This document shows positions 1 through 40,875 of a DNA stretch of 40,875 bases, piece after piece (the stretch's first letter is position 1; each line of letters starts with the position of its first letter). Origin of the DNA: Arcobacter sp. CECT 8986. GTDB taxonomy: Bacteria > Campylobacterota > Campylobacteria > Campylobacterales > Arcobacteraceae. The translations under genes were made by a program, and so were the position numbers. The stretch lies in contig NZ_PDKG01000014.1 of the NCBI RefSeq assembly GCF_004116725.1, positions 1 to 40,875 of the forward strand. Direction: 5' to 3'. The notes under the pieces are model-generated. The model worked only from the letters and a program-made list of their open reading frames with translations. It made no database searches and had not been told where the DNA came from.

Positions 1-113
1 GGTGGAAAAAGCGAAGTGGAAATACCCAGCTCCATTCCGAACCTGGAAGTCAAGCACTTCAGCGCTGATAATACTGCACCTTTCAGGTGTGGAAACGTAG
101 GTCTCTGCCAGCT
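1..113 (+). rRNA. rrf: 5S ribosomal RNA, 3' part (partial)
   Basis: The window opens inside a 5S rRNA gene. The conserved core is visible: CCATTCCGAACCTGGAAGTC near 33-52, then GCGCTGATAATACTGC near 63-78 and GGAAACGTAGGTC near 91-103, ending around GCCAGCT. About 20-25 bases of the 5' end lie outside the window. The sequence resembles Campylobacter and Arcobacter 5S. It marks the end of an rRNA operon running on the plus strand. The exact 3' end is estimated. Confidence 0.93.
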
Positions 114-128
114 CTTGAGTTTATTTTT

Positions 129-180
129 AGGCTTAGTTATTTATACTTTCTCAAGTGTCTTTAACTAAGCCTTTTTTTTT
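129..180 (+). terminator. Terminator of the rRNA operon
   Basis: An 11-bp perfect stem (AGGCTTAGTTA at 129-139 with TAACTAAGCCT at 162-172) is followed by an unbroken T run to 180. This is a classical intrinsic terminator directly after 5S rRNA. The rest of the gap to the next gene (181-396) is AT-rich and holds no gene. A possible -10 element (TAAAAT, 364-369) precedes the next gene. Confidence 0.9.
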
Positions 181-396
181 ACACATTATTTCCCTTTATA
201 TTACTATTTTTATTGTTGTTTCTATTTATTTTTTATACTGTTCCTATTCTTATTTGCACACTTTCTATCCCTATTATATTTGCTTTATCATTTATTTAAT
301 GCTTTTATATACTTTATTTTTATCTAGATATTATGAATTAACATAGTATTAACTAAATTTTGATAAAATACTAAATATTAAATAAAGGAATATTAT

Positions 397-885
397 ATGT
401 TTTCATCTTTTAAACAAAAGATTATAGATTATGTTTTCACAGTATCAAAACAGCCTATATTATTAAAAGATTTATTAATTGCAAATTCACAATATAATGA
501 AAAATTGCATGTTGATCCTGTAAGACTTGGTTTTAGATTAAAAGTTGGAAGAGCATATTTAGTTTATATACTATTTGTAATACTATTTCTTATACCTTTT
601 ACAGCTATTACACATAGGTTATTTGCTAATTTAGACCCTCATGTATCTATATTAGTTGCAATGTTATTAACAGCTGTAATTTTTATCTTTTTTAACTTTT
701 TTAGAGTATGGCTAGTGGATGAAGTAGCATTAAGCCAAATTAAAAAAGGTTGGCAAGTTCATTTTCCTTTTTTCCCATATAAAGAGTATTCAAAAAAAAT
801 TGATAAAATTTATGAAAAAGCAAATAAACTTGAATTACCAAAAAAAGAGTTAGAAAAATATATATTAGATAATTTATCAGATTAA
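397..885 (+). CDS. Unknown two-helix membrane protein
   Basis: I do not recognise this 162-residue protein. It has a basic, soluble N-terminal part of about 50 residues, two hydrophobic segments (about 52-75 and 86-110) joined by a short loop, and a charged C-terminal tail of about 50 residues rich in Lys and Glu that is probably helical. This suggests an inner-membrane hairpin protein with both ends in the cytoplasm. The start ATG has an AAAGGAA ribosome binding site. The stop codon overlaps the stop codon of the convergent mnmD gene (shared TTAA at 882-885). Codon use looks native. No function is proposed. Confidence 0.8.
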   Translation: MFSSFKQKIIDYVFTVSKQPILLKDLLIANSQYNEKLHVDPVRLGFRLKVGRAYLVYILFVILFLIPFTAITHRLFANLDPHVSILVAMLLTAVIFIFFNFFRVWLVDEVALSQIKKGWQVHFPFFPYKEYSKKIDKIYEKANKLELPKKELEKYILDNLSD

Positions 886-1631
886 TTATCTAATATTAGC
901 TCTTTATCATATATTGCAGTTGCAGTAGTATTTCTCTGTTTTTTTAATTCCATATCTACATACTTACCTATAATATCTTGTTTTTTTACAAAAGCTAATG
1001 TTTGTTTCTTTTTATGAGGTCTATATTGATAAATAATAAATCCAGCTTCATTCATAGATAATCTAACAGGAGTAGCAACTGCATATGTAGTTATAATTGT
1101 ATTTTCATATGATAAGTTAAATAATAGGTCAAAATACTCTTTTGTCCATAACTCTTTATTTACATCACTTGAAAAGGCATCTTGGTATATGATATCAAAC
1201 TTTACATTTAAATTTTTTAAATATTCTCTTGCATTGCCTATATATATAGATATAGTGATATTTTCATCTTCATAATAGTATTTAGTACTTAATTCCTTAA
1301 TAATATATGATAATTCTTTAAATTCATTAGGATAAGAAAAATCTTTTAATGAATCAATTAACTCTTTATTTAATTCAGGTGAATATATTTTAACTTTTGT
1401 TTTTAAATTATTCTTTTTTATATAATCTATAGTTGCAAGTGTATTGTAACCTATGCCAAAACATATATCTAAAATATTTAATTCTTCTTTATTTTTGTGA
1501 AATATAAAAGCAGGGATAACATGTTTTGTTAAGGTTTCAAAAATAGCACCATCTTTTATATTATGATAGTGCTGATTGTATTGGCTAGAAAAAAGTGTAT
1601 TTGAGCCATCTTCTGTTTGAATAGAATTCAT
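882..1631 (-). CDS. mnmD: MnmC-like tRNA methyltransferase (stand-alone MnmD type)
   Basis: Probable SAM-dependent methyltransferase that makes the last step of mnm5s2U at the tRNA wobble position (U34). Seen in the 249 residues: an N-terminal TEDGSNTLF motif and a YHNIKDGAIFET stretch typical of this family, a Rossmann SAM-binding segment (DICFGIGYNTL, about 55-65), and the family motif YQDAFSSD followed by ELWTKEYF near residue 150. The FAD oxidase domain of the fused E. coli MnmC is absent, so this is the one-domain form. It starts 4 nt after the luxS stop, so the two are probably cotranscribed; both concern SAM metabolism. Function is inferred from family resemblance. Confidence 0.82.
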   Translation of the reverse strand: MNSIQTEDGSNTLFSSQYNQHYHNIKDGAIFETLTKHVIPAFIFHKNKEELNILDICFGIGYNTLATIDYIKKNNLKTKVKIYSPELNKELIDSLKDFSYPNEFKELSYIIKELSTKYYYEDENITISIYIGNAREYLKNLNVKFDIIYQDAFSSDVNKELWTKEYFDLLFNLSYENTIITTYAVATPVRLSMNEAGFIIYQYRPHKKKQTLAFVKKQDIIGKYVDMELKKQRNTTATAIYDKELILDN

Positions 1632-1635
1632 CTAA

Positions 1636-2151
1636 CTATATTTCTAACTCTTTTAATTTCTCTTCTGGTAAGTATAACTCTTTATTTGACATTACACCTA
1701 TTTCATTATCTAAAATATCTTGTGCAATTTGTTTTGCTTCATCAAGAGAGTGCATTTTATATGTACCACATTGGAATTTATTTAATTCTGGAATATCTTT
1801 TTGTGATTTAACTTTAAGTACATCTTCCATAGATTTTCTCCATGCAGTTGCAACTTCTTGCTCTGTTGGGTTTCCAAGTAAACTCATATAAAAACCAGTT
1901 CTACATCCCATTGGTGAAACATCAATAATCTCAACTTTATCTGAATTTAGGTGATTTCTAATAAATCCTGCAAAAAGATGTTCTAATGTGTGAATACCTT
2001 TTTCTCCAAGCATTTTTTCATTTGGAACACAGAATCTTAAATCAAATACTGTAATAACATCTCCTGATGGAGACTTCATTGTTTTTGCAACTCTAACAGC
2101 AGGTGCAGGCATAATTGTATGGTCAACTCTAAAACTATCTAATAATGGCAT
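1636..2151 (-). CDS. luxS: S-ribosylhomocysteine lyase LuxS
   Basis: Cleaves S-ribosylhomocysteine to homocysteine and DPD, the precursor of autoinducer-2, in the activated methyl cycle; cytosolic. The 171 residues match the family length. The metal ligands are visible: His54 and His58 in HTLEH, and Cys128 in FQCGTYK. The catalytic Cys83 lies in GCRTGFY. Start ATG is preceded by AAAGG. It leads a two-gene unit with mnmD, 4 nt downstream. Whether AI-2 acts as a signal here cannot be read from the sequence. Confidence 0.97.
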
Positions 2152-2212
2152 TATTTACCTTTCTATTTTAATTATTTGCAATTTTATCAAAAGAAAAGTA
2201 AATAGGTAATTA

Positions 2213-2252
2213 GTATATAAAATTAGAAGTAAAAGCTTATGCTTCTACTTCT
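2213..2252 (-). terminator. Probable terminator of the pyruvate oxidoreductase gene
   Basis: On the minus strand a 12-bp stem (2241-2252 with 2225-2236, one G-U pair) with loop ATAA sits over the stop codon of the gene ending at 2237. A weak T-rich tail, AATTTTAT, follows. It would separate this transcript from luxS. Confidence 0.6.
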
Positions 2253-5200
2253 TCTTTTTCTGTAGATGTTTCCACTTCATCAGAATAATCCATCATTGAA
2301 TATCTTTGAAGTTGTCTATATCTATATTGTGAGTCTTCTTTATTTTTTTGTAATAAGAAGTCTGCATGTTCTGGATTTAGTTTTTTTAATGATTTATATC
2401 TTGTCTCTCTTAACAAGAACTCCTCGTATTTATCCCAATTTGGTTTTTTACCATATATTTTAATTGGATTTTCACCTTGTTTAATTTTTCTTGGGTCATA
2501 TGTATAAATTGGCCAATAACCACAATCCGTTGCAAGTTGCCCTTGGTCAACTGAATTCATTAAACCACCTTGAATACCATGAGCAATACAAGGTGAATAA
2601 CAAATTATTAAAGATGGACCATCATACTCTTCAGCTTCTTTCATTGCTTGAATAGCTTGTTTTTGATTTGCTTTTGAGTTAATCTGTGCAATATAAATAT
2701 TTCCATATGTCATAGAAATATATCCCAAATCTTTTTTAGCATTAGGTTTACCATCATTTGTAAAATCTGCAATTGAACCAGCACGCGCAGCTTTAGAAGA
2801 TTGACCTCCTGTATTAGAGTAAACTTCTGTATCAACTACCAAAATATTTACATCTTTCCCTGTTGATAGTACGTGGTCAAGACCACCATATCCTATATCA
2901 TATGCCCAACCATCTCCACCAATCATCCATTGAGATTTTTTAACAATATATTTTTTTAATTTTAGTAACTCTTGAACACCATCTAACTCTTGATTTTGTT
3001 CTAATTGTGGTACAAGTTTATCTCTTATTTCTTGAGTTTTTGCTCCATTATTTCTATTTTCTAACCACTCTTTATATAATACTTTTAGTGGATTATTAAC
3101 ATTTGATAATGTATTGTGCATAATATTTGCAATTCTATTTCTAATTGTTTCTGTTGCAACATACATTCCATATCCAAATTCTGCATTATCTTCAAATAAA
3201 GAGTTTGCCCAAGCAGGACCTTCCCCTTTTGCATTTTTTGTATAAGGTGTTGAAGGTGCAGATGCAGAATAAATAGAAGAGCAACCAGTAGCATTTGCAA
3301 TCATCATTCTATCACCAAATAATTGCGTAGCTAGGGTAATATAAGGAGTTTCCCCACACCCTGGACATGCTGAATGGTATTCAAATAAAGGTTGTGCAAA
3401 TTGAGAATTTTTTACATTTGTTGGTTCTACTAAGTAATCTTTATATGTTACATCATTAAATAAATAATCTGCATTCTCTTGTTCTTGATTATCTTTTTCA
3501 ACTTCAAAAGGTACCATTTGAAGTGATTTTTCTTTTGTTGGACAAATATCTACACAAATATTACAACCAGTACAGTCTAAAATTGATACTTGAATTTTAT
3601 ATTTTAAATTTTTATCTTTAAACTCTTTACCTTTTGCATCTAAAGCATGCTCTTTTACTCCAACAGGAGCATTATTATACTCTTCTTCATTCATTAAAAA
3701 AGGTCTAATTACTGCATGTGGACATTCAAATGCACATTGGTTACATTGAATACATGTATCCATATTCCATTTTGGAACCATTGTTGCAATACCTCTTTTT
3801 TCATATTTAGTAGAGCCATTTTCAAAAGTACCACATTCCATTCCTAAATCTATAATTGTAGATACTGGAATTTCATCACCTTTTGCTGCATTTACAACTT
3901 TTGCAAAGTCTTCTACAAAGAAAGAACCTTTATATTTAGAATCTAAAGTTAATGGTTCATTTTCTAAGTTAGACCACTCTTTTTTTATCTCTATTTTTTC
4001 TATTCCATCAGCTCCTGAATCAATAGCATGATAGTTCATCTTTACTATCTCTTCACCTTTATTTCCATAAGCTTTTAATGCATACTCTTTCATATAATCT
4101 TTTGCATTTTCATAAGGAATAATATTTGCTAATTTAAAAAATGCTGCTTGCATAATTGTATTTGTTCTATTTCCTAATCCAATATCTCTTGCTAATTTTG
4201 TTGCATTGATAATGTAGAAATTAATATTTTTATCTGCAAGTAATTTTTTTATTCTATTTGGAAGTTTACTTTCTATTTCATCTTTTGAGTGAATAGAGTT
4301 TAATAGAAATGTTCCATTCTCTTTAAGTTTATCTACAACCTCATATTGTTCTAAGTAAACCTCTTTTGAACATGCTACAAAACTTGGATTTGAAACTAAA
4401 TATGTAGATCTAATTGGATTTTTACTAAATCTTAAATGTGATCTTGTATAACCACCACTTTTTTTAGAATCATATGCAAAATATGCTTGAGCATATAAAT
4501 CTGTTTTATTACCAATAATTTTAACTGAGTTTTTATTTGCTCCTACTGTACCATCTGCTCCAAGTCCATAGAATAAACACTCATTTACATCTTCTACAAC
4601 TGTGATATTTTCTTTTACATCAATTGAAGTATTTGTTACATCATCAATAATTCCAACAGTGAAGTTGTCTTTAGGTGAATTACTTGCTAAATTATCATAA
4701 AGTGCAATTATTTGATTAGGAGGAACGTCTTTTGAAGATAGTCCATATCTTCCTCCAATTATTTTAGGTTGTTGTTTTTGTCCATAAAATAGAGCTTTAA
4801 CATCTAAAAATAGAGGTTCTCCTAAACTTCCTGGCTCTTTTGTTCTATCAATTACACAGATTCTTTGTGTTGTTAATGGTAATGCATCCATAAAATATTT
4901 TGCACTAAATGGTCTATATAAATGAACACTTAAAAGTCCAATTTTTCTATTCTCTTTTTTTCTTAAATAGTCAATTGTTTCTCTTATTGTTTCTGTTACA
5001 GAACCCATAGCAACAATAATATCTGTTGCATTTTCATCACCATAATATGTAAAAGGAGCATAATTTCTACCAGTAACTTCAGAAATTTTTTTCATATAGT
5101 CATTAACTATATCAGGAAGTGCATTATAATATTTATTTGCTGCTTCTCTTCCTTGAAAATATATATCATCATTTTGAGCAGTTCCTCTTGTAATTGGAGA

Positions 5201-5833
5201 TTCAGGATTTAAAGATGTATCTCTAAATTTCTGAACTGCATCATAATCAATTAGTTTGTCAAACTCTTCATAAGGCATTACTTCAATTTTATTTATTTCA
5301 TGTGAAGTTCTAAATCCATCAAAAAAGTGTAAAAAAGGAACTCTTCCTTTTATTGCACTCAAATGAGCTACTCCTGCTAAATCCATAACTTCTTGTACAG
5401 AACCAGTTGCAAACATTGCAAAACCAGTTGCTCTTGTACTCATTACGTCTTGGTGGTCACCAAAGATAGATAATGCATGTGTGGCAAGAGCTCTTGCACT
5501 AACATGAATAACACCAGGTAATAATTGCCCAGCAACTTTATACATATTTGGTATTTTTAATAGTAGTCCTTGAGAGGCTGTGAATGTAGTTGTTAGTGCA
5601 CCTGCTTGAAGTGAACCATGAAAAGTACCAGCAGCACCTGCTTCACTTTGCATTTCAACTACTTTAACAGTTGAACCAAAAAGGTTCGTCTTTCCTTGAG
5701 TTGCCCACTTTTCAGTTAAGTCACCCATTTGAGAAGAGGGTGTAATAGGATAAACTCCTGCAACTTCTGTGAAAGCATAAGACACATATGCAGCAGCTTC
5801 ATTCCCATCCATAGTAGCAAACTGTTTTGTCAT
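2237..5833 (-). CDS. nifJ: Pyruvate:ferredoxin (flavodoxin) oxidoreductase, one-chain
   Basis: Oxidatively decarboxylates pyruvate with CoA to acetyl-CoA and CO2, passing electrons to ferredoxin or flavodoxin; cytosolic. At 1198 residues it matches the fused homodimeric form. In order: the pyruvate/TPP pyrimidine-binding domain with YPITPSSQMGD near residue 28; the gamma-like domain; two 4Fe-4S clusters in CIQCNQCAFECP (about 695) and CTGCNICVDICP (about 760); the HSACPGCGETP cysteines near 823; and the TPP-binding GDGWAYDIGYGG (about 970) with NTGGQSSK. All cluster ligands seem present. ATG with AAGGATAG upstream. It stands alone with its own terminator. Confidence 0.97.
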   Translation of the reverse strand: MTKQFATMDGNEAAAYVSYAFTEVAGVYPITPSSQMGDLTEKWATQGKTNLFGSTVKVVEMQSEAGAAGTFHGSLQAGALTTTFTASQGLLLKIPNMYKVAGQLLPGVIHVSARALATHALSIFGDHQDVMSTRATGFAMFATGSVQEVMDLAGVAHLSAIKGRVPFLHFFDGFRTSHEINKIEVMPYEEFDKLIDYDAVQKFRDTSLNPESPITRGTAQNDDIYFQGREAANKYYNALPDIVNDYMKKISEVTGRNYAPFTYYGDENATDIIVAMGSVTETIRETIDYLRKKENRKIGLLSVHLYRPFSAKYFMDALPLTTQRICVIDRTKEPGSLGEPLFLDVKALFYGQKQQPKIIGGRYGLSSKDVPPNQIIALYDNLASNSPKDNFTVGIIDDVTNTSIDVKENITVVEDVNECLFYGLGADGTVGANKNSVKIIGNKTDLYAQAYFAYDSKKSGGYTRSHLRFSKNPIRSTYLVSNPSFVACSKEVYLEQYEVVDKLKENGTFLLNSIHSKDEIESKLPNRIKKLLADKNINFYIINATKLARDIGLGNRTNTIMQAAFFKLANIIPYENAKDYMKEYALKAYGNKGEEIVKMNYHAIDSGADGIEKIEIKKEWSNLENEPLTLDSKYKGSFFVEDFAKVVNAAKGDEIPVSTIIDLGMECGTFENGSTKYEKRGIATMVPKWNMDTCIQCNQCAFECPHAVIRPFLMNEEEYNNAPVGVKEHALDAKGKEFKDKNLKYKIQVSILDCTGCNICVDICPTKEKSLQMVPFEVEKDNQEQENADYLFNDVTYKDYLVEPTNVKNSQFAQPLFEYHSACPGCGETPYITLATQLFGDRMMIANATGCSSIYSASAPSTPYTKNAKGEGPAWANSLFEDNAEFGYGMYVATETIRNRIANIMHNTLSNVNNPLKVLYKEWLENRNNGAKTQEIRDKLVPQLEQNQELDGVQELLKLKKYIVKKSQWMIGGDGWAYDIGYGGLDHVLSTGKDVNILVVDTEVYSNTGGQSSKAARAGSIADFTNDGKPNAKKDLGYISMTYGNIYIAQINSKANQKQAIQAMKEAEEYDGPSLIICYSPCIAHGIQGGLMNSVDQGQLATDCGYWPIYTYDPRKIKQGENPIKIYGKKPNWDKYEEFLLRETRYKSLKKLNPEHADFLLQKNKEDSQYRYRQLQRYSMMDYSDEVETSTEKEEVEA

Positions 5834-5921
5834 TATCTATCCTTATAATTCAAGTATTTTTATAGATAATAATTAAATATAGCTTAACAAAGTATTAACT
5901 CTTTTTATAATAAGTTAATAT

Positions 5922-6590
5922 TTATAACGATGGGTTAGTTATGTCCTTTATTAGGTTTACAGCATCTAATGAATCTTGAACAATAAAGCCAGAATACTCT
6001 TTTAAACTATCTTCGTTGGCATATCCACATAGTACTCCAACACAATTTACCCCAGCACTATTTGCACAAATTAAATCAAGTTTTGTATCTCCAATCATCC
6101 ATACTTTATGTTTTGTTTCATCATAGTTCATTAAATCTAATGTTTTTAAAATTGGCTCTGGATGTGGCTTTGGATTCTCAACATCTTCTCTTCCTGTAAT
6201 AAACTCAAAGTAGTCTAATATATCAAGATGTTCTAATAATGGTTTAGTATATTTTGCTGTTTTTGTTGTAACAATTGATAACCTTGCAAAAGAAGAAGCA
6301 ATTTTAAGAGTCTCTTTTACATTATCAAGTAGTAGTGTTTTCTCTTTTGAGATATCTTTATATTTTTCTTTATATGCATCTACAAAATCCCAAACTTGTT
6401 CTTCATCAACACCTAAATCTTTGTACATGATATCTAAAGGGTAACCTATTAAATCTTTTATATCTTCATCTTTACCTTTAAAATCAAAATCTAGTTGTTT
6501 AAAAGTGTGTTTGAATGATGTAATTATAGCTTCAGTTGAATCTATAAGTGTTCCATCTAAATCAAATAGTAAAATATTGTTTTCTTTCAA
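5922..6590 (-). CDS. HAD-family phosphatase (phosphoglycolate phosphatase-like)
   Basis: Cytosolic HAD hydrolase of 222 residues. Motif I is FDLDGTL (Asp10 nucleophile, Asp12), followed by a helical cap of the Gph/PpaX type. Motif II is the TT in IVTTKTAKY, and motif IV is GDTKLD near residue 168 with the usual NSAGVNCVGV context. The substrate cannot be assigned; phosphoglycolate or pyrophosphate are family possibilities. The start is TTG, supported by AAAAGGAACAAT just upstream and by the nucleophile motif lying 10 residues in. It follows the solute-binding protein gene by 10 nt and is probably cotranscribed with it. Confidence 0.88.
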   Translation of the reverse strand: MKENNILLFDLDGTLIDSTEAIITSFKHTFKQLDFDFKGKDEDIKDLIGYPLDIMYKDLGVDEEQVWDFVDAYKEKYKDISKEKTLLLDNVKETLKIASSFARLSIVTTKTAKYTKPLLEHLDILDYFEFITGREDVENPKPHPEPILKTLDLMNYDETKHKVWMIGDTKLDLICANSAGVNCVGVLCGYANEDSLKEYSGFIVQDSLDAVNLIKDITNPSL

Positions 6591-6600
6591 ATTGTTCCTT

Positions 6601-8100
6601 TTATTTTTCCCATTCTATTTGGTTATGCATTATACCTAAAAATGTAGGTTTTATGTGCTTAATTTTTTTATTTACTACGGTTATTGAATTTGGTATATAT
6701 AAAAATAGATATGGAGTATCATTTGCTATTTGTGCAAATATTTCTTTATAAATTTGTGCAAACTTTTCTCTATTTATAGTTCTTGCACCTTCTTCTATTA
6801 AATTATCAACTTTTTTATTACTATAATGAACTAAATTAAATCCACCCATTCTTTGTGAATTGCTATGCCATAAAGGATAAGCATCTGGAGCTAAAGTAGT
6901 TGACCAACCTAATAAAACAGCTTCAAATTTTTTAGGAAGTACAACCGTATTTAAAAATGCTTGCCACTCTAAAACTCTTATTTTTACATTTACCCCAGCT
7001 TTTTTAAGTTGATGTTGAATTATTTGGGCTGCATTAATTCTTATTTCATTACCTGTGTTTGTTGTAAGTTCAAACTCTAAAGGGTTATTTTTGTCATAAC
7101 CAGCTTGTTTTAATAACTCTTTTGCTTTTTTTATATTTTGTTTTGGTGATTTAATTTTGTCATTATAAACAAAACTTCCAGGTAGAAATGGTCCATTACA
7201 AACTTTACCATGTCCAAAAAATAAAATATCAACTAATTGCTGTCTATTTATTGCTAAAGATAAAGCTTTTCTTACTTTTATATCTTTAAATTTTTCATTT
7301 TTTAAATTTAATCCTACATAATCATAAGAAAAAGATTGGGACTCTATTATTTTATAATTATCTAAAAATTTTTTATCTATTTGTCTATCTATTTGAAGTG
7401 CAGTTAAAGAAGAGACATCAAGTTGATTTTGTTTTAGCATTAAAAAAGATGTAGTTGTGTCTGGGTAAAATTTATATTGAATTTTATCAATTTTTGGTCT
7501 ACCTTCAAAATAGCTATTATTAGCTTTTAATGTAATATCTGAAGAGTTTTTGAAATTTTCTAAAATATATGGACCTGTTCCAATTGGATGTTTGTTGAAT
7601 TTACTTGTCATTAGATTTTTTTCATCTTTTAAAATATGATAAGGAAGTAATCCAACTAACCAAATCTCTAAAGCTTTAAAATAAGGCTCTTTATATTTTA
7701 TTTCAATTGTGTATTTATCTAAGGCTTTTACACTTTTTACTTTGTCGTAATTTGATTTAAATGATATATATATTTTTGGATTGATTATTGTATTATATGT
7801 AAAAAGTACATCTTTTGCAGTAACCTCTTTTTTATCTTGCCATAATACATTTTTTTTAAGTTTAATAATTAAAGTTGTTTTATCTGTAAATTTAAATGAT
7901 TTTGCAATATCTGGAACAATATTCCCATCTTTATCATATTTTAGTAAACCATTGAATATCCATTGTGATATCTCTGTACTTGCAGTATCATTTGCTAAAA
8001 TGGGATTTATTCTACTAGGACTTGAACTAATAGATAAATTTAGTGTACTTGCAATTAAAAAGTTAGTAATTAAAAAAAAGAGTAAGATTGTTTTTTTCAT
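6601..8100 (-). CDS. Periplasmic peptide/nickel-type ABC solute-binding protein (family 5)
   Basis: 499-residue extracytoplasmic binding protein of the DppA/OppA/NikA family (SBP_bac_5). A signal peptide covers about residues 1-17 (MKKTILLFF... with cleavage near LIAS). Family hallmarks follow: ISQWIFNGLLKYDKDGNIVPDIAKSF, TAKDVLFTYN, HPIGTGPY, and the C-terminal HYSNKKVDNLIEE region. No lipobox cysteine is seen, so the protein is probably soluble in the periplasm. No permease or ATPase genes lie nearby, so the transporter partner is elsewhere or unknown. The ligand cannot be named; peptides are most usual. Confidence 0.9.
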   Translation of the reverse strand: MKKTILLFFLITNFLIASTLNLSISSSPSRINPILANDTASTEISQWIFNGLLKYDKDGNIVPDIAKSFKFTDKTTLIIKLKKNVLWQDKKEVTAKDVLFTYNTIINPKIYISFKSNYDKVKSVKALDKYTIEIKYKEPYFKALEIWLVGLLPYHILKDEKNLMTSKFNKHPIGTGPYILENFKNSSDITLKANNSYFEGRPKIDKIQYKFYPDTTTSFLMLKQNQLDVSSLTALQIDRQIDKKFLDNYKIIESQSFSYDYVGLNLKNEKFKDIKVRKALSLAINRQQLVDILFFGHGKVCNGPFLPGSFVYNDKIKSPKQNIKKAKELLKQAGYDKNNPLEFELTTNTGNEIRINAAQIIQHQLKKAGVNVKIRVLEWQAFLNTVVLPKKFEAVLLGWSTTLAPDAYPLWHSNSQRMGGFNLVHYSNKKVDNLIEEGARTINREKFAQIYKEIFAQIANDTPYLFLYIPNSITVVNKKIKHIKPTFLGIMHNQIEWEK

Positions 8101-8131
8101 ATATTATTGTAGTGTTTTTTTATAAAAAAAT

Positions 8132-8166
8132 AGATAAAAAAAAAGGAAGCAAAATTTGCTTCCTTT
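8132..8166 (-). terminator. Terminator of the rplM-rpsI unit
   Basis: On the minus strand AAAGGAAGCA pairs with TGCTTCCTTT (8142-8166) and is followed by a long T run (A run at 8132-8144 on the plus strand). It lies about 50 nt after the rpsI stop. The region between it and the next gene start (8100) is only about 30 nt, so the solute-binding gene either depends on read-through or on a promoter overlapping the terminator. Confidence 0.88.
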
Positions 8167-8218
8167 GATAATACTGGAATTGTTGTAATCGACAAAAGCC
8201 AAAAATGTTTTGTACTGA

Positions 8219-8608
8219 TTATCTTTTTGAGAACTGAGTTGATTTTCTCGCTTTTTTTCTTCCGTATTTTTTTCTTTCAACGCTTCTTGCATCTCTTGTT
8301 AATAATCCGTAAGGTTTAAGAATTGCTCTGAATTGCTCATCATAAGCAACTAATGCTCTAGAAATACCATGTCTAATAGCATCAGCTTGTGCAGAATATC
8401 CTCCACCTAAAGATTTAACTACAAGGTTTACAGAAGTTTCTTGTTTAGATACTTCTAGTGGTTGCATAACTCTTTTTTTAATTGACTCAAGACCACCTAA
8501 CCACTCATCTAAAGATTGACCATTAATTGTAAGTTGACCATTACCACTTTCAAGCCATACTTTTGCTACAGCTGTTTTTCTTCTTCCTGTTGCGTAAACT
8601 TTTGCCAT
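8219..8608 (-). CDS. rpsI: 30S ribosomal protein S9
   Basis: 129-residue ribosomal protein uS9, whose C-terminal tail reaches the P site of the small subunit. Seen: N-terminal [15 protein letters not shown], the [19 protein letters not shown] core, and the basic C-terminus ending KSTQFSKR. Length and ends match the family. It lies 5 nt downstream of rplM, the usual L13-S9 pair, and is followed by an intrinsic terminator. Confidence 0.98.
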
Positions 8609-8613
8609 TAGTC

Positions 8614-9033
8614 TTATCCTTTAATTTGCGCAGTGTGAGGGTGCTCAGAACCTGCATATACTTTTAATTTTTTTAACATTTCTTTACCAAGTTTAGTTTT
8701 TGGTAGCATACCTCTAGCAGCTAATTTAAATAACTTCTCAGGGTTTTTTTCAAACATTTCAGACATTCTGTGAGTTTTTGTACTACCAAAATATCCTGAG
8801 TGAGTATAATAATTTTTAGTTTCTAGTTTTGTTCCAGAAAATTTTGCTTTAGAAGCATTAATAATTACAACATAATCTCCACAATCTACGTGAGGAGTAT
8901 AAGAAGGTTTATGTTTACCTCTTAAGATAGTAGCAACTTCAGTAATAATTCTACCAAATACTTTATCAGTTGCATCTACTACTACCCAATCTCTCTCGAT
9001 TTCGTTAGCTTTTGCCATTTGAGTAAATTTCAT
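8614..9033 (-). CDS. rplM: 50S ribosomal protein L13
   Basis: 139-residue uL13, an early assembly protein of the large subunit. Characteristic segments: [39 protein letters not shown], the [19 protein letters not shown] stretch and the closing GSEHPHTAQ. The ATG has a strong GGAG site seven bases upstream. It is first in a two-gene unit with rpsI. A possible -10 (TATTAT on the minus strand, 9064-9069) lies about 30 nt before the start. Confidence 0.98.
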
Positions 9034-9108
9034 TTATTTCTCCGATTTGATTAATGAGGTGAAATAATAGTCAAATAAAGCTTAATTAATACTTAAATTA
9101 AGTAATTT

Positions 9109-10485
9109 TTAATATTTTATTATAAATTCTGATCCTTCATGTATTTTACTTTTCACTTCTAGTTTAAAATTATGTAATGAAAGTATAGAATGGACAATAA
9201 AAAGACCTAATCCAAGAGAGTTATTCCATCCATTTTTTGATACACGATAAAACTTTTTATTTATTTTACTTAACTCATTTTCTTCAATACCAATACCTTT
9301 ATCAATTATACTAATATGAGTACTTGTAATTTTTACTTTTACATCATTTTCTGAATATTTTAAAGCGTTTTCAATTAAGTTTGTAATAACCATCTCCATT
9401 AGTGTCTCATCAACATCTAAAATTACATCTTCACCTTCAATTGAAACTTCATGGTCTTTATATTTATCTTTTAAATCTGATATTACTCTTTTGCAGATAT
9501 TTATCATTGAGCATTTAGTAAAAGTAGTTTGTTGTTTACCTTCTTCTAATTTTAATGATAATCTTAATTTATCAATTATTTGAGTCATTTTATTACCATT
9601 TGATTGAATTTTATTTAAAAATTTCTCTTTCATCGAATCAGGTAAATCAGGATCTGCTAATAGTGTTTCACTATATCCAGAAATAATTGCAATAGGATTT
9701 TTAAATTCATGAGATATTGCAGAAATAATCTCATCTTTTTGTCTATTTGCAAGCTTTAATTTAGCTGTTTGTTTGGCTTTTTGTCTCTCTTTTTTTGAAA
9801 GTTTTTGAGCAACTTTATTTAAAAGTTTTGCAATTTTATCAAACTCTTGCGTATATGTAGAACTAATTTCATAGTTGATTTTTTTATCACTTAAATCAAT
9901 AAGATATTTTAATATTGAATCAGTCTCATTTTTTATTTTTATACTAACAAAATATGTTACGATAAATGCAAGAATTAAAAATATTGTAATGATGGCAATT
10001 ACATGTAGTGATAACTTAATAAAGTTCTTTTGTATCTTATCTGTGTAGTCTGCAAGTCTAATGTAATAAATAGCATTTTGTAGTTTTACTTTTTTTGCTA
10101 CATATAATAGCTCTTTGTCTAATGTTTTTGAGTATCTTATAATCTTACCTACACCATCATATTTAGCATGAATAATTTCATATCTATTTTTGTGGTTTTC
10201 CATTTTTGATTTATCTCTATCACTCTCTACAATTACTACACCATCTTCATTTATTATTGTGATTCTTAAGTTAGTTCTTTTTTTGAACTCTTTTACAACT
10301 TTTTGAATATCAGTAATATTGTGTAAGACTAAAGATATTGAATCTATATTTTGAGATAAATTCTTCTCAATTTGGTCCATGTATATATTTTTAGACCAAA
10401 AATATGTAGTAAAACTAATACTTAAAAAAATTAAAACAAATATAATTCCATATATTCTAAGAAAAAGTTGATGTATTTTTAACAA
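9109..10485 (-). CDS. Sensor histidine kinase of the phosphate locus (PhoR-like role)
   Basis: 458-residue membrane histidine kinase. Two membrane helices (about 11-30 and 158-181) enclose a sensory domain of about 125 residues, expected in the periplasm. A HAMP-like linker and coiled coil follow, then the phosphoacceptor His259 in ISHEFKNP, the N box in LIENALKYS, and the ATP-lid glycine motifs DKGIGI and LGLGLF. The start is TTG, supported by AAGGA upstream, and it overlaps the response regulator by 7 nt. It is last in the pstC-pstA-pstB-phoU-psiE-regulator operon, so control of the phosphate response is the likely job, by position. C. jejuni has an analogous PhosS. Confidence 0.9.
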   Translation of the reverse strand: MLKIHQLFLRIYGIIFVLIFLSISFTTYFWSKNIYMDQIEKNLSQNIDSISLVLHNITDIQKVVKEFKKRTNLRITIINEDGVVIVESDRDKSKMENHKNRYEIIHAKYDGVGKIIRYSKTLDKELLYVAKKVKLQNAIYYIRLADYTDKIQKNFIKLSLHVIAIITIFLILAFIVTYFVSIKIKNETDSILKYLIDLSDKKINYEISSTYTQEFDKIAKLLNKVAQKLSKKERQKAKQTAKLKLANRQKDEIISAISHEFKNPIAIISGYSETLLADPDLPDSMKEKFLNKIQSNGNKMTQIIDKLRLSLKLEEGKQQTTFTKCSMINICKRVISDLKDKYKDHEVSIEGEDVILDVDETLMEMVITNLIENALKYSENDVKVKITSTHISIIDKGIGIEENELSKINKKFYRVSKNGWNNSLGLGLFIVHSILSLHNFKLEVKSKIHEGSEFIIKY

Positions 10486-11153
10486 AAGATATATCCTTCA
10501 CCTCTAATTGATTTTATATACTCTTTAGTTGAGTCTGGATCAATTTTTGCTTTTAATCTTTTAATAGCAACATTTACAGTTTTTAACTTTTTATCAAAAG
10601 AGTCTTCCCAAACAGAGTTTAATAGATGTTCTCTTGATAGTAATATATCTTTGTTTTTAATAAACTCTAAAAGTAAGTCATGTTCAAGGTGTGTTAATTC
10701 AACAGGCTCATCTTCTATATAAAAACGTTTGTTATTAGCTTTATATATAATATCTCTTACTTTTAAAATCTCAACTTCTTTAGATGTTCTTTTTAATACA
10801 GCTTTTACTCTTGCTACTAACTCTTTTAAGTTAAAAGGTTTAGTAATATAATCATCTGCATGACTGTCAAAACCTTCTAAAATATCTTCATCTTTATCTT
10901 TTGCTGTTACATAAATAACTGGGTTGTTATAACCTTTTGATTTTAATTCATTTACAAAAGTTGCACCATCAATTCCTGGAAGATTTCTATCCATTAATAT
11001 TAAATCTACTTTTTCTTCATCTAATATTTGATTTAAAACAGGATTTATATTTAAACATCCAATAGTCTCAAAACCAGCTTTTTGTAAAGTATATTCTAAA
11101 AGTTCTAAGATATCTTCTTCATCTTCAACTATTAATATTAATTTACTTTTCAT
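10479..11153 (-). CDS. OmpR/PhoB-type response regulator of the phosphate locus
   Basis: 224-residue two-domain regulator. The receiver domain (1-120) has the acidic pair in VEDEED, the phosphoacceptor Asp55 in LILMDRNLPG, and Lys105 in YITKPFNLKEL. The winged-helix DNA-binding domain (about 130-224) has LTHLEHDLLLEF, the recognition-helix region KLKTVNVAIKRLKAKI, and the wing IRGEGYIF. It overlaps psiE by 11 nt and the kinase by 7 nt. It is the best candidate to bind the two Pho-box-like repeats ahead of pstS and pstC. Functionally it probably equals PhoB or the Campylobacter PhosR; the assignment rests on context. Confidence 0.92.
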   Translation of the reverse strand: MKSKLILIVEDEEDILELLEYTLQKAGFETIGCLNINPVLNQILDEEKVDLILMDRNLPGIDGATFVNELKSKGYNNPVIYVTAKDKDEDILEGFDSHADDYITKPFNLKELVARVKAVLKRTSKEVEILKVRDIIYKANNKRFYIEDEPVELTHLEHDLLLEFIKNKDILLSREHLLNSVWEDSFDKKLKTVNVAIKRLKAKIDPDSTKEYIKSIRGEGYIFC

Positions 11154-11544
11154 CTTTTTCCTCTTTTAAATCTTCTATAAACTCTTTTTTACCTGGTGAG
11201 TATTTTATAGCAAGTATTCTAAATATAAAGAAAACCATAATTACAACTAATAAAAACAGAATAGTAAAATAATCTTTTTGTGCTTTTGATGTATAAATTA
11301 CAACATCTCTAATTAAAAAGATAATAAAAATATCTATAACAAATCTAAGTCTTAATTTCTCTTTTTTTATAAAATCAGAAATCATCTTCATAACTTCAAT
11401 TATTACAATAAATTCTAACATTAAAACAATTGTTTTTTGAAAATCTAAATTTGCAACCAAAATAATTATAAAGATAACTAATGCTGCTAGAAACTCATAA
11501 TTGTTTTCAAAATAGTTTTTAATTTTTCTTATAGCTTTTTTCAT
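11143..11544 (-). CDS. psiE: PsiE-like phosphate-starvation membrane protein
   Basis: 133-residue integral membrane protein with four predicted helices (about 17-34, 37-56, 70-85 and 91-110) and charged ends. The pattern, with a conserved EVMKMISDF segment after helix 2 and RFVIDIFIIFLIRDVV in helix 3, fits the PsiE family, named for phosphate-starvation induction in E. coli; its biochemical role is unknown. It lies 3 nt after phoU and overlaps the response regulator by 11 nt, so it is part of the operon. The family call is by resemblance and by context. Confidence 0.72.
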   Translation of the reverse strand: MKKAIRKIKNYFENNYEFLAALVIFIIILVANLDFQKTIVLMLEFIVIIEVMKMISDFIKKEKLRLRFVIDIFIIFLIRDVVIYTSKAQKDYFTILFLLVVIMVFFIFRILAIKYSPGKKEFIEDLKEEKDEK

Positions 11545-11547
11545 ATG

Positions 11548-12213
11548 TTATTGGTCTAACTCTCCACCTATGTGAGCAAATATTATTAAATTTGCAATAC
11601 TTGATGCTCTATCTGCACATTTTTCTAATCTTCTTAAACTACTTAATAAATTAAAATAGTCTTTTGAAAGTTCATAGTTATTACTTATTAATTTTAAAAT
11701 ATTTTTTTCTACCATTGCGTATAAATCATCTGTTTTACTCTCTTCTACTAATACTTTATTAAATGACTCTTCTATAATTTTTTCATTGTGTTCATCTAAC
11801 ATGGCAAGAGTAATTTCAAGTGCATTTACAGCAGCTTTTTGTAAAGGAATAGCATATTCTAAAATTGTTGCTTCATCTAACTCTTCTGAAAAAGACTTTC
11901 TAAATGTTTTTATAAAAGTCTTTGAATTAGAACCAGCTCTTACTAATTCGTTTGTAATCTTTAAATAAGAAACCATCTCTCTTAAGTCTTTTGCTTCTGG
12001 CGAATATAAAGCAAGTGTTGCAACAATCATATTATCAATTTCATTTGATCTTGATACTAATTTTTTTAATGATAAATCAATATCTTTTAATAGTGAAATA
12101 TCATGGTCTTTTAAAGCTTTTAATGAGATTTTATTTGCTTCTAAAACAATTTTTCCAATCTGCTTTATCTCATTTCTAATAATCTCTACTCTCTCTTCGT
12201 AAGTTTTTAGCAT
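11548..12213 (-). CDS. phoU: Phosphate transport regulator PhoU
   Basis: 221-residue all-helical cytosolic protein with two PhoU repeats. The family acidic/metal-binding style of motif is seen as DDLYAMVEKNILKLI in repeat two and around NEIDNMIVATLALYSPEAKDLREMV in repeat one. PhoU links Pst activity to the sensor kinase and shuts off the regulon when phosphate is plentiful (known for the family). Its ATG overlaps the pstB stop by one base (TAATG), typical of translational coupling. The position between pstB and the regulator genes fits this role. Confidence 0.95.
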   Translation of the reverse strand: MLKTYEERVEIIRNEIKQIGKIVLEANKISLKALKDHDISLLKDIDLSLKKLVSRSNEIDNMIVATLALYSPEAKDLREMVSYLKITNELVRAGSNSKTFIKTFRKSFSEELDEATILEYAIPLQKAAVNALEITLAMLDEHNEKIIEESFNKVLVEESKTDDLYAMVEKNILKLISNNYELSKDYFNLLSSLRRLEKCADRASSIANLIIFAHIGGELDQ

Positions 12214-13004
12214 TATCCAAATCTCCCTGTAATGTAATCTTCTGTTTTTTTATTGTTTGGGTTTACAAATATAGTCTCTGTTTCATCATACTCTATAAGT
12301 TTTCCAAGATGAAAAAATGCAGTATAATCTGCAACTCTTGCTGCTTGTTGCATATTATGAGTTACTGTTATAATCGTATAGTCTTGTTTTAACTCTAACA
12401 TTAAAGCTTCTATTTTTTCTGTTGAAATTGGATCTAATGCAGAAGTTGGCTCATCCATTAAAATTACATCAGGTTTTACAGCAATTGTTCTTGCAATACA
12501 TAATCTTTGTTGTTGTCCACCAGATAGTGAAGTTCCTGGTTCATTTAATTTATCTTTTACTTCATCCCAAAGACCAGATTTTTTAAGTGATATTTCTACA
12601 AGCTCATCACACTCTTTTCCTTTTTTTACTAAACCATGCTTTAATGGAGCATAAGCAACATTGTCATAAATAGATTTAGGAAAAGGATTTGGTTGCTGAA
12701 ATACCATTCCAATTTTTTTTCTTACACTAACTTCATCAACATCTTTGTCATAAATATTTTTCTCATCAATAATAATACCACCATCAATTTTTACATTAGA
12801 GATGAGGTCATTCATTCTATTTAGGCATCTCAAAAATGTAGATTTACCACAACCAGATGGACCAATTAGTGCAGTGATTTTATTTTTATATAAATCAACA
12901 TCAATATTGTGTAAAGCGTGGTTTTCTCCATACCAAAGATTTAATGAATCAATATGTATTTTTACTTCTTCTTGTTTTTTTTCTATACTCATTTTTCCTA
13001 CCAT
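12213..13004 (-). CDS. pstB: Phosphate ABC transporter ATP-binding protein PstB
   Basis: Cytosolic ATPase of the high-affinity phosphate importer PstSCAB. Walker A is GPSGCGKST (48-56), the signature is LSGGQQQRL, and Walker B is [13 protein letters not shown], followed by the switch histidine in [14 protein letters not shown]. The reading frame opens at 13004, overlapping the pstA stop by 7 nt. An alternative ATG four codons later (12992) follows an AGGA only three bases upstream; either start is possible. The gene is coupled to phoU downstream. Confidence 0.97.
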
Positions 13005-14185
13005 TTAACTTCAAATTTTTTTCTTAGATATATTGCAAGTGCATTAAGGAATATTAAAATACTTAATAACACTATAATTCCTGCGGCTGTTTTTTCTACA
13101 TACATTCTTTCTGGCATTCCTGCCCATGTAAATATTTGTGCTGGCATAACTGTTGCAGCTTGTGTAACCATTGATGGTGCATCAGGAATAAATGCAATCA
13201 TTCCCACAATAATAAGTGGAGCTGTTTCTCCCATAGCTTGAGCAAGTCCAATAATTGAACCTGTCATAATTCCAGGAAAGGCTAAAGGTAATACATGGTC
13301 TTTTGTTACTTGAATTTTTGTAAGTCCTAATCCATATCCAGCTTGTCTTATAGAATCAGGAACACTTCTTAATGCAGCTCTTGAACTTACAATTATTATA
13401 GGAAGTGTCATCAATGCAAGTGTTAAACCTCCAACTAAAGGAGAACTTCTTGGTAAACCAAATAAATTAATAAATATTGATAATCCTAAAAGACCAAATA
13501 ATATTGAAGGAATTGCAGCAAGATTATTTATATTTACTTCAATTATTTGAGTAAATTTATTATCTTCTGCAAACTCCTCTAAATAAATTGCTGTCATAAC
13601 ACCAATAGGAAAAGCTACTAGCATTGTTATTATTAATGTCAAAATTGAACCAACCATCGCTGATTTTAATCCTGCATATTCTGGTGTTTTAGAATCTCCA
13701 TTTGTAAAGAAAATTTTGTTAAATTTTAATTGAACATCACCAAATGCTTTCATATCATCAACTAAAGCTCTATCTTTTCTTTTTAATTTATAATAATGAC
13801 CTTTTAAATATTGATCAACTTGGTCATCAGCTAAAACCCAAGTTTTTATGGTTTTGCCTAAAAGTGTTGGGTCTTTTTTTATCATATTTGGAACTTCTCT
13901 TATCCATGCTCTTGAAACAATATTTCTATATTGTCTATCTACAGATTTTCTATAGTTTTTAATTGATTCATTTGAATAATGAACATCTACATGTAAATAA
14001 GTTTGTTTAAAAGCTGGCATACCTTTTGAAACAATATCCGTTAAAAAAAATGCTAAAAATGCAATAGAAAAGATTAAAGATGCTAAAGTAAATGCTTTAA
14101 ATCTTTTTGCACTTTTATGTCTTTTTTTTAGTGTTGCATCATAAAAAGGGTTATTGTTTTTATCTTTTTTGTTCTTTAAAATCAT
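12998..14185 (-). CDS. pstA: Phosphate ABC transporter permease PstA
   Basis: 395-residue inner-membrane permease. A first helix at about 34-52 is followed by a periplasmic insert of roughly 110 residues (DUF3333 type, rich in Lys and Asp) that is found in long PstA proteins. The permease core (about 165-390) has the coupling-helix motif around [21 protein letters not shown] that contacts PstB. It starts with ATGA overlapping the pstC stop and ends overlapping pstB, so the three subunits are made together. Confidence 0.95.
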
Positions 14186-15111
14186 AATGTATTCACTTTA
14201 TATTTTTCTTTGAATTTTTTTATCATTACTAATGAAATTATGTTAAGTAATAAAGTAACAACAAATAAAACAAGTCCTAATGCAAATGCTGAAAGAGTTG
14301 CTGGTGAATTAAAAGCTTGGTCTCCAACTAAAGAATCAACAATTCTAACTGTTACTGTTGTCATATCTTCTAAAGGATTAAAAGATAAATTTGGTCTAAG
14401 TCCAGCTGCCATCACAACAATCATAGTTTCACCTAAAGCTTTTGATAATCCAAGTAATGTTGCAGATATAATTCCAGGCATAGCAGAAGGTAAAACTATA
14501 TTTTTTATAGTTTCTCCTTGAGTTAATCCTAGTCCTAAAGATGCTTTTCTTTGACTGTCTGGAACAGCTCTTATTACATCATCACTTAATGAAGATATAA
14601 CAGGAATAATCATAATTCCCATAACTATTCCTGAAGCAAGTGCAGAGTTAAAAGAGGCTTCTAAACCAACTGATGAAGCCAGTTTTACAACAAAAGGTGC
14701 AACTGTAATTGCTGCAAAAAATCCATACACAACAGTAGGAATTCCTGCAAGTATTTCTAGTAGAGGTTTTAAAGCATTTCTTAAATTTGTAGATGCATAT
14801 TCACTCATATAAATTGCACTTCCTAATCCAATTGGAATAGCAACTGACATTGCAATAATAGTGATTACAAAAGTTCCAGCAAAAATTGGAACAGCACCAA
14901 ATTTACTACCTATTATTCCTGGTGACCATTCAGTTCCTGTAATAAAGTACCAAAAACTTCTTAGGTGGAAAAATTCTATTGCTTCAAACAAAATTGAAAA
15001 GAGAATTCCAAAAGTAGTTAAAATAGATATAATAGAAGCTATGATTAAAAGTGCTTTTATTATCTTTTCTTTTAACTCTCTTGACCTATTTCTTGTCTCA
15101 AAGGGTGTCAA
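14182..15111 (-). CDS. pstC: Phosphate ABC transporter permease PstC
   Basis: 309-residue inner-membrane permease with six predicted helices. The GSAIYMSEYAS segment, the GIPTVVYGFFAA stretch and the coupling motif RKASLGLGLTQGETIKNIVLP are typical of PstC. Translation starts at TTG, with AAAGG about eight bases upstream; the residues before the first helix fit the family. It is the first gene of the long operon that runs to the sensor kinase, and a Pho-box-like promoter lies 34-63 bases before the start. The partner pstS lies further upstream, separated by a c-di-GMP gene. Confidence 0.95.
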   Translation of the reverse strand: MTPFETRNRSRELKEKIIKALLIIASIISILTTFGILFSILFEAIEFFHLRSFWYFITGTEWSPGIIGSKFGAVPIFAGTFVITIIAMSVAIPIGLGSAIYMSEYASTNLRNALKPLLEILAGIPTVVYGFFAAITVAPFVVKLASSVGLEASFNSALASGIVMGIMIIPVISSLSDDVIRAVPDSQRKASLGLGLTQGETIKNIVLPSAMPGIISATLLGLSKALGETMIVVMAAGLRPNLSFNPLEDMTTVTVRIVDSLVGDQAFNSPATLSAFALGLVLFVVTLLLNIISLVMIKKFKEKYKVNTL

Positions 15112-15144
15112 TACTTAAACCTTTATTTATTAAATTTTTACAAT

Positions 15145-15174
15145 TTTATAAAATAATGGTTACAAGAAGGTTAC
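15145..15174 (-). promoter_or_regulatory. Pho-box-like promoter of the pstC operon
   Basis: On the minus strand two exact hexamers GTAACC are separated by TTCTT (15158-15174), giving 11-bp direct repeats. Seven bases later comes a -10 element TATAAA (15145-15150). The same arrangement lies before pstS. The repeats overlap the stop codon of the upstream c-di-GMP gene (15171-15173). The spacing matches Pho boxes, where two regulator subunits bind on one helix face in place of a -35 box. Binding by the operon's own response regulator is inferred. Confidence 0.8.
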
Positions 15175-16922
15175 ATCAAAACTGAACTACCTAATGGAAT
15201 ATCCATCTGTTTAGAGGCTTTTTTTATTTTACCAAGTATACTATCAAGATTTTTTGCATTTGAATGTGGTGATATTTCTACAATAGCAGATGAGACACTA
15301 AGTAGATTAAACTCTCTTACTACTCCAAATCTATCTTTTGTTTTTATATATCCATTTTGAATATCTTCTTCATCATACAAACTGCTTACACTATCTTTAA
15401 AAAGTTTTTGAATCTCATCTATTTTTTTATAAACCTCTTCATAAGATAGATTTTTATATCCAACAAAAAAATCATCACCACCAATATGCGCGATTAAGGA
15501 ACTTTTATTTAACTCTTTTTGTAGTAGTTCTGAAAATATTAAAATAGCTCTATCTCCTTGTCTAAAACCATAATAATCATTGAAAGGTTTAAAATCATTA
15601 AAATCAAAATAGACCATATGTGTTATGTCATCTTTTTTAAAACTATCTTGAATAAATTTTTCAATTTGATTATTTCCTGGAAGCTTTGTTAGTGGATTTT
15701 GATTTTGTGCAATTTCGATATTTCTTTTATAAGATAAAGATAGAAGATTATTTACATTAATAAATCCTAAATAACAATTATCTTTTGTTACAAAGATTCC
15801 TTTTGATTCATTACCTCTTAAATTAAACATCTCTAATGTTTTATCAATACCCCAAGATACTTCAATAGATAAAGATGATTTTATATATGAGCTTAATTTT
15901 GAACTAAAAGATTTATTTTGTGCAAGTGATATTCCATATTGAGAGTATGATAGTTTTTTTATATCTACTTCATAAATTACTCCTACAAGTGCATTGTCTT
16001 CATCTATAATAGGAACAAATGTATTTGTTGGATACTCTTTAAAATATAAAAATAAATCATACAAAGAGGCATTTATACTTAAAGGTTCAATAAATTGAAT
16101 ATATTTTTGCTCTATTATATTATTTGTATGTTGTCTTTTGTCATTTTTAAACAAATTAGGAATATTTTCATATGAACTTTGTATATCTAAGATATTTAAA
16201 GATGGTTTTGCAATCAAAAAACCTTGAATAAAATCAATATTTATATCCTTACAAGTATAATATTCTGCAATATCTTCAATTCCTTCGGCTATTACTTTTA
16301 TCCCCATTACATGAGCCATATCTACAATTGAAGAACAAAAAAGTTTTTTTCTTGAATCTTTATTTATATTTCTAATAAAAAATCTATCTAGCTTGATATA
16401 GTGAGCTTCACTTAAATATAATAACTCTAATCCTGAAATTCCAGTTCCAAAATCATCAATTGCAATATGAAAACCTTCATTCTTATAATTATTTAGGATT
16501 TTATTTATCATCAATTTATTTTGCATTGTTCCATTTTCTGTTATTTCAAAACAAATTGATTCTTCTTTTATATTTAACTCTTTTAGAATTAAAGATGTAT
16601 TTCCTTCTTTAAAATCAGGCATAAAAAGAAGTCTATTATCTAAATTATAAAAAAGTTTTAAATTCTCTATTTTTATATGATTGAATTTTTCAAATGCTTT
16701 TTTTCTTAAAATCAAGTCAACTTTATATAAAACTTGTTTATCAAAAAAATTATCAAACAAATCAGGAATGGTTTTAAATCCTAAATTTTGATATCCTCTT
16801 ATTAATGCTTCAACAGCATAAATTTTACCAGTTCTTGTATTTACAATGGGTTGAAATGCATAATCTAGTTTATCTACAAGTAAATATAATTCTTGATTTT
16901 CATCTATTTTGGCAGTGGACAT
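15171..16922 (-). CDS. c-di-GMP protein: EAL + CBS pair + GGDEF
   Basis: 583-residue cytosolic protein without membrane segments. The EAL domain (about 15-250) keeps its signature VEALIRG (38-40), the Glu in FEITEN, the DDFGTG metal motif, the Lys in IKLDRFF and the Glu in AEGIED, so phosphodiesterase activity is plausible. Two CBS motifs follow (about 270-400), a ligand-sensing module. The GGDEF domain (about 410-575) has GGDDF near 480 instead of GGDEF/GGEEF, and no RxxD inhibition site is seen, so cyclase activity is doubtful. ATG has AAAGG upstream. It sits between pstS, which has its own terminator, and pstC, whose promoter overlaps its stop codon. Confidence 0.9.
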   Translation of the reverse strand: MSTAKIDENQELYLLVDKLDYAFQPIVNTRTGKIYAVEALIRGYQNLGFKTIPDLFDNFFDKQVLYKVDLILRKKAFEKFNHIKIENLKLFYNLDNRLLFMPDFKEGNTSLILKELNIKEESICFEITENGTMQNKLMINKILNNYKNEGFHIAIDDFGTGISGLELLYLSEAHYIKLDRFFIRNINKDSRKKLFCSSIVDMAHVMGIKVIAEGIEDIAEYYTCKDINIDFIQGFLIAKPSLNILDIQSSYENIPNLFKNDKRQHTNNIIEQKYIQFIEPLSINASLYDLFLYFKEYPTNTFVPIIDEDNALVGVIYEVDIKKLSYSQYGISLAQNKSFSSKLSSYIKSSLSIEVSWGIDKTLEMFNLRGNESKGIFVTKDNCYLGFINVNNLLSLSYKRNIEIAQNQNPLTKLPGNNQIEKFIQDSFKKDDITHMVYFDFNDFKPFNDYYGFRQGDRAILIFSELLQKELNKSSLIAHIGGDDFFVGYKNLSYEEVYKKIDEIQKLFKDSVSSLYDEEDIQNGYIKTKDRFGVVREFNLLSVSSAIVEISPHSNAKNLDSILGKIKKASKQMDIPLGSSVLM

Positions 16923-17001
16923 TTATAGCCTTTAGTAGTTATATATATAGATCTTTGATTATCTGTTCGCGTAAATAATAAAAGACCTACATATATAGCC
17001 T

Positions 17002-17030
17002 AAAAAGAGGGAAAACCTCTTTTTATTTTA
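17002..17030 (-). terminator. Terminator after pstS
   Basis: A 9-bp perfect stem, AAAAAGAGG with CCTCTTTTT (17002-17010 and 17016-17024), overlaps the pstS stop codon. The T-rich arm gives the run needed on the minus strand. It would make pstS largely a single-gene transcript, allowing the binding protein to be made in excess over the permease. Confidence 0.8.
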
Positions 17031-18072
17031 ATGTATCAAGTGAAACTTTTTCTCTTTTTTCTACTGATGCTCTAATTGCATCTCTTCTATCTTTTGGTAA
17101 AGCAATTAAACCAATTTCACCTAAAATACCATCATTCCCAATCATAGTATCACTCATAAATAAATTGATGTACTCTTTCATAGCAGGAACATCTTTTTCA
17201 TGTGAGTTTTTAATATAAAAATATAATGACCTAGAAATTGGATATTCTCCTGAAGATATTGCATCTGGAGTTGGCATAATACCATTTACTTTTGCACCAA
17301 TTAATTTATCTTCATTTTCAGCTAAAAATGAGTAACCAAATATACCAAATGCATTTTTGTTTTTTGTAAGTTTTTGAACTATGATATTATCATTTTCACC
17401 CGATGGAACATATACCCCATCTTGTCTGATTTTATGATATTTTTTATATGCTTTATATTTATTCTTGTCTTTATTATATAAAGATGTATACTCTGGCATT
17501 TTTTTGAAAGTAGCTTTTAATACCATATCTTCAAAAGCATCTCTTGTTCCAGATGATTTAGGAGGTCCATATACAATTATTTCTCTATTTGGAAGTGAAG
17601 GGTCAATTTCAGACCATTTTTTATAAGGATTATCAATTAATTTTCCATTTTTACCTGGAACTTCTGCTGCAACAGCTAAAGCTAATTGTTTTTTAGTAAC
17701 AGAAAATGGTTTGTTAACATTAGATTGTGCAAATGCAATACCATCAAATCCAATTACAGCTTCTGTAATACTAGTAACACCATTTTTCTCACACATTTTG
17801 AACTCTTTTGCTTTCATTCTTCTTGAAGCATTAGTAATATCTGGTGTATTTAAATCATTACCTGCACAAAATAGTTTAAGTCCTCCTCCTGAACCAGTTG
17901 ATTCAACCACAGGTGTTGGATAGTTTGATGTAGCACCTAACTCTTCTGCAACTGCTGAAGCAAATGGATAAACAGTTGATGAACCTACCATTTTAATTTG
18001 ATCTCTTGCACTAAGACTAACTGTTAATGCTGCACTTGCTAATAGGGCAAATGTAGTTTTTCTAATTGTCAT
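17023..18072 (-). CDS. pstS: Periplasmic phosphate-binding protein PstS
   Basis: 349-residue binding protein of the high-affinity phosphate importer. A signal peptide covers about 1-22 (cleavage near LSA-RD). Phosphate-binding loops are visible: GSSTVYPF, ESTGSGGGLK, ITNASRRMK and the SSGTRDAFEDMV segment. ATG has a GGAGAG site. Its promoter has a Pho-box-like repeat pair and a terminator follows directly. Unlike many loci, an EAL-CBS-GGDEF gene stands between it and pstC. Confidence 0.96.
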   Translation of the reverse strand: MTIRKTTFALLASAALTVSLSARDQIKMVGSSTVYPFASAVAEELGATSNYPTPVVESTGSGGGLKLFCAGNDLNTPDITNASRRMKAKEFKMCEKNGVTSITEAVIGFDGIAFAQSNVNKPFSVTKKQLALAVAAEVPGKNGKLIDNPYKKWSEIDPSLPNREIIVYGPPKSSGTRDAFEDMVLKATFKKMPEYTSLYNKDKNKYKAYKKYHKIRQDGVYVPSGENDNIIVQKLTKNKNAFGIFGYSFLAENEDKLIGAKVNGIMPTPDAISSGEYPISRSLYFYIKNSHEKDVPAMKEYINLFMSDTMIGNDGILGEIGLIALPKDRRDAIRASVEKREKVSLDTLK

Positions 18073-18105
18073 ATTTATCTCTCCATAAAAGTTTGATAAA
18101 GAAAT

Positions 18106-18135
18106 TGTATAACTAGTTGATTACATTTTGGTTAC
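18106..18135 (-). promoter_or_regulatory. Pho-box-like promoter of pstS
   Basis: On the minus strand GTAACC and GTAATC are separated by AAAAT (18119-18135), again with 11-bp periodicity, and followed after exactly seven bases by TATACA (18106-18111). The ATG lies about 34 bases further. The match to the pstC promoter in both hexamers and both spacers, with unlike spacer sequences, argues for a real operator. C. jejuni's reported PhosR box also has two pentamers at 11-bp spacing. Confidence 0.8.
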
Positions 18136-18193
18136 TATTTTAAAGGGTGCTTAAATAAGGAATAATATTTTAGTGTAATAGAAATAAGGACAA

Positions 18194-19261
18194 TTAAATG
18201 TCGCTTATTTCGATAAGTTTTGCTTGATAATCAGCAATTAATGGATCAATGATTTCATCAAATAATCCATCATTCATTATGTATTCAAGTCTATAAAGTG
18301 TAAGGTTAATTCTGTGGTCTGAAATTCTATTTTGTGGATAGTTATATGTTCTAATTCTTCCACTTCTATCTCCAGTACCTACTTGGGCTTTTCTTTCTGC
18401 ACCTTCTTGAGCCATTTGTTCTTGCATTTGCAAATCATAAAGTCTTGCTTTAAGAACTTTCATGGCTTTTTCTTTATTTTTATGTTGTGATTTTTGGTCT
18501 TGGTTAGTTACCACGATTCCACTTGGAAGGTGAGTAATTCTAACTGCACTATCTGTAGTATTTACAGATTGTCCTCCACAACCACTTGATCTCATAACAT
18601 CTATTTTTAAATCGTTAGGATTAATGTCTACTTCAATATCATCAACTTCTGGCATTACTGCTACAGTTATTGCTGAAGTATGAACTCTTCCTTGTGATTC
18701 AGTTGCAGGTACTCTTTGAACTCTATGTGTACCACCTTCAAATTTTAATTTACTGTAAGCGTGGTCACCTTTTACAAGTAATACAAGTTCTTTGTATCCC
18801 CCAGCTTCACTCTCACTTGAGTTCATAATTTCAACTTTCCAGCCATTGTTTTCTGCATATCTTAAGTAACCTCTAAAAAGGTCACCAACAAATATTGCAG
18901 CTTCATCACCACCAGTTCCTGCTCTAAGTTCTAAATAGATGTTTTTGTCATCATTTGGATCTTTAGGAATCATAAGAACTTTTATTTCTTCTTCAAGTTG
19001 TGGTTTTTTTGTTTCAAGATCTTTTAATTCTTCTTTTGCAAGTTCACCTAATTCAGGATCCTCTAAAAGAATTTTATTTTCTTCAATATCTCTAACAGTT
19101 TGAATATATTCTTTGGCTTTGTTAACAATTTGCTCTATTGATGATTGCTCTTTTGATAGATCTGTCATTTTTTTTATGTCAGATGTAATATCTGGTGAGA
19201 TTAACAGCTTGTTAATCTCTTCATATCTATCAATAAAAGGCTGTAGTTTATCTTCTAACAT
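18194..19261 (-). CDS. prfA: Peptide chain release factor 1
   Basis: 355-residue RF1, which reads UAA and UAG and triggers peptide release. The catalytic GGQ lies in [18 protein letters not shown] near residue 233. The domain 2 region carries the [15 protein letters not shown] segment, and the decoding side is of RF1 rather than RF2 type in length and lack of the RF2 frameshift. It follows rpsT by 30 nt and is likely cotranscribed. Confidence 0.97.
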
Positions 19262-19291
19262 TATTATTTATTTACATTAACTATACAAGAA

Positions 19292-19552
19292 TTATAATGC
19301 GTTAACTTTAACTTGTAATCTACTAACTTTTCTAGCAGCATTACCTTTTTTAAGAACACCTTTACTTACGCAGTGGTGAATATATTTATTTGCAGATTTA
19401 ACCGCTTCAGAAGCTTTTTCTTTGTCATTTGCTTCAACTGCAGATAATACATCTTTTGTTAAGTTTTTGATTCTAGTTTTGTAGAATCTATTTCTTTCTG
19501 TTCTAATTTTTGTTTGTCTAGCTCTTTTTTCAGCAGATTTATGATTTGCCAT
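19292..19552 (-). CDS. rpsT: 30S ribosomal protein S20
   Basis: 86-residue bS20, a helical 16S rRNA-binding protein. The N-terminus [14 protein letters not shown] and the [26 protein letters not shown]-terminal region are diagnostic. It is the first gene of an rpsT-prfA pair, divergent from glmM with an 85-nt spacer that must hold both promoters. Confidence 0.98.
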
Positions 19553-19637
19553 TTTATTTTAACCTCTTTGTAAAAAATTTAAGGGTAGAATATTACCTAA
19601 AATAACTTTAAATTAAGTTTAAATTTAGGAAGGTTTA

Positions 19638-20972
19638 ATGAAACTATTTGGAACTGACGGTGTTAGAGGAAAAGCAGGTGAATTTTTAGATTCGATAACT
19701 ACAATGAAACTTGCAATGGCTGCAGGAATCTATTTTAGAAAACATTCAACAACAAATAAAATATTAGTGGGAAAAGATACAAGAAAAAGTGGATATATGA
19801 TTGAAAATGCTTTAGTATCGGGTCTTACAGCAGTTGGATATGATGTTATTCAAATTGGACCAATGCCAACACCTGCAATAGCATATTTAACTGAAAGTAT
19901 GAGATGTGATGCAGGAATTATGATAAGTGCTTCCCATAACCCTTATGATGATAATGGAATAAAATTCTTTGATAATCATGGAAATAAATTAAATTCAAAA
20001 TGTGAAAAAGAGATAGAAAAAATATTTGCTGACAAAGATTATATAGCTTCTCAACAAAAAATTGGAAAAGAAATTGGCTCATCAAAAAGAATTGATGACG
20101 TAATTGGAAGATATATAGTATCAATAAAAAGTTCATTTCCTAAAGATTTAACACTTCAAGGACAAAGAATTGTACTTGATTGTGCAAATGGAGCAGCATA
20201 TAAAGTAGGACCAACAATTTTAGAAGAGTTAGGTGCAGAAGTTATTACGATAAATAATAAACCTAATGGATATAATATAAATGATGATTGCGGTGCTTTA
20301 CATCCTAAAAATGTTGGGAAAATGGTACTTGAAACTAGAGCTGATTTAGGAATTGCATTAGATGGAGATGCAGATAGATTAGTAATTATTGATGAAACTG
20401 GTACTGTTGTATCTGGTGATAAATTACTTGGAGCTTTATGTACTTACTTACAAGATGAGAAACATTTAGTTGGTGATGCTTGTGTTGCTACTGTTATGAG
20501 TAATCAAGCTTTAGAAGATTATTTAAAATCTAAAAAATTACAACTAATTAGAACTGATGTTGGTGATAAAAATGTTTTAGAAGGTATGAAAAAACACAAT
20601 GTTAATTTTGGTGGAGAACAAAGTGGACATATTATTTTTTCAGATGTTGCTAAAACAGGTGATGGATTAGCTTCAGCACTTCAAGTATTAGCTCTAATTG
20701 TTAGAACTGGTAAAAAAGCAAGTGAAATTTTAAATCCATTTGAACTCTATCCTCAAGTATTAGAAAATATTATTGTAAGTGAGAAAAAACCATTAGAAGA
20801 GATAGATGGTTTAAAAAAACTTCAAGATGAGATAAAAAAATTAGGAATGAGAGATTTAATTAGATACTCAGGAACTGAAAAGAAATTGAGAGTTTTACTT
20901 GAAGGTAAAGACAAAAAACAAGTAGAAGAGTATATGAAAAAATTGGTGGAGTTTTTTAAAAATAAACTATGA
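19638..20972 (+). CDS. glmM: Phosphoglucosamine mutase
   Basis: 444-residue cytosolic enzyme converting glucosamine-6-phosphate to glucosamine-1-phosphate for UDP-GlcNAc and so for peptidoglycan and LPS. N-terminus is [11 protein letters not shown]. The phosphoserine is Ser99 in [11 protein letters not shown], the metal-binding loop is DGDADRL, and the phosphate-binding loop near the C-terminus is [13 protein letters not shown] follows AGGAAGG. It overlaps lspA by 4 nt, starting a glmM-lspA-leuC-mobA run. Confidence 0.97.
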
Positions 20973-21427
20973 AAAAAATATTTTTAGTATTTTTTATTTT
21001 TAGTAGTGTTTTTATAGTAGACCAGTTTATCAAATATGGATTTGTTTATTTTGGTTGGGGATACGAAGGAAAATTCTTATCTTTGCAATTAGCATATAAT
21101 TATGGTGTAGCTTTTTCTATGTTCTCTTTTTTGAAAGAGTATTTGAAATTTATACAACTAGTTATGCTATTTGCAGGAGTTGTATATCTTTATTTTAACA
21201 AAGATGTATTCAATAAATATTTTGTGGCAATAGGATTATTATATGCAGGTGGTTTATCTAATATTTTAGATAGATTTACTTATGGAGCAGTTGTTGATTA
21301 TATATATTGGCATTATGGTTTTGAGTTTGCAATTTTTAATTTTGCAGATATGATAATAAATCTTGCAGTAGCAATAATAATTTATCAACAACTAGTTAAG
21401 AAAAAAGATAAAAAAATAAGTGTTTAG
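20969..21427 (+). CDS. lspA: Lipoprotein signal peptidase (signal peptidase II)
   Basis: 152-residue inner-membrane aspartyl protease that removes signal peptides from prolipoproteins. Four helices are evident. The two catalytic aspartates are in the conserved boxes GAVVDYI (Asp110) and NFADMI (Asp127), with NYGVAFSM and GGLSNILDR also present. ATGA overlap with glmM shows coupling. One likely substrate is the TraT-type lipoprotein in this same window. Confidence 0.96.
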
Positions 21428-21448
21428 CAAGCTTAACTAAAATTTAGA

Positions 21449-21454
21449 TATAAT
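21449..21454 (+). promoter_or_regulatory. Probable -10 element before leuC
   Basis: TATAAT lies 33 bases before the leuC start, in the only sizeable gap (59 nt) of this gene run, with T-rich sequence upstream and only a poor -35. Campylobacterota sigma-70 promoters often have a strong -10 and weak -35. It suggests leuC-mobA can be transcribed apart from glmM-lspA. Confidence 0.55.
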
Positions 21455-21486
21455 CGCACAAAATCATATATATAAGTAGGTAATAA

Positions 21487-22755
21487 ATGGGACAAACAAT
21501 AACAGAAAAAATATTTAGTGAGCATGTAGGAAAAGAAGTACATGCGGGAGAAATCATTAGATGTAATATAGATATGGTGATTGGAAACGATATTACTACT
21601 CCTATATCTATTAGAGCATTTGAAGAGAGTGGTAAAGAGAAATTAGCAAATCCAGATGGTTTTGCAATTGTTCTTGATCACTTTATCCCAGCAAAAGATA
21701 TTGCAAGTGCAAATCAAGCAAAAATCTCAAGAGATTTTGCAATGAAACATAATTTAAAAAACTTTTTTGATGAAAAAGATATGGGAATTGAGCACGCATT
21801 ACTACCAGAAAAAGGTTTAGTATTACCAGGTGATGTAATTATTGGTGCAGATTCACATACATGTACTCATGGTGCATTAGGCGCATTTAGTACAGGTATG
21901 GGAAGTACAGATATCTCTTTTGGAATGATTACTGGTGGTAACTGGTTTAAAGTTCCTGAATCAATTAAAGTTGTATTCAATGGAAAACCAAGTGAATTTG
22001 TAACAGGAAAAGATTTAATTCTTGAAGTAATTAGAATTTTAGGTGTTGATGGTGCGCTTTATAAAACTTTAGAATTTACTGGAACTACAATTCCTCATTT
22101 AACTATGGATGATAGATTCTCTTTATGTAATATGGCAATTGAAGCAGGAGCTAAAAATGGTATTGTTGCATATGATGAAGTAACTAAAGAGTTCTTAGAT
22201 TCAAGAGATTCTTTAAGAGCAGAACCAAAAATTCATTATAGTGATGAAGATGCAACTTATTCTCAAGTAATTGAAATTGATGTTGCAAATTTAGAACCTG
22301 TTATTGCATATCCTTTCTTACCTTCAAATGGACACTCAGTTTCTCAAGCAGTATCTGATGAAATTAGAGTTGACCAAGTATTTATAGGTTCATGTACAAA
22401 TGGTAGATTAAGTGACTTTGCAGTTGCTGCGAAAATACTAGAGGGAAAAAAAGTTGCAAGACATGTAAGACTTATTTTAACTCCAGGTACACAAAAAATC
22501 TTAAGAGAAGCTACAAAACTAGGATATATTGACACTTTAGTTGATGCTGGTGCTGTTGTATCAAATCCAACTTGTGGTGCATGCCTTGGTGGATATATGG
22601 GAATTTTAGGAGATAATGAAGTATGTATTTCAACTACAAATAGAAACTTTGTAGGAAGAATGGGTAGTAGAAGTTCTAAAATTTATCTTGCAAATAGTGC
22701 AGTTGCAGCAGTAAGTGCAATCTCTGGATATATCACAGATCCAAGCTCATTATAA
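21487..22755 (+). CDS. leuC: 3-isopropylmalate dehydratase large subunit
   Basis: 422-residue 4Fe-4S enzyme of the aconitase superfamily; with LeuD it isomerises 2- to 3-isopropylmalate in leucine synthesis. Cluster ligands are visible in GSCTNGRLSDF and in NPTCGACLGG, and the IGADSHTCTHGALGAF motif is typical. Its length marks the shorter LeuC type, which overlaps homoaconitase (HacA), so the substrate is not fully certain. No leuD adjoins it here. mobA follows after 2 nt. Confidence 0.9.
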   Translation: MGQTITEKIFSEHVGKEVHAGEIIRCNIDMVIGNDITTPISIRAFEESGKEKLANPDGFAIVLDHFIPAKDIASANQAKISRDFAMKHNLKNFFDEKDMGIEHALLPEKGLVLPGDVIIGADSHTCTHGALGAFSTGMGSTDISFGMITGGNWFKVPESIKVVFNGKPSEFVTGKDLILEVIRILGVDGALYKTLEFTGTTIPHLTMDDRFSLCNMAIEAGAKNGIVAYDEVTKEFLDSRDSLRAEPKIHYSDEDATYSQVIEIDVANLEPVIAYPFLPSNGHSVSQAVSDEIRVDQVFIGSCTNGRLSDFAVAAKILEGKKVARHVRLILTPGTQKILREATKLGYIDTLVDAGAVVSNPTCGACLGGYMGILGDNEVCISTTNRNFVGRMGSRSSKIYLANSAVAAVSAISGYITDPSSL

Positions 22756-22757
22756 TT

Positions 22758-23327
22758 ATGAAACCACATTTTAATATACCTTGTGTAATTTTATGTGGTG
22801 GAAAAAGCTCAAGAATGAAAGAAGATAAATCACTTCTTCCATTCGCAAATAAAACCTCTTTAGCAAAATATCAGTATGAACGTCTAAAACCATATTTTAA
22901 TGATGTTTATTTAGCTTGTAAAGCCAATAAATTTGATTTTCATGCAGACTTACTACTAGAAGATTCAGATATATATTCTCCAATTGTTGCCCTAAATAAT
23001 ATTTTTACTAAATTAAATAGTAAAAAAGTATTTGTAATAACAGTTGATACACCATTAGTTGAAATATCTTCAATTAGTAAAATAATAGAAGAATCTAATT
23101 CTTATGATATAACAGTTGCAAAAACAAAAAGAGTACATAGTTTATGTGGAGTTTTTTCAAATAATATAAAACCACTTACTATAAAAATGTTAAGTGATGA
23201 TTTTCATAAAGTAGGGTATTTACTTGATAATTCAAATAGTAAAATAGTATCATTTGATAATGATGATGAGTTTATAAATCTAAATAGGCCTGAAGATTAT
23301 CAAAAAGCCTTATCTTTGATTAAATAG
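22758..23327 (+). CDS. mobA: Molybdenum cofactor guanylyltransferase MobA
   Basis: 189-residue nucleotidyltransferase that attaches GMP to molybdopterin cofactor to give MGD, needed by formate dehydrogenases, nitrate reductase and similar enzymes. The nucleotide-binding motif CVILCGGKSSRMKEDKSLLPF (about 9-29) with Gly-rich loop and Lys is present, then TVDTPLVE as the metal Asp motif, and NLNRPEDY near the end. It starts 2 nt after leuC. No other cofactor genes are near. Confidence 0.92.
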   Translation: MKPHFNIPCVILCGGKSSRMKEDKSLLPFANKTSLAKYQYERLKPYFNDVYLACKANKFDFHADLLLEDSDIYSPIVALNNIFTKLNSKKVFVITVDTPLVEISSISKIIEESNSYDITVAKTKRVHSLCGVFSNNIKPLTIKMLSDDFHKVGYLLDNSNSKIVSFDNDDEFINLNRPEDYQKALSLIK

Positions 23328-23333
23328 TAGATA

Positions 23334-23370
23334 TAAAAAAAGCAGATAAGAAAACTTACCTGCTTTTTTA
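23334..23370. terminator. Bidirectional terminator between mobA and rplT
   Basis: The stem AAAAAAGCAG-TAAG with CTTA-CTGCTTTTTT (one mismatch) has T runs on both strands, so it can end mobA transcripts on plus and rplT transcripts on minus. Confidence 0.85.
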
Positions 23371-23387
23371 ATGTTTTGCAAATTTAA

Positions 23388-23747
23388 TTATGCTGCAAGT
23401 GCATCTTTTGCTTTAACTACTAATGAAGCAAAACCTTCTGCATCATTCATAGCCATATCAGCTAAGATTTTTCTATCTAATTCAATATTAGCTAATTTTA
23501 ATCCATTCATGAATCTTGAATAGTTAATATCATTTAGTCTACAAGCAGCGTTGATTCTGATAATCCAGATTTTTCTAATATCTCTTTTCTTTTGTCTTCT
23601 ATCTCTATAAGCATATACTAATGAATGCTCTAACTGCTCTTTAGCTTTTCTAAAGTGTTTTCTTCTACCACTAAAGAAACCTCTAGCTTGTTTTAATACT
23701 TTCTTGTGTCTTCTTCTTCTAACTACACCAGTTTTAACTCTAGGCAT
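23388..23747 (-). CDS. rplT: 50S ribosomal protein L20
   Basis: 119-residue bL20, an early 23S rRNA-binding assembly factor. [19 protein letters not shown] at the start, [16 protein letters not shown] and the Ala-rich C-terminus are diagnostic. It is last in the thrS-infC-rpmI-rplT cluster. In other bacteria L20 represses this operon by binding its mRNA; the hairpins just upstream could take part, but this is not shown. Confidence 0.98.
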
Positions 23748-23845
23748 ATTTTTCCTTTCTTTACCATTTTTTAATTAGGTGTCGACTATTTTAATCGAAC
23801 TTGTCCACATATTTGTGGAGGGACTATGTAATTTAAATAGTTAAA

Positions 23846-24043
23846 TTACGCTTTATTTAACATTTTTTTAACTCTTGCAGTATCTACACCAGCAACAGTT
23901 TGTGGACCTCTTAGGTTTCTTTTTCTTTTTTGGCTCTTTTTAGTTAAGATATGGCTTCTAAAAGCTGATCCTCTTTTGATAGAACCATTTTTTTTCACTT
24001 TAAATCTCTTTAAAGCTCCACTATTAGATTTCATCTTTGGCAT
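23846..24043 (-). CDS. rpmI: 50S ribosomal protein L35
   Basis: 65-residue bL35. [20 protein letters not shown] at the start and [21 protein letters not shown] are typical. It lies between infC (133-nt gap) and rplT (98-nt gap) in the conserved order. Start ATG has AAAGGA upstream. Confidence 0.98.
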
Positions 24044-24176
24044 TGTGGAATCCTTTCTTTAAATTTGCATTTTCATTTTATGAAAAAGTGTGTGATTTTA
24101 CTTAAAAAAAGCTTAAATTATGATTAATTAATATTGGAAGGGTAAAGAAGAAGAGAAACTTCTTCTTTTTTTGTAG

Positions 24177-24713
24177 TTATTTTTTTTCTTCTTTTTTAGG
24201 GAAAACTTGCATATTTACAAATCTTCCTTCTTGTTTTGGCTCAGATTCTCTTGTTCCATAATCTTCTAGCATAGGCCAGATTTTTTCAAGAACTTCAACT
24301 CCAGCTTCTGGATGAGCCATTTCTCTACCTTTTAGAAAAACTCTACATTTTACGTGGTATCCTTTTTCTAAAAATTCAATAGCATGTTTAACTTTGTAGT
24401 TAATGTCATTTTCAGCAATTTTAACAGAGAATTTAACTTCTTTTACAACGATAACTTTCTGTTTTTTCTTTGCTTCTTTTTTCTTTTTTTCTTCTTGGTA
24501 TTTAAATTTACCATAATCCATTATTTTAGCAACAGGTGGTTTTGCAGTTGCTGCAATAAGTACTAAGTCTAGCCCTTTTTCTTCTGCTGCAGCTAATGCA
24601 TCTTTTGTTGGAATAATTCCATAATTAGTTCCATCATCAGATGTACATCTAACCTCTTTTACTTTAATGTCTTCATTCATTAACACTTCGTCTTTTTTAT
24701 TGTTTCGACTCAA
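24177..24713 (-). CDS. infC: Translation initiation factor IF-3
   Basis: 178-residue IF-3, which binds the 30S subunit and proofreads start codon and initiator tRNA. The N-domain has [10 protein letters not shown] and the linker is Lys-rich ([13 protein letters not shown]); the C-domain has [17 protein letters not shown] and [11 protein letters not shown]. The start is TTG overlapping the thrS stop (TTGA), with AAGGA eight bases upstream; ATG twelve codons in is the alternative. E. coli infC uses AUU and autoregulates; whether TTG matters here is unknown. Confidence 0.96.
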
Positions 24714-26518
24714 ATTTCACATCCTTTTTTAATTTCTTCTAACATTGAAATAAACTCCTCTTTTGACATGTTTGACTGCTCTCTCTTTCTTCTGTCTCTT
24801 AATGCTATTGAGTTGTTTTGAACCTCTTCATCTCCCAGTACAACAATCATAGGAACTCTTTGTTTTTCAGCCATTCTAATTCTTTTGTTTAAACTTTCGT
24901 TCATACTAAAGATTTTAGAATCAATCTCTTTATATAAAAGTTCTTTTTGAAGTTGTTTTGCATACTCTACATGAGTATCAGCAATTGGAACAAAAATTAC
25001 TTCTGTTGGTGCTATAACAAATGGGAACTCCCCAGCACAGTGTTCTGTAAGAATACCAATAAATCTTTCAAAAGAACCTAAAATTGCTCTATGAATCATT
25101 ACAGGTTGTTCTTTTTCACCTTTATCGTTTATATATTCTACATTAAATCTGCTTGGTAAGTTCATATCTACTTGAACAGTACCACATTGCCATTTTCTAC
25201 CAATCGCATCTAGGATTTTAATATCAATTTTTGGTCCATAGAATGCTCCTCCACCTTCATCAATTCCGTAAGGTAGATTATTTTCATCTAAGGCATCCAT
25301 AATACCTTTTGTAGTTTTTTCCCAAAATTCATCGTCACCGATAGCTTTTTTAGGTTTTGTTGATACTTCCATTTCATATTTGAAATCAAATACTTTAAGT
25401 AATTTATCTACAAATTCTAAAACTTCAATGATTACTTCTTTTACTTGTGATTGAGTACAAAAAATGTGTGCATCATCTTGAGTAAATTCTCTAACTCTAA
25501 ATAATCCATGCATTGCACCACTCATCTCATGTCTATGAACAACTCCATATTCAAATAGTTTAAGTGGTAAATCTTTATAAGAAACTAAATCATTTTTAAA
25601 TATTTGAATATGACCTACACAGTTCATAGGTTTGATACCGTACTCTTGTTCATCAATTTCAGTAAAGTACATATTCTCTTTATAATTTGCATAGTGTCCA
25701 GAGATTTTCCACATATCAGCTTTAAGAATTTCTGGACCACGTACAGGTTCATATCCTCTTACTCTATGTGCTTTGTAAAGTAACTTTTCTAATTTACTTC
25801 TTAATCTTGCACCATTAGGTAGCCACATAGGAAGACCTGCTCCAACTTCATCATTAAAAGTGAATAGTTCTAATTGTGTTCCTAATTTTCTATGATCTCT
25901 TTTTTTAGCTTCTTCAAGCATTTTAATATAATCATTTAACTCTTTTTTATCAAAGAATGCTATCCCATATATTCTAGTAATCATCTCATTTTCTTCATTC
26001 CCACCAAGATATGCACCAGCAATTCTTGTAAGTTTGAAGTATCTAATCATTCTAGTATTTGGAACATGAGGACCTCTACAAAGATCTTCAAAATCCCCTT
26101 GTTTATAAATAGTTAAAGTGTCATCTGTAATATTTTTTAATACAGCTTGTTTTAATTCATCATTTTGGAATTTTTGTAGGATTTCTTCTTTGGTCGTTTC
26201 GTATCTCTCAATTGGTAGCTTCTCGTTTGCAAGCTCTTTCATTTTCTTTTCGATTTTAGTTAAGTCTTCATCAGATATCTTTGTGTCAACTTTAAAATCG
26301 TAATAAAATCCCTCTTTTACAACAGGACCAACAAAGAATTTAGCTTCTGGATATAATTGTTTTATAGCTTGAGCCATTAGGTGAGCACAAGAGTGTCTTA
26401 AAATCTCTAAAGATTCAGAAGAATTATCACTTTTGATTTCGTCCCCAGTTATATTTAAAGCTTCCGCAGTCTGAAGGTCATATATTTTACCTTCACTTAA
26501 TACACCAATAGGTTCCAA
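24710..26518 (-). CDS. thrS: Threonyl-tRNA synthetase
   Basis: 602-residue class II synthetase charging tRNA-Thr. The editing domain begins with [12 protein letters not shown] near residue 42 and includes the CRGPH motif. The catalytic core has motif 2 with [18 protein letters not shown], zinc ligands in NCVGH and upstream residues, and motif 3 with [10 protein letters not shown]; the anticodon domain ends the chain. Only about 38 residues precede the editing domain, shorter than the E. coli TGS domain, as known in Helicobacter. The start is TTG with AAAGGA six bases upstream. Overlaps infC by 4 nt. Confidence 0.97.
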
Positions 26519-26542
26519 TAATTTCCTTTTTTATTATAAATT

Positions 26543-26569
26543 TTGCGAAAAAAGCTTCGCAATATTATA
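26543..26569 (-). promoter_or_regulatory. thrS promoter -10 and 5' hairpin
   Basis: On the minus strand TATAAT (26564-26569) precedes a 7-bp perfect stem TTGCGAA/TTCGCAA (26543-26562) that lies 25 bases before the TTG start. A transcript from this -10 would begin at or just before the hairpin. E. coli thrS is repressed by ThrRS binding stem-loops in its leader; a similar role is possible but unproved, and the hairpin may merely stabilise the mRNA end. Confidence 0.45.
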
Positions 26570-26649
26570 GATTTCCTACATTTTAGCGCAATTGCACTTA
26601 AATTTAATCTTAATAACAATTTATTAATAAAGTTTGGGTAAAATAAAGA

Positions 26650-27162
26650 ATGATTTTAAACTTATCTAAAATAAAAACTGAAGCCTTATTATTGTTTTGC
26701 AAAGATTTGATTTTATCATATAAAGATAAAGAAGAAAAACTATTTGATGTATCTTTAGATATTGATAATTATATTACATCAATTAGTGAAGATATATTAA
26801 AACAAATTAGAACTGTAACTTTTGAAGATGAACACTATATTCAAAATAGAAATCATTATAGAATAAAAGCAGTTTTTAAAGCCTATAATTTTATAAATAG
26901 CGAAATCTCAAAACATCTTAAAGAAGATGCAACTTTCAACCCTGCAATGCTATTTCTTGCACTTTTAGCTATTTGGTTTAAAGAATTGGATAAAGAAAAA
27001 GATTCAAAAGAGTTTATATATTTTATTCTATTTCCTTATGCAAATATGTATGACAAACTATTATTTGAAGTAAAAAATGAGGAATTCAAAAAAATCAACA
27101 TAAAAATGATGAATATTGCAGAGAGTGTGATATTTAATTATGATAGATTATCTTTAAAATAA
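26650..27162 (+). CDS. Unknown helical protein
   Basis: I do not recognise this 170-residue protein. It is soluble, mostly helical in composition, with no signal peptide, membrane segment or cysteine cluster. The N-terminal third is acidic (many Asp/Glu/Ile), the middle has a hydrophobic patch (NPAMLFLALLAIWFKEL), and the end is Lys/Ile-rich. Possible -10 TAAAAT at 26638-26643. It lies 29 nt before the NFACT gene on the same strand, so cotranscription and a related role in translation quality control are conceivable but speculative. Codon use resembles that of its neighbours. Confidence 0.75.
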   Translation: MILNLSKIKTEALLLFCKDLILSYKDKEEKLFDVSLDIDNYITSISEDILKQIRTVTFEDEHYIQNRNHYRIKAVFKAYNFINSEISKHLKEDATFNPAMLFLALLAIWFKELDKEKDSKEFIYFILFPYANMYDKLLFEVKNEEFKKINIKMMNIAESVIFNYDRLSLK

Positions 27163-27191
27163 ATATAAAAAATTATATAAAGTGATTAACT

Positions 27192-28520
27192 GTGAAATAC
27201 TACATAATTAAACAACTAGTAGATTATTTAAAAAATGAGATAAATAGTATAAAACTAGTAAAAAGAGTTGATAATAATACTATATTATTAGAATACAACA
27301 ATTCCCAATCAATATATTTTGATATGACAAAGGGACAAAGTACAGCCTATAAAAAACATACAAGAGTAAATATAAAAAAAGATTTTAATGCACCTTTTGA
27401 TGTGTTGTTACAAAAAAGATTTATAAATTCAAAAGTTGAAGATGTTTGTGTTTATAATGAAGATAAAGTAATAAATATAAAAGTTAACTCTTCATCTTCA
27501 TATAAAAAATTAACAACAATATTACAATTAGAATTTACTGGTAAACATACGAATATTATAATATTAGATGAAGATAGAGTAGTTTTAGAAGCTTTAAGAC
27601 ATATTGATGAATTCTCTTCAAGTAGAGTAGTAAAAGTAGGGCATGCACTTGATGAAATACCAAAACAAGACTTTGTATTTAAAGAAGATAGTGTTGAAAA
27701 TATAGAAGATTATTTGTATGAAATCTATGAACAAAAAGAACAAAAAAGTTTACAGAATTTAAAAAAACAGAAACTACAAGTTCTAAATAAAAAAGTTAAA
27801 AAATTAAAAGGTTTAATAGATAACTTACCTAAAAAAGAGGATTTAGAAATTGAATCTTTGAAATTATATAGTGATGCAAATATTATATTAGGGAACTTAT
27901 ATAAGATAAAACCTTATCAAAAGGTTTTAGAAGCATATGATTATGATGGTAATGAAGTGAAAATTGAATTAAAACAAGAGTTAAGTGCTTCAACATATGC
28001 AAATGAACTATTTAAAAAAGCAAAAAGAGTAAAACAAAAATCATTACATATAATTATTGAAAAGAAAAATTTAGAAGAAAAATATGACTTTTTGACAAAA
28101 ATGGTTAAAAATATTCAAAATGCATCTTCCATTGATGAGGTTGAATTTTTAGTTCCTAAAAAACAAAGAAATCAAACAAAAACATCAAAACAACAAAATT
28201 ATGAATTATTCTTTTTTAATGGATATAGAATAATGCTAGGAAGAAATGAAAGAGAAAATATATATTTATTGAAAAATTCAAAAGCAAGTGATTTTTGGTT
28301 TCATTTAAAAGATAGAAGCTCTTGCCATGTAATTGTTCAAAATAGTAAAAAAACTATAAATGAGGATGTGATATTTAAAGCAGCAGAACTTTGTGCAAAA
28401 TTTTCAACTGATTTTTCTGGAGATTACTTAGTTGATTATACACAAAGAAGAAATGTAAAAGTACAATCAGGTGCAAATGTTTTATATAATCCTTATACTA
28501 CAATATCTGTTTTAATTTAA
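27192..28520 (+). CDS. NFACT family protein (RqcH-like), compact form
   Basis: 442 residues, against about 570 in B. subtilis RqcH, which binds stalled 50S subunits and adds alanine tails. Seen: an NFACT-N domain (about 1-170) with FTGKHTNIIILDEDRVVLEAL; a coiled-coil middle (about 180-310); and an NFACT-R domain with MLGRNERENIYLLKN, SDFWFHLKD and VDYTQRRNVKVQSGANVLY at the end. By eye Asp91-Lys92 stands where RqcH has the Asp-Arg pair needed for tailing. GTG start with a weak ribosome binding site. Older annotations call such proteins fibronectin-binding; a ribosome quality-control role is more likely. Confidence 0.85.
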   Translation: MKYYIIKQLVDYLKNEINSIKLVKRVDNNTILLEYNNSQSIYFDMTKGQSTAYKKHTRVNIKKDFNAPFDVLLQKRFINSKVEDVCVYNEDKVINIKVNSSSSYKKLTTILQLEFTGKHTNIIILDEDRVVLEALRHIDEFSSSRVVKVGHALDEIPKQDFVFKEDSVENIEDYLYEIYEQKEQKSLQNLKKQKLQVLNKKVKKLKGLIDNLPKKEDLEIESLKLYSDANIILGNLYKIKPYQKVLEAYDYDGNEVKIELKQELSASTYANELFKKAKRVKQKSLHIIIEKKNLEEKYDFLTKMVKNIQNASSIDEVEFLVPKKQRNQTKTSKQQNYELFFFNGYRIMLGRNERENIYLLKNSKASDFWFHLKDRSSCHVIVQNSKKTINEDVIFKAAELCAKFSTDFSGDYLVDYTQRRNVKVQSGANVLYNPYTTISVLI

Positions 28521-28593
28521 AAGATTTTTTTAACTAATGTTGTTTTTATGACATATTTGATAAAGTTTTAATACACATAAATTAGGAGGAACA

Positions 28594-29337
28594 TTGAAAA
28601 ATTTTATTAGATTGGGACTTATGACGTTATTGTCTTTATTTATAATGTCAATATTTACAGGTTGTGGTGCTTTAACAACAGCAATAGAAAAAAGAAATCT
28701 TGATGTACAAACAAAAATGAGTGATTCAATTTTTTTAGAACCTGTAGAACCAGAGAAACAAATCGTATATGTTAGAGTTCGAAATACTACTGATAAAGAT
28801 ATCGATATTGAAAATGGAATAAAGCAAGCTTTTGAAAGTAGAGGTTTTAAAGTTACATTACATCCAACTAAAGCTGAGTTTATGGTTCAGGCTAATTTAT
28901 TACAAGTTGGTAAATCAGATCAAAAAAGTGCAACAAGAGCATTAGAATCAGGATTTGGTGGTGCAGTTCTTGGTGTTGGAGCAGTTGCTTTAAGTGGATC
29001 AAGAAGTGGTGGTTCTTATGCTGCAGGTGGAATTATAGGTGGTTTAATAGGAACTGTTACTGATGCTTTAGTAAAAGATGTTTACTATACAATGGTTACA
29101 GATGTAGAAATTAGACAAAGAGCTTCTAAAGATGAAATTATAGTTCAAAATGCAAGTGGTAGTTCTAAACAAGGTATTTCAGCAAATGTAAATCAAAATA
29201 TACAAACAAAAAATGCAAAATGGAAAATTTATAGAACAAGAATTGTAAGTACAGCAAATAAAATGAATTTAGAATTCAAAGAAGCAAAACCTAAATTAAT
29301 AGAAGGTTTAACTAGATCTATATCTGGTGTATTATAA
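28594..29337 (+). CDS. TraT-type outer-membrane lipoprotein
   Basis: 247-residue lipoprotein of the TraT complement-resistance/surface-exclusion family, best known from F-type plasmids. A signal peptide ends in the lipobox FTGC (Cys24). The body shows the family pattern VYVRVRNTTDKDIDI, a glycine-rich hydrophobic middle (about 123-160) and VEIRQRASKDEI. The start is TTG behind a perfect AGGAGG seven bases upstream; an ATG nine codons later would truncate the signal peptide. No conjugation genes are near, so this is a chromosomal homologue whose role is uncertain. Confidence 0.85.
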   Translation: MKNFIRLGLMTLLSLFIMSIFTGCGALTTAIEKRNLDVQTKMSDSIFLEPVEPEKQIVYVRVRNTTDKDIDIENGIKQAFESRGFKVTLHPTKAEFMVQANLLQVGKSDQKSATRALESGFGGAVLGVGAVALSGSRSGGSYAAGGIIGGLIGTVTDALVKDVYYTMVTDVEIRQRASKDEIIVQNASGSSKQGISANVNQNIQTKNAKWKIYRTRIVSTANKMNLEFKEAKPKLIEGLTRSISGVL

Positions 29338-29347
29338 CTTCCACAAT

Positions 29348-29378
29348 AATGAACTAGGCTAATAAAGCTTAGTTCATT
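29348..29378 (+). terminator. Hairpin after the TraT-type gene
   Basis: A stem of AATGAACTA-GCT with AGC-TAGTTCATT (one mismatch) lies 11 bases after the stop, but no T run follows. It may be a weak terminator or an mRNA 3' stabilising structure. Confidence 0.45.
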
Positions 29379-29453
29379 AAATAAACATTTCTTATTAACG
29401 ACATAAAAGCCCAATGATGGTAAAATCACTATAATAAAAAAATAGGGATTTTA

Positions 29454-30212
29454 ATGTCAAATTTAATTTCATCAAGTTCAACAAGAATAAAAACAGGAAT
29501 CGCTCTTGTTTTAGTATTACTTATAATTGGATACATTGATTCTTACTTTGTAACATGGTTATTTTTAGGTTCTCTTTTAATTATTGCTATTAAAGAATCT
29601 AATAAACTGTTTCATATTCAAAGTACTCAGATTTTTGTATATTCGACAATTTTATGGGCAGTAGCATATTTTTATCCATCTCCTGAAGATTTAGTTTTTG
29701 TATTAGGTGTAGTTTATGCATCTGTATTAGCATATACAAAAAATTTAAATAAAAAGATTTTCTTACCACTGCTATATCCAACAGCTTCGTTCTTATTTCT
29801 TTTAGCTTTATATAAAGAGTTTGGAATGCAAAGTCTACTTTGGTTATTAGTTGTTGTTGCTTTAACAGATACAGCAGCTTATTTTGTTGGTAAAGGGATT
29901 GGGAAAACAAAATTTTGTAAAACAAGTCCAAATAAAACATTAGAAGGTGTAGCTGGAGGAATTCTTTTTGGTTCTTTAATTGGTTCAATATTTGCACTTA
30001 GTGATTTAACTTTTGTACAAGCATTATTAATATCTTTTGTAGCTTCAATATCTTCTGTATTTGGAGATTTGTTTGAAAGTTATTTAAAAAGAGAAGCAAA
30101 AGTTAAAGATAGTGGAAGTTTTTTACCTGGACATGGTGGTATTTTAGATAGAACTGATGGGTATTTATTTGCCTCAATAATTATGTTAATTGTTTTAAGA
30201 GTAATAGATTGA
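29454..30212 (+). CDS. cdsA: Phosphatidate cytidylyltransferase
   Basis: 252-residue multi-helix inner-membrane enzyme making CDP-diacylglycerol from phosphatidate and CTP, the branch point of phospholipid synthesis. Its signature lies near the C-terminus: SVFGDLFESYLKREAKVKD followed by LPGHGGILDRTDGYLFA. A TAtAAT-like -10 occurs about 25 bases before the start. It overlaps dxr by 4 nt (TTGA), the usual cdsA-dxr pairing, and opens a seven-gene cluster. Confidence 0.96.
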   Translation: MSNLISSSSTRIKTGIALVLVLLIIGYIDSYFVTWLFLGSLLIIAIKESNKLFHIQSTQIFVYSTILWAVAYFYPSPEDLVFVLGVVYASVLAYTKNLNKKIFLPLLYPTASFLFLLALYKEFGMQSLLWLLVVVALTDTAAYFVGKGIGKTKFCKTSPNKTLEGVAGGILFGSLIGSIFALSDLTFVQALLISFVASISSVFGDLFESYLKREAKVKDSGSFLPGHGGILDRTDGYLFASIIMLIVLRVID

Positions 30213-31276
30213 TAGTTTTAGGTAGTACAGGATCAATTGGAGTAAATACTCTAAATATTGCAAGAAAATTTAATCTTGATGTTGAGGTTTTAGTTGCAGG
30301 TAAAAATATTAAACTTTTAAATGAACAAATAAAAGAGTTTAATCCAAAAAAAGTAGTAATAGCAAATAGTGAAGATATCTCTAATGTAAATCATAATGAC
30401 GTTAAAGCTGGCGAAACTACAATATTAGAAGTAATTGAAAACTCAAGCTCTAATATTGTAGTAAACGCATTAGTTGGATTTTTGGGATTAAGACCAACAT
30501 TAAAAGCAATTGAGTGTAAAAAAAGAGTTGCTTTAGCAAATAAAGAGTCTTTGGTTGTAGCAGGTAAATTTATAGACCAATCAAATTTAGTTGCAATTGA
30601 TAGTGAACACTTTGGACTTTGGTATTTAATTCAAGATAAAAAAATTGAGTCTTTGACTATCACTGCTAGTGGTGGTTCTTTTAGAGATTACCCTTTAGAA
30701 AAATTAAAAGATGTATCTGTAAAAGAAGCATTAAATCATCCAAATTGGTTAATGGGTAATAAAATTACAATTGATAGTGCAACAATGACTAATAAAATGT
30801 TTGAGTTATTAGAAGCAAAATGGCTATTTGATACAACAAATATAGATGCAATAATAGAGACAAAATCTTTAATTCATGCAATGGTTAATTTCAAAGATGG
30901 AAGTACTACTGCACATATTGCAAATGCTTCTATGCAACTTCCAATATCTTATGCTTTATTAGGGAAAGTTGATGAAAATATTTTAGAACACATTGATTTA
31001 GTAAAAATAGGTTCTTTAGAGTTTAAGAAAATTGAGCAAGAGAGATATCCAATTTGGCAACTAAGAAAAGATATACTAAAAAATCCAGATTTAGGTGTCG
31101 TTTTAAATGCAGCAAATGAAGTTGCAGTATCAAAATTTTTAAATAATGAAATAGCATTTTTAGATATATCTAAAATCTCAATTGACGCAATCAATAAATT
31201 CAATAATCCAACTATTAATAATATAGATGATATTTTTGCATTAGACAAAGAGATTAGGAATTATTGTGGAACTTGA
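30209..31276 (+). CDS. dxr: 1-deoxy-D-xylulose 5-phosphate reductoisomerase
   Basis: 355-residue cytosolic enzyme of the MEP isoprenoid pathway, converting DXP to MEP with NADPH. The NADPH-binding GSTGSIG starts at residue 5; NKESLVVAG, IDSEHFGLW (metal and substrate), SGGSFRDY, HPNWLMGNKITIDSATMTNK are all visible. The TTG start overlapping the cdsA stop places GSTGSIG at the normal distance from the N-terminus. Overlaps the next gene by 11 nt. Confidence 0.97.
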   Translation: MIVLGSTGSIGVNTLNIARKFNLDVEVLVAGKNIKLLNEQIKEFNPKKVVIANSEDISNVNHNDVKAGETTILEVIENSSSNIVVNALVGFLGLRPTLKAIECKKRVALANKESLVVAGKFIDQSNLVAIDSEHFGLWYLIQDKKIESLTITASGGSFRDYPLEKLKDVSVKEALNHPNWLMGNKITIDSATMTNKMFELLEAKWLFDTTNIDAIIETKSLIHAMVNFKDGSTTAHIANASMQLPISYALLGKVDENILEHIDLVKIGSLEFKKIEQERYPIWQLRKDILKNPDLGVVLNAANEVAVSKFLNNEIAFLDISKISIDAINKFNNPTINNIDDIFALDKEIRNYCGT

Positions 31277-31541
31277 TTTACTTATACCTTTTCTTATTTT
31301 AATAATTTTGGTAATATACTTAATATATACAAGAACAAAATTTGAAAAAGAGATATTAGACTCTTATGAAAATAAATTTGAAGAGTGGAAAAAACATAAT
31401 ACAAGTAATGAGCCGAAACAAGAGCATAAAGAACTTGTAGGTTTAGTTTTTAAAAAAGGTTATAAAGTAGAGATTGAACTTTTAAATGAAAGTGCAAAAA
31501 CTCAATTAGAAAAAGGTAAATTTAGTATAAAGGCTAAATAA
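31266..31541 (+). CDS. Small single-helix membrane protein, unknown
   Basis: 91 residues: one N-terminal membrane helix (about 4-22), then a charged stretch rich in Glu and Lys that is probably a coiled coil (about 25-60), and a short C-terminal part. Overlap of 11 nt with dxr and one base with the next gene shows it belongs to the operon and supports it as real. No family recognised. Confidence 0.75.
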   Translation: MELDLLIPFLILIILVIYLIYTRTKFEKEILDSYENKFEEWKKHNTSNEPKQEHKELVGLVFKKGYKVEIELLNESAKTQLEKGKFSIKAK

Positions 31542-31969
31542 TGAAACTACTATTTTTCCTATTTGTTTCTACATTTTTGTATGCAAATAGTTTTGAAAGA
31601 ATTAATAATCTTGATATTGTTGTAGATAGAACAGCTAAAATTATGTGGCAAGATAATATTGATGTGGTAAAGGTGCGAAAAACTCACCAAGAAGCAGAAG
31701 ATTATTGTGAAAATTTACAAATAGGAACTTTTTCAAACTGGAGATTACCAACAATTGAAGAGTTTAAACTAATTGTTAATAAAAAAAATAAAAAGAATTT
31801 TATAAATAGAAAGTTTAAATATAATTTGCCAGATGGTTATTGGGCAAGTAAAGCTCATTGGAGAACATTGTGGTATTATGCTGATTATATGCACTTTATA
31901 AGTGGAACAGCATATTATGATAGTAGACATAAAAATAAATATATTAGATGTGTAAAAGATTTAAAATAA
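31541..31969 (+). CDS. Exported DUF1566 (Lcl-like) protein
   Basis: 142 residues with a signal peptide (about 1-15, cleavage near LYA-NS). The mature part has the DUF1566 pattern: a TAKIMWQDN strand early, then AEDYCENLQIGTFSNWRLPTIEEFKLIV, and WASKAHWR with a final YIRCVKD. Such proteins are secreted or periplasmic and of unknown function. It overlaps the preceding gene by one base. Its presence in a cdsA-dxr-tsaD cluster is probably not functional. Confidence 0.8.
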   Translation: MKLLFFLFVSTFLYANSFERINNLDIVVDRTAKIMWQDNIDVVKVRKTHQEAEDYCENLQIGTFSNWRLPTIEEFKLIVNKKNKKNFINRKFKYNLPDGYWASKAHWRTLWYYADYMHFISGTAYYDSRHKNKYIRCVKDLK

Positions 31970-31977
31970 GGATGTAG

Positions 31978-32538
31978 ATGAATAAAAGAGTTTTGATATT
32001 ACATGGATTAAATGGAAGTGACTATCCACATTGGCAAGCACATTTAGCTGCTGATTTAATTAAAGAAAATTATATTGTATCATTCCCATCATTCCCATCA
32101 AGAAATAATCCAAACTTTAAAGAGTGGAAAGAGACTTTAAAAAAAGAGATTGAACACTTTAAACCTCAAATAGTTGTTTGTCATTCATTGGCTAATATTC
32201 TATGGTTTCATATATGTGATGAACTAAATATTAAACTTGATAAATTAATGTTAGTTGCTCCTGTTAGAAAAGATTGTAATCTAGAACAAATAAAAGAGTT
32301 TTTCCCATATAAAGCACCAAAAGATTTAAAAGCAAAAGAAGTGATAATGGCTGCTTCAACAAATGATCCTTACATGAGTATAGAAGAAGCTGTCGAATTA
32401 CAACAAGAGTTAAATGTAGGAATGAAAATAATGGAAAATGCAGGACATATAAATGCTGATTCTGGTTTTGGTAAATTAGATTGTGCATTAGATTGGATAA
32501 AAAGAGAAGAAGAGTGTAATCAAGGAGAAGATAATTGA
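31978..32538 (+). CDS. Alpha/beta hydrolase of the RBBP9/YdeN family
   Basis: 186-residue serine hydrolase. The catalytic triad can be proposed: Ser70 in VVCHSLAN, Asp130 in ASTNDPYMS and His157 in [12 protein letters not shown]. The early motif [17 protein letters not shown] is typical of the YdeN/RBBP9 group. Cytosolic; substrate unknown. GGATGTAG lies before the ATG, and the stop overlaps the tsaD start by 4 nt. Confidence 0.88.
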
Positions 32539-33527
32539 TATTAAGTATAGAATCTTCTTGTGATGATAGCTCTATTGCAATTACAGATACAAAAACAAAA
32601 AAATTAATTTATCACAAAAAAATTTCTCAAGAAATACAGCATAGCAGTTACGGTGGAGTTGTGCCGGAGCTTGCTGCTAGACTTCATATTGAAGCTTTAC
32701 CTAAAATTTTAGAAGAGACAAAAGAGTATTTCCCTAAACTAAAAGCAATTGCAGTTACTAATGCTCCTGGATTATCTGTTACATTAATGGAAGGTGTAAC
32801 AATGGCAAAAGCATTAGCCTTATCTTTAGATTTACCATTAATTGCAGTAAACCACCTAAAAGGTCACATCTATTCACTTTTTATTGAAAAAGATGAAGTT
32901 CTACCTTGTACAATATTATTAGTTTCAGGTGGACATACTCAAGTTATTGAAGCATCTTCTTTTAATGATATGAAAATTATTGCAACAACTTTAGATGATA
33001 GTTTTGGTGAGAGTTTTGATAAAGTATCAAAAATGATGGGATTGGGATATCCTGGAGGACCAATTGTTCAAGAATATGCATCAAAAGGTGATGAAAATAG
33101 ATTTGATTTTCCTATTCCTTTAAGACAAAGTCCAAATATTGAGTTTAGTTACTCAGGATTAAAAAATGCTGTAAGACTTGAAATAGAAAAAATTGGTGAG
33201 TTAAGTGAACAAGATAAAGCAGATATTTGTGCTTGTTTTCAAAAAACAGCAGTAGCTCATATCATGCAAAAAATAAAAAAATATTTTAAAAAGAGTATTC
33301 CTTCAAATTTTGCAATTGTTGGTGGAGCAAGTGCAAATATATATCTTAGAACACAAATAGAAGAACTTTGTAATAAACATAATACAAAACTTCATTTAAG
33401 CCAATTAAAATACTGTTCAGATAATGCTGCAATGATTGGAAGAGTTGCATTAGAACAGTTTAAAATAGAAGATTTTACAAAAATTGAAGATATTGATATC
33501 CAAACAAGAATAAAGGTTTTTAAATAA
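32535..33527 (+). CDS. tsaD: tRNA N6-adenosine threonylcarbamoyltransferase TsaD
   Basis: 330-residue ASKHA-fold enzyme that, with TsaB and TsaE, makes t6A37 in tRNAs reading ANN codons; cytosolic. Metal ligands His107 and His111 are in [19 protein letters not shown] at the N-terminus, [20 protein letters not shown] and [10 protein letters not shown] are all present. The start is TTG with AAGGAG upstream, overlapping the hydrolase stop (TTGA). It overlaps the next gene by one base. Confidence 0.97.
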
Positions 33528-33844
33528 TGTTTGAAATGGGTGCAAAACTTGAAGATGGTATTTTTGATACTAAAAAAGAAGATAAAAATAAAAAGAAATC
33601 AAATCATATTGAACCAAAAAATAACCATCAGTTAGTATTTACTTTTGAAAAAAGAAGAGGTAAACCTGTAACTTTAGTTGGAAGATTTTATTTATCCGAT
33701 AGTGATAAAAAAGATGTTTTAAAACTACTAAAGAAAAAGTTAGCTTGTGGTGGAAGTATAAAAGATGAATGGATTGAACTTCAAGGTGATGTGAAAGATA
33801 AAATAAAAGTTATTTTAGAAAAAGAGGGTTGGAAGTTTAAATAA
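33527..33844 (+). CDS. SUI1/YciH-type translation factor
   Basis: 105-residue protein with an unstructured Lys-rich N-terminus (about 1-35) and a SUI1/eIF1-like domain: FTFEKRRGKPVTLVGRF, then KKLACGGSIKDEWIELQGD and KIKVILEKEGWKFK. These are the classic eIF1/YciH blocks. Bacterial YciH is thought to act on initiation fidelity or under stress; its role is not settled. It ends the cdsA-to-tsaD cluster and shares a bidirectional terminator with the convergent symporter. Confidence 0.92.
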   Translation: MFEMGAKLEDGIFDTKKEDKNKKKSNHIEPKNNHQLVFTFEKRRGKPVTLVGRFYLSDSDKKDVLKLLKKKLACGGSIKDEWIELQGDVKDKIKVILEKEGWKFK

Positions 33845-33867
33845 TAAGAGGAAGTCCTCTTATTATT
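33840..33867. terminator. Bidirectional terminator
   Basis: A 12-bp perfect stem AATAATAAGAGG/CCTCTTATTATT with loop AAGT overlaps the stop codons of both convergent genes. T-rich 3' arms exist on both strands. Confidence 0.8.
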
Positions 33868-35278
33868 TTGTCCAGATTGTAGTATCAATTTTATCTTTTA
33901 ATTCTGGATAATTTTTAGCTTCAAAAGTTGGGTCTTCCCCTCTTTGTCTTTGCTCAATATAATCTTTAGTTAATTTAACAACAGTACCAGAAAGTAAAAC
34001 AATAGCGATTAAGTTTACTGTTGCCATTAATCCCATTGCTGCATCTGCTGCATTAAATACAGTTTGAACTTTTTCATAAGAACCCCAAATTACCATTAAA
34101 ATAGCTGCAATTCTTAATAAGAAAATCCATAATTTTTTACCAGCACCTAAATAAGTAAGTGCATTTTCTGCATATGTATAGTTACCAATAATTGAAGTAA
34201 ATGCAAAGAATAAAATAGCAATTGCTACAAAGTATTTACCTGCTTCACCAATATGTACTGTAAGTGCAGCTTGAGTAAGTTCAATTCCTTTTACTCCAGA
34301 ACCTGGTTCTAAAACACCTGCAAGTAAAATCATAATAGCAGTTGCTGTACAAATTAATAGTGTATCAATAAAAACACCTAATGCTTGAACAAAACCTTGT
34401 GAAGAAGGGTGATGTGGAGTAGGAGTTGCAACTGCTGCAATATTTGGTGCAGAACCCATACCAGCTTCATTTGAAAATAGTCCTCTTTTTACACCATTTA
34501 ATAATGCTGCAATAACACCACCAGCAATACCACCAGCTGCTTCTTGAAGACCAAACGCACTTTTAACTATTAGTGCAAGAATACCAGGAACCGCATCATA
34601 ATTTACAATCATAGTAAAGATTGCAAGAAGTAAATAAACTATAGCCATAAAAGGAACAACAATCTCAGCAATTTTAGCAATACCTTTTATCCCTCCAAAA
34701 ATTACAAGACCAGCAACAATTGCAATTGTATATCCAACATACATTTTATCAATATCAAAAGCAGAACTTACTGCACCTGCAATTGAGTTTGCTTGTACTG
34801 CATTAAAAATAAGACCAAATGCAATAATTAAACTAATTGAAAAAATTGCTGCAAGAACAGGAGATTTTAGACCTTTAGCGATATAAAAAGCAGGTCCTCC
34901 TCTATATTGGTCATTTTCATCTTTAACTTTGTATAATTGAGCAAGTGTACTCTCTGCATATGCAGTAGCCATACCAACTAAGGCAACTACCCACATCCAA
35001 AAAATTGCTCCCGCTCCACCAAAATAAAGTGCAACAGCAACACCAGCAAGGTTTCCTGTTCCAACTCTTGATGCAAGTGAAATAGTTAAAGCTTGTAATG
35101 GAGAGATTCCAGATTCATCAGTCTCATCTTTATCAAAAACTGATTTGAACATCTCTTTAAAATGAACAAATTGTATAAATTTAAGTCTAATAGTGAAATA
35201 TAATCCTACTGTTAATAAACCGTAGATTAGAATATAACCCCAAAAGATATCATTTAAAAAGTCTATTACTTCATTCAT
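33863..35278 (-). CDS. Alanine/amino acid:cation symporter (AGCS family)
   Basis: 471-residue inner-membrane carrier with about ten or more helices. AGCS signatures: SLASRVGTGNLAGVAVALYFGG near residue 68, the MWVVALVGMATAYAES segment, and RGLFSNEAGMGSAPNIAA near 270. The family imports alanine or glycine with Na+. The stand-alone gene has a 187-nt divergent region shared with nnrDE. Substrate is inferred from the family. Confidence 0.93.
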   Translation of the reverse strand: MNEVIDFLNDIFWGYILIYGLLTVGLYFTIRLKFIQFVHFKEMFKSVFDKDETDESGISPLQALTISLASRVGTGNLAGVAVALYFGGAGAIFWMWVVALVGMATAYAESTLAQLYKVKDENDQYRGGPAFYIAKGLKSPVLAAIFSISLIIAFGLIFNAVQANSIAGAVSSAFDIDKMYVGYTIAIVAGLVIFGGIKGIAKIAEIVVPFMAIVYLLLAIFTMIVNYDAVPGILALIVKSAFGLQEAAGGIAGGVIAALLNGVKRGLFSNEAGMGSAPNIAAVATPTPHHPSSQGFVQALGVFIDTLLICTATAIMILLAGVLEPGSGVKGIELTQAALTVHIGEAGKYFVAIAILFFAFTSIIGNYTYAENALTYLGAGKKLWIFLLRIAAILMVIWGSYEKVQTVFNAADAAMGLMATVNLIAIVLLSGTVVKLTKDYIEQRQRGEDPTFEAKNYPELKDKIDTTIWTK

Positions 35279-35465
35279 ATAATGATTCCTTTTTATTAAA
35301 TGTCATATATAATACAAAAATATAACTTATATGTAATTAATATGAAACATTAATGTAAAAAAATGACACTAAAAATGTCTTTTTGTTACATGCTTTGATT
35401 TATATATAATAAAGAATTTTATTAAAATTTAATATAATTAATAATCTCAATATAAAAGAGTAAAT

Positions 35466-36866
35466 ATGAAAAAAGTATTTAATGAAGTTTCATCTTTAGA
35501 TAAAAAGTGTTATGAAAAATATCTTTTAAGTGAAGAAATTTTAATGGAACATGCTGCTTTATCTTTAAAAAAAGAGATTGAAAAAAAAGTAAAAAATCAT
35601 AATAGCAATATTTTAATTGTTTGTGGAGTTGGAAATAATGGAGCAGATGGAATTACTCTTGCTAGACTTCTTCAAAATAGATATAAAAATGTAATGTTAT
35701 ATCTGCCTTTTGGTGCAAAATCAAATATGGCAAAAATTCAATTAAATAGAGTTAATACTTTAAATATAAAACAAATTGAAACAATAGAAAATATAAATAA
35801 TATTGAGTTAGTAGTAGATTGTTTATTTGGAAGCGGATTAAATAAACCATTAAATAATGAAGCAAAAAAAATAATAGAAGATTTAAATAGTATCAATGCT
35901 AAAAAAATTTCATGTGATATTCCTAGTGGAATAAATAGTGAAGGTTATATTTATGATATAGCATTTAAAGCAGATACTACTATTACAATGGGAGCCTTAA
36001 AAATCTCACTTTTTTCAGATATTGCAAAAGAGTATATAGGAAAATTAAAAGTTGCAAATCTAGGAGTTAGTGATGAACTTTATGAAGAACAAACAGATAC
36101 TTATCTTTTAGAAAAATCAGATTTACAATTACCATTGAGAAAAGAAGTTAATTCTCATAAAGGTACTTTTGGACATGCGTGTATTGTAATTGGTTCTAAA
36201 AAAGGTGCAGGAATACTTGCAAGTGATGCTGCATTTAATTTTGGTGCAGGATTAGTAACTGCAATGGTTCATGAAGAGATACAAATGCCTTATTATCTTA
36301 TGCAATCGCATACAATTCCTAAAAATACAACAGCAATTGCTATTGGTATGGGATTAGGAATATATGATAAAGAAGAGATTAAAAAAATCTTAGATTTAAA
36401 AATAAAAAAAGTAATTGATGCAGATTTATTTTATGATGAGATAATTTTAGATTATTTAGATGAAAATTTAGTTTTAACTCCTCATCCAAAAGAGTTTTGC
36501 TCATTACTTAACTTAACAAAGATTGCAAATATTGATGTTAAACAATTGCAAGAAAATAGAATAAAATATGTAAAAGAGTTTAGTTTAAAATATCCTAAAA
36601 CTACACTTCTTTTAAAAGGTGCAAATGTAATTATTGCTCAAGATAAAAAAATATATATAAATACTTTTGGTTCAACAGCATTGAGCAAAGGTGGAAGTGG
36701 AGATATATTAAGTGGTTTAATCGTATCTTTATTAGCACAAGGCTATAGTTGCAAACAAAGTGCAATTAATGCCTCTTTAGCTCATACAATTGCAGCAAAA
36801 AAATACAAATATAATAACTATTCATTAACACCAAATGATTTAATAAAAGGAATAAAAAATATATGA
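35466..36866 (+). CDS. nnrD: Bifunctional NAD(P)H-hydrate epimerase / dehydratase
   Basis: 466-residue fused repair enzyme for damaged NAD(P)H hydrates. The N-terminal epimerase (NnrE, about 1-210) has GVGNNGADGITLARLL and CDIPSGINSEG; the C-terminal ADP-dependent dehydratase (NnrD, about 225-466) has LTPHPKEFCSLL and the nucleotide motif ALSKGGSGDILSGLIVSLLAQG. It overlaps cutA by 4 nt and opens the nnrDE-cutA-thiG run. Confidence 0.95.
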   Translation: MKKVFNEVSSLDKKCYEKYLLSEEILMEHAALSLKKEIEKKVKNHNSNILIVCGVGNNGADGITLARLLQNRYKNVMLYLPFGAKSNMAKIQLNRVNTLNIKQIETIENINNIELVVDCLFGSGLNKPLNNEAKKIIEDLNSINAKKISCDIPSGINSEGYIYDIAFKADTTITMGALKISLFSDIAKEYIGKLKVANLGVSDELYEEQTDTYLLEKSDLQLPLRKEVNSHKGTFGHACIVIGSKKGAGILASDAAFNFGAGLVTAMVHEEIQMPYYLMQSHTIPKNTTAIAIGMGLGIYDKEEIKKILDLKIKKVIDADLFYDEIILDYLDENLVLTPHPKEFCSLLNLTKIANIDVKQLQENRIKYVKEFSLKYPKTTLLLKGANVIIAQDKKIYINTFGSTALSKGGSGDILSGLIVSLLAQGYSCKQSAINASLAHTIAAKKYKYNNYSLTPNDLIKGIKNI

Positions 36867-37171
36867 AAGCTATCATAGTTCAAACGACTACGAATAACAT
36901 AAAAGAAGCAAAGAAAATTGCAAAGATTCTACTTGAAAAAAATTTGGCTGCGTGTATTCATGTCTCAGCAGTTGATTCTTTATACACATGGAATAATGAG
37001 TTTTGTGAAGAAGTAGAATACCTTTTAAATATAAAAACTAAAAAAGAAAACTTTAAAAAAATCAAAAGGAAAATCAAAGAATTACATAGCTATGATGTGC
37101 CCGAAATTGTAAGCTTCAAGATTGATGAGTTAAGCAAAGATTATGAAAAATTTATTGAAGAGAATTGTTAA
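36863..37171 (+). CDS. cutA: CutA divalent-cation tolerance protein
   Basis: 102-residue trimeric PII-like protein. ATTTNNIKEAKKIAKILLEK-type start, the LAACIHV strand, YTWNNEFCEEVEYLLNIKT and the YDVPEIVSFKI end are typical. Linked to copper tolerance in E. coli, but its true function is unclear. Translation is coupled to nnrDE by the ATGA overlap. Confidence 0.93.
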   Translation: MKAIIVQTTTNNIKEAKKIAKILLEKNLAACIHVSAVDSLYTWNNEFCEEVEYLLNIKTKKENFKKIKRKIKELHSYDVPEIVSFKIDELSKDYEKFIEENC

Positions 37172-37206
37172 ATAAAATTAATAATGAATATTAAAGGATA
37201 ATTAAA

Positions 37207-37986
37207 ATGAGCAATATTTTAAAAATAGGTAAATATGAATTTAATAGTAGATTGATTGTTGGTTCTGGAAAGTATGATAGTTTCCAAACAACAAAAGATG
37301 CTACATTAGCAAGTGGAAGTGAATTAATTACTGTTGCTATTAGAAGAGTAAATATTACTAACCCAAATGAAGAAAATTTATTGGATTATTTTAAAGATAC
37401 AAATGTAAAATTATTACCAAATAGTGCAGGATGTTTTACAGCAGATGAGGCAATTACTACATTTAGACTTATGAGAGAAGCAACTGGAATTGATTTAATT
37501 AAATTAGAAGTAATTGGAGATGCTCAAAAAACATTATATCCAGATGTTATTGAGACAATAAAAGCTTGTGAAATCTTAAAAAAAGAGGGTTTCACAATTA
37601 TGGCATATACAAATGATGACCCAATTATTGCAAAAAGATTAGAAAATGCAGGTGCTGATGCAATTATGCCTTTAGCTGCACCAATTGGTTCTGGACTTGG
37701 TATTCAAAATAGATATAATGTAGCTTTTATAAAAGATGCAGTTAACGTACCAGTTATTGTTGATGCAGGAGTAGGGTGTGCAAGTGATGCAGCAATTGCA
37801 ATGGAATTAGGAGCAGATGCAGTTCTTACAAATACAGCAATTGCACAAGCAAAAGACCCAATTAAAATGGCAGAAGCAATGAAATATGCAGTAATTGCAG
37901 GAAGAATGGGATATGAAGCAGGAAGAATTCCTAAAAAACCATATGCAACTGCAAGTTCACCAGTTGATGGATTAATTCAATTTTAA
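37207..37986 (+). CDS. thiG: Thiazole synthase ThiG
   Basis: 259-residue TIM-barrel enzyme building the thiazole of thiamine from DXP, ThiS-thiocarboxylate and dehydroglycine. The Schiff-base Lys99 lies in [33 protein letters not shown] and [11 protein letters not shown] mark substrate and phosphate loops. AAAGGATAATTAAA precedes the ATG. The usual thiS, thiF and thiH neighbours and a TPP riboswitch are absent. Its substrate DXP is also used by dxr in this window. Confidence 0.96.
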
Positions 37987-37993
37987 TATAATT

Positions 37994-38019
37994 ATGGGCT
38001 TCTTATAAAAGAAGTCCAT
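37994..38019. terminator. Hairpin between thiG and azlD
   Basis: An 11-bp stem ATGGGCTTCTT/AAGAAGTCCAT (one G-U) with loop ATAA sits in the short gap and overlaps the azlD stop. T runs are weak on both strands; likely a shared terminator. Confidence 0.5.
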
Positions 38020-38308
38020 TTCTATGTAAAGCAACTACAAAAACAGCAATACTCATTGCAAAAAAACTATTTTTTGTTTTATACATTATTAAAATACTGA
38101 TAATTGACGCAATAATACCAATTGTTCCTACTTTTATAATTGAGGGTATTATTAAAGATATAAGAAGTGTTACAGGAATAGCTTCTAAAAATAAATCAAC
38201 ATTTTTTATTTTATTTAATTTATTTGCCAAGTACAATCCTGAAAATCTTAAAAAATAAGTACCAATTGCAACAAAAAGTATAATTAGTAGGGTATTTATA
38301 TCATTCAT
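38003..38308 (-). CDS. azlD: AzlD family small membrane subunit
   Basis: 101 residues, three or four helices, with YFLRFSGLYLANKL near the N-terminus and PVTLLISLIIPSI, as in AzlD, the small partner of AzlC exporters of branched-chain amino acids (YgaH/BrnE type). It overlaps azlC by 8 nt, as expected of two subunits of one exporter. Confidence 0.85.
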   Translation of the reverse strand: MNDINTLLIILFVAIGTYFLRFSGLYLANKLNKIKNVDLFLEAIPVTLLISLIIPSIIKVGTIGIIASIISILIMYKTKNSFFAMSIAVFVVALHRNGLLL

Positions 38309-38801
38309 AGCTTCTCTTTTTATTTATATATACATAAACATAACAACCAATTAAAGATGAAACTATTATATACGATATGTTAGAAATATTTCTTTCTAAA
38401 ATAATTGCAAAAAAAGCAGTAATTAAATAGACAAATAAATCACTTCTTTTTTTATTTATTGCCACAGCCCATGATTCATCAGTCACAAAGTGAACAAAGA
38501 GTGCTTTTTTATTAATAGAAGAATTTTTAAAAAAATCATTTAATGATGCAGTAATTAAAAAATACCGAAGATTAATAAGTAGAGCACTTCCTATAATTAT
38601 TGATAGATTTATAGGATTTGTTATCATATCTACAATAACAAATTGTGAAGAACCAGCAAAAATAAATATATTCATTAATGCTAATTGTAAAAAAGTTATA
38701 CTTTTAGATGTACATATTACACCTAAGACTATACCATATGCTAAAACACTTATACTAATTGGTAAATTAGCTTTGAATCCATATTTAAAATTATTTATCA
38801 T
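38301..38801 (-). CDS. azlC: AzlC family permease, short form
   Basis: 166 residues, against about 220-240 in typical AzlC/BrnF large subunits. The N-terminal half is normal: GFKANLPISISVLAYGIVLG, NIFIFAGSSQFVIVD, INLRYFLITASL and the VTDESWAVAI box near residue 110. After this the chain has room for only two helices, so one or two expected segments appear missing in frame. It may be a reduced but working type or a decayed gene; the frame is intact and it overlaps azlD. The 47 nt upstream to the AraC gene suggest cotranscription. Confidence 0.8.
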   Translation of the reverse strand: MINNFKYGFKANLPISISVLAYGIVLGVICTSKSITFLQLALMNIFIFAGSSQFVIVDMITNPINLSIIIGSALLINLRYFLITASLNDFFKNSSINKKALFVHFVTDESWAVAINKKRSDLFVYLITAFFAIILERNISNISYIIVSSLIGCYVYVYINKKRSYE

Positions 38802-38847
38802 AAAAGAAGATTATCTCAATTTTTAAAAATAGTATAGGATGAAATTG

Positions 38848-39675
38848 CTAACTAAAAAATTTTTTATATTCTCCTGGAGTTAAACCTGTAATTGTTTTAA
38901 ATTTTTTATTTAAATGACTTTGGTCATTAAAGCCACACATATATGCAGTTTCAATAATACTAAAACCTTTTTGTAAAAATGTTTTTGCTTTTTCTACTCT
39001 AACAAGCATCAAATATGTGTGAGGAGATACAAATGTATGTTTTTTAAATAATCTAATAAAATGGTATTTAGAAATATTAAACTCATTAGAAATATCATCA
39101 AGGGATATTTGCATAAAATAGTTATCATTAAAATAATCTATTATTTTTTTTATTAATACTTTATGAGCCGGTAACTCAATAATATCATTTGCTTTTGAAT
39201 TGACTTTAAGAATGTAATTTATTATATCAATTAACTCACACTCCCATGATAATTTATTTATCAAAGATATATTATCTTCATTTGTAAGAAAAGATAATTT
39301 TTGATATAAAAAATCATTGTTAAAATGACTATTTGAAAAACTAAGCTGATTTTTTGAGAAATTCTCTTTTAATATATCTTTTATTGTTTGGGGTTTTATA
39401 TAAAGAGATCTGTGTTTATAGTCTTGATTATCAATTATTCCACAAGCATGTACTTCATCTGGATTTATTGTAATTATAGACGATTTGTCAAATTTATAAT
39501 TAAATCCTCTAAGAAAAGCACTCATCTTACCTTTTTGAATTACACTAATAGTATAATCTTCATGTACATGTTTATTGTAATTGAAATGGTTATAATGCCC
39601 TTCGTATACTACAATCTCTTTATGAACATCAGGTTTATGGAATTTTATATCATGTATTATGTTATCGTTTTTCAT
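38848..39675 (-). CDS. AraC family regulator
   Basis: About 275 residues from the preferred ATG at 39675; a GTG ten codons earlier (39705) is the alternative but AGGT lies ten bases before the ATG. The N-terminal cupin domain has HVHEDYTISVIQKGKM and INPDEVHAC. The C-terminal two helix-turn-helix units have ISLDDISNEFNISKYHFIRLFKKHT and IIETAYMCGFNDQSHLNKKFK, ending TGLTPGEYKKF. It is first in an araC-azlC-azlD group and probably controls that exporter in response to a small molecule, by context only. Confidence 0.88.
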   Translation of the reverse strand: MKNDNIIHDIKFHKPDVHKEIVVYEGHYNHFNYNKHVHEDYTISVIQKGKMSAFLRGFNYKFDKSSIITINPDEVHACGIIDNQDYKHRSLYIKPQTIKDILKENFSKNQLSFSNSHFNNDFLYQKLSFLTNEDNISLINKLSWECELIDIINYILKVNSKANDIIELPAHKVLIKKIIDYFNDNYFMQISLDDISNEFNISKYHFIRLFKKHTFVSPHTYLMLVRVEKAKTFLQKGFSIIETAYMCGFNDQSHLNKKFKTITGLTPGEYKKFFS

Positions 39676-39781
39676 AATAAGATTGTACCTAAAATAAATA
39701 CACAATTATTGTACGAAATTGCTTTAAATATAAAGAATAATAAGAAATTTTAAAAAAAAATGAAATTTTGTAGAAAACCTC

Positions 39782-39810
39782 TTGACAAATGAAAAAAAAT
39801 ATAATATAAT
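39782..39810 (+). promoter_or_regulatory. Consensus sigma-70 promoter of the tRNA array
   Basis: TTGACA (39782-39787), a 17-bp spacer and TATAAT (39805-39810): a perfect match to consensus in both boxes and spacing, unusual in this phylum where -35 boxes are weak. It lies 41 bases before the first tRNA. The A-rich spacer and upstream region fit a strong stable-RNA promoter. Confidence 0.9.
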
Positions 39811-39851
39811 TCCGTCCACTTTTTGAGAGAAACAACTTAAAAAGATAGTGT

Positions 39852-39929
39852 CGGGGCGTAGCGCAGTCTGGTTAGCGCACCTGGTTTGGGACCAGGGGGC
39901 CGGAGGTTCGAATCCTCTCGCCCCGACCA
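39852..39929 (+). tRNA. tRNA-Pro (anticodon TGG)
   Basis: Acceptor arms CGGGGCG/CGCCCCG close the cloverleaf. Anticodon stem CCTGG/CCAGG encloses TTTGGGA with TGG at 39887-39889; TTCGAAT marks the T loop, and CCA is encoded. First of five tRNAs. Confidence 0.97.
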
Positions 39930-39940
39930 TTTTTATTTAT

Positions 39941-40018
39941 GGTGGGTATAGCTCAGTTGGTTAGAGCATCGGGTTGTGGTTCCGAGGGCCGTGGGTTCGA
40001 ATCCCATTACCCACCCCA
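39941..40018 (+). tRNA. tRNA-His (anticodon GTG)
   Basis: The extra 5' G (position -1) faces C73, the identity mark of tRNA-His. Acceptor GTGGGTA/TACCCAC, anticodon loop TTGTGGT with GTG, T loop TTCGAAT, and encoded CCA. Confidence 0.97.
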
Positions 40019-40034
40019 TTTATTTTTATTATTT

Positions 40035-40116
<82 letters not shown>

Positions 40117-40201
40117 GCGGATGTGGTGAAATTGGTAGACACGCCAGACTTAGGATCTGGTGCCTCACGGTGTGGAGGTTCGAGTCCTCTCATCCGCACC
40201 A
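40117..40201 (+). tRNA. tRNA-Leu (anticodon TAG)
   Basis: 85 bases with acceptor GCGGATG/CATCCGC, anticodon stem CCAGA/TCTGG around CTTAGGA with TAG at 40151-40153, a long variable arm as in class II tRNAs, T loop TTCGAGT and encoded CCA. Confidence 0.97.
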
Positions 40202-40202
40202 C

Positions 40203-40253
40203 AAAGCCTTATGTGAATGATTTTTTATCATTTATATAAGGCTTTCTTACTTT
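40203..40253 (+). terminator. Long hairpin between tRNA-Leu and the second tRNA-Arg
   Basis: A 19-bp stem (40203-40221 with 40227-40245, three G-U pairs) with a T5 loop, followed by CTTACTTT. It begins one base after the CCA end of tRNA-Leu. It looks like an intrinsic terminator with a poor T run, or a processing hairpin. Confidence 0.65.
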
Positions 40254-40254
40254 A

Positions 40255-40336
<82 letters not shown>

Positions 40337-40372
40337 TAAATAATCAGTTTTATAAAAATGTGAATATGTTAT

Positions 40373-40407
40373 GACTTTGACCTTTATTGTTAAAGTCTAT
40401 CTTTTTT
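40373..40407 (+). terminator. Terminator of the tRNA array
   Basis: A 9-bp stem GACTTTGAC/GTTAAAGTC (40373-40381 and 40389-40397, one G-U) with loop CTTTATT is followed by TAT and six T. It ends the array 40 bases after the last tRNA. Confidence 0.85.
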
Positions 40408-40850
40408 AAAAAATAATAATATCAATTATCTAAAATATAAAAGCTACTTAATATAATAAATACTCAATAATATAAATAAAACAACAATTCATTTTAATCT
40501 AAATAATAAAACTTTATAAATTCTCAAAATACATTTTGTTAAATATAAATATTTTAACTAGTCTCATATATATACATATTATCTAATTAGCAAAATTATA
40601 ACAAATAGATATTGTTTATATAACAATAGTATGTATAAGAGATAAAAATATAATAACTATATGAAAAACATATTCATTATATAAATAAGAATACTATTAA
40701 TATATAAAAGAGAAGAGGGTATAAAGAGTAAAAGTAAAGATAATCTCCATAAGATATAGAGAACGACAATAAAAGCACCCAAAGAAACGGTAATATAAAG
40801 ACATAAGGCGAAAGAAATTGCAAATTTAAGCTTTAATTAAGCGTAAGCTC
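40408..40850. other. Gene-free AT-rich region
   Basis: No credible reading frame, RNA gene or repeat family was found in these about 440 bases. The first 300 are extremely AT-rich; the last part becomes purine-rich (many GA and AAA runs around 40705-40820). Its position before a strong promoter-like element suggests an upstream region of a stable-RNA operon. Confidence 0.6.
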
Positions 40851-40875
40851 TTGACAAAGAGTAAAAAAGAGACTA
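40851..40875 (+). promoter_or_regulatory. Possible strong promoter cut by the window edge
   Basis: TTGACA at 40851-40856 is followed by exactly 17 bases and then TA at the last two positions, consistent with a -10 box beginning at 40874. The 11-base context CTCTTGACAAA is the same as at the tRNA-array promoter. Only the first two -10 bases are visible, so this is a suggestion. Confidence 0.45.

Follow-up and report, generated by a model that had tools for sequence, protein, structure and literature searches.

A Pho-box-like direct repeat with a GTAAYC core before the pst genes of an Arcobacter and its predicted phosphate regulon

Pho boxes and the pst locus

Pho boxes consist of direct repeat units of 11 nt whose consensus varies by species, with the core CTGTCAT in E. 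coli and GTTCACC in Streptomyces (available excerpt of PMC4415409). In C. jejuni, the phosphate-responsive two-component system PhosS/PhosR, described as homologous to E. coli PhoR/B, controls the pst genes and phoX (available excerpts of PMC3197622, PMC6250842 and PMC9449129). The sequence of the PhosR box was not found in a literature search that included the excerpts of these three papers, and no paper on a Pho box of the kind described here in Arcobacter was among the matches listed, which consisted of titles and the beginnings of abstracts and covered few subscription journals.

Exploring the window, i.e. the whole analyzed stretch of 40,875 nucleotides from Arcobacter sp. CECT 8986, we obtained Pfam matches to PBP_like_2, two permeases, an ABC ATPase, PhoU, PsiE, a response regulator and a kinase, and the gene names assigned at this locus hold (Table 1). 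Along the run from pstC (15111) to the kinase (9109), neighbouring genes overlap or are separated by a few bases, indicating that they are likely to form a single operon. The claim of the original prediction that the controlled operon encodes an OmpR-type regulator was borne out, as the regulator gene belongs to the gene run behind the pstC box, a position from which autoregulation is expected. The regulator carries the domains of PhoB, a receiver domain (PF00072) and an OmpR-type winged helix (PF00486), both above cut-off, and scores 173.6 bits against the PhoB equivalog model TIGR02154, below the cut-off of 296.2; the kinase scores 141.8 against the NCBIfam PhoR equivalog, for which the cut-off is 334.2. 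The stem-loop behind pstS could set pstS apart from the downstream genes. A homologue of the EAL gene is found between pstS and pstC in many relatives, and in relatives G002, G013, G018 and G030 this gene is preceded by a box of its own, hinting that phosphate may control c-di-GMP via the EAL-GGDEF gene.

Table 1. Features of the pst locus in the window
Feature	Position	Strand	Basis or remark
Pho-box-like operator before pstS	18119..18135	-	GTAACC-AAAAT-GTAATC, exact; held-out profile R2 E 3.3e-5
-10 of pstS promoter, TACAAT	18104..18109	-	conserved slot in 47 aligned promoters
pstS, phosphate-binding protein	17023..18072	-	Pfam PBP_like_2; TIGR02136 148.2 bits, under 206.6 cut-off
Stem-loop directly 3' of pstS	17001..17025	.	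consensus scan only; possible terminator or attenuator
EAL-GGDEF protein between pstS and pstC	15171..16922	-	Pfam; possible regulon member
Pho-box-like operator before pstC	15158..15174	-	GTAACC-TTCTT-GTAACC, exact; held-out profile R2 E 1.9e-5
-10 of pstC promoter, TAAAAT	15143..15148	-	15 nt past second repeat's G; conserved slot
pstC permease, TTG start	14182..15111	-	TIGR02138 281 bits, above 196.45 cut-off
pstA permease	12998..14185	-	TIGR00974 229.5, above 193.45; DUF3333
pstB ATPase	12213..13004	-	Pfam ABC_tran; operon position
phoU-like regulator	11548..12213	-	PhoU domain; TIGR02135 83.9 bits, under 130.25 cut-off
psiE-like protein	11143..11544	-	PsiE 30.4, above 23.9
OmpR/PhoB-type response regulator, presumed box binder	10479..11153	-	Response_reg and Trans_reg_C; co-occurrence with box
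Sensor histidine kinase, presumed partner	9109..10485	-	HisKA and HATPase_c; sCache_like just under its cut-off

The repeat element and its conservation before pst genes

The pstC and pstS promoters were predicted to share GTAACC-N5-GTAAYC-N7-TATAnA on the minus strand, and this is literally true at both. The pstC box overlaps the stop codon of the upstream EAL-GGDEF gene. Scanning the window with up to 2 mismatches returned 4 hits versus 2.36 expected, which is not significant, and the exact hits were the pstC and pstS sites only. Given that statistics from the window alone are weak, we rely on evidence from the whole genome and from relatives.

In the 2.65-Mb genome, GTAACC-N5-GTAAYC has 3 exact matches while the backward pattern has 0. 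The matches lie before pstS, before pstC and, at C9:28050 (L001), where a gene for a transporter of the PHO4 family (pit) starts. Across 60 genomes, i.e. this one and 59 relatives, there were 53 exact matches versus 21 backwards. The excess was confined to the family of the window, whose 37 genomes (own genome included) held 48 matches versus 14 backwards; the other 23 genomes of the order had 5 versus 7. Of the 48 family matches, 33 precede pstS, pstC, the EAL gene or the phoU operon, 2 precede olsF, 4 are at pit and 9 are elsewhere. Among these nine, two precede chemoreceptor-like genes of G021 and one precedes a small ORF of G016 in the olsF/Cj0069 region; six (one each in G007, G019, G020 and G031, two in G026) were counted as probable chance matches. 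The motif is thus not frequent at random genome positions, as judged by the genome, family and profile counts, and the observation of a shared element is correct and far beyond chance.

To compare pst upstream regions among relatives, as the original prediction had proposed, we collected 58 regions upstream of pstS or pstC from 30 genomes (the loci of 29 relatives, the window and two further loci), and the motif proved conserved. Counting pairs of 4-mers with no prior motif, we found that GTAA-N7-GTAA was the commonest, being present in 47 of the 58 promoters, whereas the best pair of any kind reached 14-20 in 20 shuffled sets. With a matrix from which the tested locus was left out, the same number of promoters scored 9.6-30.6 bits and the remaining 11 scored -3.7 or less. 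The first G of the box lies 57-65 bp upstream of the aligned start codon in 45 of 47 sites, and G, T, A and A are invariant in both repeats of all 47 aligned sites. Four of the 11 misses are pstC genes close behind pstS with no EAL gene between (L128, L134, L135, L136), where a second promoter may be unneeded, three are pstC genes with a start probably set too far inside (L139-L141), and the last four comprise pstS and pstC from G037, pstC from G043 and pstS from G012.

The aligned promoters also share a -10 element at fixed spacing. Its placement as TATAnA needs correction: the conserved hexamer, TAnAAT, starts 2 nt farther, at alignment columns 30-35 and N9 after the second repeat. The mean match to TATAAT is 4.94 of 6 at this slot versus 3.19 at the position first proposed. 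Each of positions 1, 2, 4 and 6 of the hexamer is conserved in 46 of the 47 promoters; at position 5, 31 promoters have A and 16 have C. From its location, the box would act in place of a -35 element.

Genome-wide sites and the predicted regulon

To search the genome we used profiles trained on pst promoters alone. Profile R1, built on sequence only from the 47 pst sites, ranked pstS and pstC on top. Because both sites belong to the R1 training set, we built a second profile, R2, from 38 sites with every sequence of the window's genus left out. The eight best R2 sites genome-wide were those at pstC, pstS, C4:92046, C12:14450, C6:9976, C2:155658, C1:265531 and pit, the last being the weakest (E 0.049). 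C4:92046 precedes olsF, the gene of an ornithine lipid synthase (826.7 bits, above the equivalog cut-off of 620); C12:14450 precedes a gene for a calcineurin-like phosphoesterase, LpxH-like only below cut-off, which is followed by a patatin gene; C6:9976 precedes a Cj0069-family gene (286.3 versus a cut-off of 150); C2:155658 precedes a gene whose product matches HAMP below cut-off; and C1:265531 precedes a second pstS (TIGR00975, 337.2 versus 205), with the next ORF read as pstC. At these five genes the distance from the first G to the start codon is 38-64 bp. The Cj0069-family protein (L332 3865-4953 (-)) is DUF6815 and ATP-grasp-like. A further site, C2:171492, had an E of 0.046 with R1 but 0.51 with R2 and lies 271 bp from the next ORF; it was rejected as chance.

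olsF genes have been reported in epsilonproteobacteria (available excerpt of PMC12186959). OlsF was above cut-off in 33 of our 60 genomes, and we examined 30 loci. A site scoring at least 15 was found 43-59 bp upstream in 20 of 23 loci within the family and in 0 of 7 outside it. One family miss, L428, resulted from choosing the wrong ORF, R1 listing a site at the right place in that genome; the wrong ORF had also been chosen at L423, outside the family, where a second look revealed no such repeat. The best site before the phosphoesterase gene lies exactly 38-39 bp upstream in 18 of 20 family loci and scores at least 15 in 12 of 20. As for the Cj0069-family gene, 9 of the 16 family loci above the family cut-off score at least 15, the window's genome among them. 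The ORF frame was wrong in L401, L423, L428 and perhaps L469, and L466, L474, L475 and L476 had no ORF; such loci are counted as misses or stand outside the family counts. A control on 741 ORF starts, of which 86 scored at least 15 and 80 of those lay at 40-85 bp, was discarded as an unfair background, its loci having been picked for boxes.

PlcP is induced by phosphorus starvation and is central to lipid remodelling in marine bacteria (available excerpt of PMC4796936). The phosphoesterase with the patatin gene behind it may be a candidate phospholipase of PlcP type. At L460, L461, L463, L464 and L467 the phosphoesterase gene is divergent from one for a GT4 glycosyltransferase, and the region between the two contains a box-like site on either strand (10-22 bits on one, 13-21 on the other), an arrangement resembling plcP-agt lipid remodelling clusters.

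It could be argued that the pst promoters are alike merely by descent from one promoter and that the repeats are functionless. Many of the compared sequences are indeed orthologous promoters of one family and hence not independent, but conservation outside the repeats and the -10 is slight. In addition, the motif stands before unrelated genes on which no profile was trained, i.e. olsF and the phosphoesterase gene and, in one or a few relatives each, genes for PhoX, PPK2 and GntR regulators that are PhnF-like (under the cut-off for PhnF), and the homologous pst operons of L040 and L041 carry another core. Sites were also seen before genes for chemoreceptors, a DeoR regulator and a GT4 glycosyltransferase, again in one or a few relatives each. 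The sites at non-homologous genes refute this explanation in the main, and we regard it as having hardly any chance of being right.

The pit gene of the window's genome belongs to the PHO4 family (340.8 bits in Pfam versus 33.7), and as it falls below the cut-offs of the NCBIfam models for both CysP and PitA, phosphate is its likely, though not certain, substrate. The 60 genomes yielded 48 pit genes in 46 genomes, of which 30 loci were examined. Scoring only the strand opposite to pit, we found the box core in 22 of the 30; on the forward strand no locus matched the box pattern. By a stricter count, 18 of the 30 have RTTAC-N6-RTTAC in the direction of pit, 17-31 bp before its start codon. A TAnnAT-like hexamer lies upstream of the box in all 18, exactly 20 bp before it in 16, and a further repeat adjoins the start codon in 9, this repeat being the box itself in L282. 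The inverted box lies between the presumed -10 of pit and its start codon, hence a regulator bound there should block pit, and the simplest reading of this arrangement is probably repression by roadblock.

Alternatively, the box might be the promoter element of a divergent gene of ~70 codons, repression of pit being at most a side effect. In 20 of the 22 pit boxes, TA...T occupies the slot 15 nt past the second G, and a related small ORF (relatedness judged by eye) starts 239-267 bp from the pit start codon in 11 of the 30 loci; in the window's genome it is at L001 1748-1966 (+). This slot is, however, close to the TAnnAT of pit itself read the other way, and the small ORF of the window's genome is far from pit and has no match to a Pfam family. 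We consider the alternative rather unlikely.

The regulator, core variation and known systems

To relate the box to the regulator, we called a regulator ortholog at E≤1e-40 and a strong site at an R1 E≤1e-3. A strong site was present in 35 of the 47 genomes with the regulator and in 1 of the 13 lacking it (Fisher p 1.9e-5, a value inflated by kinship, by the training of R1 mostly on regulator-bearing genomes and by the setting of the 1e-3 threshold after the table was seen). The box thus co-occurs with the regulator, and their co-variation is imperfect. The single exception on the side of the missing regulator is G032, which has sites and an assembly that is 84% complete. More tellingly, G012 has pstS and pstC, no regulator match at E≤1e-40 and no box; similarly, pst genes are present in G043 (of which only pstC was read), G048, G049 and G054, which lack a regulator match at this level and, as far as their sequences were read, a strong box. 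The regulators of G048 and G049 are 35% identical, and TTTACA-like repeats with a period of ~11 bp are visible by eye before pstS in both (L258, L259), perhaps constituting another class of Pho box. In ten genomes of other families (G041, G042, G044, G047, G051, G052, G053, G055, G056, G058), where the regulators are 48-60% identical, sites scoring 20-36 bits precede pst genes or phoU or lie near them, some with one degenerate repeat. The stretches read in G040, G057 and G059, with regulators of 55-58%, contain no site above 16 bits. G050 carries GTTAC-N6-GTTAT before both pstS and olsF, and G037, whose regulator is 54% identical with nearly the same recognition helix, carries TGTCAT-N5-TGTCAC before pstS. 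An Asp-to-Asn switch in the recognition helix (TVNVA here versus TVDV) was ruled out as the cause of GTAA versus GTCA, since the box is of the TGTCA type in G037, which has N, and GTAA boxes occur in G052, which has D.

These comparisons also bear on whether the element, though a true phosphate-regulon operator, is bound by another OmpR-family paralog and not by the regulator of the pstC operon. A first look found up to 131 candidate stretches for the regulator in one genome, so paralogs are likely to exist, and the TGTCA-type box of G037 alongside a near-identical recognition helix is in line with a different binder. Against this, box presence tracks the ortholog of the operon's own regulator, and regulator and kinase follow pst in the loci of 26 of 29 relatives. 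Moreover, the box is kept where pstCAB is gone: in G002, G005 and G018 (L232, L233, L234) it still precedes phoU-psiE-regulator-kinase, with G005 retaining pstS at the locus and G002 and G018 having a further box in front of the EAL gene. Binding by a paralog is in our view improbable.

We are thus left, with considerable confidence, with an operator of a phosphate-starvation regulon which the operon's own regulator is predicted to bind, thereby activating the pst genes and blocking pit. When phosphate is scarce, the kinase would phosphorylate the response regulator, two molecules of which would sit head-to-tail on the two 11-bp repeat units at the usual location of the -35 element. The bound regulator would then recruit RNA polymerase to the TAnAAT -10 at its fixed spacing, switching on pstS and the pstC-pstA-pstB-phoU-psiE-regulator-kinase operon, with positive autoregulation as a consequence. 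Very probably, olsF, the phosphoesterase gene with the patatin gene behind it and the second pstS would be switched on as well, and possibly also the Cj0069-family gene and that of the weak-HAMP protein. At pit, the regulator bound to the inverted box would block the transporter gene.

The result is a precise, searchable phosphate-starvation operator for a group that has no published one among the literature matches listed. The regulon it predicts comprises phosphate uptake, shutdown of pit, phosphorus-free ornithine lipids, the phosphoesterase, genes of unknown function and perhaps a c-di-GMP enzyme; phosphatases, regulators of phosphonate type and chemoreceptors join it in one or a few relatives. 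The operator also offers a natural series for studying how the DNA core of an OmpR-family regulator changes. The core is GTAAY in Arcobacter-group genomes and in several further families; G050 has GTTAY and G037 has GTCAY.

We also assembled a contrast set of 80 contigs with a related pstC, overlapping in part with the 60 genomes. Strong GTAAYC boxes were found in 7 of the first 9 contigs. The other two, L040 and L041, are titled as a gill symbiont and as a gammaproteobacterial assembly, respectively, and carry TGTCA-type boxes, although their PstC proteins are 80% and 73% identical to that of the window; as both are metagenome bins, their assignment is uncertain. None of the remaining 71 contigs has a GTAAYC site above 18 bits, which is weak evidence because many of these contigs probably differ in base composition; TGTCAY-N5-TGTCA is matched exactly in 14. 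The pstS promoter of L040 (titled methanotrophic gill symbiont) has TGTCAC-N5-TGTCAC in the same orientation as here, followed by TATACT starting 15 nt past the second G. Its geometry is therefore common to the Arcobacter-group promoters while the core is different. It is possible that the pst operon, closely related versions of which occur on contigs with gammaproteobacterial titles, was transferred horizontally and its operator re-tuned in L040 and L041. On a broader and more speculative view, which we put forward tentatively, the Campylobacterales might have a Pho-box class of their own in which GT-N-A-Y drifted at one base with the recognition helix remaining mostly near-constant, the Pst operon being re-tuned to each host's regulator and the inverted box shutting off pit.

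Compared with the described systems, the element departs from a narrow, E. coli-type Pho box, for the window's core is GTAAYC and not CTGTCAT or TGTCA, and it has the features of a PhoB-type Pho box broadly defined: two direct repeats with an 11-bp period in 47 of 58 pst promoters, a position before phosphate-acquisition genes (pstC, pstS, a second pstS and pit among the top eight of R2) and a fixed -10 spacing with four positions kept in 46 of 47. As had been predicted, the repeat period is that of the E. coli boxes, with their 11-nt units, and GTAACC is distinct from their core, CTGTCAT (both after the available excerpt of PMC4415409); within GT-N-A, the third base is A here and C in the E. 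coli-type box. The Streptomyces coelicolor operator similarly consists of direct repeat units with a species-specific core and differs in its bases, GTTCACC (same excerpt). With C. jejuni PhosS/PhosR, as described in the available excerpts, the locus would share two-component control of pst genes. The original prediction was correct in its observation and, in essence, in its interpretation. Taken together, the repeats appear to constitute a Pho operator whose architecture is the known, PhoB-like one and whose core differs, a new variant with a well supported predicted regulon.
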